The notes under the pieces were generated by a model, which worked only from the letters and a program-made list of their open reading frames with translations, ran no database searches and was not told the DNA's origin. Below, piece after piece: positions 1 through 62,613 of a stretch of DNA of 62,613 nt (position 1 is its first letter; every line of letters starts with the position of its first letter). The position numbers and the translations under genes are program-made. The DNA lies in NCBI GenBank assembly GCA_021324465.1, contig JAJPJB010000028.1, positions 1 to 62,613 on the forward strand. Reading direction: 5' to 3'. This stretch comes from Hyphomicrobiaceae bacterium (GTDB lineage: Bacteria > Pseudomonadota > Alphaproteobacteria > Rhizobiales > Xanthobacteraceae).

Positions 1-945
1 ATCTGCCAGCGCATCGTCAGCCAGGTCGGCCGCCGCGTCGACGAATCCTCGCCGATCTGCGACGCGCGCCTGCCGGACGGCTCGCGCGTCAACGCCATCG
101 TGCCGCCGCTAGCGATCGACGGCCCGGCGCTGACCATCCGCAAATTCAAGAAAGACAAGCTGACGCTCGAGCAGCTCGTCAGGTACGGCTCGATTACTCC
201 CGAAGGCGCCGAAATCCTCAAAGTGATCGGCCGCTGCCGCGCCAATGTGCTGATCTCGGGCGGTACCGGCTCGGGCAAAACCACGCTGCTCAATTGTCTG
301 ACCCGCTACATCGACAATGACGAGCGTATCGTCACCTGCGAGGACGCGGCCGAGCTGCAATTGCAGCAGCCGCACGTGGTGCGGCTCGAGACACGGCCGC
401 CGAATCTTGAAGGCGAGGGGCAGGTCACGATGCGCGATCTGGTGAAGAACTGTCTGCGCATGCGGCCAGAACGCATCATCGTCGGCGAGGTGCGCGGCCC
501 GGAAGCTTTCGACCTGCTGCAGGCCATGAACACGGGCCATGACGGCTCGATGGGCACGCTGCACGCCAACTCGCCGCGCGAGGCACTGTCGCGACTTGAA
601 TCCATGATCACAATGGGCGGCTATGCGCTGCCCTCGCGCACCATCCGCGAGATGATCTGCGCGTCGGTCGACGTGGTGATCCAGGCGGCGCGCCTGCGCG
701 ACGGCTCGCGCCGCATCACGCATATCACCGAGGTCATGGGTCTGGAAGGCGACGTGATCATCACCCAGGACGTGTTCGTCTATGACATCCTCGGCGAAGA
801 CGCCAACGGCAATCTGGTGGGCCGGCACCGTTCGACCGGCATCGGTCGGCCGAAATTCTGGGAACGCGCGCGCTATTACGGCGAGGAGGCGCGTCTCGCC
901 GCGGCGCTCGATGCGGCCGAAGTCAACGAGGCCCTCAAGGGCTGA
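1..945 (+). CDS. cpaF: Flp/Tad pilus secretion ATPase CpaF (TadA), 5'-truncated by window edge
   Basis: This is the C-terminal part of a type II/IV secretion-family hexameric ATPase that powers Flp/Tad pilus assembly at the inner membrane. The reading frame is open from base 1, so the gene starts outside the window; the first in-frame ATG at 100 is internal, because the preceding codons already encode family sequence. A P-loop ([12 protein letters not shown]) lies near bases 253-290, and the following conserved blocks include [17 protein letters not shown] (Walker B region) and [13 protein letters not shown] (His box). The stop is 13 bases before tadB. Together with tadB and tadC downstream it identifies a Tad locus. 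Confidence 0.95.
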
Positions 946-958
946 GGCGGACCAAGCG

Positions 959-1930
959 ATGAACACCTACCTGCTCTTTATTCTGGTGGCGGTGGCGATC
1001 GGCGGCGTGGCCTGGGTTTTTCTCTACCCAATTCTCTCCGGCGAGCGACAGGCGGAACGGCGCGTGGCGAGCGTGGCTCGGGCCGAGCCGATGGCGCGCC
1101 CGGCGCAACGCGGGCAAATCAAGAATCGACGCGAGCAGATCGAAGGCACGCTGAAGGAGATCGAGGAGCGGCGCAAACAAGCGAGGCGTCCGCCGCTGTC
1201 GGTGCGTCTGCAGCAGGCAGGCCTCGATTGGTCCAAGCGCCGCTTCATGATCACGGCGGCCATGCTCGGCCTTGCCGCGTTTGTTGTGACAATGCTCTCG
1301 GGCGTTGGCCTCCTTGCGGCGCTCGGTTTCGGCTTCGCCGCCGGAGCCGGCTTCCCATTCTGGATGCTGTCCTTCCTGAAAAAGCGCCGCGAGGCGAAAT
1401 TTTTGGCGGAATTTCCCGATGCCGTCGACGTCATCGTCCGCGGCATCAAGGCCGGGCTGCCGTTGCACGATAGCTTGAGGCTCATCGCCAATGATGCGGC
1501 CGAGCCGGTGCGCAGCGAATTTCGCGCCATTGTCGAGACGCAGACCATCGGCATGCCGATCGGCGAGGCCTGCCTCAAGCTCTATGAGAGCATTCCCGTG
1601 CCCGAGGCCAATTTCTTCGGCATCGTGGTTTCGATCCAGCAGCGCGCCGGCGGCAATCTGTCGGAGGCGCTCGGCAATCTCTCGCGCGTGCTGCGCGACC
1701 GCAAGAAGATGAAAGCCAAGATCCAGGCGATGTCGATGGAGGCCAAGGCTTCCGGTACCATCATCGGCGTGCTGCCACTTGCGGTCATGGCGCTCGTGTG
1801 GATCACGAGCCCGAACTATATCTCGCTGCTGTGGACCGAGCCGCTTGGCCGGGTGATGCTGGCCTGCTGCGCCGCCTGGATGGCGGTCGGCGTCTTTGTG
1901 ATGCGCAGGATGATCAATTTCGATTTCTAG
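959..1930 (+). CDS. tadB: Tad pilus inner-membrane platform protein TadB
   Basis: Predicted 323-residue inner-membrane protein of the GspF/TadB fold that forms the pilus assembly platform with TadC. An N-terminal membrane helix (residues about 3-25, LLFILVAVAIGGVAWVFLYP) is followed by a charged, probably coiled segment (about 30-75), two central hydrophobic stretches (about 95-140), the T2SSF domain with the family segment AEFPDAVDVIVRGIKAGLPL, and C-terminal membrane helices. The ATG at 959 is chosen because the membrane helix starts there and a purine-rich AGGCGG sits just upstream; the frame runs further upstream, inside cpaF, but encodes nothing recognisable. Gene order cpaF-tadB-tadC is typical. 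Confidence 0.93.
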   Translation: MNTYLLFILVAVAIGGVAWVFLYPILSGERQAERRVASVARAEPMARPAQRGQIKNRREQIEGTLKEIEERRKQARRPPLSVRLQQAGLDWSKRRFMITAAMLGLAAFVVTMLSGVGLLAALGFGFAAGAGFPFWMLSFLKKRREAKFLAEFPDAVDVIVRGIKAGLPLHDSLRLIANDAAEPVRSEFRAIVETQTIGMPIGEACLKLYESIPVPEANFFGIVVSIQQRAGGNLSEALGNLSRVLRDRKKMKAKIQAMSMEAKASGTIIGVLPLAVMALVWITSPNYISLLWTEPLGRVMLACCAAWMAVGVFVMRRMINFDF

Positions 1931-1940
1931 GCGCCCGCCG

Positions 1941-2912
1941 ATGACCCAGATCATTCTCCGTTATATCGACGCGCAGACGCTGACGATGATCTTCGCCGCG
2001 GTGGCGGCCGCCGCCACGGTTCTGACACTGGCAATGCCGCTGATGGCGACCGACAATCTGTCGAAGCGCATGAAAGCGGTGGCCGTCGAGCGCGAAAAGA
2101 TGCGGCAGCGCGAACGCGAGCGCATGGCGCAGGGCAATAGGGTGGCGCTTCGGCAGTCGCCGAAAGCCTATATGAAGCGCGCGGTCGACAGTCTCAACCT
2201 GTCGAAATGGGTGGGCCAGGAGGCGGCGCGTGGCATGCTCGTTCAGGCCGGCTTTCGCGGACATGCGCCCTATGTAACTTACCTGTTCTTTCGCATGGCG
2301 ATGCCGATCATCATGCTGCTCGGCTCGCTGTTCTACATTTTCGTGGTGCTCGATCTCGATTATCCGCCGATGCTCAAGATGGCCGTCTGCATCGGCTGCG
2401 CCTATTTCGGCATGCAGAGCCCGAACCTGTTCCTTAAGAACAAGATTCAGCGGCGCCAATTGTCGATCAAGCGCGCCTTCCCCGATGCGCTCGACCTGCT
2501 CCTGATCTGTGTGGAATCCGGCATGTCGATCGAGGCGGCGTTCCGCAAGGTGAGCGAAGAGGTGGGCACGCAATCGGTGGCGCTGGCCGAAGAGTTCACC
2601 TTGACCACGGCGGAATTGTCCTATCTGCCCGATCGCCGTCAGGCCTACGAGAACCTGGCGCAGCGCACCGGGCTTGAAGGCGTCAAGGCGGTCTGCCTGG
2701 CGCTGCAGCAGGCGGAGCGTTACGGCACGCCTTTGGCCACCACTTTGCGCGTGCTCGCCCAGGAAAATCGCGACATGCGTATGGCCGAAGCCGAAAAGAG
2801 AGCGGCGGCGCTACCGCCCAAGCTCACGGTGCCGATGATCGTCTTCTTTCTGCCGGTGCTGTTTGTCGTCATTTTGGGCCCGGCGGCGATCAAGGTGATG
2901 GGGCTGCAATAG
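1941..2912 (+). CDS. tadC: Tad pilus inner-membrane platform protein TadC
   Basis: 323-residue partner of TadB in the Tad pilus platform. Hydrophobic helices occur at residues about 15-35, 110-160 and 295-320, around a T2SSF domain that carries the characteristic AFPDALDLLLICVESGMSIE segment and a second conserved block near VCLALQQAERYGTPL. It begins 10 bases after the tadB stop, so the three genes are almost certainly one transcript. The 266 bases to the next gene (which is convergent) contain no gene I can support. Confidence 0.93.
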   Translation: MTQIILRYIDAQTLTMIFAAVAAAATVLTLAMPLMATDNLSKRMKAVAVEREKMRQRERERMAQGNRVALRQSPKAYMKRAVDSLNLSKWVGQEAARGMLVQAGFRGHAPYVTYLFFRMAMPIIMLLGSLFYIFVVLDLDYPPMLKMAVCIGCAYFGMQSPNLFLKNKIQRRQLSIKRAFPDALDLLLICVESGMSIEAAFRKVSEEVGTQSVALAEEFTLTTAELSYLPDRRQAYENLAQRTGLEGVKAVCLALQQAERYGTPLATTLRVLAQENRDMRMAEAEKRAAALPPKLTVPMIVFFLPVLFVVILGPAAIKVMGLQ

Positions 2913-3057
2913 CGGAGTGATGATTTCAGATTGAAGCCTCCGCACAACCCTTTGTGGCGACGTTATCCGAAGGTAACCGAAGCATTTGCGACCCTGCGCT
3001 CACATCCGCATGTGTCGCGGTTCGCACCGGGTGAACTGAAAGTCCGGCGGCAGAGTG

Positions 3058-3080
3058 AGGCATTGATCGCAGCGGATAGC
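3058..3080. repeat. Short dispersed intergenic repeat, copy 1
   Basis: The 14-mer AGGCATTGATCGCA followed by a similar 9-base tail also occurs at 5126-5148 with two mismatches in the tail. Both copies lie in intergenic DNA beside unrelated genes. Function unknown; two copies only were found by eye. Confidence 0.4.
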
Positions 3081-3178
3081 GAGTGCTTCCGCGGCAGCCG
3101 CTGCGATCGATGTCGTCCCGCGCTCACACCGCGATTCTTTTTTGCTTCACTCTTGCTCGCGAGCAAAGCCATGATGGG

Positions 3179-3994
3179 TCAGCTTGATCCCGGCACCGAG
3201 CGGTCCGCGCTTTTTGCCAGCGGGGCGGCGAGGTTCTTGCGCGCCAGCATCTGCCGCAGATAGGCGACATTGGCGGCCGCCTGCTCGGGCGGCAGATCGG
3301 CACGCGCAATGTCTTCGGCCTCGTCAAAGCGGCCCTGCAGGCCGACCACCAGCGCGAGATTCTGCCGCACCCGCGGGTCGACCGGCTGATGCGCGGCGGC
3401 GCGGCGCAGCGTCGCCTCGGCATTTTTTAGATCCTTGGACAGCGCATAAGACAGGCCGAGATTGGACAGGACCGTCGGCTCGTCCGGCACGATCTTCAGC
3501 GCAGTGAGATAATGGCGCTGCGCCTCTTCGTGCCGACCCATCTGGTCGAGCACCGCGCCCTGCGCCGAGAGGATGCGCCAGTCCGGCTGGTCGGGCGTGT
3601 GCGCGCGATCCAGCACTGCAAGCGCCTGTTGGTAATTGCCGTTTTCGGCCAGCGCGCGGCCATATTCGCCGAGCACCGCCTTGTTGTGCGGATTGCGCAA
3701 CGAGACCTGTTCGAGCACCGCGACGGCCTGGGCGTGCTGGCCGGTGCTGCGCAACGCCTGCGCATAGCGAAGCGCGACGTCGACGTCCGTCGGATTGGCG
3801 CGGTATTTCTCGCCGAGCATTTCGGCATCGCGACGCAGATCGGCATCGGATCGGCCGGGCGACGGCAATGCGATCGAGCCGGTCGCATCGGTGGTCGCGG
3901 GGGTCGGTGTCGTCCCGCAACCCGCCGTCGCCGCCGCAACGACGGTGACGATCGCGGCGGAGGCGAACAGGCGGGCGAAGCGGCATCGCCGCAT
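3179..3994 (-). CDS. tadD: TadD-like tetratricopeptide-repeat lipoprotein
   Basis: Predicted lipoprotein of 271 residues. From the chosen ATG at 3994 the N-terminus is a basic stretch, a hydrophobic segment and a lipobox (TAGC, about residue 26), so it should be lipidated and face the periplasm. The frame could start 20 codons earlier at 4054, but that adds a polar leader before the signal peptide. The body is built of TPR-type helical repeats (for example LGEKYRANPTDVDVALRYAQ, LEQVSLRNPHNKAVLGEYGR, LGLSYALSKDLKNAEATLRR). TadD-type TPR lipoproteins are standard members of Tad loci and help secretin/pilus assembly. It is convergent with tadC. Confidence 0.8.
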   Translation of the reverse strand: MRRCRFARLFASAAIVTVVAAATAGCGTTPTPATTDATGSIALPSPGRSDADLRRDAEMLGEKYRANPTDVDVALRYAQALRSTGQHAQAVAVLEQVSLRNPHNKAVLGEYGRALAENGNYQQALAVLDRAHTPDQPDWRILSAQGAVLDQMGRHEEAQRHYLTALKIVPDEPTVLSNLGLSYALSKDLKNAEATLRRAAAHQPVDPRVRQNLALVVGLQGRFDEAEDIARADLPPEQAAANVAYLRQMLARKNLAAPLAKSADRSVPGSS

Positions 3995-4132
3995 TGCGAG
4001 CGCCGCCGTTGACTGCCGGATCGCTGCATGGGAGCAGAAAGAGCTGGGCCGCATGGTCGCTCAGCAATAGTCCGTTAACCCTAACGGTCGGTTAACGAAT
4101 TGTGGCGGCGTCAGCCATCGGGAGCTCTGTGA

Positions 4133-5074
4133 ATGTTGCGACTAGCGGTCGCCGATCTGGATTCGCCGTCGTATTTCGTCGCCACGGCGGCGGTCGAGCT
4201 CGGGTTTTTCAAGGAAGAAGGCATCGACATCACGCTCGACCGTGTCTTTGGCGCCGCCGACGGACCGGAGCGGCTGCGCGAGGGCAGCCTGCACTTTTTC
4301 GGCGGCCCGGCCTATGCGGCGACGCGCGCCTTTCCCGGCTGGGCGGGCGCAAAACTGCTCTGCGCGCTCGCGCAATATTCGTATTGGTTCATGGCGGTGC
4401 GCGCCGATCTCAACCTCAGGCGCGGCGACGTCGCGGCGTTGAAGGGCCTGCGCATCGCGTCCTCGCTCGCCTTTCCGGTCATGGGGCTGAAATATCTGTT
4501 GGCGCAATCCGGCATCGATCTTGAACGCGACCGGGTCCGCATCGTGCCGGCGCGCCCTTTGGGCGCGGACAAGCATGCGATGGGCCGTTCCGGCGTCGAT
4601 GCAATTCTCAACGGCGCGGCCGACGCCTATTGGGGCAACGGCATGCGCCTCGCCATCGGCGAGAAGCTCGGGGTTGCCAAGCTGCACCTCGATCTGCGTC
4701 GCGGCGATGGTCCGCCCGGCGCCCGCTTCTACAATTTCGCCGCGCTGACGGCGACCGAGCGGCTGGTCCAAGAACAGCCGCAGATCGCCGCCGGCGCGGT
4801 GCGCGCCATCGTCAAGGCGCAACGGGCGCTGCAGGCGGACCCGTCGCTGGCAACTCCGATTGCGGAGCGATTGTTTCCGGCGGAAGAAGCGCCGCTGATC
4901 GCCGGTCTCATCGCGCGCGATGCGCCGTTTTACGATGCGCGCATCACCGCGGAGGCGGTCGACGGGCTCAGCAAATTTGCGCTCGCCAATGGGCTTGCGG
5001 CCGCGCCGTTGGCTTATGAGCGGCTGGTGGCGTCACAGTTCAGCGGGCTGTGGTGCGGCGAACAGGCCGAATGA
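4133..5074 (+). CDS. ABC transporter substrate-binding-like protein (NMT1/THI5-like fold)
   Basis: 313 residues. The opening LRLAVADLDSPSYFVATAAV and the segment ELGFFKEEGIDITL are typical of NMT1/THI5-like or SsuA-like periplasmic binding domains, in which ligands such as sulfonates, taurine or pyrimidines bind between two lobes. No signal peptide is visible from the ATG at 4133, which is unusual; the protein is either cytoplasmic or a sensor/enzyme on this fold. No permease or ATPase genes lie beside it. It is followed convergently by an amidohydrolase and a dehydrogenase, suggesting a small catabolic cluster. The ligand cannot be deduced. Confidence 0.7.
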   Translation: MLRLAVADLDSPSYFVATAAVELGFFKEEGIDITLDRVFGAADGPERLREGSLHFFGGPAYAATRAFPGWAGAKLLCALAQYSYWFMAVRADLNLRRGDVAALKGLRIASSLAFPVMGLKYLLAQSGIDLERDRVRIVPARPLGADKHAMGRSGVDAILNGAADAYWGNGMRLAIGEKLGVAKLHLDLRRGDGPPGARFYNFAALTATERLVQEQPQIAAGAVRAIVKAQRALQADPSLATPIAERLFPAEEAPLIAGLIARDAPFYDARITAEAVDGLSKFALANGLAAAPLAYERLVASQFSGLWCGEQAE

Positions 5075-5125
5075 GAGCGCTGGGCGCCGCCATCGCGGAT
5101 CAAAAAAGATGCCACCGGCGGAGCA

Positions 5126-5148
5126 AGGCATTGATCGCAACGGACAGC
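5126..5148. repeat. Short dispersed intergenic repeat, copy 2
   Basis: Second copy of the 14-mer AGGCATTGATCGCA plus tail seen at 3058-3080. It lies between the stop of the binding-protein gene and the stop of the convergent amidohydrolase. Confidence 0.4.
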
Positions 5149-5219
5149 CGGCGCTTCGGGTCTGTCGATCCTGCCGAGGGCGCTTCGACCGCCGCGAGCG
5201 GCGGCCAAATCGTGACTTC

Positions 5220-6236
5220 TCACCCGCCTGCTTCCGCCTTCTTCAAAAGCCGCAGCGCGTTGCCCGAAAAAATCCTGGCGCGATCGGCGTCCGAAATCTC
5301 CAGCCGCCTGAGCGCTTCGATCGCCGGCCTGATCGGCCCGAGCGGCGTGTCGGTTGCAAACACCACCCTGTCGGCGCCGAAGAACTCGAACCCGCAGCGC
5401 AGCGCATGCACGCCGCCGCCGAACATCGCGGTGTCGGCATAAAAGTCGCGCATGTAATCGAGATGCGGCCGCTTCAGCGACGGAAGAATCCGCGAATAAT
5501 CCTCGTCCGAGGTGCGCGCGCCGAGCACCTGCAGGCCGGGCCCGACGCGGCCGTCGTAATAGGGGATCATGCCACCGAGATGATGCGTGATGATTTTCAG
5601 GCCGGGATAGCGGTCGAACAGGCCGCAGAAGGCGAGCCGCACCATGGCGACCGAAGTGTCATAGGGCCAGCCGAAGCACCACCACATTTCAAAACGCGAT
5701 TTTTGCTCGGACGCGTAATCGGGCATGGCGGCGGTGCGCGCCGGATGCAGCCAGATCGGCCGGTCGAGCTGCGCCATGGCGGCGAACAAAGGCTCGAAGG
5801 CGGGCTCGTCGAGCGGCCGGCCGGCAAGCGGTGTGAACACCAGCACGCCCGCCGCGCCGAGCTGGTTGATCGCGCGCTTGGCTTCTTCGACCGAGCCCAT
5901 CACGTCGGTGAGCGCGAGCGCGGCGACGAAGCCCGCGAAGCGATCCGGATATTTGGCGCAAAGCTCGGCCATGGCGTCGTTGGCGATGCGCGCCAGCGTC
6001 AGGCCTGGTCCGGGCGAGGCGAAATCCTCGATCGGCGGATTGGGCAGCGAGATCACCTGCCGATAGTCGCCGAACTCGTCCATCTCGCGAAAGCGCGCTT
6101 CGAGGTCATGGATTTTCGTGACGCCGCGCAGCCGTGCCGCGATGTTGCCGAGCTTCGGCGCCGCCTTGTTCATCTCCTGGAGGTAGCGCTCCGGAGAGAG
6201 GTGGCAGTAAAGATCGATGAGCGTCTGCGTGCTCAT
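5220..6236 (-). CDS. Amidohydrolase family 2 (ACMSD-like) metal-dependent hydrolase/decarboxylase
   Basis: 338-residue TIM-barrel protein of the amidohydrolase_2 family, which includes aminocarboxymuconate-semialdehyde decarboxylase, gamma-resorcylate decarboxylase and 4-oxalomesaconate hydratase. Seen: N-terminal IDLYCHLSP, central WLHPAR, LKIITHHLGG and C-terminal VFATDTPLG, matching the usual metal-ligand and catalytic strands. The first motif is odd: the family's HxH is here Y10-x-H12, so one canonical metal-binding His is missing. The start codon overlaps the stop of the upstream dehydrogenase gene by 4 bases (ATGA), so the two are translationally coupled. Substrate unknown. Confidence 0.8.
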   Translation of the reverse strand: MSTQTLIDLYCHLSPERYLQEMNKAAPKLGNIAARLRGVTKIHDLEARFREMDEFGDYRQVISLPNPPIEDFASPGPGLTLARIANDAMAELCAKYPDRFAGFVAALALTDVMGSVEEAKRAINQLGAAGVLVFTPLAGRPLDEPAFEPLFAAMAQLDRPIWLHPARTAAMPDYASEQKSRFEMWWCFGWPYDTSVAMVRLAFCGLFDRYPGLKIITHHLGGMIPYYDGRVGPGLQVLGARTSDEDYSRILPSLKRPHLDYMRDFYADTAMFGGGVHALRCGFEFFGADRVVFATDTPLGPIRPAIEALRRLEISDADRARIFSGNALRLLKKAEAGG

Positions 6237-7189
6237 GTCAGCACCCGCACCGCCTTGCCGTCGAGAAAGCCGCGGATGTCTTCAACCACGCCGGCGAAAT
6301 AGTGCCGGTAATTCTGCAGCGAGACATAGCCGAGATGCGGGGTGAGCACGACATTGTCCATCTTGCGCAACGGGTGATCGAGCGGCAGCGGCTCGACGTC
6401 GAACACGTCGAGGCCGGCGCCGGCGATCTTCTTCTCGCGCAGCGCCGCGAGCATAGCCGCCTCGTCGACGATCGGCCCGCGCGAGGTGTTGATCAGATAA
6501 GCGGTCGGCTTCATCAGCGAAAACTCTTTGGCGCCGACCAGGCCCCGCGAGCGCGCCGAGAGCACGACATGGATGGTGACGAAGTCGGACTGCCGGAACA
6601 GCTCTTCCTTGCCGACATAGCCGACGCCGGCCTGCCCGCATTTTTCCGGCGTCAGATTCTGGCTCCAGGCGATCACCTTCATGCCGAAGGCCTTGGCGAT
6701 CGCGGCGGTCCGCTGGCCGAGCTTGCCCAGACCGAGCGTGCCGAGCGTGAGCCCTTCAAGATCGGGGCCGATCGTCGTCTGCCACGGCGCGCCGGCATGC
6801 ATGCGCGCATTTTCGTAACCGATGCGGCGGGTCAATTCGAGCATCAGCCCGATGGCGATGCCGGAGGTCGGGCTGCCGAAGGCTCCGGTGCCGCAGACCG
6901 TCACGCCGCGCGCCTTCGCCGCCTCGGTGTCGATCGAGGCATTGCGCATGCCGGTCGTGATGAGAAGCTTCAGCCTGGGCAGCGCGTCGATCACCGCCTT
7001 GGGAAAGCCGGTGCGCTCGCGCATGGCAACGATGATCTCGAATTCCTGCAAAGCCGCGATGGCTTTGTCCGGGCCGCCGAGATGCTCATGGAAGACCTTT
7101 ATGTCGACGTCGCCCTTGATCTTGGACCAGTCGGCCGACGCCAGCGCCACATTTTGATAATCGTCGAGAATTGCGCAGCGCATCGCCAT
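6233..7189 (-). CDS. D-2-hydroxyacid dehydrogenase (phosphoglycerate dehydrogenase-like)
   Basis: 318 residues, NAD-dependent D-isomer-specific 2-hydroxyacid dehydrogenase. The NAD-binding Rossmann motif is LGTLGLGKLGQ (about residues 150-160), with the catalytic Arg in NTSRGPIVDEAAML, Glu in AGLDVFDVEPLP and His in VVLTPHLGY, all present and in order. It is the first gene of a two-gene unit with the overlapping amidohydrolase, so the pair probably acts on related carboxylic acids. It lacks the C-terminal ACT domain of many SerA proteins, so a role in serine synthesis is less likely than catabolism. Confidence 0.88.
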   Translation of the reverse strand: MAMRCAILDDYQNVALASADWSKIKGDVDIKVFHEHLGGPDKAIAALQEFEIIVAMRERTGFPKAVIDALPRLKLLITTGMRNASIDTEAAKARGVTVCGTGAFGSPTSGIAIGLMLELTRRIGYENARMHAGAPWQTTIGPDLEGLTLGTLGLGKLGQRTAAIAKAFGMKVIAWSQNLTPEKCGQAGVGYVGKEELFRQSDFVTIHVVLSARSRGLVGAKEFSLMKPTAYLINTSRGPIVDEAAMLAALREKKIAGAGLDVFDVEPLPLDHPLRKMDNVVLTPHLGYVSLQNYRHYFAGVVEDIRGFLDGKAVRVLT

Positions 7190-7339
7190 GACCGTTCCAC
7201 CCTATGCTCGAATTTTTGCGTCAGTGCTTCTAAAGCATCGGCGCGCCGAAAAGAAGCCCATTGCGCCTTGCGGGCCATGTTGAAGTGGGTGCCGCACGAG
7301 CGCGATAGGATGACGCATTGTCATCATTCGCGTCGCTCT

Positions 7340-7375
7340 GAGGCGCGCCTCGAAGGGCGCCTGCGCCGGCGCCTC
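7340..7375. terminator. GC-rich inverted repeat between two minus-strand genes
   Basis: Arms GAGGCGC (7340-7346) and GCGCCTC (7369-7375) flank further self-complementary GC-rich sequence. It lies just after the stop of the Cys-rich gene and before the dehydrogenase start, so it could end the former transcript. No clear T-run follows; it may instead be one of the dispersed palindromes. Confidence 0.35.
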
Positions 7376-7386
7376 ATGGCTCCGCG

Positions 7387-7770
7387 TTACGCCGGCGCCT
7401 GCCTGCCGTTGCCGCGCCGGCGCAGCTCGGCGGCCTTCACGGAATCGGGCTTGCGCAGCTCGAACGGCATGAATTCCTGCACCGTGCGCTCCGCCGCCCC
7501 CGAATTGCGCGGCGCCGCACTCAGGATGCGCTGGCGCGCCAGAAACTGCTCGTGCCGCGACACGGCGCCGATGCGCGCCTGCAGGCAGCGATCGACATCG
7601 CCGCAGCAGCGCCGGTGCCGCCGGCAGCGCTTGTCGCGGCAGTCGCGCCAGAACTTGAAGGCGTTGCAATAGTGCAGCTGCAGCCGTGCGAGCTCCGCCA
7701 TGAAACGATCGCACCAGCGCCGCGCATAGGCTGCCTGTTTTGCCGTTGGCCTGTTTGAACGCATGGACAT
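7387..7770 (-). CDS. Small Cys/Arg-rich conserved hypothetical protein
   Basis: 127 residues if started at the ATG at 7770, which has an excellent ribosome-binding site (AAGGAGACACG then ATG); the frame is open further upstream but without such a site. The N-terminal half contains a basic cysteine cluster (YCNAFKFWRDCRDKRCRRHR followed by RCCGD), which could bind a metal or nucleic acid. The C-terminal half is basic and unremarkable. I recall similar Cys-Arg motif proteins as uncharacterised proteins of Bradyrhizobium relatives; no function is known to me. No signal peptide. Confidence 0.65.
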   Translation of the reverse strand: MSMRSNRPTAKQAAYARRWCDRFMAELARLQLHYCNAFKFWRDCRDKRCRRHRRCCGDVDRCLQARIGAVSRHEQFLARQRILSAAPRNSGAAERTVQEFMPFELRKPDSVKAAELRRRGNGRQAPA

Positions 7771-7875
7771 CGTGTCTCCTTTTTTCTCGACGCGTTTTCC
7801 TGGCGCGCCTTCTCGGCGCGCTCCCTTCGTCGCCATCGGGCATAGCCGTTCGCAGAACGGCGTCGCGCAGCCTGT

Positions 7876-7906
7876 CATCGGGCCGGCCAAAAGGCCGGAC
7901 CCGTCG
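7876..7906. repeat. REP-like palindromic element with GGCCGGCC hairpin core
   Basis: TGTCATCGGGCC, then a hairpin GGCC-AAAA-GGCC, then GGACCCG. The flanks match the element at 13451-13486 while the hairpin core differs in sequence but keeps pairing, which is typical of mobile palindromic intergenic repeats. Confidence 0.6.
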
Positions 7907-7983
7907 GCTCGCCTATGCCGGTGGCCCGTGCCGACGCGCGACTTCGAATCGGATCAGAAAGTCTGATCCAGCTTCGCCGCCGC

Positions 7984-8014
7984 GTGGATTGCCGGATCAA
8001 GTCCGGCAATGACG
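7984..8014. repeat. REP-like palindrome (ATTGCCGGA / TCCGGCAAT)
   Basis: Perfect 9-base arms at 7988-7996 and 8002-8010 around a TCAAG loop, within GTGGATTGCCGG...CAATGACG. This is a familiar interspersed palindrome of Bradyrhizobium-type genomes; on the minus strand it reads as the peptide VIAGLDPAIH seen in many spurious annotations. Confidence 0.75.
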
Positions 8015-8039
8015 CTTGTGAGAACGAAACGAAAGCAAG

Positions 8040-8460
8040 GAGGCGGAACGCCGGCAGACGCAGAGTTTTTAAGTCCGCAGCAGCGGCTGCGGGCGCACCA
8101 CGAAGAGGCGGCTTGCGCCGCCCATCCGCTGCGGGGTGCGCTCGCCTGCCGGCATTCCACCGCGGCTCTTCCCGGAAGCGTCATGACGCCTCCGTCCAGC
8201 TTCAGGCCATGCTTGCTGCGGCCGGCCGCCACGGTTACTCAGCTAAGTGGGCGTTACCCACCCCTGCCGCGCCGCAGTCCAGTGAGCACCTCACGGCCGG
8301 TCCGAAATGCCGGCGGCTGATGCCCAAAGCCGCCCGGGGGCGGTTCGTAACGCCGCCCGCGGGCACCGCCCCCGCTCCGGCCTTCAGGTCTACCTCCCAA
8401 AGGCGTCCTTGCCGAGCGGGGTTGATTCGCGGCAGATGTAACCTTTTTAGGGACAGATGT
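8040..8460 (-). other. Non-coding, highly self-complementary GC-rich stretch (possible structured RNA or repeat)
   Basis: About 420 bases with no convincing gene. Read on the minus strand it contains strongly complementary blocks (for example GGGCGGCGTT near GAACCGCCCC, and GGGTGGGTAACGCCCAC), then a palindromic repeat. An open frame of 69 codons at 8254-8463 on the minus strand is Gly/Arg/Pro-rich and probably a by-product. It could be a structured RNA, a long dispersed repeat, or a decayed element. Confidence 0.3.
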
Positions 8461-8521
8461 CAAGCGACGTCCTGCTTACGGTGACGAAATCAAACATGTC
8501 ACGAACGGCAAAGCGGGGCCC

Positions 8522-8830
8522 TTGCAATCGGCGCAAATACGGGTAATCGGCTATGCCGAGGTCGGGGACATATTCTTGGCTGGGAAAAATCTCGCGAGCG
8601 CAGTTTCGGCATACGGCGCAAGCGTCAGAGCAAAGCTGGCGAATCCGGCCATTTCGGGGGCACCGGAAGATCAGCTCCGCGGCCCGCTGGAAGTTCTCAT
8701 TCGCGACTTGGCCGAAGTCGGCGGTTTGCCAGCCGATGCAATCCAACTGGTCGGCGAAACGACGCTGTCAGAACTCAAGACCCGCCCGGATTTCGCGGTT
8801 AGCTGCGGGGATATTTCGGTAGGGCACTCG
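8522..8830 (+). pseudogene. Remnant of a restriction-modification enzyme N-terminus (type ISP/IIG-like)
   Basis: The first about 100 codons (from a TTG at 8522) read like the N-terminal domain of large single-chain restriction-modification enzymes: ASVRAKLANPAISGAPEDQL, PLEVLIRDLAEVGGLPADAI, TTLSELKTRPDFAVS. In intact relatives this is followed by a conserved nuclease core (VKAPG-type motif) and methylase domain. Here the similarity stops around 8810-8830 and the frame continues into unrelated sequence that overlaps the next gene. It is therefore a truncated relic. The family assignment is from memory of the motif pattern, not a search. Confidence 0.6.
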
Positions 8831-8889
8831 CGCGCTGCGGCTTCATCGCGCATGATTCGCGCGATTCGCAATTGGGAGCCGCGCGCACC

Positions 8890-9174
8890 ATGGCCTCACC
8901 GCGTCAGGGCGATCTCTTTGGCAACGAAGGCAAGGACCGATCCGACGAAGACTTTGAAACGCCGGAATACCACGCCGATCCGGAGAAAGTTCGCGAGGAA
9001 CTGCATCGCATTCTCAGCGAGGCCCGGGCGGCACGGAAGATGCCGTGGGACCCCGACCGATTGTCGCTGTACCGCACCATCTTTCCGCAAATGACCAACT
9101 GGCTGCCGGAAGAAGAAGCCGCGCAATTGCGGTTCGATTTCGAGAATGAATTGGCGCGGCTCAAGGCGGCGTGA
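8890..9174 (+). CDS. Small conserved hypothetical protein, acidic
   Basis: 94 residues from the ATG at 8890 (MASPRQGDLFGNEGK). The sequence is charged and probably helical, with the C-terminal block WDPDRLSLYRTIFPQMTNWL followed by an acidic helix ENELARLKA. No transmembrane segment or signal. I believe it belongs to a family of small uncharacterised proteins in Rhizobiales but cannot assign a function. It sits directly after the restriction-enzyme relic. An upstream ATG at 8872 is possible. Confidence 0.6.
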   Translation: MASPRQGDLFGNEGKDRSDEDFETPEYHADPEKVREELHRILSEARAARKMPWDPDRLSLYRTIFPQMTNWLPEEEAAQLRFDFENELARLKAA

Positions 9175-9241
9175 TTTTTTTCGCGGATTGGCTTCGCTCC
9201 ACCCGGGCTGCGGATTGCCAAGAACTGCGAAGGATTGCGGC

Positions 9242-9445
9242 TCAGACGCGTCGCTGCGCGAGATTCTGCATCGGCGGGCGCGCCGCGGCGCCGGCCGGTT
9301 GCGCCTTGGGATAGAGATGGCCGTATTTGGCATGCCACTTAGGGCCGGGGCCGCGCATATAGTGCCGCTCGGGGCGATAGACGCCGCCGGCTTCGCCGGA
9401 AGCCTGCCACAGCTCGCGAAGGGTTCTTGTGAAATCGCGCCACAT
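9242..9445 (-). CDS. Small hypothetical protein
   Basis: 67 residues from the ATG at 9445, preceded by GGGAGCGTATC as a plausible ribosome-binding site; a longer start at 9523 is possible. The sequence has an aromatic and basic middle (YRPERHYMRGPGPKWHAKYG) suggestive of a real, possibly nucleic-acid-associated small protein. No homology recognised. Confidence 0.45.
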   Translation of the reverse strand: MWRDFTRTLRELWQASGEAGGVYRPERHYMRGPGPKWHAKYGHLYPKAQPAGAAARPPMQNLAQRRV

Positions 9446-9691
9446 GATACGCTCCCGTACTCTTGTCTCGTGCGACGCGGCGCGGTCGGCCGCTTTTGCC
9501 TCACGCCGGCGTTCTTTTTGCACTGGCCATTCCGAGCGGCCGCCAGCTGCAATTTTTCAAACGCCAGTTTGACATCTATTGTCGGGCAGAAATCATTAAA
9601 ATTTGGTGCGATTCTGGCGGTCTGCCGACGCCGCTTTGATTTGGATCACGAAAGCTTTGCCGTTGGCTGAATAAACGGTAATGAAGCGCGC

Positions 9692-11107
9692 TTAACGCGG
9701 CGTGACGATCAGCGGCATGCCGCCCTGCGGCCGCAGCGTCAGCCGCGCCACCGGCTTCGGCCGATGTCCCGGAACCGCCTCGAAACGAAACGCCCGGATC
9801 AGGCTTGCCAGGATGACAGTCGCCTCAAGCATGGCGAAGCTTGCGCCGATGCAGATGCGCGGCCCGCCGCCGAACGGCAGGTAGGCATAACGCGAATAGG
9901 TCTTGGCGCGCTCCGGCGCGAAACGGTCGGGGTCGAAGGCGTTCGGAGCCGGCCACAGCTTGTCGTTCCGGTGCAGCGCGTAGATCGGAATATGCACGCG
10001 GGCGCCGACGCCGATCTGAATGTCGCCGAGCGTCATCGGCACCTTGGCCAGCCGCGAGATCGCGGCCGCCGGCGGGAAGAGCCGCATCGCCTCCTGGATA
10101 ACCTGCCGGCAAAAAGACAGGCCTTCGATCTGCGTTGCGCCGATGGCGCCTGCGCCGGCGACAGCGGCGACCTCGTCGTGCACGCGCTGTTGCGTCGCCC
10201 GGTCCTTGGCCAGGAGCCACAATGTCCAGGTCAGCGCCACCGATGTCGTCTCGTGCCCGGCGGTGATGAAAGTGACGAGATTTTTCATCACCTCGTCGTC
10301 GGTCATGGTCCGGCCGCTCTCCGGATCACGCGCGGCAAGAAGAAGATCGAGCAGGTCGCCTTGCGCCGACGTGACGCCGCGCCGCGCCTCGACCAAGCGG
10401 CTGATGTCCTGCTGCAGGAACAGCCGTGCGCGTACGGCACGGCGGCGGCCGGGATAGGGCATCCAGGCCGGCAGCGCGAAGACGGTATAGACAAGGTGCC
10501 ACGGAATGGTCGCAAAGCTGATCGCCAGCGCCCGGCTGTAAGCGTCGGCATCCAGGCTCGCCGTGCCGCCCAGCATCGCCTCGACGATGATGTCGAAAGT
10601 GGTGCGGGTCATGGCGGCGGCCGCGTCGACCGGCGCCTTGCCTGCCGCACGCCAGCGCTCGACCTGACGCCCGGCCGCGGCGGCAAACAGCGGCACGAAC
10701 GACAACAGCGCGTCATGCCGGAACATCGCCGCGACCGCGCGGCGCTGCCAGCGCCACTCGGCGCCCTCGGCGAGGAACAGGGAATTGTCGCCGATCATCG
10801 GCGCAAAGGCGCGCCGCGTCGCGGCATCGCGGCCGAACGCGTCGGCCTTCTCGACCAGGATCTCGCCGATCAGGGCGGGGTCGCAAACCAACAGCACATC
10901 GGAGGCGCGCCGTTGAATGCGCACTACACCGCCCTCATAGGCGGCGCGCGGAATGGTTTCGATGTAGTTGCGCCACAAGGTCGGCAGCCAGCGCAGCCCG
11001 AGCGGCTTTGCGGGCGGTTCGAAGGGAATGAGGTCGGGATCGGCGTACACGGCGATTGACCAACTCAGCAAGCGCTTAACAACAAAGAACTCCGCCACGG
11101 CCGGCAT
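9692..11107 (-). CDS. Cytochrome P450
   Basis: 471-residue haem monooxygenase. Clear P450 landmarks: I-helix oxygen-binding motif FITAGHETTSVALTW, K-helix ExxR in IQEAMRLFPP, and the haem-ligand loop LPFGGGPRICIGASFA, whose Cys binds the iron. No N-terminal membrane anchor, so it should be soluble and need external ferredoxin or flavodoxin partners, none of which are adjacent. The N-terminus (ADPDLIPFEPPAKPLGLRWL) resembles bacterial P450s acting on fatty acids or terpenoids; the substrate is not deducible. It is divergent from ettA. Confidence 0.93.
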   Translation of the reverse strand: MPAVAEFFVVKRLLSWSIAVYADPDLIPFEPPAKPLGLRWLPTLWRNYIETIPRAAYEGGVVRIQRRASDVLLVCDPALIGEILVEKADAFGRDAATRRAFAPMIGDNSLFLAEGAEWRWQRRAVAAMFRHDALLSFVPLFAAAAGRQVERWRAAGKAPVDAAAAMTRTTFDIIVEAMLGGTASLDADAYSRALAISFATIPWHLVYTVFALPAWMPYPGRRRAVRARLFLQQDISRLVEARRGVTSAQGDLLDLLLAARDPESGRTMTDDEVMKNLVTFITAGHETTSVALTWTLWLLAKDRATQQRVHDEVAAVAGAGAIGATQIEGLSFCRQVIQEAMRLFPPAAAISRLAKVPMTLGDIQIGVGARVHIPIYALHRNDKLWPAPNAFDPDRFAPERAKTYSRYAYLPFGGGPRICIGASFAMLEATVILASLIRAFRFEAVPGHRPKPVARLTLRPQGGMPLIVTPR

Positions 11108-11257
11108 CGGATGTGCTGAGCCAATGTCAATCCCTTCTCGTGACCAGTGGCGCCCGCTTGCTCTTTACCTAGGCAGTCGTTACATCAGCGGCAACTTCCA
11201 CACATCGGCGCATTGCGCACAAGGAGCGAGGGCAGGGCGCTTGGCCCCAAACACAGC

Positions 11258-12910
<1,653 letters not shown>

Positions 12911-13009
12911 CGCCTTGCTTGCTCATTCCGGCTTGCCGCCGACGGGTCGCGCGCGGCGCGCTGGCCGACGACCGGCTGCGCGGCAGGTCGGAAAATCCAT
13001 GCTCGCTGT

Positions 13010-13100
13010 GCCGGGATTGTCGATTGCGGGCTCGCGCCGGAGCTTGCCGTCGGGCCGGCTCCTTCGGCCCAAACCCGCCGGGCGCACCGGGCAATGACGT
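13010..13100. repeat. REP-like palindromic element downstream of ettA
   Basis: It carries the same scaffold as the elements at 7876 and 13433: AGCTTGCCGTCGGGCC, a hairpin (GGGCCG...CGGCCC with loop GCTCCTT), then ACCCG and GGGCAATGACG. It lies between convergent genes and may also act as a terminator. Confidence 0.55.
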
Positions 13101-13104
13101 CATT

Positions 13105-13518
13105 TCACGGCTCCGCGTTCGTCCCGCACAGCGGCGGCACCGGCTTGGACTGGCCCGGCGTGATGCCGCCGAGATGGTGTTTGACATTTTCATATTGCGC
13201 ATCGCCGGGCGCATAGACGAGCCGATATTCGGTGTAGCGCTGCGGCCACAGCGCATGGACGCGAAGCGTGATGATGCCGTCGGCGGTCATCGTCGCGGTG
13301 CCGACGCGGTCGACGGCTTCGCAGGGGATCGGCAGGTTGATGCCGGTGGCCGCTGCAGCGCCGCCGGCACAAATCATCGCCGACATTGCGAGGAGCGAAG
13401 CGACGAAGCAGTTCCGAGCGGCGCTGCCTGACTGGATTGCTTCGCTGAGCTTGTCATCGGGCCGCGCTGCGCGCGGACCCGTTGGCTGGCAATGACGATG
13501 GACTTGCTTGGCAGCCAT
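13105..13518 (-). CDS. Small exported protein, tandem paralogue B (N-terminus overlaps repeats)
   Basis: The mature part (INLPIPCEAVDRVGTATM... to PGQSKPVPPLCG) is clearly homologous to the neighbouring protein at 13555-13866: both share GTAxMxADGxITL, an LWP motif, YAPxDxQY, HHLGGI/DHLGGI and PGxSKPxPPxC, with one N-terminal and one C-terminal Cys. An ATG at 13518 lies beyond two palindromic repeats; an ATG at 13386 would leave a short, uncharged signal sequence (MSAMICAGGAAAATG). The best signal-peptide-like stretch (RNCFVASLLAMSAMICAGGA) is partly encoded by repeat DNA. Start uncertain; function unknown, probably periplasmic. Confidence 0.55.
   Translation of the reverse strand: MAAKQVHRHCQPTGPRAARPDDKLSEAIQSGSAARNCFVASLLAMSAMICAGGAAAATGINLPIPCEAVDRVGTATMTADGIITLRVHALWPQRYTEYRLVYAPGDAQYENVKHHLGGITPGQSKPVPPLCGTNAEP
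13379..13412. repeat. REP-like element (CATTGCGAGGAGCGAAGCGA type)
   Basis: CATTGCGAGGAGCGAAGCGA followed by CGAAGCA is a widespread dispersed repeat in Bradyrhizobium-type genomes. Here it overlaps the predicted N-terminal coding region of the small exported protein. Confidence 0.65.
13433..13497. repeat. REP-like palindromic element with GCGC hairpin core
   Basis: ACTGGATTGCTTCG...TTGTCATCGGGCC, hairpin core GCGC-TGC-GCGC, then GGACCCG and GGCAATGACG. Flanks match the element at 7876 while the hairpin differs. It sits between the two tandem paralogues. Confidence 0.7.
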
Positions 13519-13554
13519 GCTCCGCCTGAGGCTTTGCTTCGCCGGGCGCAGCCT

Positions 13555-13866
13555 TCAAGGCCTGCACCACGGCGGGATCGGCTTCGATTCGCCCGGCTTG
13601 ATGCCGCCGAGATGGTCTTTGATCTCTGCATATTGCGGATCGTCCGGCGCATAGGACAGATCGGTGTCGGCTGAAGGATCCGGCCACAGCGACCGAAGAT
13701 GCAGCGTGATGGTCCCGTCGGCCGCCATTTGCGCCGTGCCGATGCTTTCGATGGTCGCGCAGGTGACCGGCGGCAGGTCTCTCTTGAATTGCGCCGCAGC
13801 AGGCGAGATACAGCCGAAAGCGATGAGAACGGCCGCGGCTGTACTTTGGCGGGACACGGACGACAA
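13555..13866 (-). CDS. Small exported protein, tandem paralogue A
   Basis: 103 residues: a Sec-type signal peptide (MSSVSRQSTAAAVLIAFGCI then SPAAAQ, cleavage near residue 26) and an about 77-residue mature domain with two Cys that could form a disulfide. It is similar along its mature length to the protein encoded just downstream, with the shared block YAPDDPQYAEIKDHLGG. The intact signal peptide here shows what the downstream copy probably once had. No known domain recognised; periplasmic location inferred. Confidence 0.7.
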   Translation of the reverse strand: MSSVSRQSTAAAVLIAFGCISPAAAQFKRDLPPVTCATIESIGTAQMAADGTITLHLRSLWPDPSADTDLSYAPDDPQYAEIKDHLGGIKPGESKPIPPWCRP

Positions 13867-13899
13867 CTCCTGCTAGCTAGTAGCCCGGACTGAGCGGTG

Positions 13900-13985
13900 C
13901 GAAATCAGGGGGGAGCGGCCTTCGCTTCCATGCCCGCCCTGGGTCTCGCTCCGCCCAACCCAGCCTGCAGATGTGCAGCATAGCC
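13900..13985. repeat. Probable dispersed repeat fragment (WVGRSETQ-type)
   Basis: On the minus strand this stretch reads GGTTGGGCGGAGCGAGACCC, translating as WVGRSETQ. I recall similar sequence scattered through intergenic regions of Bradyrhizobium relatives. It is not part of a gene I can support. Confidence 0.35.
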
Positions 13986-14047
13986 CGAATCGAACCGGAA
14001 AGTCCGGTGCGGCGCATCGCCTGTGAAGCCGATCAAGAGAGCATGCC

Positions 14048-14818
14048 ATGGAAGACTGGAGTGCCCGCCAATATCTCAAATTCGAGGACGAACGTACGCG
14101 GCCGCCGCGCGATCTGCTCGCGCAGGTGCCGCTGCAGCGGCCGCAGCTTGTGGTCGACCTCGGCTGCGGGCCGGGCAATTCCACCGAGCTTCTGGCCGAG
14201 CGTTATCCGGACTCGCAAGTAATCGGGCTCGATTCCTCGCCCGACATGCTGCGCAAGGCGCGCGAGCGGCTGCCCAACTGCACGTTCATTGAAGCCGACA
14301 TCGCGACCTGGAAACCCGACCCGCGCGCCGACCTGATATTCGGCAATGCGGTGATGCAGTGGCTGCCCGACCATCCAGCGATCATGCGGCGGCTGCTTGA
14401 AAGCATGCCGGCGGGCGGTGTGCTGGCGATCCAGATGCCGGACAATACGCGGGAGCCGGCGCTGCGCTTCCAACGCGAGGTTGGCGCGAGCGGCCCATGG
14501 AAGGATCATCCCGAGGTGCAAGCGGCGGCGCGCGACGACCTGCCCGCGCCTGAGGAATATTACGATCTCCTGAAACCGCGCTGCACCCATATCGACATCT
14601 GGCACACGGTCTATAATCATGTGATGCCTTCGCCGCAGGCGATCACCGAATGGTTCAAGGGCTCCTCGCTGCAGCCGTTTCTTTCGCCGCTCGACGCCGC
14701 CTCACGCGAAAAATTTCTCGCCGCCTACACGGATAGGATCATCGGCGCCTACAAGCCGCGCCACGATGGCAAGGTGCTGCTGCGCTTTCCTCGGCTGTTT
14801 ATTCTGGCGGTGCGGTAA
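14048..14818 (+). CDS. tam: Trans-aconitate 2-methyltransferase
   Basis: 256-residue SAM-dependent methyltransferase. Tam methylates trans-aconitate, a spontaneous by-product of the TCA cycle that inhibits aconitase. The N-terminus DWSARQYLKFEDERTRPPRD is characteristic of the Tam family, and the SAM-binding motif I is VVDLGCGPGNSTELL, followed by the acidic GLDSSPDML strand and IEADIATW. Length agrees with E. coli Tam (252). Cytoplasmic. The stop is 46 bases before the lytic transglycosylase start on the same strand. Confidence 0.9.
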   Translation: MEDWSARQYLKFEDERTRPPRDLLAQVPLQRPQLVVDLGCGPGNSTELLAERYPDSQVIGLDSSPDMLRKARERLPNCTFIEADIATWKPDPRADLIFGNAVMQWLPDHPAIMRRLLESMPAGGVLAIQMPDNTREPALRFQREVGASGPWKDHPEVQAAARDDLPAPEEYYDLLKPRCTHIDIWHTVYNHVMPSPQAITEWFKGSSLQPFLSPLDAASREKFLAAYTDRIIGAYKPRHDGKVLLRFPRLFILAVR

Positions 14819-14864
14819 CGTACGATCGCGATGTTCGGCACGCGCGATTGCGCGGGATGAGGGG

Positions 14865-16130
14865 ATGAGCATGCGCTCGGTCGCCGGATGGATTTTCCCG
14901 GGGTGGATTTTGCGCTTGACCGCTCTCATTCTGTTTGCGGCGCCGGCCGCCGCCGGCGATCCCGCTTTCTCGATCTGGTTGCAATCACTGTGGCCGCAGG
15001 CGCAAGCGCTTGGCGTCTCGCGCGCCGTGTTCGACGACGCAACACGCGGCCTCGAGCCCGATCTTTCGCTGCCCGATCTTTCGCTGCCCGGTCGCCCGGA
15101 ACGGCCGCAGGCGGGCCAGCCCGAATTCGTGCAGACGCCGGCCGACTACATCAAGCAGCCGCTGATCGAGCGCCTTGCCGCCCAAGGGCGCAGGCTCGAT
15201 GATCAGTATCGCCAACCGCTCGCCGCGATCGAAGAGAAGTTCGGCGTGCCATCCACCATTCTGCTGGCGATCTTCGGCCGCGAGACCGATTACGGCCATT
15301 CCGTCGACAAGCGCAACGCTATCCGCGTGCTGGCGACGCAGGCCTATTTTGGCAAGCGCAAGGAGCAATTCCGCAACGAGCTTCTGCTGGCGCTGAAAAT
15401 CCTTCAGGACGGGCACATCAAGCTCGCCGATATGCGCAGCTCCTGGGCCGGCGCCATGGGCCTCACGCAGTTTCTGCCGTCCGATTATCTGAAATATGCG
15501 GTGGATTTCGACGGCGACGGCAAAGCCGATATCTGGAATTCGGTGCCGGATGCACTCGCCTCCGCCGCCAAGCAGCTCATCGACAAGGGCTGGCAACCCG
15601 GCTTGCACTGGGCCTATGAGGTGCATCCGCCGGCCGATGTCGATTGCACCATTGGCGTGCCGCAAAACACGCTGCCGCTCGGCGAATGGCTCAAGCGCGG
15701 CTATGTGCCGGCTTACGGCCGCAAGGTCGCCGCCGGCGAACTCATGCAGCCGGCCTCGCTGCTGCAGCCGGCCGGGCTCTACGGGCCGTCGTTCCTCGCC
15801 ACCAAGAATTATTTCGCCATCAAGGAATACAATTACTCGGATCTGTACGTCCTGTTCGTCGGCCATTTGAGCGATCGCATCGGCGATCCGCGGCCGCAGA
15901 CAGCATCCTTCGAGACGCCGTGGGGCAAGGTCGCGCAATTGCCGACCGCCGATCTCGACCGCATGCAGCAGATCCTCACCGCGCGCGGTTATTACCATGA
16001 CAAGATCGACGGCAAGGCCGGCATGCTCACGCGCGCCGCCCTCGGCGAGTATCAGAAGCGCAACGGCCTAAGGGTCGACTGCTGGCCGAGCGCGGCGGTG
16101 CTGCAGCAGATGGAAGCGGGCGGGCGCTAG
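14865..16130 (+). CDS. Lytic murein transglycosylase (MltB-type, SLT_2) with peptidoglycan-binding domain
   Basis: 421 residues. An N-terminal signal peptide (MSMRSVAGWIFPGWILRLTA...APAAAG) exports it. The catalytic domain has the MltB-type motif ILLAIFGRETDYG with the catalytic Glu, plus SSWAGAMGLTQFLPSDYLKY and the metal-like loop VDFDGDGKADIW. The C-terminus (about 345-415) is a PG_binding_1 domain (DLDRMQQILTARGYYHDKID). It cleaves peptidoglycan glycan strands to 1,6-anhydromuropeptides. The ATG at 14865 follows GGGATGAGGGG; another ATG lies 6 bases on. A 15-base exact tandem duplication (15060-15089) gives DLSLPDLSLP. Confidence 0.9.
   Translation: MSMRSVAGWIFPGWILRLTALILFAAPAAAGDPAFSIWLQSLWPQAQALGVSRAVFDDATRGLEPDLSLPDLSLPGRPERPQAGQPEFVQTPADYIKQPLIERLAAQGRRLDDQYRQPLAAIEEKFGVPSTILLAIFGRETDYGHSVDKRNAIRVLATQAYFGKRKEQFRNELLLALKILQDGHIKLADMRSSWAGAMGLTQFLPSDYLKYAVDFDGDGKADIWNSVPDALASAAKQLIDKGWQPGLHWAYEVHPPADVDCTIGVPQNTLPLGEWLKRGYVPAYGRKVAAGELMQPASLLQPAGLYGPSFLATKNYFAIKEYNYSDLYVLFVGHLSDRIGDPRPQTASFETPWGKVAQLPTADLDRMQQILTARGYYHDKIDGKAGMLTRAALGEYQKRNGLRVDCWPSAAVLQQMEAGGR
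15060..15089 (+). repeat. 15-bp exact tandem duplication inside the transglycosylase gene
   Basis: GATCTTTCGCTGCCC occurs twice in a row, in frame, adding a DLSLP pentapeptide to the pro-segment just after the signal peptide. It looks like a recent slippage event. Confidence 0.9.
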
Positions 16131-16297
16131 CAGAAACCGCGCCAGGTGGATACCGTGCAGCAAAGTCGCTTCGGCAAAATCGCCGCATGCGGCGGCGCAA
16201 TTCGGCCGTGACCCACCATTTCCTTCTCACCGTCGCATGACGGTCACAGCGCTTGATCTGAGGCTGGCCGACGCGCAGGCCGTCGCCGCGATGCTGT

Positions 16298-17893
16298 TCA
16301 TGACACGTCGGCTGCTGCCGCAGTTTCGGCGGGCACTGCGGACTGCGTCGACGCCAGCGATTGCGGCAAGCGGATGGTGAAGCGTGAGCCCTCGCCTTCC
16401 TTGCTCGACACTTCGATGCGGCCGCGGTGCAGCTCGACGGCCATCTTGACCAGATAGAGCCCGACGCCGGTGCCGATGATTCCCGACACATTGCTGCCGC
16501 GGTGATAGCGCTCAAACAGATGGTCGAGATCGCTCTCCGGGATGCCGATGCCGCGATCGGAGATCGAGACCGCAATCTCGCCGGCCAGGCTTTGCGCGTC
16601 GACTTCGATCGGCCCGCCGGCGGGCGAATATTTGATCGCGTTGGACAGAAGATTGCTGACCGCCTGAAACAGAAGCTTGGCGTCGCCCACCATCGGCATC
16701 GGTGCGGCGCCAAACCGCTCGACGATCTGAGAGCCCGGCACCATCTCGCGGTGTAACTGGCAGACCTCCTGCAGCAGCGGGGTCATGTCCATTTCGGCGC
16801 AATGCAGATAGAGTCCCGCACCGCCATCGATCAGCCGCGACGAATTGAGAAGGTTGTCGATCAGATGCGTCATGCGCAGCACGGCGCTGCGGATCTTGCC
16901 GGCACGCTCGCCGATTTCGAGCGCCGCGACGGTATCCTTGATCTTGTCGAGACGGCGGGCATGGGCGTCGATGATGGTCAACGGCGTGCGAAATTCGTGC
17001 GAGGCCATGGCGACGAAATTGCGCTGCAGCAAGGCCAGGCGCTGCTCATCCGCCAATCGCTCTTCCAGCAAGGCAGCCTGCCGCGCCAGCATCTGCTGGC
17101 TGCGAGTCAATTCAAGCGCGTTGTTGCGAAACACCACCGTGGCCTGGGCCATCTCGCCGATCTCGTCGTGCCGATTGGTTTCGGGAATTTCCGTTGCGGT
17201 GTCATTGGCGGCAAGCCGGCGCATGCGGTCGGCAAGACGCCGCAGCGGCGCGGAAATCGAACGGCTGATCTGAATGAGCGCGGCGACGACCAGCAAGGCG
17301 GCGATGACGATGGCGAGAAGAATGAGCCAAAACGCGTGGAGATAGGCCGAAGCCAGGCTATTGCTGGCCGCCTCTGCGCTGGCAACCGCCTGATCGGTAA
17401 GGCGGCCGAGCGTGTCGCTCGCGGCATCATAGGCCGCGCGCGAGGAGCTGTCGTAGATCACGCGCGCATCTTCCTTGCGGTTGCTGCGCGATAGCGCCAG
17501 CATCTGGTTGACGATGCTGCGATAGTCGGCCCAGCGCGCCTTGAACTGATCGTAGAGCTCGGTCTCCGCGGCATCGTGCGGGATCGCCTCGAATTCGCGC
17601 TCCGAGGCCGCAATGGTCCGATCGAGCTCCGCCATCTGTTGTTCCGCCTCTGCGGCTCCACGAGGATCGGACGACAATAATTCGCTGCCCTCGAAGGCGC
17701 GGAAATCCGAGGTGTAATTGTTGAGGTCGCCGAGCGCGCGCGTCGTCGGCAACCATATCTTGGTGATATCGCTCGACAGCAGATTGAAGCTCGACAGCCG
17801 CCACATGCTGAACGCGCCGAGAATGACAACCAGCGCAAAGAACAGCAAAAACACCGCAGCGAGGCGCAAGCGGACCGATCGCGGCTTCCACAT
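16298..17893 (-). CDS. Membrane sensor histidine kinase (four-helix-bundle sensor, HAMP)
   Basis: 531 residues from the ATG at 17893 (MWKPRSVRLRLAAVFLLFFA). Order: membrane helix (about 10-30), periplasmic helical sensor of the 4HB/MCP type (about 35-185), second membrane helix (about 190-215), HAMP, coiled linker, HisKA with phospho-acceptor His in AMASHEFRTPLTII, and HATPase_c with N-box NLLSNAIKYSP, G1 DRGIGIP and G2 GTGVGLYLV. The frame is open far upstream but that part overlaps the divergent regulator gene and is not real. It surely pairs with the divergent response regulator. The signal is unknown. Confidence 0.92.
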   Translation of the reverse strand: MWKPRSVRLRLAAVFLLFFALVVILGAFSMWRLSSFNLLSSDITKIWLPTTRALGDLNNYTSDFRAFEGSELLSSDPRGAAEAEQQMAELDRTIAASEREFEAIPHDAAETELYDQFKARWADYRSIVNQMLALSRSNRKEDARVIYDSSSRAAYDAASDTLGRLTDQAVASAEAASNSLASAYLHAFWLILLAIVIAALLVVAALIQISRSISAPLRRLADRMRRLAANDTATEIPETNRHDEIGEMAQATVVFRNNALELTRSQQMLARQAALLEERLADEQRLALLQRNFVAMASHEFRTPLTIIDAHARRLDKIKDTVAALEIGERAGKIRSAVLRMTHLIDNLLNSSRLIDGGAGLYLHCAEMDMTPLLQEVCQLHREMVPGSQIVERFGAAPMPMVGDAKLLFQAVSNLLSNAIKYSPAGGPIEVDAQSLAGEIAVSISDRGIGIPESDLDHLFERYHRGSNVSGIIGTGVGLYLVKMAVELHRGRIEVSSKEGEGSRFTIRLPQSLASTQSAVPAETAAAADVS

Positions 17894-18004
17894 GATGACT
17901 AACCATATCGTAAAGGCGCAAAGCGGGGAAACGGGATTGCGCCAACTTGCGGCCCGGTGCAGCTTACGAAGCATGAACGCCATTAACGGAGATGCCGGAA
18001 GCTG

Positions 18005-18610
18005 ATGGTGGAAACGCGCAAGAAAATTCTGTGCATCGAGGACGACCGGGAGACCGCGGCGCTGATCGCCGAGGAACTCGTCGACCGCGGCTATGACGTG
18101 GCGGTTGCGCACGACGGCCGCGAAGGCTTGGCCGCGATCTTGAAGATCATGCCGGACCTCGTGCTCTCCGACATCAGCATGCCGGTCATGTCGGGCTTCG
18201 AATTGCTGGACCGTCTGGTCGCGCTCGCGCCGCGCTTTTCCAGAATGCCGTTTGTCTTCTTGACGGCGCTGACCGACCGCGACAGCGAGCTGAAAGGCCG
18301 TCAGCTTGGCGCCGACGACTATGTCACAAAACCGATCGATTTCGAGCTCCTTGCCGCCATCGTCGCGGCGCGGCTGAACGGGGTGGCGCGAACCGGGCTG
18401 TGGTCGACCCGGGTCGAGCTCAACGAGCGCGAGGTCGAGGTCCTGACCTGGATAGCGCGCGGCAAGACGTCCGCCGAGATCGCGCAAATTCTCGGGCTGA
18501 CCAAGCGCACAGTGGATTTCCACACCGACAATGCGCGGACGAAGCTCGGCGCGGCAACACGCACCGAAGCCGCGATCAAGGCCGCGACCGGCCGGCTGAT
18601 CGAGCCGTGA
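18005..18610 (+). CDS. Two-component response regulator, LuxR/NarL-type output
   Basis: 201 residues. Receiver domain (about 7-125) with acidic pair in LCIEDDRE, phospho-acceptor Asp in LVLSDISMPVMSG, Thr in FVFLTAL and Lys in DDYVTKPI. The C-terminal LuxR helix-turn-helix (about 138-200) has LNEREVEVLTWIARGKTSAE and KRTVDFHTDNARTKLG. DNA-binding regulator, divergent from the kinase with 111 bases between start codons, an arrangement that suggests joint autoregulation. Confidence 0.93.
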   Translation: MVETRKKILCIEDDRETAALIAEELVDRGYDVAVAHDGREGLAAILKIMPDLVLSDISMPVMSGFELLDRLVALAPRFSRMPFVFLTALTDRDSELKGRQLGADDYVTKPIDFELLAAIVAARLNGVARTGLWSTRVELNEREVEVLTWIARGKTSAEIAQILGLTKRTVDFHTDNARTKLGAATRTEAAIKAATGRLIEP

Positions 18611-18621
18611 ATGATCGGATC

Positions 18622-18954
18622 CTACCAGATCGCGATCAGGCAGATCAGCGAGAACGGCACGGCGGCAAGGCCGAGATAGAGCCAAGTGCGATAGCCCTGC
18701 GCGTCATCGGGCCCATGAAACAGTTGCCAAACGAGCCAGATCGAGACGCCGACGCCGAGCCAGAGCCGGACCAGATCGCCGGGCGTCTCCCAGGCCGACC
18801 AGATGGTCTCGCTCTGCGGCAGACTGACCCGGATCATCAGGGCTATCAGAATGAATATGAAGGCTGTGCGCAGGAGGGTTGCCGCGATCCGCAGACCGGC
18901 TGAGACACCTGAAGCCGGCAGTTTCGCCTCAGGGGTATTCTCCGATGTGGCCAT
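18622..18954 (-). CDS. Small integral membrane protein, hypothetical
   Basis: 110 residues with three hydrophobic stretches (about 22-44 LRIAATLLRTAFIFILIALM, 61-80 LVRLWLGVGVSIWLVWQLF and 91-110 TWLYLGLAAVPFSLICLIAI). The N-terminus is polar and probably cytoplasmic. It is convergent with the response regulator, 11 bases apart. No family recognised. Confidence 0.7.
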   Translation of the reverse strand: MATSENTPEAKLPASGVSAGLRIAATLLRTAFIFILIALMIRVSLPQSETIWSAWETPGDLVRLWLGVGVSIWLVWQLFHGPDDAQGYRTWLYLGLAAVPFSLICLIAIW

Positions 18955-19145
18955 CCTGCTCGCTCCGCCCGGCGACCATGGCTCTTTCCACCTTATCGGC
19001 CCGCGCCAGATCAGGTCTTGTTGATCCGGACCGGTTTTCTACCGCGGTTTAATATCATAGTTCTGAGCCGTCGAAAGTATAGGCGCGCAAGCGCAGCCGA
19101 ATTCGAAATCCGCAGGAGACCTGGGCAGGGGTTTTCGAGCCGAAG

Positions 19146-19808
19146 TCAGCGCTTGGGCCGCATGGTGGTGCCGTTGATTCCGGCGGCCGGCTTGGCCGCA
19201 CCGCCCACCACTGCCAAGCCCGAAGGGACGGTATGCGGACGTAACAGCGCCGCGCCGGAGATTTTCGCGGCGCCTGCCGTCGCGCCGCTCGTGATCTGCG
19301 GCTGATGCCCTGCCGGCAGGCTGCCGGAACTGGCGCTCGGGCCCGGGCCCGCGCCCGGGCCGAGGTGGCCGGTCGCCAGCGGTGCCGCCGGCGCATGCTC
19401 GCCGCCGCTTGTCAACGCACCCTGCTTGGGGACGACCGGGACGCCGATGGCGTTGCGCGCAGTGCCGGTCGTGGGCCCGGGCGTCGGCGGGCGGTGCGCC
19501 AGGTCGGGCGGCTTCAGCCTGATGCCTGTCTCGCCGCCTGGTGGCTTGGCCGGACCTTCATGAGAGATGAGATCGGGCGCCGGTGCTTGTTTGGCTGCAG
19601 GCTCGCCTGCCTTTTCGCCCTCTGACTTCGCGGCGGGGCCGTTTTGCGGCGCAACCGAAGGGCTTTTTCGCGAGCCGCTCTTGGATAGAGCGGCGCGCGC
19701 GGCGGCCGGCTTGCCGCCTGCCGGCCGATGCGTCTTGGCGAAGCTTGGTTGCGCGATCGATGCCGCCAGCACCGCGATCGCGCAGAGACGGAGAGGACTG
19801 CGCTTCAC
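19146..19808 (-). CDS. Exported Pro/Ala/Gly-rich low-complexity protein coupled to RND pump
   Basis: 220 residues. An N-terminal signal peptide (MKRSPLRLCAIAVLAASIAQ then PSFA) precedes a disordered Pro, Ala, Gly and Lys-rich region with no globular domain visible. It starts at a GTG whose last two bases are the first two of the RND pump stop codon (GTGA overlap), so it is translated with the pump. A periplasmic accessory, metal-binding or envelope-spanning linker role is possible, but His/Cys are few, so direct metal binding is not evident. Function unknown. Confidence 0.6.
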   Translation of the reverse strand: MKRSPLRLCAIAVLAASIAQPSFAKTHRPAGGKPAAARAALSKSGSRKSPSVAPQNGPAAKSEGEKAGEPAAKQAPAPDLISHEGPAKPPGGETGIRLKPPDLAHRPPTPGPTTGTARNAIGVPVVPKQGALTSGGEHAPAAPLATGHLGPGAGPGPSASSGSLPAGHQPQITSGATAGAAKISGAALLRPHTVPSGLAVVGGAAKPAAGINGTTMRPKR

Positions 19809-22800
19809 GATCCGTCTCGCTGCGGTGACGGCGTCTCCGGCTCGCGTGACGGCGTGGAACGCGCCTCGGCGCGCGACGACCTTTCAAGAATCAATGTCTG
19901 CAAGGCCGGCACGATCACGAGCAGCATGAGCGGTCCGATCAGCATGCCGCCGACGATCACGGTCGCAAGAGGCCGTTGCACTTGACTGCCGATGCCGGTC
20001 GAAATCGCGGACGGCAGCAGGCCGATGCAGGCCGACAGTGTCATCATCAGGACTGGCCGCATCTGCTGCTCGACCGCGTGATACATGGCCTCGACCGGCG
20101 TCATGCCCGCGGCAGCGATCCGGTGGTAGGCATTGATGATGAGAATGCCGCTCATGACGGATACGCCGAACAGCGAGATGAAGCCGATGGCGGCGGAGAT
20201 GCTGAAATCGAGATCCGAGACGTAGAGTGCGATCAGGCCGCCGCAGACAGCAAAGGGCAGCCCGAACAGCGCCAGCATGCTGTCGCGCCACGAATTGAAC
20301 AGTCCATAGAGCAGAACAATGATGAGGGCGAAAGTGATCGGAACAATGATCGCAAGCCGCTGCTTGGCTTGCTGCAGCCATTCGAATTCACCCGACCATT
20401 CGATGCGGTAGCCGCTCGGCAGCTTCACATTCTGCGCGATGCGCCGCTGCGCTTCTTCCACGGCGCCGGCAAGATCCCGCCCGCGCACGCTGAATTTGAT
20501 GGGCACGAAGCGCTGATTGCGCTCGTGAAAAATATAGGACGCGCCGGTGTCGAGCGAGATGGACGCAAGCTCGCTCAGCGGAACATAGCCGTTGATCCCG
20601 CTCGGCGTTTGGTAGCCGATTTTGAGATTGCGCACCGCGTCGATATTGCCGCGATATTCCGGCGCAAGCCTGACCACCACGCCGAACTGGCGATCCGATT
20701 CCAACAGCGTCGTCGCCGTCGCTCCGCCCAGTGCCGCCTGAATGAGGCTATTGATGTCGCTGACGCTCAGTCCGTAGCGCGCCGCCTTGGCCCGTTCAAT
20801 CCTGATATTCAAATTGGGTTGCCCGAGGACGCGAAAGATGCCGAGATCGGTTATGCCCTGGACCTGCGCCATCTGACGCCTTGCTTCGTCGGCGATGCGT
20901 TCCAAGACGGCGAGGTCCGGCCCGATGATCTTGGCCGAGTTCGCGCCTTTGACGCCCGACAGGCCTTCTTCGACATTGTCCTGGATGTATTGCGAGAAAT
21001 TAAAATCGATGCAGACGAACTCCTTGGCAAATTCGGCCTGCATGTCGGCGATCAGCGAATCCTTCGTCACGCGCGGCGGCCACTGGTCAAAAGGCCTTAG
21101 CGGGACAAAGAACTCGGCATTGTAGAAGCCCGCGGCGTCGCTGCCGTCATCGGGTCTGCCCTGCTGCGACGTGACGGTAATGACCTCGGGATAACGCAAT
21201 ATGATTTCGCGAATTTTGTCGACGATCGGCTTGCCGGCATCCAACGAGATGGTTGGCGGCATCGAGGCGCGAATCCAGAGATTGCCTTCCTCGAGGGTAG
21301 GCAGAAATTCGCTGCCCAGTTGCGAGCCGATGAAGCCGCTCACCACAAGAAACACCAAGCCGGCCGTGACCGTGATCCCTCGGTTGCCGAGCGACCAGCG
21401 CAGCACCGGCATGTAGGCGGACCGCAGCCAGCGCACCACCATTGTCTCGACCTCCGACACATGCTCTCTGATCAAGAGCGACGCGAGGCACGGCGTCACT
21501 GTGAATGCCGCGATCAGCGCGCCGACCAGAGCGTAAGCGTAGGTCCGTGCCATCGGGCCGAAGATCTGGCCTTCGACGCCCTGCATCGTGAACAGCGGCA
21601 CGAAAGCCGCGACAATGATCGCGGTCGAAAAGAAAACGGCGCGATCGACCTGCAGTGCGCTGATGAGAATGAGTCGCAAGCGATCGTTCCATCCCTGCAG
21701 TCCTGAGAAGTCGCTGCCGCGGGTCGGATCGGGCCCCCAGCGCGCCTCGGCGAGCTGCATCAGGAGTCCCGCTTTGGCCGCCTGCGGAGCCTGGAAATTC
21801 CGATAGATGTTTTCGACCACGATGACCGCAGCGTCGACAATGATGCCGAAATCGATGGCGCCGACCGACAGCAGATTGGCATCCTCGCCGCGCGCCACCA
21901 GAATGATGATGCTGAAGAACAGCGCGAACGGGATATTGGCGCCGACAATGTTGGCGCTGCGCAGGTCGCCGAGGAACAGCCACTGGATGAAAAAGATGAG
22001 CAGGCAGCCGCTGACCAGATTGTGCAGCACCGTAGCCGTCGTGACATTGACGAGCGAGGTGCGATCATAATATGGGACCAGTTTCACGCCCGGCGGCAGC
22101 GTTCCGTCCGAATTGATTTTCGCGATCTCGGCGCGCACGCGCGCCACCACGTCATTGGTGTGCAGCGTGCGATTCATGATCACGATCGCGGCGACGATGT
22201 CGTCGTCGTGGTCGCGCCCGGCGCGGCCAAGTCGCGGCACATAGCCGACCGAGACCTTGGCAACGTCTTTCACGAAGATCGGCACGCCGTTCGACTGGCC
22301 GAGCGGCACGTTCTCGATATCCGCGACCTTGTAGCCCTGCGTCAAATCCGCTGCGCCGCCGGAATCCATCAGCCCGACGCCGCGAATATTCACCGACTGC
22401 TGGCCCACATTGATGGTGCGGCCGCCGACATTGATATTGGAATTGCCGAGCGCGCTGATCACTTGCGGCAGGGTGACGTTGTAGGCGTCGAGCTTGTGCA
22501 GATCGACGTCGACATCGTATTGCTTGGTCGTGCCGCCCCAGGTATTGAGCGCTACGACGCCGGGCACAGTCAGAAGCCGCCGCTGGATAACCCAGTCCTG
22601 CAGCGTGCGCAGATTGGTCAGCCCGAAATGCGGCGGTCCAACCACCTGATAACGGTAGATCTCGCCGACCAGGCTGGTGGCCTGAATCTGCGGCACCACG
22701 TTGTTGGGAAGGCTGACGTTCTGCTGCAGATTGATCGCGGTCTGCGTGAGCGCGAAGTAATAGTCGACGCCGTAGTAAAACGTGACGCGCACGAAGGACA

Positions 22801-23068
22801 GACCGTAGAACGAGGTCGAGCGAATGACGTCGACTCCCGGCGTCGCGGCGAGGCCGACCTCGATCGGAATGGTGTAATAGCGCTCCATCTCCTCGGCGGA
22901 CAGACCGGGCGCCTGGGCGGTGATTTCCAGAATGACCGGAGCCGGATTCGGATAGGCCTCGATATTCAGCTTGGTGAACGCGAACAGGCCGGCGCCCAAG
23001 AACACCAATAGGCCGAGCAGGACCAGCGGGCGCCGCGTCAGCCCAAATGTGAGGAGTCCCTTGAGCAC
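19805..23068 (-). CDS. RND efflux pump inner-membrane transporter, heavy-metal (CusA/CzcA) type
   Basis: 1087-residue proton-driven RND permease. Twelve membrane segments in the usual 1+5, 1+5 pattern. The N-terminus KLNIEAYPNPAPVILEITAQ and the TM4 motif VGAIDFGIIVDAAVIVVENI (with conserved Asp residues) are hallmarks of the HME subfamily; CusA usually has Gly where this has Ala in IVDAAV. The periplasmic porter domains include NINVGGRTINVGQQSVNIRG. It forms a tripartite pump with the adaptor upstream in the operon and the divergent outer-membrane factor. Metal specificity cannot be assigned by eye. Confidence 0.92.
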   Translation of the reverse strand: MLKGLLTFGLTRRPLVLLGLLVFLGAGLFAFTKLNIEAYPNPAPVILEITAQAPGLSAEEMERYYTIPIEVGLAATPGVDVIRSTSFYGLSFVRVTFYYGVDYYFALTQTAINLQQNVSLPNNVVPQIQATSLVGEIYRYQVVGPPHFGLTNLRTLQDWVIQRRLLTVPGVVALNTWGGTTKQYDVDVDLHKLDAYNVTLPQVISALGNSNINVGGRTINVGQQSVNIRGVGLMDSGGAADLTQGYKVADIENVPLGQSNGVPIFVKDVAKVSVGYVPRLGRAGRDHDDDIVAAIVIMNRTLHTNDVVARVRAEIAKINSDGTLPPGVKLVPYYDRTSLVNVTTATVLHNLVSGCLLIFFIQWLFLGDLRSANIVGANIPFALFFSIIILVARGEDANLLSVGAIDFGIIVDAAVIVVENIYRNFQAPQAAKAGLLMQLAEARWGPDPTRGSDFSGLQGWNDRLRLILISALQVDRAVFFSTAIIVAAFVPLFTMQGVEGQIFGPMARTYAYALVGALIAAFTVTPCLASLLIREHVSEVETMVVRWLRSAYMPVLRWSLGNRGITVTAGLVFLVVSGFIGSQLGSEFLPTLEEGNLWIRASMPPTISLDAGKPIVDKIREIILRYPEVITVTSQQGRPDDGSDAAGFYNAEFFVPLRPFDQWPPRVTKDSLIADMQAEFAKEFVCIDFNFSQYIQDNVEEGLSGVKGANSAKIIGPDLAVLERIADEARRQMAQVQGITDLGIFRVLGQPNLNIRIERAKAARYGLSVSDINSLIQAALGGATATTLLESDRQFGVVVRLAPEYRGNIDAVRNLKIGYQTPSGINGYVPLSELASISLDTGASYIFHERNQRFVPIKFSVRGRDLAGAVEEAQRRIAQNVKLPSGYRIEWSGEFEWLQQAKQRLAIIVPITFALIIVLLYGLFNSWRDSMLALFGLPFAVCGGLIALYVSDLDFSISAAIGFISLFGVSVMSGILIINAYHRIAAAGMTPVEAMYHAVEQQMRPVLMMTLSACIGLLPSAISTGIGSQVQRPLATVIVGGMLIGPLMLLVIVPALQTLILERSSRAEARSTPSREPETPSPQRDGS

Positions 23069-23104
23069 GGCTTGCTGCTTACTCCGTTGTCCCGCGGGAG
23101 GGCT

Positions 23105-24325
23105 TCATTGCGAGATGGCGAGCTGGTTACTGAGAAAGATCGCGCCGTCGGTGGCAACCAGTTCGCCGACCTGCACGCCTTCCAGGATCTGCCGGTAGCC
23201 GTCGCGCTGCCCGCCGATCCTGACCGCGCGCCGGGTGAAGCGGCGGCGGTCGGCAGTGACCCAGATCGTCTGCGTGCCGTCGCCTTCGCGCACCACGCCA
23301 TTGAGCGGAACGGCGGGCGAACGCACCGGCGGAGCGATGCTGATGACGAAATTCGCGAACATTCCCGATCGCAGCTCGTGCTGCGGATCGCTGATCGCCG
23401 AACGAACCAAAACGCGCCGGGTGTTCGGATCGACCGCCGCGCCGATCGTGGTGATCTTGCCGTTGAAGACGCGCCCGGGAAATGCGTCGACCGTGACCTG
23501 CACGGCCTGTCCGACGCGAAACGCCGGGCTGTCGCTCTCCGTCACATTCGCTACCATCCACATCGTATTGATATCGGCAACCGTATAGGGCGCGGGCGCA
23601 TTGCCCGGCTGCACGAACAAGCCGGGCGCGGCGTTGCGCGCGGTGATGCGACCGCTGATCGGACTCGGCACCACAAGCGTCGGATCGGCCTTGCGTTCTG
23701 CAATGATCTTGTCGATCTCGGCCTCGGTCTTGCCGAACAGACGCACGGCGTCGAGCGCGGCGCGCAGATTGCCTTCGGCGGTCTGCTGATCGGAGGTGCC
23801 CTGATCGAGCTCGCGCTGCGACACCGCGCGCGTGGTGTAGAGATCCTTCAGCCGCGCCAGGTTGCGGCTGGTCATGTCCAGGACGCCCGCGGCCGCGATC
23901 AATGTCGACTCCGCGGTCAACAGATCGGGGCTGTCGATCGTGAACAGCGTCTGGCCCTTTTTCACGTCATCGCCGACCTCGGCGAACAGCGCGATGATTC
24001 GGCCCTGACAGGGCGTGAAGACCTGCACCGACATGTCCAGATTGAAATCGATGCTGCCGACCGCCTCCTTCTCGACCGGGAAGTCGCGCTCGGCCACCGG
24101 CTCGACCTTGACCGCGTTGAGCTGCGAATCCGTCAGATCGACGCTGTCCGGCGGCGGCGCAAAATTGGGCGCATCGGCTCTGGCATTGGTCGCGCCGATG
24201 CCTGCGCCGGAATCCGGGCTCGAATGCCACGCCCGGTAAGCGATGACCGCGACGGCAAACAGCGCTGCGGCGACGGCCGCCCTCAAGCGACTGTTGGTCG
24301 TGCGCGAAGTCATCGACAAGCTCAA
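23105..24325 (-). CDS. RND efflux periplasmic adaptor subunit (CusB/CzcB family)
   Basis: 406 residues. An N-terminal membrane anchor (about 14-32, RAAVAAALFAVAVIAYRAW) is followed by a barrel-sandwich/lipoyl half (GSIDFNLDMSVQVFTPCQGR and VPSPISGRITARNAAPG), a helical hairpin (about 150-215) and beta-barrel and membrane-proximal domains (RVFNGKITTIGAAVDPNTRR). It is 36 bases upstream of the pump gene. No CusB-type Met metal-binding triad is obvious near the N-terminus. Confidence 0.92.
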   Translation of the reverse strand: MSLSMTSRTTNSRLRAAVAAALFAVAVIAYRAWHSSPDSGAGIGATNARADAPNFAPPPDSVDLTDSQLNAVKVEPVAERDFPVEKEAVGSIDFNLDMSVQVFTPCQGRIIALFAEVGDDVKKGQTLFTIDSPDLLTAESTLIAAAGVLDMTSRNLARLKDLYTTRAVSQRELDQGTSDQQTAEGNLRAALDAVRLFGKTEAEIDKIIAERKADPTLVVPSPISGRITARNAAPGLFVQPGNAPAPYTVADINTMWMVANVTESDSPAFRVGQAVQVTVDAFPGRVFNGKITTIGAAVDPNTRRVLVRSAISDPQHELRSGMFANFVISIAPPVRSPAVPLNGVVREGDGTQTIWVTADRRRFTRRAVRIGGQRDGYRQILEGVQVGELVATDGAIFLSNQLAISQ

Positions 24326-24652
24326 TCCGGCATGCTCGGGAACGCGGCGAGATGGCCACTGCGCACCCGCCGCGGTCTACTGTCATAAATCACAGGACTG
24401 GGACTAATCGCACTATGCCACACGACTCATAACGTCTATCAAGCCTACGCACTTTTCCGGTTTCTGACCAACGGCGACCGACGCCGCGGCCGGCCGGAGC
24501 GTCGCGACGACGTCTGAATCATGTGCGCCGGGGCTGGTGAATCATGTGCACTGTGGCTGGGCGAGCACAGCCAATGGCGGTGAAATCGGAAATAATGCCC
24601 GCGCCGCGGTTTATCGCCGTTGTCGGCTGCAATTCTATTTAAGCTTTTTCCA
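24326..24652. promoter_or_regulatory. Divergent promoter region of the RND efflux genes
   Basis: 327 bases between the adaptor start and the outer-membrane factor start, with no gene. It holds two adjacent 23-bp direct repeats at 24515-24560, listed separately, about 93 bases before the outer-membrane factor ATG. No dedicated regulator gene (MerR, ArsR or two-component) is adjacent. Confidence 0.5.
24515..24560 (+). repeat. Two tandem 23-bp direct repeats upstream of the outer-membrane factor
   Basis: Copy 1 (24515-24537) and copy 2 (24538-24560) both begin TGAATCATGTGC and end GGCTGG, with 20 of 23 positions identical. A period of 23 bases is close to two helical turns, so two protein dimers could bind the same face. 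It could equally be a chance duplication. Confidence 0.75.
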
Positions 24653-26248
24653 ATGTCCTGTGTGGCGGTCAGGTGGTCGTTTGCGAGTACGGCCGCTCTC
24701 GCGGCCTTGGGCCTTTTGACGAGCTGCGCGGTCGGACCGGATTTTCGCGTGCCGGCTGCACCCGAGACCGAACGTTATACGCTGGAGCCGCTTAAGCCGC
24801 GGACCTCGTCCAGCGACGCGCCGAACGGCCGGTCGCAGCATTTTGTGACGGGTCGCGACATTCCTCAAGAATGGTGGACTCTGTTTCGCTCGCCGCGGCT
24901 CGATGCGCTGATGGTGCAGGCGATCAACAACAATCCCAATCTGCAGGCGACCATCGCAACGCTGCGTACGGCGCAGGAAGCGGTCTATGCGCAGGAGGGC
25001 AAATTCTTCCCTTTGGTGCAGGTCAATTTCAATCCGACGCGGCAGCGATCTTCCGCGGCGCTCGCGCCGCCGCTTTCGACCGGCGCGTCGCCGCAAACCT
25101 TCAATCTGTTCACCGCGCAGGCGATGGTCTCGTACACGTTTGACGTCTGGGGCCTCAACCGCCGGCAAGTCGAGTCGCTGCAGGCGCTGGCCGACAATCA
25201 GCGCTTTCAGGTCGAGGCGGCCTATCTGACATTGACGTCGAGCATTGCCGGCGCGGCTGTCACCGAGGCGTCGCTGCGCGCCCAGATCGACGCCACCAAT
25301 CAGATCATCGAACTCAACACCAAGATGCTCGACATCCTGCAACGGCAGTTCAATGCCGGCTATGCCAATCGCAACGATCTGGCGCTGCAGGAAGCCGCCC
25401 TCGCGCAGGCCAAAGCAACTTTGCCGCCGCTGCGCAAGGCGCTCGCACAGCAGCACAACCTGCTCGCCGCGTTGGCGGGTACCTTTCCGAGCGAAGGGCC
25501 GCGTGGAACATTCAGGCTGGACGACCTCAAGCTGCCGGCCGAGTTGCCGGTGAGCCTGCCCTCGCAGCTGATTGAGCAGCGCCCCGATATACGCGCCGCC
25601 GAAGAGCAGTTGCATTCGGCCGCCGCCCTGGTCGGTGTCGCCACCGCAAACACGCTGCCGAACTTCACCATCAACGCCAACGGCGGCTACATCAATACGG
25701 TGCTGGCCAGCCTGTTCGCGCCAGCGAACCAATTCTGGCTGCTCGCCGGCAATGTCACACAGACCGTCTTCGATGCCGGCACGTTGTGGCATCAGCTTCA
25801 GGGCGCAAAGGACACCTATGACGCCGCGGCCTGGACCTATCGCAATACGGTCGTCGGCGCCGTGCAGAACGTCGCCGACGTGCTGCGCGCGATTCAGAAC
25901 GATGCCGATACGCTCAAAGCCGCGCGCGACTTCGAGCGCGCCGCCAAGATCAGCTTCGACCTGGCACAACAGCAGGTGCAGACCGGCAATGCCAACATTC
26001 TCATTTTGCTGACCGCGCAGCAGACCTATCTGCAGGCACAGATCCAGGTGGTGCAGGCGCGGGCCGCGCGGCTGTCCGACACGGTTGCATTGTTTCAGGC
26101 GCTCGGCGGCGGCTGGTGGAACAGGACCGAGCCGCCAGTCGAGAAAAAATTCGATGTCGGCACGGGGCAGGCGGACGCGCTTGGCGATCCGAACGATCCG
26201 CCAAATGTGGCGCCCGGCGTGTCACCGCGTGAAACGAGGACACCATGA
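24653..26248 (+). CDS. RND efflux outer-membrane factor lipoprotein (NodT/OprM family)
   Basis: 531 residues. Signal peptide ending in a lipobox (ALGLLTSC), then CAVGPDFRVPAAP, the classic start of NodT/OprM outer-membrane channel lipoproteins. Two OEP repeats form the beta-barrel and periplasmic coiled-coil tunnel, with family motifs WWTLFRSPRLDALMVQAINN, QRPDIRAAEEQLHSAAALVG and QTVFDAGTLW. The ATG at 24653 gives a basic signal-peptide start; a TTG at 24620 would add 11 residues. It is divergent from and partners the RND pump. The C-terminal about 40 residues are a disordered extension. Confidence 0.92.
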   Translation: MSCVAVRWSFASTAALAALGLLTSCAVGPDFRVPAAPETERYTLEPLKPRTSSSDAPNGRSQHFVTGRDIPQEWWTLFRSPRLDALMVQAINNNPNLQATIATLRTAQEAVYAQEGKFFPLVQVNFNPTRQRSSAALAPPLSTGASPQTFNLFTAQAMVSYTFDVWGLNRRQVESLQALADNQRFQVEAAYLTLTSSIAGAAVTEASLRAQIDATNQIIELNTKMLDILQRQFNAGYANRNDLALQEAALAQAKATLPPLRKALAQQHNLLAALAGTFPSEGPRGTFRLDDLKLPAELPVSLPSQLIEQRPDIRAAEEQLHSAAALVGVATANTLPNFTINANGGYINTVLASLFAPANQFWLLAGNVTQTVFDAGTLWHQLQGAKDTYDAAAWTYRNTVVGAVQNVADVLRAIQNDADTLKAARDFERAAKISFDLAQQQVQTGNANILILLTAQQTYLQAQIQVVQARAARLSDTVALFQALGGGWWNRTEPPVEKKFDVGTGQADALGDPNDPPNVAPGVSPRETRTP

Positions 26249-26463
26249 TGCAAATGAGGATCGCGCCGTCACGGCTTTTGCCAATCCGGCGGCAATGGTC
26301 TTGGCCTTCCGATTTTCCTGGCAGGGCATCATTCCGCAGTGCTGCGGGCGGCGCTGCGCCCGAAAGACAATCAAGCGACGTTCCCCGGACGCGGTGCAGC
26401 GCTTAAGCGGGAAGGCGAGCGTGTGTCTTGCTTTTCCCCAGCGGGCGGAAGACGGCGAGCGGC

Positions 26464-27846
26464 CTAATCCTCGCCCGGCACGGCTTCCGGCAAGCTGTCG
26501 TCGTCTTCGCTGGAAAAGGAGAGCGGCCGATGATGATGCTTCTTCTCGCCGATCGAGCCGGTCACGCCGGCATCGCCGGAGTGCTGCGCATAGTGCGCGC
26601 GCACGCGCGCGGCGGCGACTTCGCCCGGGATCGCGACCGGCTCGCAGATGTGCCGGCCGCCATAGTGGCGCATCAGATCGACGTGAATGTGGTTGTAATG
26701 ATACACGTTCGCGCCGGGTGCAAGCACGGTCGTGAACTCCTCGCAGGCCGCCGACTGCACGTCGTGCAGAAAGCCCTGCTCCTCCGGCGAGCCGTGCCAG
26801 CCGTATTGCACGCTCACGCGATGACCGTCGGCGAGGTCGAATTCGGCGACATCGAGCGCATTGCCGAAAGCATGTTCGGAAATATGCGCATTGGGATCGC
26901 CGTTCATGCCGCGGCAGGAATAGGCTGAGATTTGTTTGATCTCGACCACCGGCTGGTGAAACCAGCGCATCGCCGCGGGCTGCACCGCATTCACGATCCA
27001 TTGATCGAGGGCGGAGACGACGGGGCAGGCAAGCGTCGCCGCCGGCTGCAGCGCGACGGGGGTGAGCGCCGCGGTCGCAAGCGAAGGATCGGCCGGACCG
27101 AGCGGGGGAACCGGCGCGCCGGGCGGCCGCTCATTGCTCTGCCGCGGCGGGCGGCGCACCGGAGAGGGCGCGCTTGGGCCGCCGTAATAGGGATTCGGCG
27201 GGCCGCCCGGAATTCCAATCTCGTCGTCGCCGTCGGGCGACGGCTGCGGCGGATCGAGCGACAGCGGCGGGCCGACCTGCGCGGCGGATTGGGGCGGACG
27301 ATAGGTTGGCGACGGATACGATTGTACTGGCGATGGCGGCGGCGAATACGGTTGCGGCGAGGGATAAGGCTGTCCCGACGGATATTGTTGATAGGGATAG
27401 GACTGCTGGCCGCTCTGCGGCACCGGCGGCAGGGTGCTCGACTGGATCGCGGCGGACGGATTTGCGCGACGATAGGCCGGGCTCGTTGCCTGGCCATATC
27501 CCTGGCCCGGCCAGTTCTGCGGCATCGCGCTGCTGCGCACGCCGCTGTCTGGAATAGAGCCGGGCGGGCGCAACGGCGTCTCATCGTCATAGCTCAGCGC
27601 CGAACCGCCGCCGAGCGCGGAGACGCGCAGCGGATAATCCATGCCGCAGGCGCCCGGGCCATTGATTGCCGAGATGCGCACGCGCGTTGCGGATTCTTTC
27701 ACCGCGCCGGAATTCAGGCACGAGACTTCGGCCTCATGCCGCCATGGCTCGCGGCTCGCCATCAGATAATGGCTGCAGCCGGCGACGGCGATCAAGGCGG
27801 CGAAAGCGACGGAGCTGACGAGATACCAACGACCTCCACGCGTCAT
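26464..27846 (-). CDS. Extensin-like family lipoprotein with metallopeptidase-like histidines
   Basis: 460 residues. The N-terminus is a lipoprotein signal (FAALIAVAGC). Residues about 85-245 are a Pro/Gln/Ser/Tyr-rich disordered linker (repeats such as SYPYQQYPSGQPYPSPQPYS). The C-terminal domain is the extensin-like family (PF06904 type). It contains SEHAFGNALDVAEF and, about 70 residues on, YHYNHIHVDLMRH: the H-x6-D and H-x-H arrangement of LAS-type zinc peptidases such as VanY/MepA. A cell-wall peptidase or binding role at the outer envelope is therefore plausible, but activity of this family is not established to my knowledge. Confidence 0.82.
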   Translation of the reverse strand: MTRGGRWYLVSSVAFAALIAVAGCSHYLMASREPWRHEAEVSCLNSGAVKESATRVRISAINGPGACGMDYPLRVSALGGGSALSYDDETPLRPPGSIPDSGVRSSAMPQNWPGQGYGQATSPAYRRANPSAAIQSSTLPPVPQSGQQSYPYQQYPSGQPYPSPQPYSPPPSPVQSYPSPTYRPPQSAAQVGPPLSLDPPQPSPDGDDEIGIPGGPPNPYYGGPSAPSPVRRPPRQSNERPPGAPVPPLGPADPSLATAALTPVALQPAATLACPVVSALDQWIVNAVQPAAMRWFHQPVVEIKQISAYSCRGMNGDPNAHISEHAFGNALDVAEFDLADGHRVSVQYGWHGSPEEQGFLHDVQSAACEEFTTVLAPGANVYHYNHIHVDLMRHYGGRHICEPVAIPGEVAAARVRAHYAQHSGDAGVTGSIGEKKHHHRPLSFSSEDDDSLPEAVPGED

Positions 27847-28005
27847 CCGCGGACAATGCGAGCAATTCCGTTAAGGACTGCTCAATGATGGCGCTTGGGC
27901 CGCGCGAGAAGGCTCCGTTAACCATGCCCCTTGATCCGGCCGCCGCTTTCGGGCCACATCGCGCCCGGGAGAGAGGGCGATCCACGCAGATTGAACCGAA
28001 GAGGA

Positions 28006-29274
28006 ATGCTGTCTGCACTCGATCTTGTCCGCCGGCTCGAAGGCGGTGAGTTAAAGCCGCGCGACGCCGTGGAACTCTGCGCACAGGCGATTATCGCGCG
28101 CGAGCAAGAGGTCGGCGCGTTCGTGGCTTTGGATCTCGAAGCGGCGCGCCGTGCCGCTGAAGCACCGCACCTGTCTTCGACACCGCTGCGCGGTCTGCCG
28201 GTCGGCTTCAAGGACATTTTCGACTCCGCCGATCTGCCGACGCAATACGGCTCGCCGATCTACAAGGGCTATCGACCGCGCGCCGACGCGAGCGCCGTGG
28301 CGATGACGCGCCGCGTCGGCGGCATCATCATCGGCAAGACGGTGACCACCGAAATGGCCTCGCTGGTGCCCTCGGCAACGCGCAATCCGCACAATCTTGC
28401 GCATACGCCGGGCGGCTCCTCGTCGGGCTCCGCCGCAGCGGTCGCCGCGGGCATGCTGCCGCTCGCCTTCGGCACGCAGACCGCGGGCTCGGTGATCCGG
28501 CCGGCCGCCTTTTGCGGCGTTGCCGGATACAAGGCGTCGTATCGGCTGATTCCGATGGTCGGCGTTAAGGACGTCGCCTGGCATCTCGACACGGCGGGCT
28601 TGTTCGGGGCCGGCGTCGCCGACGTCGCCTTCGCCGCGGGCGCCATTCTCGGGCGCGACCTGCGAGTCGATCGTGCAGCGCCGGCGCCGCCGCGCATCGC
28701 GGTGGTGCGCACGCATCTATGGCCGCAGGCGAGCGAGGCGATGCATAAGGCGATCGAGACTGCGGCGCGGATCGCGCAAGCCGCCGGCGCCAAGGTGGCC
28801 GAGGTGACGCTGCCGCCGATCTTCGAGGACGCTTTCGCCGCGCAGCACACCATCCAGGATTATGAGAATCTTTTGGCGGTCGCCTGGGAATACGAGCATC
28901 ATCGCGAGCAGATCGATCACCGGCTGCGCGCCGCCCTCGATGCCGCCAAATCGATCACCGCCGAGGCCTATGATGCGGCGCGCCGCATCGCGAGCCGCGC
29001 GCGCGACGTGTTCGCCGACATGATGGCGGACTACGACGTGATCCTCACCCCGTCGGCGCCCGGCGCGGCGCCGCACGGCTTCGCGACGACCGGCAATGCC
29101 ATGTTCAACCGGCTGTGGACCCTCATGGGCGCGCCTTGTGTCAATGTGCCCGGCTTGCGCGAGAATGGCCTGCCGCTCGGCATTCAAATCGTCGGGCGCT
29201 TCGGCCGCGATCGGACTGCCCTCGAAGCGGCGCTGTTCGTCGAGCAGGCGATCGCGCGCAAGTTCGCGGCGTGA
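28006..29274 (+). CDS. Amidase signature family enzyme
   Basis: 422 residues; hydrolyses amides using the Ser-cisSer-Lys triad. Seen: catalytic Lys in LPVGFKDIFDSADLPTQYGS, the signature TPGGSSSGSAAAVAAGMLPL with the cis-Ser, and the nucleophile Ser in FGTQTAGSVIRPAAFCG. The start at 28006 has AAGAGGA upstream; the frame extends to 27931. Cytoplasmic. Substrate unknown. Members of this family are GatA-like, but without gatB/gatC nearby this is more likely a catabolic amidase. Confidence 0.9.
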   Translation: MLSALDLVRRLEGGELKPRDAVELCAQAIIAREQEVGAFVALDLEAARRAAEAPHLSSTPLRGLPVGFKDIFDSADLPTQYGSPIYKGYRPRADASAVAMTRRVGGIIIGKTVTTEMASLVPSATRNPHNLAHTPGGSSSGSAAAVAAGMLPLAFGTQTAGSVIRPAAFCGVAGYKASYRLIPMVGVKDVAWHLDTAGLFGAGVADVAFAAGAILGRDLRVDRAAPAPPRIAVVRTHLWPQASEAMHKAIETAARIAQAAGAKVAEVTLPPIFEDAFAAQHTIQDYENLLAVAWEYEHHREQIDHRLRAALDAAKSITAEAYDAARRIASRARDVFADMMADYDVILTPSAPGAAPHGFATTGNAMFNRLWTLMGAPCVNVPGLRENGLPLGIQIVGRFGRDRTALEAALFVEQAIARKFAA

Positions 29275-29294
29275 CCGCGATCACGGAGAACGCC

Positions 29295-30893
29295 ATGGCG
29301 GCCAGCGTCCTGAATCAAAAGCCGAACCGGGACAATGCCGTTTTCTACTACAATCTTGGCAACACGCTGCGCGACGCCGGGCGCTTCGATCTCGCGCTTG
29401 CCGAATTCGACCAGGCCGTCGCGCTCAAGCCGGATTATGCGGAGGCATACAACGGCCGTGCCATAGCGCTGGCCAATCTCGGCCGAATGGATGAGGCGCT
29501 TGCGGCTGTCGGGCGCGCCATCGCGGTCAAGCCGGACTATGCCGAAGCGTGCAGCAATCAAGGCTTGATCTTGAGCGAGCTGCGGCGCTTTGACGACGCG
29601 CTCGCCAGCTTTGACCGCGCGCTCGCACTCAAGCCGGATGATGCGCGCCTCCACAACAACCGCGGCACGGCGCTGCAGGAATTAAAGCGTCTGGATGAAG
29701 CATTGGCCGGTTTCGAAGCGGCCGTCGCGCTGCAGCCGGATTATGCGCAGGCGCATTACAATTGCGGTCTCGTTCTGCACGATTTGAATCGCCTCGATGA
29801 ATCGCTTGCGCGGTTCGACAAGGCTATCGCGCTTTTTCCGGACTACGTTCAGGCCCATCACAACCGCGGCGCAGTGCTGCAGGACCTCAACCGGCTCGGC
29901 GAGGCGATCCTCGCCTATGACAAAGCGCTGGCGCTGATGCCGGGCTATCCCGAAGCCTTCCACAATCAGAGCCATTGCTATCTGAAGCTTGGACGTTTCG
30001 AGGAGGGTTGGCCGCTGCACGAATGGCGCAAGAAACTTGCGGCGCCGGTCGGCAGCCGCTCGTTCCCGCAGCCGCTGTGGCTTGGGCGCGAAGACATCGC
30101 CAACAAGACGCTGTTCCTCCATTGCGAGCAGGGGCTCGGCGATACCATCCAGTTCTGCCGTTACGGCAGGCTTCTGCGCGCCCGCGGCGCGAGCGTAGTC
30201 ATGTCGGTTCAGCAGCCGCTGTTTTCGCTGCTCAAGCAACTGAAGCCTGACATTCAGATCATTGCGCAGAACGACGTGCCGGTCGCCTTCGATTACCATT
30301 GTCCACTGCTGAGCCTGCCGCTCGCGTTCGGCACCACGCTCGAGACGATCCCGTCGGAGCCGCGCTATCTTTCTGCCGACCGGAGCCTGCGCCAGATATG
30401 GCTGGCCCGCTTGCCGGAATCGGCAAAGCCGCGCATCGGATTTGTCTGGCGCGGCAGTGCCGAGCACAAGAACGACGCGAACCGCTCGATCGCTTTGTCC
30501 CTGCTTGCACCGCTGATCGACGAAGCCGCGGATTGGGTGTCCCTGCAAAAGGATATTGCGCCGACGGAGTCCGCGTTGCTCGCGGGCCTTCCGCAGATTG
30601 TTGATCTAGGTCGTGAGCTGCGGGACTTTTCGGATACCGCGGCAGTGATCGATCTTCTGGATCTCGTCATCACAGTGGACACCAGTGTCGCGCATCTCGC
30701 CGGCGCGCTGGGCAAGCCGGTCTGGCTCTTGCTGCCGTTCAATTCGGATTGGCGGTGGCTGATGGATCGGGACGACAGCCCCTGGTATCCGGGCGTGCGG
30801 CTGTTTCGGCAGAGCAAATTCGGCGCGTGGCCGGATGTGATTGCCCGCGTCAAGGGCGCCCTCGGCGACTTCGTGCGCTCGCGCAAGGCTTGA
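29295..30893 (+). CDS. TPR protein with C-terminal glycosyltransferase family 9-like domain
   Basis: 532 residues. About eight TPR units cover residues 15-240 (for example LGNTLRDAGRFDLALAEFDQ, with the recurring ALKPDYAEA joint). The C-terminal half (about 275-530) resembles heptosyltransferase/GT9 domains: LFLHCEQGLGDTIQFCRYGR, PRIGFVWRGSAEHKND and LVITVDTSVAHLAGALGKPV. Such TPR-GT9-like fusions are common in Rhizobiales and may glycosylate proteins or surface polysaccharide, but the acceptor is unknown. Starts 20 bases after the amidase stop. Convergent with metH, 6 bases apart. Confidence 0.85.
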   Translation: MAASVLNQKPNRDNAVFYYNLGNTLRDAGRFDLALAEFDQAVALKPDYAEAYNGRAIALANLGRMDEALAAVGRAIAVKPDYAEACSNQGLILSELRRFDDALASFDRALALKPDDARLHNNRGTALQELKRLDEALAGFEAAVALQPDYAQAHYNCGLVLHDLNRLDESLARFDKAIALFPDYVQAHHNRGAVLQDLNRLGEAILAYDKALALMPGYPEAFHNQSHCYLKLGRFEEGWPLHEWRKKLAAPVGSRSFPQPLWLGREDIANKTLFLHCEQGLGDTIQFCRYGRLLRARGASVVMSVQQPLFSLLKQLKPDIQIIAQNDVPVAFDYHCPLLSLPLAFGTTLETIPSEPRYLSADRSLRQIWLARLPESAKPRIGFVWRGSAEHKNDANRSIALSLLAPLIDEAADWVSLQKDIAPTESALLAGLPQIVDLGRELRDFSDTAAVIDLLDLVITVDTSVAHLAGALGKPVWLLLPFNSDWRWLMDRDDSPWYPGVRLFRQSKFGAWPDVIARVKGALGDFVRSRKA

Positions 30894-30899
30894 CCTGTA

Positions 30900-33800
30900 T
30901 CATTCCGCGGCGCTGCGGACCGCGGCGAGCGGATCGTAATTGAGGATCGGCGCGAGCCATCGCTCCATCGCGGCAAGGCTCTCGCCTTTGCGTTTGGCGT
31001 AGTCCTCGACCTGGTCGCGCTCGATCTTGCCGACGCCGAAATAGTAGCTGTCGGGATGACTGAAATAGAGGCCGCAGACGGAGGCGCCGGGCCACATGGC
31101 AAAGCTTTCCGTCAGTCTAACGCCGATCGCCCGTTCGCCGTCGAGCAGCTTGAACAAGGTCGCCTTCTCGGTGTGATCGGGTTGCGCCGGATAGCCGGGC
31201 GCCGGACGAATGCCACGATAGCGCTCGGCGATGAGCTCGGCATTGCTCAGCGCTTCGTCCGGCGAATAGGCCCAGAATTCGCGTCGGACGCGCTGGTGCA
31301 TGCGCTCGGCCAGCGCTTCCGCGAGTCGGTCGGCGAGCGCCTTCGCCATGATGGCGGAGTAATCATCATTGGCACGTTTGAAGCGTTCGACCACGGCTTG
31401 CTCGCCAAGCCCGGCGGTGACCGCAAAGGCGCCGATATAGTCGGCAAGCCCGCTCAATCGCGGCGCGATGAAGTCGGCGAGCGCGACATTCGCCCGGCCT
31501 TCGCGGCGCGCAAGCTGCTGGCGCAGCGTATGCAGCACCGCGATTGGCTTGCCGCGTGCTTCGTCGGCGAACACCAGAATATCGTCGCCCTCGCTGTTGG
31601 CCGGCCAGAATCCGATCACGGCGCTGGCGCGCAGCCAGTTCTCGTCGATCATCTTGCGCAGCATCGCCTGCGCGTCGGCGAACAGGCCGCGCGCCGCTTC
31701 ACCCACGGTCGGGTCGTTGAGGATCGCCGGATATTTGCCGGCGAGCTCCCAGGTGGCGAAGAAGGGTGACCAGTCGATGTAGTCGGCAAGTTCCGCGATC
31801 GGCACGTCGGTCAGCGTCCGGCTGCCGAGCAGCCGCGGCGCCGGCGGACGGTAATTGCCGGACCAGTTCAGCTTCAACGCATTGGCGCGCGCGTCGGCGA
31901 GCGACAATCGCTGTTTGCTCTCTTCGCCGCGCGCATGCGCAGCCGCGATCCGCGCATATTCGGCGCGCACGTCGCTGATCGCGCGCTCGCGCGTCTCGCG
32001 CGACAACAGCGAAGAGACGACGCCGACGGCGCGACTTGCGTCGTTCACATAGACCGCCTGGCCGCGCCGGTAATTGGGATGAATCTTCACGGCCGTATGG
32101 ACGCGGCTCGTCGTGGCGCCGCCGATCAACAGCGGCACCTCGAAACCCTGCCGCTCCAGCTCGGCGGCGACATGGCACATCTCGTCAAGGGACGGCGTGA
32201 TCAGGCCGGACAGGCCGACGATGTCGGCCCGTTGCTCGGCCGCAGCCTGCAGAATCTTTTCCGCCGGCACCATGACGCCGAGATCGACGACGTCATAATT
32301 GTTGCACTGGAGCACGACTCCGACAATGTTCTTGCCGATATCGTGCACGTCGCCCTTGACGGTGGCGAGCACGATCTTGCCGTTCGACGAGGCATGCTCG
32401 CGACCGTCCTTCTCCTGCTCCATGAACGGCAGCAGATAAGCGACCGCCTGTTTCATCACCCGGGCCGATTTCACGACCTGAGGCAAAAACATCCGCCCGG
32501 AGCCAAACAGATCGCCGACCACGTTCATGCCGTCCATCAGCGGACCTTCGATCACCGCCAGCGGGCGAGGGGCCTTCTTGCGCGCCTCCTCGACGTCCTG
32601 CTCGATGAAGTCGGTGATGCCATGCACCAGCGCATGCGACAGGCGTTTTTCCACTGCAAGCTCGCGCCAGGACAGATCGGCTTCCTTCTTCTCCTTGCCT
32701 TGCCCGCGGTGCCGTTCGGCGAGTGTGAGCAGCCGCTCGGCGGCATCAGGACGCCGGTTCAGCACGACGTCCTCGCATGCTTCGCGCAGCGCCGGATCTA
32801 GATCGTCATAGACCGCGATCTGACCGGCATTGACGATGCCCATGTCCATGCCGGCCTTGATGGCGTGATAGAGGAACACCGAATGCATGGCCTCGCGCAC
32901 GGCCTCGTTGCCGCGGAAAGAGAATGACAGGTTGGAGACGCCGCCCGAGACATGCGCGTGCGGCAAATTCTCCCTGATCCAGCGCGCCGCCTCGATGAAA
33001 GTGACGCCATAGCCGTTGTGCTCATCCATGCCGGTGGCGACGGCAAAAATGTTCGGATCGAAGATGATGTCCTGCGGCGGAAAGCCGACGCTGTTGACCA
33101 GTATGTCATAGGCGCGCTTGGCGATCGCCTGCTTTCTCTCGATCGTGTCGGCCTGGCCCGCTTCGTCGAACGCCATGACGACCACGGCGGCGCCGTAGCG
33201 GCGCACCGTCTCGGCATGACGGATGAAGGCCTCCTCGCCCTCTTTGAGCGAGATCGAGTTCACCACCGCTTTGCCCTGCACGCATTTGAGCCCGGCCTCG
33301 ATGACCGAGAATTTTGACGAGTCGATCATCAGCGGCACCCGCGCGATGTCGGGTTCGGCAGCGATCAGGTTGAGAAAGGTGGTCATCGCCTTCTCGGAAT
33401 CGAGCAGGCCCTCGTCCATGTTGATGTCGATGATCTGCGCGCCGTTCTCGACCTGGTCGCGTGCGACCGCGAGGGCAGCCTGATAATCGCCGGCGGTAAT
33501 CAGTTTACGAAACCGTGCGGAGCCCGTGACATTGGTGCGCTCGCCGACGTTCACGAAGGGTATTTCCGGTGTCAGCGTGAAGGCTTCGAGACCGGACAGC
33601 CGCAGCCGCGGGGCAATCTCCGGAATTTTCCGCGGCGCCTTGCCGGCGACCGCGCGCGCGATGGCGCGGATGTGATCGGGCGTCGTACCGCAGCAGCCGC
33701 CGACGATGTTGACGAGACCGGAAGCGGCGAAATCCTCGATCAGTCCCGCCATCATTTCGGGACCTTCGTCGTAATGGCCGAATTCGTTCGGCAACCCGGC

Positions 33801-34661
33801 ATTCGGGTAAGCGCAGATCAACGTATCGGCGACGCGGGCGAGCTCGGCGATATGCGCGCGCATCTGTCTGGCGCCGAGCGCGCAGTTGAGCCCGACCGAG
33901 AGCGGCGCCGCATGCGCAATCGAATTCCAGAACGCTTCGGGTGTCTGGCCGGAGAGAAACCGCCCCGAGCGGTCGGTGATGGTCCCGGAAATCATGATCG
34001 GCAGGCTGATGCCGCGCGCGGCGAGCTCGTCGCCGATGGCACAGATCGCCGCCTTGGCATTGAGCGTATCGAAAATGGTCTCGATCAGCAGCGCGTCGAC
34101 GCCGCCGTCGATCAGGCCGCGCACCTGCTCGGCATAAGCGATGCGCAACGCGTCGAAAGTGATAGCGCGAAAGCCGGGATTGGACACGTCCGGCGAAATC
34201 GAAGCTGTGCGATTGGTCGGGCCGATGGCGCCGGCAACGAAACGTTCGCGGCCATCTTCTTCCTGCGCGGTGCGGGCGGCCTCGCGCACCAGCCGCGCGC
34301 CCTCGACATTGAGCTCATAGGCGATCTCGGCCATGCCGTAATCGGCCTGCGCGATCCGCGTTGAGGAAAACGTATTGGTCGACACAATGTCGGCGCCGGC
34401 GCGGAAATAGGCCAGGTGAATGGCGCGCACCGCGTCGGGCTGCGTCAGGTTGAGCAGATCGTTGTTGCCGCGCACCTCGCGGTTCCAGGCGTCGAAGCGC
34501 GCGCCGCGAAAGGCCTCCTCGTCGAGCCGCAGCGACTGGATCATCGTGCCCATGGCGCCGTCGAGCACGAGAATGCGCTCGGCGGCGGCTCGGCGCAGCG
34601 CGGCTTCGGCCTTTGACATCGGTGCTGGCTTGGGCATCGGCCTGGGCGCCGGTCTGTTCAT
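30900..34661 (-). CDS. metH: Cobalamin-dependent methionine synthase MetH
   Basis: 1253 residues. All modules are present in order: homocysteine S-methyltransferase ([15 protein letters not shown], zinc-site [18 protein letters not shown]), pterin/folate-binding ([15 protein letters not shown]), cobalamin cap and B12 domain ([18 protein letters not shown]), and the C-terminal SAM-dependent reactivation domain (ending in [16 protein letters not shown] and [16 protein letters not shown]). It transfers methyl from 5-methyl-THF to homocysteine. Start taken at 34661, 4 bases after the metF stop; later Met codons (27, 33 of the frame) are possible. Last gene of the operon. Confidence 0.96.
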
Positions 34662-34665
34662 TGCT

Positions 34666-35607
34666 TCACGCGTTTTCTTTGACTGTCTGGTTGGCGGGCG
34701 CGGCCGTGCTGCCATGATCCGGGCGCAGCCCCAGCAAATGGCAGATCGCGTAGACCAAATCGGCGCGGTTCATGGTGTAAAAATGGAAATCGGTTACGCC
34801 GTGATCGACGAGATCGATCACCTGTTCGGCGGCAACGGCTGCGGCAATGAGCTTGCGGGTGGCCGGATCATCGTCCAGTCCGTCGAAACGGTCGGCGAGC
34901 CACGCCGGCACGGAAGCGCCGGTGCGCGCGGCGAAATTTCTTGTCTGCTTGAAATTTTGCACCGGCAGGATTCCGGGCACGATCGGAATGGTGATGCCGG
35001 CCGCCCGCACGCGGTCGAGATAACGGAAGTAGAGGCTATTCTCGAAGAAGAACTGCGTCATCGCGCGGGTCGCGCCGGCGTCGACTTTAGCTTTCAGCAT
35101 ATCGATATCGGCTTCGACCGACGGACTGTCCGGATGCTTTTCCGGGTAGGCCGAGACCGAGACTTCGATATCGGCGATGCGCTTGATGCCGGCAACGAGA
35201 TCGGCGGCATTAGTGTAGCCTTGCGGATGCGGCGTATAGCGCTCGCCCACGCCGCCGACCGGATCGCCGCGCAGCGCCACGATATGGCGTACGCCGGCTT
35301 GCGCATAAGCGGCGATCACCGCGTCGACTTCGGCGCGCCTCGCCGCGACGCAGGTCAGATGCGCGGCCGGCGTGAGCAGCGTCTCGGCGAGAATGCGCTT
35401 GACGGTCGCATGGGTGCGCTCGCGCGTCGAGCCGCCCGCGCCATAGGTCACCGACACAAAATTTGGCTTGAGCGGCGCAAGCCGCCGGATCGACTCCCAC
35501 AGCGACTGCTCCATCTCGGCAGTCTTCGGCGGAAAGAACTCGAACGAGACATGCAGGCCGCGGCGGCCGCCGGCTTCCACGAAGCGACTCGGACGTGGGC
35601 TGATCAT
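34666..35607 (-). CDS. metF: Methylenetetrahydrofolate reductase MetF
   Basis: 313 residues, FAD-dependent TIM barrel supplying 5-methyl-THF to MetH. Seen: [18 protein letters not shown] at the N-terminus, [29 protein letters not shown] and [20 protein letters not shown]. The ATG at 35607 overlaps the stop of the upstream regulator gene by one base (TGATG), so translation is coupled and the longer open frame is not used. It directly feeds MetH downstream. Confidence 0.95.
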
Positions 35608-36599
35608 CACGCCATCTCCCGCGTTTTGGGCTGCGCGAGGACGATGCGCGGGTCGCGCGCCAGCCAGAGCGAGACGGCAATCTTGCCTTCCGGGCCCGGC
35701 GCAAAGGTCTCCTGCCGCACCACATCCAGACCCGCCGCTTCGAGCCATTGTGTCACGGTCTCCGGCGCAAAGCCGAGCCGCCGATGCGCGTAGTCCTCGC
35801 GCAAAAATTCAAGGTCGTGCGGCGCAAAGTCGACGATCAGCAAGCGGCCGCCGGGCCGCAGCACGCGCGCCGCCTCGCGGATGGCGCGCGCGCTGTCGTC
35901 GAGGAAGTGCAGCACCTGATGGATGATGACGGCGTCGAAGGAGTCCGGCGCCAGGGCGAGATCATAGATGTCGCCGTGGCGGACGCTGCAATGTTTCAGG
36001 CCGGCACGATCCAGCCGCGCCCGCGCCAGCGCCAGCATATCGAGCGACAGGTCGAGGCCCAGACCGCGCTCAATGTCGGGCGCGAACAGTTCGAGCATGC
36101 GGCCGGTGCCGGTGCCAAGATCAAGCAGGGCCCGGATCGGCCGGTCGGCCAGCGCCTTGCGGATGGCCTCTTCGACGGCGGCATCGGCGGCGTGGAGCTT
36201 GCGGATGCGGTCCCACTCTGCCGCGTGCCGCGCGAAATAATTTTGGGCGGCAGCCGCCCGTGCGGCACGCACGGCGGTCAAGCGCTCGCGGTCGCGGGCA
36301 ATGACGGGGTCTTCGGGATCAAGCCGTTCGATCAGGGCGCGCGCGATATTGATGCCGCCGCGCTCGCCGAGGCGATAGAAGGCCCAGGCGCCCTCGCGGA
36401 AGCGCTCCACCAGTCGCGCCTCGGCCAACAGCCGCAGATGGCGGGACAGCCGCGGCTGTGATTGCCGCAGGATTTCGGTGAGATCGGAAACAGTCAGTTC
36501 GGCCTCGGCGAGCAGTGCCAGGATGCGCAAGCGAGTAGCCTCACCCGCCGCCTTCAGCGTCGTTGTGAGCCCACTGAATGTCAGTTTCTCTTGATCCAT
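35607..36599 (-). CDS. sahR: SahR-like ArsR-family regulator fused to SAM-dependent methyltransferase domain
   Basis: 330 residues. An N-terminal ArsR-type winged helix (about 1-95, LSRHLRLLAEARLVERFREG, no CxC metal site) is joined to a class I methyltransferase domain (about 110-325) with SAM/SAH-binding motif LLDLGTGTGRMLELFA. ArsR-methyltransferase fusions next to methionine genes are the SahR family of Proteobacteria, which respond to S-adenosylhomocysteine and repress the methionine cycle. First gene of the sahR-metF-metH operon. The start at 36599 (MDQEKLTF) lies 33 bases from a 28-bp perfect palindrome. The metal ligand role of ArsR is not expected here. Confidence 0.85.
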   Translation of the reverse strand: MDQEKLTFSGLTTTLKAAGEATRLRILALLAEAELTVSDLTEILRQSQPRLSRHLRLLAEARLVERFREGAWAFYRLGERGGINIARALIERLDPEDPVIARDRERLTAVRAARAAAAQNYFARHAAEWDRIRKLHAADAAVEEAIRKALADRPIRALLDLGTGTGRMLELFAPDIERGLGLDLSLDMLALARARLDRAGLKHCSVRHGDIYDLALAPDSFDAVIIHQVLHFLDDSARAIREAARVLRPGGRLLIVDFAPHDLEFLREDYAHRRLGFAPETVTQWLEAAGLDVVRQETFAPGPEGKIAVSLWLARDPRIVLAQPKTREMA

Positions 36600-36631
36600 C
36601 GGCCGATAAACACTGCAGTCGGATCGGTGCA

Positions 36632-36659
36632 AATGATATAAAGATATCTTTATATCATT
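36632..36659. promoter_or_regulatory. 28-bp perfect palindrome, predicted SahR-type operator
   Basis: Every one of 14 base pairs around the centre (GATATC, 36643-36648) is symmetric; the left half is AATGATATAAAGAT. AT-rich in a GC-rich genome, it lies 33 bases before the regulator ATG and in the divergent gap to trmO, as expected for an autoregulatory operator. Confidence 0.8.
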
Positions 36660-36775
36660 AAACGCCCCCGCGCAAGCGCGGATGGGATGCATCCCAAACA
36701 GGATGGGCAATCCGGCGTGGGACACAAGCGCCAGCCGCACTGGCGAACGTCAGACCTGCATGCCAATTTCGGCTC

Positions 36776-37315
36776 ATGAGGGAGACTGCGACATCGCGTG
36801 CGTCGCATGCGTCCGGCGATGCAGACCGCTATGGTCTGCGCCCCGGTGAAATGGCGGTCGACCTGCCGGCGCATTCGGATGCGTCGCTCTACTTTATCGG
36901 CCGCATCCGCACGCCCTGGAAACGCCGGGAAGACTGCCCGAGAAATGCGCGCGAGTCCGATGTCGTGTGCACTGTGGAGCTCGATCCGCGCTGGGCGCCG
37001 GGCCTGCAGGGCCTGGAGACCGTCAGTCATGTGGTCTTGCTGTACTGGATGGACAAAGCTCGGCGCGATCTGGTCGTGCAGTGCCCGCGCCACTACGACG
37101 AACCGCGCGGCACCTTTGCGCTGCGCTCGCCGGCGCGGCCGAATCCGGTGGCGCTGTCGGTGGCGAAGCTGCTTCGCGTCGACGGCAACAAACTGTCGGT
37201 CGTCGGTGTCGACTGCCTCGACGACACGCCGCTGCTCGACATCAAGCCTTATTTCGCGTCGACGGATTCCGTGCCGGATGCCGTCGTCGGCTGGCACGCC
37301 AGCCGCAAGCGTTGA
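36776..37315 (+). CDS. trmO: tRNA (adenosine(37)-N6)-methyltransferase TrmO (TsaA/UPF0066 family)
   Basis: 179 residues. TrmO uses SAM to methylate threonylcarbamoyl-adenosine at position 37 of tRNAs. Family motifs: LYFIGRIRTPW at the start of the beta barrel, CPRNARESDVVCTVEL, HYDEPRGTFALRSPARPNPV and DCLDDTPLLDIKPY. An ATG 25 codons in (MAVDLPAHSD) is an alternative start. It is divergent from the SahR-like operon and could share its operator, which would fit a SAM-consuming enzyme. Confidence 0.9.
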   Translation: MRETATSRASHASGDADRYGLRPGEMAVDLPAHSDASLYFIGRIRTPWKRREDCPRNARESDVVCTVELDPRWAPGLQGLETVSHVVLLYWMDKARRDLVVQCPRHYDEPRGTFALRSPARPNPVALSVAKLLRVDGNKLSVVGVDCLDDTPLLDIKPYFASTDSVPDAVVGWHASRKR

Positions 37316-37317
37316 AA

Positions 37318-38520
37318 TCAAAACAACGGCGGTATGACCCAGAGCGGAATGAGGCCGAGAAAAATCACGCCGTCGGTCACCCGCAGCGGCAGCGCCACGG
37401 CCGGCTTCTTGTCGATCTCGGTCGGCTGACCCATTTTCTTGATATTGTCGATCACGCTCGACGTCGCGCTTTCGCGCACCACGCCGCCCAATCCCGGCAC
37501 GAGGCGATCGAGCATGTTGAGTCCCTGACTCGCCGAGCCGCTGCCGCCGGCGAGCCGGTCGATGCCCTGACCGATCAATTGGTCGATGCCGAGCAGCGGC
37601 ACGATATTGTCGAGGCCGACCACGGCGACCCGAATCAGTCCGTCCACTTTGCCGTTCTGGTTCACCGCTAAACTGCCGGCGCCGACGACGATCGCATCAG
37701 GCCGCTCGATGCGCAGCGCTTTGATCTCGATGCCACCGCCTGCGGCCTGCATGTCGCGAAACAGCGCCGCCCACGGCTTTGGCGAAAAATCTCTAAACCC
37801 GCGCAGCACCGCATCGACGTCGCCTTTGAGCGGCTCGGCAAGCAGAGGATGAAATTTCGGTGCTGTGGCGCCGGTGAAGTGGCCGGTCGCCTCGATCACC
37901 GGATTGCTGGTGGCGGAGCCTGAGATGATGCGGCCGTCGACATCGACGGCTTCGGCCTGAAAAATCGGTCCGCTGTCCGAGCCCGAGACGCGGTCGAGCC
38001 GCGGCTGCCGCAAGGTGACGGTGACGGCTTGCGGTTCCGGCGGCAGACCGAACAGGCTTACTCTCGCCGCCGAAAAATTGGCGACAAGCGTCGGCGCTTG
38101 GCCTGCGTCCGCAAGCGTGATCGGGCTGCTGACCTCGCCCGTCAGCAGAGTGGGACGAAACACTTGTGCAGAAAACGCGACGCCATTGGCATGCGCCTCG
38201 AAAGGCGGCTGCGTATATTTGAAGGCGGCCGCCGCCTGATCGCAGCGGCTAATGATGCTGAAAGGAAATCCGCCGATTGTGAGCGCGCCGCAGGCATAGA
38301 TCCGCCCGAGCGCCGCCTCGCGCTGGATCCACGCGGCCTCTGCTTCGCGGGCGATCCCGGCGGCGTAACTCCATAGCCAGGTCCAGCCGAGCACGATGAT
38401 GGCGATGGTCACCGGCAGGATGAACGGCCACAGCCGACGTTTGCGGCGTGGCGGGCTTGGCCGCCGCCGCAGCGGTCGCGGCTCTGCGCGCATCATGTTC
38501 AGTGGTGACTGGCCGGGCAT
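37318..38520 (-). CDS. DUF2125 domain protein
   Basis: About 400 residues from the ATG at 38520. Basic N-terminus (PLRRRPSPPRRKRRLWPFIL) then one membrane helix (about 30-50), so most of the chain is periplasmic. The pattern GRIYACGALTIGGFPFSIIS and the beta-rich remainder match the alphaproteobacterial DUF2125 family, whose function is unknown. The exact start is uncertain, since Met codons occur at 38520, 38496 and 38493. Convergent with trmO (2-base gap). Confidence 0.8.
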   Translation of the reverse strand: MPGQSPLNMMRAEPRPLRRRPSPPRRKRRLWPFILPVTIAIIVLGWTWLWSYAAGIAREAEAAWIQREAALGRIYACGALTIGGFPFSIISRCDQAAAAFKYTQPPFEAHANGVAFSAQVFRPTLLTGEVSSPITLADAGQAPTLVANFSAARVSLFGLPPEPQAVTVTLRQPRLDRVSGSDSGPIFQAEAVDVDGRIISGSATSNPVIEATGHFTGATAPKFHPLLAEPLKGDVDAVLRGFRDFSPKPWAALFRDMQAAGGGIEIKALRIERPDAIVVGAGSLAVNQNGKVDGLIRVAVVGLDNIVPLLGIDQLIGQGIDRLAGGSGSASQGLNMLDRLVPGLGGVVRESATSSVIDNIKKMGQPTEIDKKPAVALPLRVTDGVIFLGLIPLWVIPPLF

Positions 38521-38656
38521 TGTTCCGTTTCGTTCTCCAGCTGGCGGCGCAGCGACGCCTATTCGGGGCTGTTTGCTTCGGAAACGCGGGTCAGAGTATA
38601 TCGCAAACGGCCGCTGACCGGATTCTCGTTGATTTTGCGCATGTTCTCCTCGGAAG

Positions 38657-38698
38657 CCGGTTGCCACTTGTCCGGAACCGGTTGCCACTTCTCCGGTA
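38657..38698. repeat. Two tandem 21-bp repeats in the DUF2125/ChaC divergent gap
   Basis: Copies at 38657-38677 and 38678-38698 both begin CCGGTTGCCACTT; 19 of 21 positions agree. This unit resembles a dispersed Rhizobiales intergenic repeat that I recall, so the pair may be part of it. They lie 34 bases before the ChaC start. Confidence 0.6.
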
Positions 38699-38731
38699 CA
38701 TGCGCTAGCAATCGGGGCTTCATGAGGGACA

Positions 38732-39349
38732 ATGCATACAACTGCCGAGCACGAGACCGGGGATCTGTGGGTTTTCGGCTACGGCTCGCTGATGTGGCGT
38801 CCCGGCTTCGCCCACCTCGAATGCGTACCCGCGCGCCTCATCGGGCTGCACCGGTCGCTTTGCGTTTTTTCGTTCGTGCATCGCGGCACGCCGGAGCGGC
38901 CCGGCTTGGTGCTTGGGCTCGATCGCGGCGGCATGTGCCGCGGCATAGCCTTTCGCGTGGCAGCGGCGCGGCGCGCCGAGACGATCGCCTATTTGCGGGC
39001 CCGCGAGCAGGTCACTACCGTCTATGTCGAGACCATCCGGCAGATCGAGCTCGAAGACGAATTGCGTCGCCGCGTGCGAGCCTTGTGCTACGTCGTCGAC
39101 CGCAGCCATGTGCAATATGCCGGCCGGCTGACACTCGCCGAGCGCCTGCACCATGTGCGGCAGGGGCACGGCAAATCCGGCTCCAATCCCGATTATGTGC
39201 TGGAGACGGTGCGGGCGCTGGAAGCGCTCGGTTACCGCGAAGGCGAACTGCATTTGCTTGCCGAACAGTTGAGTGCAGGGATCAGCATTTCTGGCATGAG
39301 AGGTCAGGAATCGCCGATGACGGACCGGACCCCTGCTCCCGATGTGTGA
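38732..39349 (+). CDS. chaC: Gamma-glutamylcyclotransferase, ChaC family
   Basis: 205 residues. ChaC-type enzymes act on glutathione, giving 5-oxoproline and Cys-Gly. The motif DLWVFGYGSLMWRPGFAHLE is the diagnostic glutamate-binding loop, and PGLVLGLDRGGMCRGIAFRV completes the fold. Length (205) agrees with the family. Its 3' end overlaps the convergent plsC stop region by 46 bases, which is unusual but common in compact genomes. Cytoplasmic. Confidence 0.9.
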   Translation: MHTTAEHETGDLWVFGYGSLMWRPGFAHLECVPARLIGLHRSLCVFSFVHRGTPERPGLVLGLDRGGMCRGIAFRVAAARRAETIAYLRAREQVTTVYVETIRQIELEDELRRRVRALCYVVDRSHVQYAGRLTLAERLHHVRQGHGKSGSNPDYVLETVRALEALGYREGELHLLAEQLSAGISISGMRGQESPMTDRTPAPDV

Positions 39350-40134
39350 TCGTCGATTCCCGACTCGGCGATCAGCCGGCGGCTCGCATTTTCGATCGCG
39401 CTCTGCAGCCGGTTCATGAAGGCGTCTTTATCGAGCCCCGGCGCGATCGGCTCCAAGATTTCGACCAGAATTGTTCCCGGCTGGCGGCGCAACGATCGTC
39501 GCGGCCAATAGAGTCCCGAATTGAGCGCCAGTGGTACGCAGGGTACGCCGGCGCGGCCATAGAGATAGACGATGCCGGCTTTGTAGCTCGGTTCGGCGCC
39601 GGGCGCTCGCCGTGTGCCCTCAGGAAAGATCACGACCGGTCGATTGCGCGCAAGCGCTTGACGCGCCCGCGCCGTCATGCGCGCCAGTGCCGCCATGCCG
39701 GCGGCGCGGTCGACCGGCACCATGCCGGCCCGCCGCGCGTACCAGCCGAACAGCGGAAGCCACATCAACTCGCGCTTGAGGACGTAGGCCGGATCGCGCA
39801 GCACCGCGTAGAGCGCAAAAGTCTCCCAGGCGGACTGGTGCTTGCAGGCGACGATGCAGGCCGCCTTGGGCAGCTTGTCAAGACCGCGCCATTCCACCGT
39901 GGTGCCGCAGATGACGCGCAGCAACCAAAGACTGGTCAACGCATAAGAGCGGACGAAGGCAATCAGAACGCATCGCGGCAAGACCAATGTCGGCAGTGCT
40001 GCGAGCATGTGAACGATCAAGTTCGCATAGAACAGCGCGTTGAAGACGAGCGAACGAACCGCAATTGCCGAAGAACTGGACACCGAAGACCTGTCGCAAA
40101 GTTGTGCTCGGGCGGCCGCACGTCCGCGCGTCAC
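39304..40134 (-). CDS. plsC: 1-acylglycerol-3-phosphate acyltransferase (PlsC family), HX4E variant
   Basis: 276 residues from a GTG at 40134. Membrane-associated lysophosphatidate acyltransferase. Landmarks: hydrophobic N-terminal segments (about 25-80), the catalytic HX4D motif here HQSAWE (Glu replaces Asp), the phosphate-binding VIFPEGTRRAPG block and GVPCVPLALNSG. The Glu variant is frequent in alphaproteobacterial PlsC-like proteins I recall, so activity is likely retained. The start lies 6 bases beyond the ydcF-like stop, so the two genes form a unit. Confidence 0.88.
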   Translation of the reverse strand: MTRGRAAARAQLCDRSSVSSSSAIAVRSLVFNALFYANLIVHMLAALPTLVLPRCVLIAFVRSYALTSLWLLRVICGTTVEWRGLDKLPKAACIVACKHQSAWETFALYAVLRDPAYVLKRELMWLPLFGWYARRAGMVPVDRAAGMAALARMTARARQALARNRPVVIFPEGTRRAPGAEPSYKAGIVYLYGRAGVPCVPLALNSGLYWPRRSLRRQPGTILVEILEPIAPGLDKDAFMNRLQSAIENASRRLIAESGIDDHTSGAGVRSVIGDS

Positions 40135-40140
40135 TGCGTG

Positions 40141-40809
40141 TTATGCGCCAGCGGGCGCTTGAGGGCTCGCAGGCGATGATAGCTCGTTCGTCTGCACAAG
40201 CGCGTCGAACCGCATGCGCACTTTGGCGGCGAGATATTTGAGATATTCAGACAGCACCAGCTTGGTCGTCGCCGTGTTAGACCACCATGGCTCGATGCGC
40301 AGGCGGTCGGAGACGACCGGATAAGGGATCAGCGCAACGTCAGGAAGCTGATGCGCGATTTCGGCGAGCGCCCGCGGCATGTGATAGGCCGACGTGACCA
40401 CAATCAGCGAATTGAATTTATGCGCCAGCGCCCAGCGCCGCGCCTGAACGGCATTGCCGAGCGTGTTGAGTGCCGAATAATCAAGATCCACGCAGCAGGC
40501 GAGCAAGCGGTCGTAATCCACCACCTGATGGGCGATATCGCCGGTCGTTGTGCCGGGATTGACGCCCGTAATCAACAGCCTTTTGCCGCGGCCGGAAGAC
40601 AGCAGTTCGAGCGCATCGCTCACCCGCGACGTGCCGCCGGTCAGCACCACGATGCCATCGGCATTGCGGTCAAGCGTCACTTCCTGGCTCGGCAGGCGGG
40701 AGATGAAAAAGCCGAAGCCGACAACCAGCAGAAGGAGCGCGAGCGCGACGAGCCGGATTGCGGCCGATCGCATCCGCCGAGTCTTGACTGCCGTTCTAAG
40801 GCTGAACAT
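40141..40809 (-). CDS. YdcF family (DUF218) membrane-anchored protein
   Basis: 222 residues. One N-terminal membrane helix (about 17-40, ALALLLLVVGFGFFI), then an ElyC/SanA/YdcF-type domain with GIVVLTGGTSRVSDALELL and the conserved SAYHMPRAL. Family members are linked to envelope (peptidoglycan, O-antigen) or vancomycin phenotypes, but the reaction is unknown. Upstream of, and probably co-transcribed with, the PlsC gene. Confidence 0.85.
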   Translation of the reverse strand: MFSLRTAVKTRRMRSAAIRLVALALLLLVVGFGFFISRLPSQEVTLDRNADGIVVLTGGTSRVSDALELLSSGRGKRLLITGVNPGTTTGDIAHQVVDYDRLLACCVDLDYSALNTLGNAVQARRWALAHKFNSLIVVTSAYHMPRALAEIAHQLPDVALIPYPVVSDRLRIEPWWSNTATTKLVLSEYLKYLAAKVRMRFDALVQTNELSSPASPQAPAGA

Positions 40810-40947
40810 GGCTAGGGCTGGTTAAGGCTTGCAGGAGTTGGACTGGCTCAGGCTCGTCATCGTGGCGCGCGTTCCTCGTGCTGATCGCACGCAAACATAA
40901 GCGTTGATCAAACCATAACAGCGATTCCGGCGACAAGTTGAACTACG

Positions 40948-41931
40948 TCACTCCCGCTCGATCCTGTCCAGGGTCTGGTTGACGGTGCGCCGGGAGGTCA
41001 GCGCCGTCGCCACGGCCATCAGCACGATCAGGACGAGAATGGCAATGTAGCCCGGAATGCCGACCGAGAAGCTGCCAAACAAGGCCGCCGCTTCGTCGCC
41101 GCCCGGCGTGCCCAGAAGCCAGACATTGATCGCCTCGATCAAGCCGAACAGCGCGATCGCCGCGCCGCCGCCGATGGCGCCGCCCTTGAGTCCCAAGAGG
41201 AGAAAGTGCCGCTGAAATTGTTTGGCGATGAAGCTGTCGGTGGCACCGACATAATGCAGCACCTCCACGATCGCCTGGTTGGTCGCCATCGCGCCGCGGG
41301 TTGCAAAGGTGACCGACAGCACGGTCACGGCGAGGACGAGAGCCAGGATCGCCGCGCCTATGGCGACCGCGGTTTCCGCCATCGCACGCATGCGGGCGAT
41401 CCAGCCGCGATGGTCGTCAAGCGTGGCGCTCGGTACCTTGGCTGCAAGGGTCTTGCCCATCGCGGCAAAATCCGGCCTGGCGCCGGACAGGAGTTTCACC
41501 ACGATCATGCGCGGGATGGGCAGATCGCTGAGCACCAGACCGGAGCCCAGCCACGGCTCGATCAGCTGCGCGGATTCCTGTTTGGTGAAGGCGCGCACTT
41601 GGGCGATCCCGGCGGTTCCCTGCGCGATATCGATCGCCGCGCGCACATCCGCATCGATGTCACGGCCGGAGACCGGCCGCACCTGGATCGTCACTTCGCG
41701 ACTTACATCGGATTGCCAGTCACTCGCCGAGCCGACCACCATCATCATCGCTCCGGTCGTCAGCGCGGCGAGAAAGGTGAGGATGGCGATAACCGCGGTC
41801 AGCGCGCGCCCGGCGATCGATCCGCTCGGCACGATCGGGCTTGGCACTTCGGGCGCGAGCGCATGCATGGAGCCGGAACTGCCGGCGTCCCAAGGCTCGG
41901 CCATTCTTTCGAGCGGCTCAAGCGTCGACAT
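40948..41931 (-). CDS. ftsX: Cell division ABC transporter permease FtsX
   Basis: 327 residues from the ATG at 41931. FtsX pairs with FtsE to regulate periplasmic amidases during septation. A long cytoplasmic N-terminus (about 40 residues) is followed by membrane helix 1 (ALTAVIAILTFLAALTTGAM), an extracellular domain (SREVTIQVRPVSGRDIDADV), and three C-terminal helices (about 190-215, 240-265, 290-315). A TTG at 41937 could add two residues. It starts 18 bases after the ftsE stop, separated by a 16-bp tandem repeat. Confidence 0.9.
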   Translation of the reverse strand: MSTLEPLERMAEPWDAGSSGSMHALAPEVPSPIVPSGSIAGRALTAVIAILTFLAALTTGAMMMVVGSASDWQSDVSREVTIQVRPVSGRDIDADVRAAIDIAQGTAGIAQVRAFTKQESAQLIEPWLGSGLVLSDLPIPRMIVVKLLSGARPDFAAMGKTLAAKVPSATLDDHRGWIARMRAMAETAVAIGAAILALVLAVTVLSVTFATRGAMATNQAIVEVLHYVGATDSFIAKQFQRHFLLLGLKGGAIGGGAAIALFGLIEAINVWLLGTPGGDEAAALFGSFSVGIPGYIAILVLIVLMAVATALTSRRTVNQTLDRIERE

Positions 41932-41960
41932 GTTCAATCGTAAACATGTTCAATCGTAAA
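41929..41960. repeat. Exact 16-bp tandem duplication at the ftsE-ftsX junction
   Basis: CATGTTCAATCGTAAA at 41929-41944 is repeated exactly at 41945-41960. It covers the end of ftsE, its stop codon, the spacer and the ftsX start codon, and has moved the start away from ftsE. The original arrangement probably overlapped or abutted. Confidence 0.95.
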
Positions 41961-42609
41961 CATGCAGCCGTCCTTCGTGCAGCACCAGGCGGCGCGCGTC
42001 GTATTCGTCCATCAGCGCGATGTCGTGGGTGGCGATGACGACCGAGGTTCCGGACTTGTAGAGTTCGATGAACAGCCGCAGCAGGCGCTGGCCAAGGTTG
42101 GGATCGACATTGCCGGTCGGTTCGTCGGCGAGCAGAAGCTGCGGCCGCGCAATGACCGCGCGCGCAATCGCGGCGCGCTGCTTTTCGCCGCCTGAGAGCA
42201 CCGGCGGCAGCGCCCCCATGCGTTCGCCGAGCCCGACCCAATGCAAGAGTTCGACGACCTCGTGGCGATACGAGGCCTCGTCTTTGCCCAAGACGCGTAG
42301 CGGCAGCGAGACGTTCTCGTAGGTCGTCAAATGATCGAGCAGCCGAAAATCCTGGAACACGATGCCAATGCGGCGACGCAGGGCGGCGCGGCGGTCCTTG
42401 TCGATGGTCGCCGTATCGCGGTCGAACATGGTGATCAAGCCGCGGGTCGGCCGCAGCAGCAGAAACATCATGCGCAACAGCGACGTCTTGCCCGCTCCCG
42501 ACGGTCCGGTGAGAAACTGGAACGAATGTCTGTCGATACTAAAGCTGAGGTCGCGCAGAATCTCAGGGCCTAGCCCATAGCGCAGACCGACATTCTCGAA
42601 TCGGATCAC
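41950..42609 (-). CDS. ftsE: Cell division ABC transporter ATP-binding protein FtsE
   Basis: 219 residues from the GTG at 42609, which has GGAGAAGC just before it; the ATG at 42678 would add 23 non-conserved residues. Walker A GPSGAGKTSLL, Q-loop FQDFRLLDHLT, signature LSGGEKQRAAIARAV and Walker B LLLADEPTGNVD are all present, and the FtsE-specific start VIRFENVGLRYG is seen. It binds FtsX at the inner membrane. Confidence 0.93.
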   Translation of the reverse strand: MIRFENVGLRYGLGPEILRDLSFSIDRHSFQFLTGPSGAGKTSLLRMMFLLLRPTRGLITMFDRDTATIDKDRRAALRRRIGIVFQDFRLLDHLTTYENVSLPLRVLGKDEASYRHEVVELLHWVGLGERMGALPPVLSGGEKQRAAIARAVIARPQLLLADEPTGNVDPNLGQRLLRLFIELYKSGTSVVIATHDIALMDEYDARRLVLHEGRLHVYD

Positions 42610-42839
42610 ACGCTTCTCCGAGGTGGCACGCGGGTTCACTCGCAGCCCAAGGCGCGCGCACGGCAACCGCAGCAGCAACTCAAATCGGCAGCCCTAGCCG
42701 GCGATTCGCCCTTGGCGCCAATTTAACATCCCCATGATGGATTTGGGCCTCTCGCTCCGTGGCGCGCTTTGGTTTCCAATCCGTTAACACTTGGCCTGTT
42801 AGGGTCGCCGGCAAAGGTGCGCCGCTTGCGGATTCGCCG

Positions 42840-43793
42840 ATGCTGATCGTCTGCCCGACCTGCGCTACATCCTACGATGTCGACGTGGCAAGCCTGCGGC
42901 CAAATGGCCGCAAAGTGCGCTGCGTGCGCTGCCGCACGGTGTGGATGGCCGAGCTGTCGCATGCCGACAAGCTGATTGCCGCGGCCGAAGCCCTGGGGCC
43001 GGTGCGCCGGGCCGTTGCCGCTGTGGCCGAAGCGAGCGCGGCTGAGGCTGCGGCGCCCGAGCAGGCGCACGAACCCGCCCGGCCGGCTTTTGACCCGGCG
43101 CAGGCCTGGTTCGATGGCAAAGAAGACGGCCCGCCCGGCGCGGCTGAAGCGGAACCCGATGAGGCCGGCGACACCGCGGAGCTGGAGTCGCCGCCGATTG
43201 CTCCCGGCGGCCCCGACCAGGAGAGCGACCGGGAGAGCGACCGGGAGGCGTCCGCCCATGATGAAATATCTGCCGCACCGCCGATCGAGGATATCGAGAC
43301 TTCGGCGGCACGCCGCGCCCCCAAGCGGGCCGCCAATTCCTGGCGCTGGCCTCTGTCAGGCCTGCAGTCGGGCATCCTGGCTCTGGCGCTGATCGACGCC
43401 ATTATCATCGGCTGGCGGGTCGATCTGGTGCGGCTCATGCCGCAGACCGCGTCCTTTTATGCCGCGCTCGGCATGCCGGTGAATCTGCGCGGGCTCGCCT
43501 TCGAGAATCTCAGCACCGCGACCGAACAGCACGACGGCGTGCCCATCCTGGTCGTGCAAGGCGATATCATCAACGAGACGCGCAAGATGGTTGACGTACC
43601 GCGCCTGCGCTTTGCCGTGCGCAATGCCGCGCGGCAAGAGCTCTATTCCTGGACCGCGGTCCTGCCGCGCACGCTATTGTCGCCGCGGGACGCCGTGCCG
43701 TTCCACACCCGGCTCGCTTCGCCGCCGCCAGATGCGCATGACGTCCTGGTGCGCTTCCTCAATCGCAATGATCTGCTTTCAGGATCGCGCTGA
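42840..43793 (+). CDS. MJ0042/zinc-ribbon and DUF3426-type protein
   Basis: 317 residues from the ATG at 42840. An N-terminal zinc finger (CPTCATSYDV...VRCVRCRTVW) is followed by an acidic, Ala/Glu-rich linker (about 60-180) with the duplicated ESDRESDRE, a membrane helix (about 195-220, LQSGILALALIDAIIIGW) and a C-terminal extracytoplasmic domain (FENLSTATEQHDGVPILVVQ). The zinc-ribbon + TM architecture is typical of alphaproteobacterial DUF3426 proteins of unknown function. Its stop overlaps the cpdR start by one base. Confidence 0.8.
   Translation: MLIVCPTCATSYDVDVASLRPNGRKVRCVRCRTVWMAELSHADKLIAAAEALGPVRRAVAAVAEASAAEAAAPEQAHEPARPAFDPAQAWFDGKEDGPPGAAEAEPDEAGDTAELESPPIAPGGPDQESDRESDREASAHDEISAAPPIEDIETSAARRAPKRAANSWRWPLSGLQSGILALALIDAIIIGWRVDLVRLMPQTASFYAALGMPVNLRGLAFENLSTATEQHDGVPILVVQGDIINETRKMVDVPRLRFAVRNAARQELYSWTAVLPRTLLSPRDAVPFHTRLASPPPDAHDVLVRFLNRNDLLSGSR
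43221..43244 (+). repeat. 12-bp exact tandem duplication in the zinc-ribbon gene
   Basis: GAGAGCGACCGG occurs twice in a row, in frame, encoding ESDR twice within the acidic linker. It adds to the other short tandem duplications in this window. Confidence 0.85.
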
Positions 43794-44170
43794 TGGCCAA
43801 GATACTGCTCGCCGAAGACGAAGAGGCGCTGCGCGCGATGTGCGCGCGCGGCCTCAAGATTGCCGGCCACGACGTTGCGACGGCCGCTGATGGCAGCGAG
43901 GCGCTGGATATGCTCAGGCGCGGGGACGGACAGTTCGATCTTCTGCTCACCGATATTCGCATGCCGATCATGGACGGCATTGCGCTGGCGCTCGCCGCTG
44001 CCCGCGATTTTCCAGATCTCACGATTTTGCTGATGACCGGCTACGCCGACCAACGCGAACGCGCGCACGGTCTTGATGCGCTGATCCATGACGTGATCGC
44101 CAAGCCGTTTACGCTTGCGGTGCTGCGCGGCGCCGTGGACGAGGCGCTGGCGGTGAGGGTGCGCCGATAG
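43793..44170 (+). CDS. cpdR: Cell-cycle response regulator CpdR
   Basis: 125-residue stand-alone receiver domain. Seen: acidic pair in LLAEDEEALR, phospho-acceptor Asp in LLLTDIRMPIMDGIALALAA, Thr in ILLMTGYADQRERAHGLDA and Lys in HDVIAKPFTL. The stretch LTDIRMPIMDGIALALAAAR is a hallmark of CpdR, which when unphosphorylated localises ClpXP for CtrA and other cell-cycle proteolysis in Alphaproteobacteria. Overlaps the preceding stop by one base. Confidence 0.93.
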   Translation: MAKILLAEDEEALRAMCARGLKIAGHDVATAADGSEALDMLRRGDGQFDLLLTDIRMPIMDGIALALAAARDFPDLTILLMTGYADQRERAHGLDALIHDVIAKPFTLAVLRGAVDEALAVRVRR

Positions 44171-44172
44171 CC

Positions 44173-45150
44173 TCAATTTTCGTCGGACACCGCGTAGGGC
44201 CGCGGCAGCTCGGCGGGCAATCCCGGATGGGCCCGGCCGAAATCGGGCGCAGGCGAATCCTGGCCGATCTCGACGATGCCGCGCCGGATCGCGCGGGTGC
44301 GCGTGAAATGATCAAACAGGGCAGCGCCGTCGCCGCGGCGAATCGCGCGCGTCAATTGCGACAGGTCCTCGTTGAACGTGCCGAGCATTTCCAAGACGGC
44401 ATCCTTGTTGGCGAGAAACACGTCGCGCCACATGGTCGGGTCGGACGCGGCGATGCGGGTGAAGTCGCGGAAGCCGCCGGCTGAAAACTTCAGCACTTCC
44501 GAACGGGTGACCTCGGCGAGTTCGTCGGCGGTACCGACGATCGTGTAGGCGATGAGATGCGGCAGATGGCTGGTGATCGCCAGCACCAGATCATGATGCT
44601 CGGCCGGCATGGATTCGACGTTGGCGCCGAGCAGGCGCCAGAACGCGGCAAGCCTCTCGATGACGGCCGGATCGGCATTGTCCGGGGGGGTGAGAATGCA
44701 CCAGCGGCCGACAAACAATTCGGCAAAGCCCGCATCCGGGCCGGAATGCTCGGTGCCCGCAACCGGATGCGCTGGCACGAAATGCACGCCGTTGGGAATA
44801 TGCGGCCCCATGTCGCGCACAATCGCCGCCTTGACCGAGCCGACGTCGGAGACCACGGCGCCCGGTTTGAGACGGTCGCCGATCTCACGCGCGACCTCGC
44901 CGCAGGCGCCGACCGGCACGCAAACGATCACGAGATCGGCGCCGTCGACCGCCGCCGCATTGGTCTCGAGCACCTGATCCGCAAGGCCAAGCTCGGCGAC
45001 CCGGCGTCGGGTCGCCGGCGAGCGCGCGCTCGCCGTGATCTTGCGCACGGCGCCTTGCGCGCGTGCGGCACGCGCGATCGACGAGCCGATCAGGCCGACG
45101 CCAATCAAAGCAAGATGATTAAAGATCGGGCCAGGCTTGCTCACAGACAT
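44173..45150 (-). CDS. tyrA: Prephenate/arogenate dehydrogenase TyrA
   Basis: 325 residues, NAD(P)-dependent step to tyrosine. N-terminal Rossmann motif LALIGVGLIGSSIARAARAQ; PVGACGEVAREIGDRLKPGA and the substrate-binding HPVAGTEHSGPDAGF with conserved His/Arg follow, then an all-helical domain. No chorismate mutase fused, but a separate AroQ gene lies in the same operon. Separated from hisC by 42 bases. Confidence 0.92.
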   Translation of the reverse strand: MSVSKPGPIFNHLALIGVGLIGSSIARAARAQGAVRKITASARSPATRRRVAELGLADQVLETNAAAVDGADLVIVCVPVGACGEVAREIGDRLKPGAVVSDVGSVKAAIVRDMGPHIPNGVHFVPAHPVAGTEHSGPDAGFAELFVGRWCILTPPDNADPAVIERLAAFWRLLGANVESMPAEHHDLVLAITSHLPHLIAYTIVGTADELAEVTRSEVLKFSAGGFRDFTRIAASDPTMWRDVFLANKDAVLEMLGTFNEDLSQLTRAIRRGDGAALFDHFTRTRAIRRGIVEIGQDSPAPDFGRAHPGLPAELPRPYAVSDEN

Positions 45151-45192
45151 CTCCGTTCGCGCGAACGCGGCTCGGCGTTTCGCGCGGACGCG

Positions 45193-46293
45193 TTACGATT
45201 GCGCTAAAAAATCGCTCAATGCCGCGACAGTGAGACGGTTTGCCTCCTCCGTACCGACACTCATGCGCAGCGCATTCGGCAGCTTGTAGGCGGTGGTCTG
45301 CCGCAGAATGAGTCCGCGCGCTGAGAGGAAAGCGTCGGCATCTTCGGCGGTGCGGCCCTTGGTCTGCGGGAAATGGATCAGCACGAAGTTGGCGACGCTC
45401 GGCGTCACGGTGAGCCCGAGCTTGCCGATCTCTTCCGTCAGCCAATTAAGCCAGCGCGTGTTGTGCGCGCGCGAGCGCTCCTGATGCTCGACGTCTTCGA
45501 TCGCAGCAATGCCGGCAGCGATCGCCGGCCCGTTGGTATTGAACGGCCCGCGGATGCGGTTGATGACATCTACCACATGCGCCGGCGCAAACATCCAGCC
45601 GAGCCGCAAGGCGGCGAGTCCGTGAATTTTTGAAAACGTGCGGCACATCACGACATTTTCCGAGGTCGCGACCAGCTCGATGCCGGATTCATAGTCGTTG
45701 CGGACGACATATTCAGCGTAAGCCGCGTCGAGCACCAGCAGCACGTTACCGGGCAGGCCGCGATGCAGCCGCTTGATCTCGTCGAAGGACAGGGCCGTGC
45801 CGGTCGGATTATTCGGGTTGGCGAGAAAGACCATTTTGGTCTTGTTCGTCACCGCGGCCAGAATCGTGTCGACGTCCGCCGTGTAATTCTTCTCCGGCGC
45901 CACGACTGGCGTCGCGCCCGCGCCAAGGATCGCGATCGGATAGATCAAAAAGCCGTGCGTCGTGTAGATCGCCTGGTCGCCGTCGACCAGATAGGCTTGC
46001 GCAAGCAGATGCAGCAAATCGTCGGAGCCGGCGCCGCAGACGATGCGCTAGGGATCGAGGCCGAACTGCCGGCCGATCGCCTCCCGCAGATCGCTCGCCG
46101 CACCGTCGGGGTAATCGTGCAGATGGTCCGCCCATGCCTTGTAAGCCGCGACCGCGCGCGGGCTCGGTCCGAGCGGTGACTCGTTCGACGACAATTTGTA
46201 CACCTTGGCCGCATTGGGCGCGCGGCTCTTGCCCGGCACATAGGGCTTGATGCCGAGCACGCCGGGCCGTGGTTGCGGACGCATCGCGGTCAT
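45193..46293 (-). pseudogene. hisC: Histidinol-phosphate/aromatic aminotransferase HisC with in-frame amber stop at codon 82
   Basis: The reading frame of 366 residues is intact except for one TAG at 46048-46050, after GRQFGLDP and before [20 protein letters not shown]. Both flanks are canonical His[19 protein letters not shown] upstream, PNNPTGTAL, the PLP-Lys region [20 protein letters not shown] and the C-terminal [14 protein letters not shown] downstream. Relatives have Gln, Glu or Ala at this place, so a single change (CAG or GAG to TAG) explains it. Restart is poor (TTG at 46017). It lies between chorismate mutase and tyrA, so it may serve Tyr/Phe as well as His. Sequencing error must be excluded. 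Confidence 0.88.
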
Positions 46294-46345
46294 TCTCTAT
46301 GCTGCTCCAAACAATCCTTTGCTCCCTCCTTTCAAGGAGAGATGT

Positions 46346-47188
46346 TCATTTCTCGGGCACCGTATAACGGGTCGCGTGACTGCCGACGAGGGCCTTGGAG
46401 CGGATCGACGCGCCGATCCCAAGGAGGGCCTCGGCGACGCCGTCGATGCCGCCGCGCGCGACGGAGACCAATAGACCGGCGCCGTCAAAGGCGCGGTCAG
46501 GCACGGCAATCACATCGCCAAGCGGTGCCAGGGCGCTGACTGCTGCCGCGCTCCAGCCGGACACGCGCATGCTCCAGACTTCGGTTTCGGTGACCATGGC
46601 ATCGGGGGTAACCCGGGAAATCACGAAGACCGGCATGGCGGCCGGGTGATCGGCCCGTTCCACGAACGGCAGCCGCGCGATGATTTTCGGCGCGCTGTCG
46701 AACTCGAGCGCCGCCCACCATGGGCCTGCGCCCGCGGTGGCGAAAGCGGGAATGAGCCCAAGATCGCCCCGCGATTCCGTCACCGCCTCGACAACGCTGG
46801 AGGCGCCCATATGCGGCACAAAGGGGACGGTGAAGCCGAAATGAAAGCGGGCGGAATCGCGCATCAGCGCATCGCCGGCGGACAGATCGGCATGGACCGA
46901 AAACGGCGCCTGCACATAGGTGAAGGTCGAGATGATGACGCGCCAAATGCTCTCGGCGGTGTCAAGCGGCAGGCTGCCGTGATGCCGCTTGACCAGGCGG
47001 CGCATCATATCGGCTTCGCGGGCGGGGCGGAAAGCAGAGCCGGATTCCTGTGTTTTCTTGACTGCAATCAGCCGGTCGATGATCTCGCCGCGCTCGATCA
47101 ACAATTCATGCATCTTGGCGTCAATGCGGTCGATTTCGCTCCGCAGATCGGCGAGGGAGGGCGTGCTTTGGCGCGGCGGCTTGGGCAT
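46346..47188 (-). CDS. Chorismate mutase (AroQ type) with prephenate dehydratase-like C-terminal region
   Basis: 280 residues from the ATG at 47188 (MPKPPRQSTPSLADLRSEID). The first about 90 residues are an AroQ helical chorismate mutase with SLADLRSEIDRIDAKMHELL, the cofactor-free signature arginine/lysine positions and ESIWRVIIS. The remaining about 190 residues resemble the periplasmic-binding fold of prephenate dehydratase-like domains (FGFTVPFVPHMGASSVVEAV), but without the full PheA catalytic motif I can recognise; it may be regulatory. First gene of the minus-strand aroQ-hisC-tyrA cluster. Confidence 0.85.
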   Translation of the reverse strand: MPKPPRQSTPSLADLRSEIDRIDAKMHELLIERGEIIDRLIAVKKTQESGSAFRPAREADMMRRLVKRHHGSLPLDTAESIWRVIISTFTYVQAPFSVHADLSAGDALMRDSARFHFGFTVPFVPHMGASSVVEAVTESRGDLGLIPAFATAGAGPWWAALEFDSAPKIIARLPFVERADHPAAMPVFVISRVTPDAMVTETEVWSMRVSGWSAAAVSALAPLGDVIAVPDRAFDGAGLLVSVARGGIDGVAEALLGIGASIRSKALVGSHATRYTVPEK

Positions 47189-47250
47189 GGCGAATTCCGG
47201 CAAATCGGCCCGATTGATAGGTGTGGTTAAGCCCGAAAGCAAAGAAAACG

Positions 47251-47278
47251 TTGACTTGGGGACGAACGGGCCTATTTA
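47251..47278 (+). promoter_or_regulatory. Sigma-70-type promoter for metX-metW
   Basis: TTGACT (47251-47256), 16-base spacer, TATTTA (47273-47278). A leader of about 105 bases precedes the metX start. I checked the leader for a SAM-II riboswitch and did not find a convincing one. Confidence 0.5.
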
Positions 47279-47388
47279 CGCCCCTCTGGTCGCCGCTGCG
47301 CTTGCTGCATCGCGCCGGCAGACGTGGCATTGTTGGCAGCCGCGGTGTTGTTGAAACATTGTAAGAGCCTGTGCGGTAGGAAAAAGCG

Positions 47389-48573
47389 ATGGCCGGTGTC
47401 GGCACCATATTCGACCTTGCCGACCGCAGGCGCGAGGCGGATGAGCCGCATTCGCCCGTAGTCCGCTTTGGCGTGGGCAAGCCGTTGCGTCTCGACGCCG
47501 GCGTCGATTTTGCGCCCTGGCAGATCGCCTATCAGACCTACGGCACGCTCAATGCTGATCGCAGCAATGCGGTGCTGGTCTGCCATGCGCTCACCGGCGA
47601 TCAGCACGTCGTCAACGAGCATCCCGTCACCGGCAAGCCCGGCTGGTGGGAGACCATGGTCGGGCCTGGTCTGCCAATCGATACGGAGCGCTTTTTCGTC
47701 ATTTGCCCCAATGTCGTCGGCGGCTGCATGGGCACCTCCGGGCCGGCTGCAACCAATCCGGCAACCGGCATGCCCTGGGGCCTCGAATTTCCGGTCATCA
47801 CTGTCCGTGACATGGTGCGGGCGCAGGCCATGCTGCTTGATCATCTCGGCATCGAGTCGCTGTTTGCGGTGGCCGGCGGCTCGATGGGCGGGATGCAGGT
47901 GCTGCAATGGGCGGCGAGCTACCCGGATCGCGTGTTTGCGGCACTGCCGATCGCGGCGGCGACGCGCCATTCGGCGCAGAACATCGCCTTCCATGAGGTC
48001 GGCCGCCAGGCGGTCATGGCCGATCCGGAATGGCGCGGCGGGCGCTATTTTGCCGAGAACACCAATCCGCGCCGCGGGCTCGCGGTCGCGCGCATGGGGG
48101 CGCACATCACGTATCTCTCGGATGCGGCGCTGCACCGCAAATTTGGCCGCCGTTTTCAGGATCGCGACAATCCGACCTTTTCCTTCGACGCCGACTTTCA
48201 GGTCGAGTCCTATCTGCGGCATCAGGGCATCACCTTCGTCGAGCGCTTCGACGCCAATTCCTATCTCTATTTGACGCGCGCGATGGACTATTTCGATCTC
48301 GCCGCCGACTATGACGGGGTCGTGGCGAATGCGTTCCGCGGCACGCCGACGCGGTTTTGCGTGATCTCGTTTACCAGCGACTGGCTGTTTCCGACCTCGG
48401 AATCGCGTGCCATCGTGCACGCGCTCAATGCCGCGGGCGCGCGCGTCTCGTTTGCCGAGATCACCACCGACAAAGGTCACGACGCGTTTTTGCTGGACGA
48501 GCCGGAACTGTTCGCCATCGTGCGCGGCTTCCTCGAGGGCGCGGCCAAAGCGCGCGGCCTGCCGGCAAGGTGA
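47389..48573 (+). CDS. metX: Homoserine O-acetyltransferase MetX
   Basis: 394 residues, alpha/beta-hydrolase fold. It acetylates homoserine for methionine synthesis. Family landmarks: [20 protein letters not shown], nucleophile elbow [20 protein letters not shown] with the catalytic Ser, and the C-terminal [20 protein letters not shown] and [15 protein letters not shown] carrying the catalytic His. Divergent from the chorismate mutase gene. Overlaps metW by one base. Confidence 0.94.
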
Positions 48574-49235
48574 TGATGCTGTCGCGGCTCAAATACGATC
48601 TCACCATGGCGGAGGCGGCACGCGGGCCGGGCGGCTCGCGCGTCGACCTGATCGTCGTCGCCGATATGGTCGAGCCCGGCGCGCGGGTGCTCGACGTTGG
48701 CTGCGGCGATGGCGAATTACTGCGGCTGCTCGAGACGCGCGGGGTCGACGGCCGCGGCATCGAATTGTCGCGCGAAGGCGTGAACGAATGCGTCGCCAAA
48801 GGGTTGGCCGTGGTGCAGGGTGACGCGGATACCGACCTCGAAGACTATCCCGACGACGCCTTCGACTTTGTTATTCTGTCGCAGACTTTGCAGGCGACGC
48901 GCAAGCCGCGCGAGGTCCTCGAACACATGCTGCGCATCGGCCGCCACGGCATCGTGTCGTTCCCCAATTTTGGGCATTGGAAGATCCGGCTGCAGATATT
49001 CTTCGGCGGTCATATGCCGCGCACCGACAATCTGCCTTATGCCTGGTGGGAGACGCCGAACATCCATTTCTGCAGCATCAAGGATTTTCGCGAGCTGTGC
49101 CGGGCGACGGGCGCCAAGATCGAGGAAGCGGTGGCGCTCAATGCCTGGGGGCGCCGGATGCGGCTGAAAATGCCGTGGTGGTTCTGGAATTTGTTCGGCG
49201 AACAGGCGGTGTTCTTGTTAAGCCGGCCGGGTTGA
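48573..49235 (+). CDS. metW: MetW, methionine biosynthesis protein (methyltransferase fold)
   Basis: 220 residues. Methyltransferase-like fold with VLDVGCGDGELLRLLETRGV, followed by GIELSREGVNECVAKGLAVV, ILSQTLQATRKPREVLEHML and FPNFGHWKIRLQIFFGGHMP, all typical of MetW. MetW activates MetX in several bacteria. Co-transcribed with and translationally coupled to metX (TGATG overlap; alternative ATG three bases later). Confidence 0.93.
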   Translation: MMLSRLKYDLTMAEAARGPGGSRVDLIVVADMVEPGARVLDVGCGDGELLRLLETRGVDGRGIELSREGVNECVAKGLAVVQGDADTDLEDYPDDAFDFVILSQTLQATRKPREVLEHMLRIGRHGIVSFPNFGHWKIRLQIFFGGHMPRTDNLPYAWWETPNIHFCSIKDFRELCRATGAKIEEAVALNAWGRRMRLKMPWWFWNLFGEQAVFLLSRPG

Positions 49236-49292
49236 GTAGATTCGTCCCTAGCAGCATCCCGCACGTGTCAGCGCGAGGCGACGTCGCGGCGC

Positions 49293-49368
49293 GGGCCCGT
49301 AGCTCAATGGTCAGAGCCAGCGGCTCATAACCGCTTGGTTGGAGGTTCGAGTCCTCCCGGGCCCACCA
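49293..49368 (+). tRNA. tRNA with CAU anticodon, probable tRNA-Ile2 (or elongator tRNA-Met)
   Basis: A complete 76-nt cloverleaf with encoded CCA. Acceptor GGGCCCG pairs with CGGGCCC; D-arm GCTC-AATGGTCA-GAGC; anticodon stem AGCGG/CCGCT with loop CTCATAA (CAT at 49326-49328); T-arm GGAGG-TTCGAGT-CCTCC. The C4-G69 and C5-G68 pairs are positive determinants of TilS in E. coli tRNA-Ile2, so the wobble C is probably modified to lysidine and the tRNA reads AUA. Automatic annotation may call it Met. Confidence 0.95.
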
Positions 49369-49409
49369 TGAATCATTGTCTTTTTTGGCCAAATCGACAT
49401 GCGGGGTCT

Positions 49410-49835
49410 TCAACGGATTATGCGCAGTGAACGCACGCGCGAGAAATCGCGGTCATGCGTCACCAGGGCGGCCGCGTTGATCGTCAATGCGCTAGCCGCT
49501 TGAACGGCGTCTGCCAGCTTGAGGCGGAGCGATGCCCGCAGTTTCGCGGCGCTCTCCGCAATGTCGACGTCGAGCGCGATCGGTTGCCACGATTCGAGGA
49601 TCGCACGGTAACGCCGCGCGAGCGCGTGATCAGCCGCCTGCAGAGGTCCAGTGAGCACCTCGGCAATGGTGATGGTCGTTACGGCGAAGCGCAGGCGCCC
49701 GGCTCCGTGGGCTTCGAAGAGCGGCTTGAAGCGCGGTGCGAATTTCGGGTGCCCTTCAAGGAAGTAGATAATGGGTGCTGAATCGACGAGGAGCAGCGCA
49801 CCCTCGGGCAGCCCCCCAAAATCTAGCGGCTCCAT
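49410..49835 (-). CDS. vapC: PIN-domain toxin, VapC family
   Basis: 141 residues. Predicted Mg-dependent endoribonuclease toxin of a type II toxin-antitoxin pair. The four acidic PIN positions are visible: D18 (LLVDSAPIIYFLEGH), E59 (ITIAEVLTGP), D109 (LKLADAVQAASAL) and D128 (LVTHDRDF). The N-terminal 12 residues overlap the antitoxin gene. Sits 41 bases after the CAU tRNA, convergent to it. Confidence 0.85.
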   Translation of the reverse strand: MEPLDFGGLPEGALLLVDSAPIIYFLEGHPKFAPRFKPLFEAHGAGRLRFAVTTITIAEVLTGPLQAADHALARRYRAILESWQPIALDVDIAESAAKLRASLRLKLADAVQAASALTINAAALVTHDRDFSRVRSLRIIR

Positions 49836-50074
49836 TCGTCACGCAGTTTTCGAAGCGTGCGGGTACTATTTTTTCCCCATAGCCCGCGACCGGAACCCGC
49901 GACGGGCGTCAGGGGCTGCTGCCCAGTGGCGGCGCCGTACGCCTCGATCGGCACTAACGCTGCAACTGCACGGCCATGTCTGGTAATGATCGTCGAACGG
50001 CCCTCCTCGGCTGCATCGAGAAGATCCGGAAGCTGATTGCGAGCTTCTTCCGCGCCCTTACGCAAGATCGCCAT
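49823..50074 (-). CDS. Antitoxin, Phd/YefM family
   Basis: 83 residues. The first half is a Phd/YefM-type DNA-binding domain (LPDLLDAAEEGRSTIITRHG and RAVAALVPIEAY); the C-terminal half (SGRGLWGKNSTRTLRKLRDE) is the toxin-binding tail. The ATG has GGAGACGAGC before it. Its 3' end overlaps the toxin start by 13 bases, giving coupled translation. Predicted to repress its own promoter with the toxin. Confidence 0.85.
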   Translation of the reverse strand: MAILRKGAEEARNQLPDLLDAAEEGRSTIITRHGRAVAALVPIEAYGAATGQQPLTPVAGSGRGLWGKNSTRTLRKLRDEWSR

Positions 50075-50093
50075 GCTCGTCTCCGGGGATGAG

Positions 50094-50111
50094 CTGTACA
50101 GTACCGTACAG
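50094..50111. promoter_or_regulatory. Inverted repeat CTGTAC/GTACAG, predicted toxin-antitoxin operator
   Basis: CTGTACAGTACCGTACAG: 6-base arms with a 6-base spacer, itself GTAC-rich. Located about 20 bases upstream of the antitoxin ATG, as expected for autoregulation by the Phd-type protein. Confidence 0.6.
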
Positions 50112-50321
50112 ATTTTGTCAATGGGGTGGGGTGATGATCACCGTAGCTGCGCGCGATCATTTCGGCCGACATGCCCGAGCTACCCTGCGGCCTGCCAGAT
50201 CGGAAATCGCGTTCAGTAGACACTCGTTTACCTGAACAAAATTTAAGACCTGCTGTTAGCGAGCGAGTAAGCCGTCGACGCGCATGGTGCAAAAAGACGA
50301 GCAAGTCCGGCAGGTGAGCCA

Positions 50322-50855
50322 ATGATTGATGGAAAGCTGCAGCAATTCGTTGCTGGCGTGGTCGCCAGAGCCCAAATCACTTTTGGCGATGTCCGCCGTC
50401 TTCAGCGCATCTATCTGCCAACCGGCATTACGAATCCTGAAGAACTGGAGACCCTGATTTCCCTGAACGCGAAAATCTCGCGTGCCGACAGCACTTGGGC
50501 GAAGTGGCTGGTCGCCGCCGTTGCAGATTTTGCCGCGCGTGCTCAGGGATGCGAGCATTCGATTGACGAATCCGCCGGCAAATTGGTCGACGAAATGCTT
50601 GCCGCATCCCCCGCAAGCCTGGGCCGAAGAATCGGCCGACAAATTCGTCGCGAGTTGGCGCGGCGGCAAGCGATGGAACCAGGACATGCAATACGGCATC
50701 AACGAAAATGCGAACGGGATTCCAATATCCCACGTCTCTCTCAGGCGGGAATCCCTGAAAATGTCTTTCCAACTGTTTGGTCCGAAATGATGCTGGGTCC
50801 GAGCCACCGTGCCGTTCTGCAGCTGACCGCAACAAGCATTAGGCTGGCCGCTTAG
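50322..50855 (+). CDS. Conserved hypothetical protein
   Basis: 177 residues. The N-terminal part (VVARAQITFGDVRRLQRIYL, PTGITNPEELETLISLNAKI, WAKWLVAAVADFAARAQG) resembles a helical family I recall from Bradyrhizobium whose members have the pattern FxxVRRLQRxxLPxGIT. The C-terminal about 60 residues are basic and look non-conserved, so the gene may be diverged or truncated relative to that family. No known function. Lies in the accessory-looking patch between the toxin-antitoxin genes and the cupin. Confidence 0.5.
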   Translation: MIDGKLQQFVAGVVARAQITFGDVRRLQRIYLPTGITNPEELETLISLNAKISRADSTWAKWLVAAVADFAARAQGCEHSIDESAGKLVDEMLAASPASLGRRIGRQIRRELARRQAMEPGHAIRHQRKCERDSNIPRLSQAGIPENVFPTVWSEMMLGPSHRAVLQLTATSIRLAA

Positions 50856-51083
50856 CTTTTCCCTGATTCGCGCAGGTCAATCCCACTTCCGCTTCTGCTG
50901 CTGCAGATGCGGACATGACTGCACGTTTCCCTGGCCAGAGGTATGAGGCGCGCCGTGCACAGGCGCGCCGATCTCGTCATCCTTCTTTTTCTCGGTCACC
51001 GAGGACAGATGCCGATGACGAATGCAGCGGCATGAATTAGGTCGCATTCATACTTGATCCGATGCAGATGCGATCGCTGCCAA

Positions 51084-51112
51084 TTGATTGGATTATTGCG
51101 GTCTCATATAGT
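51084..51112 (+). promoter_or_regulatory. Sigma-70-type promoter for the cupin gene
   Basis: TTGATT (51084-51089), 17-base spacer, TATAGT (51107-51112), followed 26 bases later by the ATG with GGCGGAG as its ribosome-binding site. The 283 bases between 50856 and 51138 hold nothing else I can name. Confidence 0.5.
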
Positions 51113-51138
51113 TCGGCGTCGAAGGGCGGAGACCACAA

Positions 51139-51600
51139 ATGTCCGTCGAGGGATTGATCCTGCGCCACGGCGAGGCCCATGGAGTCACGCTGCATCAAAC
51201 TCGTGTCGACTATCTCGTCACAGCGGAGCACTCGAAACAATGCTCGCTCTTTGAGTTTACGGTTGCGCCAGGGTTCAACACGGGTGCGCATTACCACACC
51301 AAGATCGAGGAGATTTTCTACGTTCTCGACGGTGAGCTCGATCTGCGTTGCGGCGAGCGCAGCTTGCGCGGTGGACCGGGGACCTGTGTCTTCGTCCCTC
51401 CCGGCGCGGCGCACGCGTTCGGAAATTCCGGATCGGCACCGGGTCGGATGCTGCTGATCACTGCGCCGGCCGGACACGAGAAATACTTCGATGAATTGCG
51501 TGACCTCATTGCCCGGCAGGGGAAGCCAGACCCCGACTCCCTCGCCAAATTGCGCGCAAAATACGACACGGTCCAGCTCGCCGCGCTGACGCCCGGTTGA
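51139..51600 (+). CDS. Cupin-domain protein
   Basis: 153 residues, single cupin barrel. Motif 1 is GAHYHTKIEEIFYVLDGEL (metal-binding His, His, Glu) and motif 2 is PPGAAHAFGNSG (third His). Such small cupins are dioxygenases, isomerases or sensors; the reaction is not deducible. It stands at the left end of the 51-62 kb catabolic-looking locus, just upstream of the GMC oxidoreductase (63-base gap). Confidence 0.85.
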   Translation: MSVEGLILRHGEAHGVTLHQTRVDYLVTAEHSKQCSLFEFTVAPGFNTGAHYHTKIEEIFYVLDGELDLRCGERSLRGGPGTCVFVPPGAAHAFGNSGSAPGRMLLITAPAGHEKYFDELRDLIARQGKPDPDSLAKLRAKYDTVQLAALTPG

Positions 51601-51663
51601 TCCGGACTGCGGTGGGCGAGAGGGCGGTGCATCACTGCCAGAGAGTCGGCACTCTATTCAACG

Positions 51664-53340
51664 ATGGATAATCCAGACTTTTTGATAGTCGGCGGAGGCA
51701 GTGCCGGTGCAGTGTTGGCTGCGCGGCTTTCCGAGGACCCCAGCACCCGGGTGCTGCTGGTAGAGGCCGGCCGCGATACTCCGCCTGACGCCATTCCCGA
51801 CGACATCACCGACACCTTCCCAAGCTCGTCACTGAACGCGGACTATTTCTGGCCGGGCCTGCAGGCCGTGCGCTCGACCGGTGGGACGGCACGGCCGTAT
51901 CTGCAGGCGCGGGTGATGGGCGGCGGTTCTAGCGTAATGGGAATGTGGGCGCTGCGCGGCATGCCGTCGGACTACGATGCATGGGCCGCCGCCGGCGCCA
52001 GCGGGTGGAGCTGGAGGGATGTCGAGCCGGTCTTCCGGCGGCTTGAGAGGGATGCTGACCGCGGCCGCACCCAGACCGCCTCCGGCGTCTACCCGATCCA
52101 ACGTCTGCCACGCGCGGAGTGGCCCGGCTTTGTGCTTGCGATGGAACGCGAGGCACTGGGCCGCGGACTTTGTTTCATCGACGACATGAATGAACGACCA
52201 GGGGACGGTTTTTTCGCCATGCCGCTGAGTCAGGATGCACAAGGCCGCGCCACCTCTGCGCGCTGCTATCTCAGCGGTTCCGTGCGCCGGCGCAGCAATC
52301 TCGCCATTCTGCCCGAGTCGACGGTCACAAAGATCGACTTCGACGGATTGCGCGTCTGTGGCGCCACCATTAGGCGCTCCAATGCGACGCTGCAAGTTTC
52401 CGCCCGCGAGGTGATTCTGTGTGCCGGCGCGATTCATTCGCCAGCGCTGCTGCTGCGAGCCGGGATCGGGCCTGCCGACGATCTCAAGGCGATCGGGATC
52501 GCGCCGCGCCTTGACCGCGCCGGAGTGGGACGCAACCTGCAGAACCATCCCTATTTGCATTTCGGATTAACGCTGCCGTCGCATGCTCGGCTGCAGCAGC
52601 AGCTTCGGCGGTTCGCCGTGGCCGGCATACGACTATCTTCTGGCCAAGACGGTTGTCCCGAAGGCGATCTGCTTCTGTTCATGATCGGGCGCGTTAGTCC
52701 GCGCCCTTATGGCACACATCTCGCGATGTTGGGCGCCGCGCTTTACTCGCCATGCTCCCGTGGACAGGTCACATTGAGCGGTGCCCGGCCCGATACGGCT
52801 CCGAAGGTCGAGTTCCGCATGTTCGAGGATCCGCGCGATGCGCCGCGCATGCTCAAGGCAGCACGATTCGCCGAAAGCCTGTTGCTTGCCGACAAAGTCG
52901 CCGCCACCTACGACGATGCGTTTCTCCTTCCCCCGGTCATGTCGCTGCATCAGTTCAACCGTCCCGGCGTCGCCGGGAACCTGGTGGCGCTCGCGGTGAG
53001 GGCCGTGCTTAACGCACCGGGCCCGGTGACGCGCCGAATCCTCAGCCGCCGCATTCGGCCCGGACGCTGGGTCGGCAACCGCCATCGCCATTCCCCCATA
53101 AGCGACGCCGAGCTGATCGCCGCGGCGGCGCCGATGGCGCATCCGGTGGGCACTTGCACCATGGGCCGGACGGCTGATCCGATGGCGGTCGTGGACGATC
53201 ACTGCCGTGTTCACGGCGTCGCCAATTTACGCGTGGTCGACGCGTCCGTGATGCCACGCATTCCCAGCGCCAATACCAATCTGCCGACGATCATGATTGC
53301 CGAACACGCGGCCGAGCTTATCCGCGGCGAGCGACGATAG
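51664..53340 (+). CDS. GMC-family FAD-dependent oxidoreductase (choline dehydrogenase-like)
   Basis: 558 residues, oxidises an alcohol or sugar. FAD-binding DFLIVGGGSAGAVLAARLSE at the N-terminus, VMGGGSSVMGMWALRGMP, EVILCAGAIHSPALLLRAGI (GMC signature 2) and the C-terminal MAHPVGTCTMGRTADP with catalytic His, then ASVMPRIPSANTNLPTIMIA. No signal peptide. Faces the livM gene convergently, 4 bases apart. Possible job: first oxidation of the alcohol or a later alcohol intermediate in the locus pathway. Confidence 0.9.
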   Translation: MDNPDFLIVGGGSAGAVLAARLSEDPSTRVLLVEAGRDTPPDAIPDDITDTFPSSSLNADYFWPGLQAVRSTGGTARPYLQARVMGGGSSVMGMWALRGMPSDYDAWAAAGASGWSWRDVEPVFRRLERDADRGRTQTASGVYPIQRLPRAEWPGFVLAMEREALGRGLCFIDDMNERPGDGFFAMPLSQDAQGRATSARCYLSGSVRRRSNLAILPESTVTKIDFDGLRVCGATIRRSNATLQVSAREVILCAGAIHSPALLLRAGIGPADDLKAIGIAPRLDRAGVGRNLQNHPYLHFGLTLPSHARLQQQLRRFAVAGIRLSSGQDGCPEGDLLLFMIGRVSPRPYGTHLAMLGAALYSPCSRGQVTLSGARPDTAPKVEFRMFEDPRDAPRMLKAARFAESLLLADKVAATYDDAFLLPPVMSLHQFNRPGVAGNLVALAVRAVLNAPGPVTRRILSRRIRPGRWVGNRHRHSPISDAELIAAAAPMAHPVGTCTMGRTADPMAVVDDHCRVHGVANLRVVDASVMPRIPSANTNLPTIMIAEHAAELIRGERR

Positions 53341-53344
53341 AATC

Positions 53345-54379
53345 TCACTGAACCGATTGCTCGTCCGCGCGGGCACCTTGCGTCCCGCCGGCCGCGGCTT
53401 TCTCGGCGCGGCCGCGGCCCCAGCGCGTCCATAGCCCCATGATGCCGCCCGGGATGAACAGCGCGATCAGTATCACAATAACGCTGAAGATGGCCCGGTT
53501 GACCTCGGAGGTGAAAGTCACCCGCAGCGCGTCGGCTACCAACAGCACGAGCGGCGCGCCGATCAGCGGCCCTTGCCAGGTCCCGGCGCCGCCGATCACC
53601 GCCATCAGCACGACATTGAGCGATATATCGAAGGCGAATGTTCCGGTCGGCTCGATATACAAAATCCGCTGCGCATATAGTCCGCCGACCACGCCAGCAA
53701 CGAAGCCGGCGAGGCAATTGGCGATCCATTTTACTTCAACGGTACGTATGCCGATAATCTCGGCTGCGTCCTCGTCTTCACGTATTGCAACCAAAGCCCA
53801 GCCGAAATTCGAATGTTCAATGGCGTAGACCAGCAAAGTCACCAAGGCGGCGCAAGCGAGGAACAGATAATAGAACAATCGCTCGACCCCGAGCGGGGTA
53901 AGGCTTAAAGGCTGCAAATATATGCCGAGCGCCCCCTGGGTGAACGGCATGTCGAGCACGAGAATCTGCACCGCGAAGGTTATGATCAAGGTGATCAGCG
54001 CGAAGTAAGCGCCACGGATGCGCAACGTCGGGATGCCGATCAGCAGAGCGAGTGCCGCGGATGTAATTCCGGCGAATGGCGCGGTCAAAAAGGGCGAGAT
54101 CTCCCAATATTGGAACAGCACAGCGCTGGTATATGCGCCGACGCCAAAGAAAGTGACCATGCCGAAATTGAGATAGCCGCCGTAGCCGCCGAGAATGTTC
54201 CAGGCCTGCGTCAGCGCGATGTAGAGAAAGACGGTGCCCAGAGTGCTCAGCAGAAAGAGCTGGCGGCCCAGCACGCCATAGAGCGCGAGCACCGACAGCG
54301 CGAGAAGCCAAGGAGCCCGGCGGTAAATGCGGCCGGAGGCGGATTCGCGGGTCGATGGCAGGAAAAACAGCGAGAGCAT
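53345..54379 (-). CDS. livM: Branched-chain amino acid-type ABC transporter permease LivM
   Basis: 344 residues from the ATG at 54379. Eight or nine membrane segments; the family core NILGGYGGYLNFGMVTFFGV, LRGAYFALITLIITFAVQ and the ALVAIREDEDAAEIIGI cytoplasmic loop (EAA-like) are present. The C-terminus (about 300-344) is a polar tail rich in Arg/Gly/Ala. Last gene of the importer operon; 8 bases after livH. Confidence 0.9.
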   Translation of the reverse strand: MLSLFFLPSTRESASGRIYRRAPWLLALSVLALYGVLGRQLFLLSTLGTVFLYIALTQAWNILGGYGGYLNFGMVTFFGVGAYTSAVLFQYWEISPFLTAPFAGITSAALALLIGIPTLRIRGAYFALITLIITFAVQILVLDMPFTQGALGIYLQPLSLTPLGVERLFYYLFLACAALVTLLVYAIEHSNFGWALVAIREDEDAAEIIGIRTVEVKWIANCLAGFVAGVVGGLYAQRILYIEPTGTFAFDISLNVVLMAVIGGAGTWQGPLIGAPLVLLVADALRVTFTSEVNRAIFSVIVILIALFIPGGIMGLWTRWGRGRAEKAAAGGTQGARADEQSVQ

Positions 54380-54387
54380 CGGGCCCT

Positions 54388-55263
54388 CTAGATTGCGCGG
54401 CGGACGGCGAGCGTAAGGCCCTCGCGACGCAGCACCAGAACGGCGGCAAGCAGGACATAAAGAACAAGATAAACGTAATCGAATGGTAGGAACGCCGCGC
54501 ACAGCGTTTGCAGCAAGCCGACGATCAGGCCCGCGACCAGAGTGTTGGCGACATTGCCGAGCCCGCCCAGAATGACGACAAGAAAGGCCCAGGCGAGCCA
54601 CTGCACCTGAGTATTCGGCGAGAACGGAAAAATCATTGCGAGCGCTACACCGGCGGCGCCGGCACAGGCGATGCCGAGCCCGAACATCATGGTCGAGAGA
54701 CGCCGCACATCGATGCCCGCGCTCATCGCGGCGTCTCGATTCTGACTCATGGCGCGAATGGCGCGACCGACGAGTGTGAACCGCAAGAAAGCCCAAAAGA
54801 TAGCCGTCAAGGCGAGAGCGAGTATTCCCGCTATCAATTTTACCTTTGCGATAAAGAGCCCGCCGACGACCACTGACGAATTGGTGTAACTGGCGGTAAT
54901 CACGCGCGTGTCAGTGGTCCAGACGATGGTGCCGAGGTTCTCGATCAGCACCATCAGCCCGAACATCGCAACAAGGCCCTGCGCTTGTGCCACCCGCTCC
55001 AGCCGCGTAAGCAGCATGCGATAGACCACCGTGCCGAGCACGAAGAACACTGGCAGGGCCAGAAAAAAGGAGATGATCGGATCAATCCCGAGCCGCTCGA
55101 ATAATTCGAAAGCGAAGAACGAGCCAAGCATGATGAACGCGCTGTGGGCGACATTGACGATACCCATGATGCCGAGCACGAGACTGAGGCCCAGACCGGC
55201 AATGGCATAGATCAGCCCCAGGAGAATCCCATCCGCTGCGATGGCTGCAAGATGTTCAAGCAT
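54388..55263 (-). CDS. livH: Branched-chain amino acid-type ABC transporter permease LivH
   Basis: 291 residues. Membrane permease with the N-terminal GILLGLIYAIAGLGLSLVLG, GIVNVAHSAFIMLGSFFA and the EAA-type loop RAMSQNRDAAMSAGIDVRRL. Start at 55263 (MLEHLAAIAADG), 34 bases after livF. It forms the transmembrane pore with LivM. Confidence 0.92.
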   Translation of the reverse strand: MLEHLAAIAADGILLGLIYAIAGLGLSLVLGIMGIVNVAHSAFIMLGSFFAFELFERLGIDPIISFFLALPVFFVLGTVVYRMLLTRLERVAQAQGLVAMFGLMVLIENLGTIVWTTDTRVITASYTNSSVVVGGLFIAKVKLIAGILALALTAIFWAFLRFTLVGRAIRAMSQNRDAAMSAGIDVRRLSTMMFGLGIACAGAAGVALAMIFPFSPNTQVQWLAWAFLVVILGGLGNVANTLVAGLIVGLLQTLCAAFLPFDYVYLVLYVLLAAVLVLRREGLTLAVRRAI

Positions 55264-55297
55264 TCTCAGCACTGTGCGCTGTTGTTGGACACATCTG

Positions 55298-56035
55298 TCA
55301 AACGCCCAGCCAACGGCGCACCATTGCGCCGAGATCGCCGTGGAAGGCGGAGCTGTCGCCTTCAATATCGTTCCTGCCCGAATTCAATACATAGACGTAG
55401 TCGGCGACATTGATCGCGGCGCGCACGTCCTGGTCGACCAGCAGGATAGCCCGGCCCTCCGCCTTCAAAGCCTGCAGCTCACGATAAACCTGGCTCGCGA
55501 CGATCGGCGACAGGCCGACTGACGGCTCGTCGATCAGGAGCACGGTCGGATCTGAAACGATAAGTCGCGCAATCTCCACCGCCCGCTGTTGCCCGCCGCT
55601 GAGCGCGCCGGTCGGCTTGTTGCGCAGCTCGCGCAAATGCGAGTACCGCTCGAACATGGCTTCCACGGCGCGGCGCAATCGCTTGCGATCGGAGCGCATC
55701 GTCCAGCCGCCGAGCTCAATATTCTCGGTGACGGTGAGCTCCGGAAATGTCGAGCGGCCTTGCGGCAGGAGCGCAATGCCCCGTTCGATGTGACGATGCG
55801 GCGGCAGGGCCGAGATCTCGGTCTCGCCCAGGACGATGCTGCCGCTCGATGGCCGCAGAAAGCCGGCAATTGATCGCAGCAACGTGGATTTGCCGGCTCC
55901 GTTCGGGCCCAAAACAACGGTGATGTGACCGGGCTTGGCGACGAGATTGACGCCGCGCAGGACCGGATGGCCGGGCGTGTAGCCGGCAACGATCTCCTGG
56001 ATCCTCAATGTCGACGTTGTGCGGCTCATGTTCAT
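55298..56035 (-). CDS. livF: Branched-chain amino acid-type ABC transporter ATPase LivF
   Basis: 245 residues. Walker A VLGPNGAGKSTLLRS, Q-loop LLPQGRSTFPELT, signature LSGGQQRAVEIARLI, Walker B LLIDEPSVGLSP and switch His/Gln replaced by VDQD (as usual in LivF). The ATG at 56035 overlaps the livG stop (ATGA). Confidence 0.93.
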   Translation of the reverse strand: MNMSRTTSTLRIQEIVAGYTPGHPVLRGVNLVAKPGHITVVLGPNGAGKSTLLRSIAGFLRPSSGSIVLGETEISALPPHRHIERGIALLPQGRSTFPELTVTENIELGGWTMRSDRKRLRRAVEAMFERYSHLRELRNKPTGALSGGQQRAVEIARLIVSDPTVLLIDEPSVGLSPIVASQVYRELQALKAEGRAILLVDQDVRAAINVADYVYVLNSGRNDIEGDSSAFHGDLGAMVRRWLGV

Positions 56036-56769
56036 GCGCGGCCCAAATAGCCCTCGATCACGCGTTCGTTGTGAATGACGTCGAGCGGCATGCCGGCGCT
56101 CGCTACTTTCCCCTCCACCAGGCACACCATGAAATCGGACATGTTGACGAGTTCAGGCACCTCGTGACTGACGATGACAAAGGAGGTGGCCTCTTGCGCC
56201 ACGGTTTTCCTGATGGAGCGTATCAAGAGCGCTTTGATCTCGGGATGGATGCCGGCGAACGGCTCGTCCATCAAAACAAGGCGAGGCCGGGTCACGAGCG
56301 CACGAGCGAACTCCAGTAGCCGCTGCTGACCGCCGGAGATTTCGCTCGCGATGCGGTCCGCATGCGGTCGCAGGCTGACGAGATCGAGCAATTCATCGGC
56401 GCGATCGACTGCGGCCGAACGGGCGATCGCGGCCCGATGCAGCAGCGGTATAAACAAATTCTGCCGAACCGTAAGAGTGCGAAATACGCGCGCGGACTGA
56501 AAAGTGCGGCTCACCCCGGCGGCGGCAAGGTCGCAGGATCGCTTCCCGTCAATGCGGATGCCGGCAAGCTTTACCGCGCCCCGATCAGGGGCAAGGACGC
56601 CGTTGATCACGTTGAGCAGGGTGGTCTTGCCCGAGCCATTCGGTCCGATCAGCCCGAGCACGGCGCTCGGTTGCACTGGAAACGACACGTCATCGAGGGC
56701 AACGACGCCGCCGAAATGTTTTGCGACGGCCTCGATCGACAAGAGCGGGGCCGGAATGGACGCAGTCAT
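56032..56769 (-). CDS. livG: Branched-chain amino acid-type ABC transporter ATPase LivG
   Basis: 245 residues. Walker [17 protein letters not shown], signature ISGGQQRLLEFARAL, Walker B LVLMDEPFAGIHP and switch His in FVIVSHEV. The first codons overlap the substrate-binding protein's stop by 4 bases (ATGA), so expression is coupled. With LivF it energises uptake. Confidence 0.93.
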   Translation of the reverse strand: MTASIPAPLLSIEAVAKHFGGVVALDDVSFPVQPSAVLGLIGPNGSGKTTLLNVINGVLAPDRGAVKLAGIRIDGKRSCDLAAAGVSRTFQSARVFRTLTVRQNLFIPLLHRAAIARSAAVDRADELLDLVSLRPHADRIASEISGGQQRLLEFARALVTRPRLVLMDEPFAGIHPEIKALLIRSIRKTVAQEATSFVIVSHEVPELVNMSDFMVCLVEGKVASAGMPLDVIHNERVIEGYLGRA

Positions 56770-57998
56770 GGCGCCTTCAGAACGGGCGCGGCGGTCTGAA
56801 ACTGCTTTGGCCAGACCACCTGATTCTTGCCGTTGACATATTGCAGAACGACTTGGCTGAAGACCGGCGTGCCGTCCTCCTGGTAGCGGAAGTTGCCGGC
56901 GGCGGTCTTAAATTCATTGCTGTGAATGTAGGCCTTGAGCTTCTGCTGATCCAAGGTCTTGGCGCCTTCGACCGCCTGCTCGAGCACCTGCAGGATGGCG
57001 TAGCCAACGATCGCATAGGTCGGCAGCGTATCATAGCCGCGCGCCTTGAAGGCGTCCGCGAGCTCAGCGAGTCCCTGATAGCCTTGCGTCGGCCACGATA
57101 CGGTGGTGCCGAACACGCCTTCCGCCGCACTCCCCAGCTTGGGCCAGGCCGCAAGGGTCGTTACCTGCGAACCGCAGGTACAGAGAATCGAAGGCTTATA
57201 GCCCTGCTGCTGGACTGTGCGCGCGACCTGCAGCGAATCGTTGGGCAGTCCAAGCTCCAGCACGAGGTCGGCATTCGCCGCCTTGGCCTTTTGCACGAGA
57301 CCGGTAAAGTCGGTGGTGTTCGGCGGGTATTGCTCATTGACAACCACTTCCGCCCCGGCCGCCTTGGCATAATTGATCGCTCCGCCGACGCCACCAACGC
57401 CGTCACGGACCACCAGCGGGAATGGATTCTGCGCAGTGAAAATCGCGACCCGCTTTGGTCGCTTATCCTCCGGCAGACCTTTGATCAGCTCGAACAGGCC
57501 GCGAGTGTAATCCGGCTCTTGATAGGTGTAGCTGCCGATGATCGAGCCTTTGGCGTTCTTGAAAATGTTGACGCCGACGAACCCGCCATTGAACAAAAGC
57601 TTCTGATGTGAGAGCATGATCGGTACAATCGCGCCGCCGATGAAGGTCGTATATGGGGCCAGCACGAGATCGACCTGGTCCTGATCAAGCAGCCGATTGT
57701 AGAGCGACTGCGCCACCGTCGGCGTGCTCTCGTCATTGTAGATGATCATCTTGACAGGGCGTCCAAGCAGGCCGCCTTTCTTGTTGATCTCGTCGAGCCA
57801 CCGATCGTATACCGCCTTGTAATCAGTCGAAGGTTCGGCGAAGCTTCCCGTGAGTCCGAGCGTGCCGCCGACCACAATCGGGCTCGGTTGCGCGGCCGCG
57901 CTGGCTGCGCCCCATATCGCGCTGGCTGCGCCCCATATGGTCAACGCCACCACCAACCCAAATGCGCATCCGCTGCGCAGTGCGACCATACCCATCAT
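56766..57998 (-). CDS. ABC transporter substrate-binding protein (Leu/Ile/Val-binding family, periplasmic)
   Basis: 410 residues from the ATG at 57998, preceded by GGGAGGTTGGCG. Signal peptide about residues 1-35 contains the duplicated IWGAASAIWGAASA (21-bp tandem repeat). The mature part begins PSPIVVGGTLGLTGSFAEPS, the Peripla_BP_6 fold entry. These proteins bind amino acids, amides, aromatic acids or similar; the ligand is not deducible. First of the transport genes, 70 bases after the dehydrogenase. Confidence 0.9.
   Translation of the reverse strand: MMGMVALRSGCAFGLVVALTIWGAASAIWGAASAAAQPSPIVVGGTLGLTGSFAEPSTDYKAVYDRWLDEINKKGGLLGRPVKMIIYNDESTPTVAQSLYNRLLDQDQVDLVLAPYTTFIGGAIVPIMLSHQKLLFNGGFVGVNIFKNAKGSIIGSYTYQEPDYTRGLFELIKGLPEDKRPKRVAIFTAQNPFPLVVRDGVGGVGGAINYAKAAGAEVVVNEQYPPNTTDFTGLVQKAKAANADLVLELGLPNDSLQVARTVQQQGYKPSILCTCGSQVTTLAAWPKLGSAAEGVFGTTVSWPTQGYQGLAELADAFKARGYDTLPTYAIVGYAILQVLEQAVEGAKTLDQQKLKAYIHSNEFKTAAGNFRYQEDGTPVFSQVVLQYVNGKNQVVWPKQFQTAAPVLKAP
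57898..57939 (-). repeat. 21-bp tandem duplication in the signal peptide of the binding protein
   Basis: Copies 57898-57918 and 57919-57939 begin GCGCTGGCTGCGCCCCATAT and differ only in the last base. It duplicates seven residues of the signal peptide's hydrophobic core and cleavage region. Confidence 0.92.
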
Positions 57999-58068
57999 CG
58001 CCAACCTCCCATATGCTTTGTTTGTGTTTGTTGCTTGTTGTGTGACCGCGTTATGCCTTCCGCATCCG

Positions 58069-58941
58069 CTATTCGAGCGCGGCACGCCGTGCGGCGACCC
58101 GTGTGATGGCGGACCAGTCCTTGTGCCCGTCGCCATGGGCAAGGGCGTCGAGGTAATTGTCGCGCAAAACGCTGGCAAAAGGCAGCGGCACGTTCACCTC
58201 CTCGCCGGCTGCAAGTGCCAGCTTGGCGTCCTTGAGTCCGAGGCGGAGATCGAAGCCGGGCGGTTCGAATTTGCCGCTGCTGATCAAGCCCGCATAGATC
58301 CGATAAACCGGAACGTCGAAGATCGAACCAACCACGGCATTGAGAACATCGGCGGGCGACATCTTGTAGGCGCGTGCCAATGCCGCGGCTTCTCCCATCG
58401 CTTCAATGATGCAGGCGACCATCAGGTTTCCGGCGATTTTGGCCACGCTTGAATTGGTCGGCACATCGCCGAGCCGCCAGGTCTTCCTGCCCATGGCGTC
58501 AAACAGCGGCTGGACTCGTTCGATCGCGGCTGGATCGCCCGCGGCAAGGATGTTGAGGTTGCGTTCGGCAGCCATTTCCGGACGGCCATAGACGGTCGCC
58601 GCGACATAGCTCACGCCGCGCGCCCGATGCGCGTCAGCAAGCTCCTTGGTGCAGTCGATCGAGGCGGTCGCCATGTTGAGGTGAATGGATGCGCCGGCCT
58701 TGGCGAGGATATCGCTGTCGAGGAACGTCTCCCGCATCGCATCGTCATTCGGCAGCATCGAAATCACGGCATCGCCGCGGAATGCATCAGCGGCGCTGCT
58801 TGCAACTTCGGCGCCGTCGTTTCGGATACGGTCCCGCGCGCTCGGCGAAATGTCCCACGCCCGCACGCGATGCCCGGCCTTGAGCAGGTTCCTGGCCATC
58901 GCCGTGCCCATCCTGCCGATTCCAATGAAACCGACATCCAT
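58069..58941 (-). CDS. NAD(P)-dependent 3-hydroxyisobutyrate dehydrogenase family enzyme
   Basis: 290 residues, beta-hydroxyacid dehydrogenase. Rossmann GFIGIGRMGTAMARNL, the conserved substrate-binding NMATASIDCTKELADAHRAR and the catalytic Lys in SVAKIAGNLMVACIIEAMGE are present. Leads the importer operon on the minus strand, suggesting the imported compound is converted to a beta-hydroxyacid or related acid that this enzyme oxidises or reduces. Substrate unknown. Confidence 0.9.
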   Translation of the reverse strand: MDVGFIGIGRMGTAMARNLLKAGHRVRAWDISPSARDRIRNDGAEVASSAADAFRGDAVISMLPNDDAMRETFLDSDILAKAGASIHLNMATASIDCTKELADAHRARGVSYVAATVYGRPEMAAERNLNILAAGDPAAIERVQPLFDAMGRKTWRLGDVPTNSSVAKIAGNLMVACIIEAMGEAAALARAYKMSPADVLNAVVGSIFDVPVYRIYAGLISSGKFEPPGFDLRLGLKDAKLALAAGEEVNVPLPFASVLRDNYLDALAHGDGHKDWSAITRVAARRAALE

Positions 58942-59001
58942 GTTCGTTTCTCCATCTGCCTGACATGCACGTGCCGCCCAAGCGGTACGCTAGTCCGGCG
59001 C

Positions 59002-59013
59002 GCAAACGTTTGC
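59002..59013. promoter_or_regulatory. LacI-type operator palindrome GCAAACGTTTGC, site 1
   Basis: Perfect 12-base palindrome with the central CG typical of LacI/PurR operators. It lies 60 bases upstream of the dehydrogenase start and overlaps a possible -35 (TTGCAA) for the minus-strand operon, with TAGCGT 17 bases on as a -10. Confidence 0.85.
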
Positions 59014-59103
59014 AACAACGCGCTGGTGATATCCGACCGGGGCGGAACTGCGCGTTCGTTGAAAGAGCGCGCAAATATCACGGCACCATCGCCAAACTCG
59101 CCC

Positions 59104-59132
59104 TTGACAGTCGGCGGCGCATGCGCAAACGT
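59104..59132 (+). promoter_or_regulatory. Promoter of the nitrilase operon, -10 covered by operator
   Basis: TTGACA (59104-59109) followed after 17 bases by AAACGT as a weak -10 (59127-59132), which lies inside operator site 2. A repressor bound there would block RNA polymerase. Confidence 0.45.
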
Positions 59133-59136
59133 TTGC
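59125..59136. promoter_or_regulatory. LacI-type operator palindrome GCAAACGTTTGC, site 2
   Basis: Identical to site 1 and centred 123 bases from it, allowing looping between sites. It is 54 bases upstream of the nitrilase start. Confidence 0.85.
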
Positions 59137-59190
59137 ACAACCTCGCCGGCCGTGCCGGCGCAGAGGCTGACGGTTTGCGTGGGCACTTCG

Positions 59191-60357
59191 ATGGGCGATG
59201 CATACCCGGTAATCAAGGTCGCGGCCGTGCAGGCCGCATCGGTATTTCTCGATCGCGAAGGGTCGACCGAGAAGGCCTGCAGCCTGATCCGGGAGGCCGG
59301 CCGTAACGGTGCGCAGATCATTGGCTTCCCCGAAGGATTCATTCCAGCGCACCCGATCTGGTATCACCATCACCCTGCTACAGGCACGATCGCGAACCGG
59401 CTCGCGGTGGAACTCTTCAAGAATGCCGTTGAAATTCCCGGGCCCGAACTGGCGGCACTTTGCGCGGCGGCACGCGATGCGAGCGCCTATGTTGTGATCG
59501 GCGTCTGCGAAAAGCAGCCACAGACGCTCGGCACGATGTTCAACTCGCAGGTCTTCATCGGGCCCGACGGCACCTACCTGGGCAAACATCAGAAGATCAT
59601 GCCGACGGTCGGCGAGCGGCTCGTGCATATGGGCGGCTTTGGCGACACACTTCATGCCTTTCCAACAAAGTTCGGGCCGATGAGCGGATTGATCTGTGGC
59701 GAGAACTCAAACCCGCTTGCGGTCTTCGCCATGACGGCGGAAGGATCGCGCATTCATGTCATGAGCTGGCCCAATCATTTCCCGACCAGCGGCGATCCGA
59801 TGCGCAATCGGGTGAGCATCGATTCGCAGGCCTTCGCTCAGATGAGCAAGGCATTCGTGGTGTCGGCCTGCGGCACTGTGGACGAGGGCGTTATTCGCAG
59901 ACTTCAGCCGAGTCCGGAGAGTGAGCGATTCTTGCGCAATCCCGATTGTTGCGGCGGCAGCGTGATCGTTGCGCCCAACAGCCGGATCATTGCCGGCCCG
60001 CTGGGCGCGGAAGAAGGCATCCTCTATGCCGACTGCAACCTCGATCTCGGCATCAACATGAAGCTGCGGCATGATTTCGCCGGGCATTACAATCGTCCTG
60101 ACATTTTTCAGCTCCAGGTTAACCGGAGCACGCCGCAGATCTACAGCGTCGTCGGCGTCGAGGAGCAGCGCGAGCTTCCGCGACCCGGTGTGCCGCTGCC
60201 GATCGACGAACGACAAAACGTGCTGCCCCGGCCGCCAAGGCAGTTGCCGTCACCTCGGTCTGCATCGGAGTCGCATTCCGACGGAAGTTCTCAACAAAAG
60301 GCGAGACGTCGAAGCAAGACGCGCAGTCGGCGTCGGCCAGATCGCCGTGTGTCTTAA
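59191..60357 (+). CDS. Nitrilase (carbon-nitrogen hydrolase) with basic C-terminal tail
   Basis: 388 residues from the ATG at 59191. Catalytic triad of the nitrilase superfamily: Glu in IIGFPEGFIPAHPIW, Lys in GKHQKIMPTVGERLVH, Cys in SGLICGENSNPLA. The CGENxNP form is that of true nitrilases or aromatic nitrilases, which convert R-CN to the acid and ammonia. The last about 45 residues (RQLPSPRSASESHSDGSSQQ then Arg/Lys-rich) form a basic Ser/Arg tail that is unusual; the family is about 310-340 long. Followed 11 bases later by the CMD-like gene. Confidence 0.88.
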   Translation: MGDAYPVIKVAAVQAASVFLDREGSTEKACSLIREAGRNGAQIIGFPEGFIPAHPIWYHHHPATGTIANRLAVELFKNAVEIPGPELAALCAAARDASAYVVIGVCEKQPQTLGTMFNSQVFIGPDGTYLGKHQKIMPTVGERLVHMGGFGDTLHAFPTKFGPMSGLICGENSNPLAVFAMTAEGSRIHVMSWPNHFPTSGDPMRNRVSIDSQAFAQMSKAFVVSACGTVDEGVIRRLQPSPESERFLRNPDCCGGSVIVAPNSRIIAGPLGAEEGILYADCNLDLGINMKLRHDFAGHYNRPDIFQLQVNRSTPQIYSVVGVEEQRELPRPGVPLPIDERQNVLPRPPRQLPSPRSASESHSDGSSQQKARRRSKTRSRRRPDRRVS

Positions 60358-60368
60358 GGGAGAGATCG

Positions 60369-61025
60369 ATGGCAAAGCAGCGTATCAGTTATGTACCCGT
60401 GGAGCGGATGGACGAGGCGATGCGCGCCGAGATGGAGCGCTGTCGGCGGGAGGGCACCCCGCGACCGGAAAGCTCCGCGATCCGGGCCCATGTCCCGGCC
60501 TGCTTCTGGTTCTTTGCCAATTCATGGCGCGACATCTTCCGCAATGGCATCCTCGACCACGCCATCAAGGAGCTGTGCCGACTCTATGTTTCGCGTTCTG
60601 TGCAATGCGAGTACTGCGGCAATCAGCGCTCCGTGAAGGCCACCAAATCTGGCGCTGTGATCGAGGATCACGTCCTTGACCTTCTGAATTTCGAGGCATC
60701 GCCCCACTACAATGAGCGGCAGAAGGCGGCGTTATCCTATGCCGAGGCTATTACTTGGCATCTCAATCCCGACGATTCGTTCTGGGAACGGCTTTATCGC
60801 CATTTCAGCGAGGCTCAGCTGGTGGAACTCGGCTGCATGATCGGTCTTACGCTCGGTCAGCAAAGCTGGCTCCGGCTCCTCAATATCGAACACCATCAGG
60901 TGCTCGCCGGCACCGATGCGTCGATGGCGCCCGGCTACGAGGATGCCGAGCGGCTTGCCGTTACCAAATCAAAGCCGGATTATTGGGCCGCCGGCTCGGG
61001 GCGGCGGCCGCAATCTGCCGCATGA
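60369..61025 (+). CDS. Carboxymuconolactone decarboxylase/AhpD-like protein
   Basis: 218 residues. All-helical AhpD/CMD-type fold with a CxxC pair in VQCEYCGNQRSVKATKSG and the region NERQKAALSYAEAITWHLNP. Members are peroxidases or decarboxylases or of unknown role. The His after CxxC that AhpD uses is not obvious, so redox activity is uncertain. It shares a transcript with the nitrilase. Confidence 0.82.
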   Translation: MAKQRISYVPVERMDEAMRAEMERCRREGTPRPESSAIRAHVPACFWFFANSWRDIFRNGILDHAIKELCRLYVSRSVQCEYCGNQRSVKATKSGAVIEDHVLDLLNFEASPHYNERQKAALSYAEAITWHLNPDDSFWERLYRHFSEAQLVELGCMIGLTLGQQSWLRLLNIEHHQVLAGTDASMAPGYEDAERLAVTKSKPDYWAAGSGRRPQSAA

Positions 61026-61072
61026 ACAGTCAACGGATGTGAACCGGCATCTTTGAAGCGCGACGAGCAAAT

Positions 61073-62155
61073 TTGGCACGGCCGATGAAGCGGTCGGGGC
61101 GGGGCAGGCAGCAGGTGACCGTTCGCGAGGTTGCGCGTGCGGCTGGTGTGCATTTCTCGACGGTTTCGCGGGTCATGAATCCGCGGACCCGCGAGCAGAT
61201 CACCGACAACGTCGCCAAACGCGTGCTTAGAGCCGCGGAGCGGCTAGGATATCGGACCAATGCGCTCGCTGCGAGCCTTCGAACGCGGCGTTCGCGCGTC
61301 ATTGGCATTATTGTGCCGTATATCGACAGTCCGATTTATCCGCCGATTCTGCTCGCTATTGAAGAGGTTCTCAACGAACGGGGATATGTCGCCATCATCT
61401 GCAACACCCAGAACGACCCGGCGCGCGAGGAACGGGCACTCGCCGAGATGATGGCGCGTCAGGTCGACGGTCTGATCCTGGGCAGCGCCACGCGACACGA
61501 CCCGATTGTCAAGGCCTGGGCGAGGCGTGGCGCGCCGCTCGTCATGGTCAATCGCACGGATCAGACCGGCGAAACGCCCTCAGTCGTTACGGATGACGTT
61601 TTTGGGATTCGTTTGGTGGTCGATCATCTCGCCGAGTTGGGGCACAAGACCATTGGTCACATTGCAGGTCCGCAACAGCTGTCGACCGGTTCGGCGCGAA
61701 GCGAGGGCTTTCGCCAGGCGGTCGCCCGACTGGGCCTGCGTGCGGCAGCGCAGACAGTCGTGATCGCGGAGGATTTCACGCGCGAGGCCGGGCGGCGGGC
61801 ATGTCACAAGCTCCTTAATCAATTTCCGCAGACCACCGCGATTGCCGCAGCCAACGACCTGCTCGCGATCGGCTGCTACGAAGCTCTTCATGAACGAGGC
61901 CTGGCCTGCCCAAAGGACATATCTGTCACCGGCTACAACGACAGTCCCTTTGTCGACCTGTTGACCCCGCCGCTCACCACGGTGCGCATTCCCCAGCGGG
62001 AAATTGGCTCACGCGCGGCACGCATGCTGCTGCAGAGGATAGAGGAGGGGAGCGCGGCAAATGCGGACGTGGTCCTTCGTCCGCAGCTTGTCGTTCGACA
62101 ATCAGCCGCGGCTCCTCGGATCGCCGATCTGCTTTCGCACGCCGGCAAGGATTGA
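61073..62155 (+). CDS. LacI-family transcriptional regulator
   Basis: 360 residues. N-terminal helix-turn-helix TVREVARAAGVHFSTVSRVM, hinge helix NALAASLRTRRSRVIGIIVP and a PBP-type ligand-binding core (IYPPILLAIEEVLNERGYVA, VDGLILGSATRHDP, SVTGYNDSPFVDLLTPPLTT). Expected to repress its neighbours by binding the GCAAACGTTTGC palindromes at 59002 and 59125, with effector possibly the imported ligand or a pathway intermediate. Located 47 bases after the CMD-like gene, possibly in the same operon. Confidence 0.9.
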   Translation: MARPMKRSGRGRQQVTVREVARAAGVHFSTVSRVMNPRTREQITDNVAKRVLRAAERLGYRTNALAASLRTRRSRVIGIIVPYIDSPIYPPILLAIEEVLNERGYVAIICNTQNDPAREERALAEMMARQVDGLILGSATRHDPIVKAWARRGAPLVMVNRTDQTGETPSVVTDDVFGIRLVVDHLAELGHKTIGHIAGPQQLSTGSARSEGFRQAVARLGLRAAAQTVVIAEDFTREAGRRACHKLLNQFPQTTAIAAANDLLAIGCYEALHERGLACPKDISVTGYNDSPFVDLLTPPLTTVRIPQREIGSRAARMLLQRIEEGSAANADVVLRPQLVVRQSAAAPRIADLLSHAGKD

Positions 62156-62184
62156 AGCCGGGCTGCAACCAAAGTTCACCGTGC

Positions 62185-62221
62185 CCTGACTGGCCGGCAC
62201 CGCCCACGGCCGCCAGTCAGG
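62185..62221 (+). terminator. Stem-loop after the LacI gene
   Basis: Arms CCTGACTGGC (62185-62194) and GCCAGTCAGG (62212-62221) are perfectly complementary, with a 17-base loop and the short CTTT following. Reasonable intrinsic terminator for the nitrilase-CMD-lacI transcript. Confidence 0.7.
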
Positions 62222-62542
62222 CTTTGTGCATGATCTTGGATTCAATGCCATTTGCGGGCTCATGCGCGACTCGGGATGGCGCCAAATTTGGCAGGTTCTG
62301 CGCGCTGGCGAACGGTGCGCGCTCGCGCTCGCCATTTGCGGTCGGGCGAGCGAAGCAACCATCCGAACTGCTGCGCCTGTTGCTTAAAGCCGTCAAGATC
62401 GTGGAAGCGGCCCGAGCGGATCGGCGCGTTCGTGCAGACCAGGCTGAGCTGAATTCGCGATGACGTCGGCGTTGTTCCGCACCGTCACCTGATTTCGGTT
62501 CTCCTTGCAAGCTTGACGAGGCAGCGGCGTTCTCGAATGGTC
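62222..62542. other. Intergenic DNA without a supportable gene
   Basis: About 320 bases between the terminator and the heptamer array. Frames on both strands are open for up to 130 codons, but their composition is Arg/Ser/Ala-rich and they overlap one another and the heptamer array, so none can be trusted. Confidence 0.4.
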
Positions 62543-62613
62543 GCCGCACGCCGCACGCCGCACGCCGCACGCCGCACGCCGCACGCCGCACGCCGCACGC
62601 CGCACGCCGCACG
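62543..62613. repeat. Heptanucleotide tandem array (GCCGCAC)n, at least 10 copies, cut by window end
   Basis: Seventy-one bases are perfect copies of the 7-base unit GCCGCAC and continue to the last base of the window, so the true copy number is unknown. Read in frame on the minus strand it gives a 7-residue peptide repeat (RRAACGV). Such arrays mutate by slippage; the assembly may also have stopped here because of it. Confidence 0.95.

Follow-up and report, generated by a model that had tools for sequence, protein, structure and literature searches.

A candidate LacI-governed catabolic locus with a nitrilase, a Liv-type importer and a GMC oxidoreductase in a Hyphomicrobiaceae bacterium

The window analysed here, a stretch of 62,613 nucleotides from a Hyphomicrobiaceae bacterium, carries at positions 51139-62155 a group of genes that we consider rather likely to form a catabolic locus governed by a dedicated LacI-type repressor, which would control both of two divergent units and the pathway proposed below. 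Exact operator-like palindromes occur in both divergent promoters and the gene set recurs in two further genomes, therefore the co-location of these genes goes beyond chance. The compound is probably an acid of aromatic or hydroxylated type together with the corresponding nitrile. Among the titles and abstract openings listed in a literature search there was no description of this gene set, no paper on the motif strings searched and none on LacI-family repression of nitrilase catabolism, in agreement with a previous sequence-only reading that had called the locus a candidate undescribed one.

All genes named in that reading were found within the interval, and two divergent units start from the gap at 58942-59190. 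The leftward unit (minus strand) comprises a beta-hydroxyacid-dehydrogenase-like gene (58069-58941) and the genes of a Liv-type importer, namely a periplasmic binding protein (56766-57998; PF13458, 170 bits; signal peptide recognized by eye), a livG-like ATPase (56032-56769; PF00005) whose start overlaps with the binding-protein stop codon, a livF-like ATPase (55298-56029; PF00005), a livH-like permease (54388-55263; PF02653) and a livM-like permease (53345-54379; PF02653), with the starts of the last three taken as the ATGs at 56029, 55263 and 54379, respectively. The rightward unit (plus strand) consists of a nitrilase (59191-60357), a CMD/AhpD-superfamily protein (60369-61025) and a LacI-family regulator (61085-62155, with a possible alternative TTG start at 61073). 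A cupin-domain protein (51139-51600; PF07883, 62 bits) and a GMC oxidoreductase (51664-53340) are also encoded on the plus strand. A tRNA-Pro inside lacI was considered and dropped, as Rfam reports only the tRNA at 49293.

The palindrome GCAAACGTTTGC, of LacI type, has one exact copy in each divergent promoter: predicted operator 1 (59002-59013) lies 60 bp before the dehydrogenase start, and predicted operator 2 (59125-59136) lies 54 bp before the nitrilase start and overlies the -10 position of a promoter whose -35-like element, TTGACA (59104-59109, plus strand), was read by eye. The 13-mer GCAAACGTTTGCA, i.e., the palindrome plus one base, occurs twice and nowhere else in the 4.57-Mb genome (G000), where 0.06 copies are expected, and twice in G006, at the matching intergenic region. 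CG-centred even palindromes 5' of the target genes with the regulator gene adjacent correspond to the layout of a local LacI regulon, and the available part of a survey of such regulons (PMC4052901) describes the same features, namely even palindromes, a central CG and a regulator beside its targets, as well as site positions that fit those seen here. The same part of that survey places 96% of assigned groups in carbohydrate metabolism, unlike this locus, and the word nitrilase is absent from its main text.

Sites of the same kind were found elsewhere. An operator upstream of the dehydrogenase also occurs in loci L046 and L044, where the operator-to-nitrilase distances are 35 and 34 bp and the -35-like elements TTGACA and TTGACT, respectively; in some Actinobacteria the palindrome stands 5' of the nitrilase, exact in L098 and L108. 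Sites with at most one mismatch numbered 29 across 131 loci (1.87 Mb), as compared to 0 to 12 for 12 permuted palindromes, and 22 of them lay at most 150 bp from the start of nit, cmd, lacI, the dehydrogenase gene or gmc in a hand count that entered one locus twice (L122 = L240); three of the 29 fall within a nitrilase gene, two of them in a single locus and the third in L047. Such a site was present in only 5 of 77 nit promoters. Exact palindromes in 248 genomes of the family amounted to 25 distinct sites vs. 12 for the reversed control, with 12 of the 25 touching the gene set within 1.5 kb and 13 touching none of it. Since no operator was found upstream of the cupin gene or gmc in the window, LacI control of gmc may be confined to relatives such as L044, in which gmc sits between the dehydrogenase gene and nit with an operator upstream.

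The best NCBIfam model for the regulator is RbsR, at 246 bits and below its cut-off of 382. Matches of at least 53% identity in the 248 family genomes are seven, the window's own included, and all seven adjoin cmd or nit or stand one gene away, whereas none of the 11 matches at 47-51% lies within 1.5 kb of either gene; the 53% cut-off was chosen after the matches were known, and for all 18 matches taken together 6 genomes have cmd. The window LacI groups with LacI proteins of other cmd/nit loci in a seven-member clade (support 94/93). The LacI control proposed by the sequence-only reading is thus supported by the predicted operators in both promoters and with the placement of the seven closest LacI matches.

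The nitrilase (PF00795, 130.5 bits) carries CGENSNP at residues 169-175, and Glu48, Lys135, Glu142, Cys169 and Gly170 could be assigned, the first four being invariant in 23 sequences. Its best solved match is NitA (PDB 6zby; E 3e-48, 167.7 bits over about 300 residues), which we take to be the arylacetonitrilase of Pseudomonas fluorescens EBC191; the relationship is distant; the Glu, Lys, Glu and Cys align and the residue after the catalytic Cys is small in both, Gly in the window enzyme and Ala in NitA. The CN_hydrolase domain and the aligned Glu-Lys-Cys place the protein in the C-N hydrolase family. The Nit6803 family model TIGR04048 gave 180.3 bits against a cut-off of 502.6, with a scanned frame that began upstream of the start.

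Among the oxidoreductases, the GMC enzyme (about 112 bits for both PF00732, cut-off 23, and PF05199, cut-off 24.6) has HMF oxidase 4udp as nearest solved relative, a distant one (322 bits); both have GMC domains, and the pair His493 and Asn537 aligns with a His and an Asn of 4udp. Hydroxynitrile lyases differ from HMF oxidase at this pair, and a hydroxynitrile-lyase role was dropped on account of the alignment. The dehydrogenase, previously assigned to the 3-hydroxyisobutyrate family, retains the superfamily domains PF03446 and PF14833 and has 4gbj as nearest solved relative (E 7e-54); it remained under the cut-off of all 13 NCBIfam models listed (148.9 vs. 291.6 for HIBADH, TIGR01692), hence "family" in that label means superfamily. 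The CMD-like protein reaches the CMD/AhpD superfamily weakly (PF02627, 26.6 bits vs. a cut-off of 23) and carries a CxxC (Cys80, Cys83), with both Cys invariant in 11 sequences. The AhpD motif is a Cys-x-x-Cys with a following His, and in the same 11 sequences no His stands at the expected place.

The importer has the binding protein, two permeases and two ATPases of Liv/HAAT systems, by the Pfam domains of all five, and is complete as previously stated. No listed Liv or urea NCBIfam model reached its cut-off for the four parts scanned (binding protein, livG, livH and livM), the livG-like protein scoring 176 bits vs. 362 for LivG among the best 25 of 186 matches. The nearest solved relative of the binding protein is 3ip5 (E 5e-15). 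Liv proteins of Actinobacteria show 27-40% identity and may have been recruited separately.

The neighborhood is conserved, contrary to the absence that had been named as grounds for rejecting the locus: the gene set recurs in G006 and, in rearranged order with set and operators kept, in L044. The cupin does not recur; relatives were found in none of 80 nitrilase loci (the best 80 of 176), so that, of the earlier claim, the gene itself stands and its membership in the recurring set is probably lost. Across the family, nit and cmd occur together in 22 of 27 nitrilase genomes, and cmd is present in all six binding-protein genomes, in all seven dehydrogenase genomes at 62% identity or above (a cut-off chosen after the matches were known; of all 15 matches at E 1e-70, 8 genomes have cmd) and in 8 of 11 gmc genomes. 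The co-occurrence P values take no account of relatedness; counted by genus, cmd occurs in 9 of 9 nit genera vs. 19 of 47 genera in total (P 7e-5). At E 1e-60 an FrsA-like hydrolase was matched in 7 of 21 genomes and had no match in G000, which makes it at best an optional pathway partner.

In the proposed mechanism, the repressor would occupy the two palindromes when no inducer is present, keeping off both dehydrogenase-importer and nitrilase-CMD-lacI units, its own gene included, until LacI binds the compound or one of its breakdown products and both are expressed. The importer would then bring the compound into the cell, the nitrilase would convert nitrile-bearing forms to acid and ammonia, and the CMD-like protein, the dehydrogenase and the GMC enzyme, as alcohol oxidase or dehydrogenase, would process the acid or hydroxy compound further; we infer this order of reactions, as we do the repression and autoregulation. 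Aromatic-degradation genes near nit and near cmd point to an aromatic compound through relatives of these two genes, whose other neighbors are unlike this locus. More tentatively, a nitrilase-CMD regulon controlled by LacI and the palindrome may be common to Alphaproteobacteria and Actinobacteria, which would give LacI a role outside carbohydrate metabolism and mark a widespread pathway that centers on the CMD-like protein, with nitrilase, importer and GMC enzyme as interchangeable points of entry.

The sequence-only reading had the importer take in a nitrile that the nitrilase then opens, and this part of its interpretation found no support in that form, while the LacI-controlled catabolic locus with conserved neighbors did find it. 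Importer and dehydrogenase accompany this nitrilase in the family only in G000 and G006 (L044 lies outside this count), the nitrilase being present in 2 of 6 binding-protein and 2 of 7 dehydrogenase genomes (at least 62%). Four genomes (G134, G163, G172, G194), all with cmd at another place, have gmc and the binding protein but lack this nitrilase, so what is imported does not have to be a nitrile. One repressor might accordingly serve two modules, Liv-dehydrogenase-GMC for a non-nitrile compound and nitrilase plus CMD for another or later step, with the nitrilase only broadening the substrate range; the first of these modules lies in one piece in G163 and G194, in stretches (L189, L191) that yielded no operator site. 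We regard this as unlikely, given the operator in both units of G000, G006 and L044 and the pairing of nit with LacI and a Liv importer in L101, L108 and L119.

Removal of nitriles or cyanohydrins for detoxification or nitrogen scavenging, with the other genes secondary, would be in line with cyanide dihydratases among the solved nitrilase relatives at a score nearly equal to NitA and with rhodanese-like genes in 10 of 80 nitrilase loci (best 80 of 176). It appears improbable, as importer and two oxidoreductases point toward carbon-compound use and no rhodanese gene is among the eleven locus genes. Betaproteobacterial loci suggest a cyanohydrin route through nitrilase, FMN-dependent hydroxyacid dehydrogenase, 2-oxoacid dehydrogenase and rhodanese, the last three of which are absent from this locus; for two gene rows of betaproteobacterial type, the gene names come from a single scanned member of each cluster. 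The carbohydrate share of pathway-assigned LacI groups noted above (PMC4052901, available part) and RbsR as best model would suit breakdown of a sugar-linked nitrile (e.g., a cyanogenic glycoside) with LacI sensing the sugar-like part, but the importer is Liv-type and the eleven genes include neither glycosidase nor sugar kinase, which leaves this reading more doubtful still. Chance co-location in a variable region after tRNA-Met is very improbable: the window and six genomes of the same genus do differ in the sequence that follows this tRNA, but the set is kept in G006 and, reordered, in L044, operators stand in both promoters and the genes co-occur across 248 genomes.

The favored reading, a repressor-governed catabolic locus, can be set against nitrilase clusters already described. 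According to the parts of the sources available, the genomic context of class 1 nitrilases is not conserved between major groups (survey, PMC10098168), a finding that speaks against the favored reading, and for many bacterial nitrilases the natural role is unclear (PMC1199592). Nit1C, in the available text of PMC1199592, combines a nitrilase with radical SAM, acetyltransferase and AIR-synthase genes, has no conserved transcription-factor sites identified and, like this locus, is a nitrilase-centred cluster in distant taxa whose physiology is unknown; a Nit1C reading was dropped because those three genes are absent among the eleven, and LacI, operators, importer and CMD distinguish the present locus. 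For neighbor families, taken from the best 80 nitrilase loci of 176, the control consisted of 40 windows of 20 kb that were chosen by hand at round coordinates from eleven genomes within a single family, whereas the nitrilase loci span phyla and supplied the families themselves; 4 of 35 families also matched controls (RieA 1, FrsA_c40 1, SsuB 4 and MoCo 2 of 40). A candidate repressor, two mapped predicted operators and co-occurring genes make one nitrilase a testable regulon that, if true, would bring a nitrile-linked case into a regulator family whose assignments are mostly to sugars. In Mycolicibacterium agri CCUG37673 (L101), a named strain, the nitrilase is accompanied by a LacI gene and preceded by a palindrome with one mismatch.

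The locus at 51139-62155 would be a LacI-controlled catabolic locus, as the sequence-only reading had proposed, and computation supports this well. All the genes which that reading named are present in the window (contig C64 of a 4.57-Mb source genome) according to gene and domain checks, and a gap at 58942-59190 separates two divergent units. To its left lie a dehydrogenase-like gene of the beta-hydroxyacid (3-hydroxyisobutyrate) superfamily, the binding protein, livG, livF, livH and livM, and to its right the nitrilase, the carboxymuconolactone decarboxylase-like protein (CMD) and lacI, with spacings of 11 and 59 bp, while the GMC oxidoreductase gene comes after the cupin and is oriented towards livM. 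A perfect 21-bp tandem duplication (57897-57938) occupies part of the signal-peptide coding sequence of the binding-protein gene. ARAGORN placed a tRNA-Pro inside lacI (61675-61762), probably falsely, given no Rfam call at gathering score. About ten copies of the 7-bp repeat CGCCGCA end the contig (62542-62613), perhaps the place where the assembly broke.

Between the two units the palindrome GCAAACGTTTGC appears twice without mismatch, at 59002 and 59125, which is 60 and 54 bp, respectively, upstream of the two start codons. The 13-mer GCAAACGTTTGCA, with 0.06 copies expected from base composition, occurs twice in the whole genome, both times in this gap, and twice in G006, a genome of the same genus, both within the orthologous gap. 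Read by eye, a TTGACA at 59104 places the 59125 operator on the nitrilase promoter's -10 position, and TTGACA and TTGACT stand at equal distance in the relatives L046 (the G006 locus) and L044. In L044, where the GMC gene is placed between dehydrogenase and nitrilase, operators occupy the dehydrogenase-GMC gap and the region upstream of the nitrilase, one in each. The nitrilase is likewise preceded by an exact site in L098 and L108 and by a site with a single mismatch in L101; in L188, L199, L242 and L245 a site lies in the cmd-lacI interval. Allowing up to one mismatch, 131 loci gave 29 sites, one locus (L122 = L240) being counted twice, against 0 to 12 for each of twelve permuted palindromes; 22 of the 29 (hand count) are no further than 150 bp from where a nitrilase, cmd, lacI, dehydrogenase or GMC gene starts, and three fall inside nitrilase genes (L047; L122 = L240). 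Such a site was present in 5 of 77 nitrilase promoters, so the operator marks only LacI-type loci.

Among 248 genomes of the family, 18 LacI matches were retrieved (E 1e-90). The seven of at least 53% identity, a line set after the results were seen, include that of the window; all stand beside cmd and/or nitrilase (one gene away from the latter in G284) and form a group in a tree of 29 rows (support 94/93). Neither gene occurred in the 1.5-kb flanks of the 11 matches at 47-51%, of which two had an operator-like site nearby and one an adjoining M24 gene. The 13-mer occupied 25 distinct places in 22 of these genomes, its reversed control giving 12 matches. Twelve places were within about 1.5 kb of cmd, nitrilase, dehydrogenase, a HIBADH-like or M24 gene belonging to the set, or a LacI with at least 41% identity; the other 13 had none of these within that distance, and therefore about half of the sites may be due to chance. 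In G056 the site separates a LacI (42%) from an M24-HIBADH-E1-E2 row. Two of the 13 adjoin E1/E2-like genes (G072) and a LacI of 29% (G055).

CMD looks like the hub. In the 248 genomes nitrilase was found in 27, cmd in 58 and both in 22 (P 1.2e-11, with no correction for relatedness). Counted by genus, cmd was present in 9/9 nitrilase genera vs. 19/47 overall (P 7e-5). It accompanied the binding protein in 6/6 genomes, the dehydrogenase (at least 62%) in 7/7, the GMC gene in 8/11 and LacI (at least 53%) in 6/7, or, without identity lines, 8/15 for dehydrogenase and 6/18 for LacI. Nitrilase was not significantly linked to either binding protein (2/6) or dehydrogenase (2/7) in the same genomes, and the suggestion that the importer brings in a nitrile is hence not supported. 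Four genomes, G134, G163, G172 and G194, have GMC and binding-protein genes but lack this nitrilase; in G163 and G194 these genes and the dehydrogenase are contiguous. Near CMD relatives, with one representative scanned each, an HpaB-like cluster was seen in three loci and a benzoate-CoA-ligase-family cluster in two (740.8 bits, cut-off 375). In L178, L201, L238, L251, L253, L254 and L255, cmd stands repeatedly in a row with an FrsA-like hydrolase and importer genes of the NitT/TauT type, mostly with an M24 gene close by; a relative of the hydrolase in L071 best matched 2,6-dihydroxypseudooxynicotine hydrolase (2jbw, E 2e-45).

The proposed set recurs in L044 and L046, but without the cupin; in L044 the contig end cuts cmd and lacI lies beyond reach. 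Among the best 80 of 176 nitrilase loci, whose record titles are mainly alpha-/betaproteobacterial and actinobacterial MAGs, cmd of at least 40% was near the nitrilase in ten, plus the cut copy in L044, and LacI in seven; neither appeared in 40 hand-picked control windows of relatives. Nitrilase, LacI (41-45%) and a Liv importer (27-40%) stand together in L101, L108 and L119. Some other nitrilase loci carry Rieske, extradiol dioxygenase and nitroreductase genes, and further ones HIBADH-like, rhodanese, 2-oxoacid dehydrogenase, M24 and FrsA-like genes. In L051, L053, L061, L076 and L094 members of the same nitrilase clade have AndAc-like Rieske, nitroreductase and extradiol dioxygenase genes close by, a setting suggestive of aromatic nitriles.

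The nitrilase of the window aligned best with NitA (6zby), cyanide dihydratases being close behind, and its Glu48, Lys135, Glu142 and Cys169 are invariant across 23 relatives. The residue after the catalytic Cys is Gly; since bulky residues there gave higher R-selectivity and less amide in the EBC191 nitrilase, according to PMC6930498, a small one would be in line with a pocket of lower selectivity, though this evidence is weak. By alignment, the GMC oxidoreductase has kept the His-Asn pair seen in HMF oxidase.

Nucleotide similarity with six genomes of the same genus stops at the 3' end (49368) of a tRNA-Met (49293-49368), the stretches past it (415 to 15,746 bases compared) gave no mutual blastn match at 1e-5, and in G006 the locus and metX-metW-tRNA are on different contigs. 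This suggests that a variable insertion region, perhaps a hotspot, follows the tRNA. A second copy of the tRNA's final 14 bases was not found in the window. A minus-strand ORF at 49410-49835 resembles, by eye, a PIN-domain protein.
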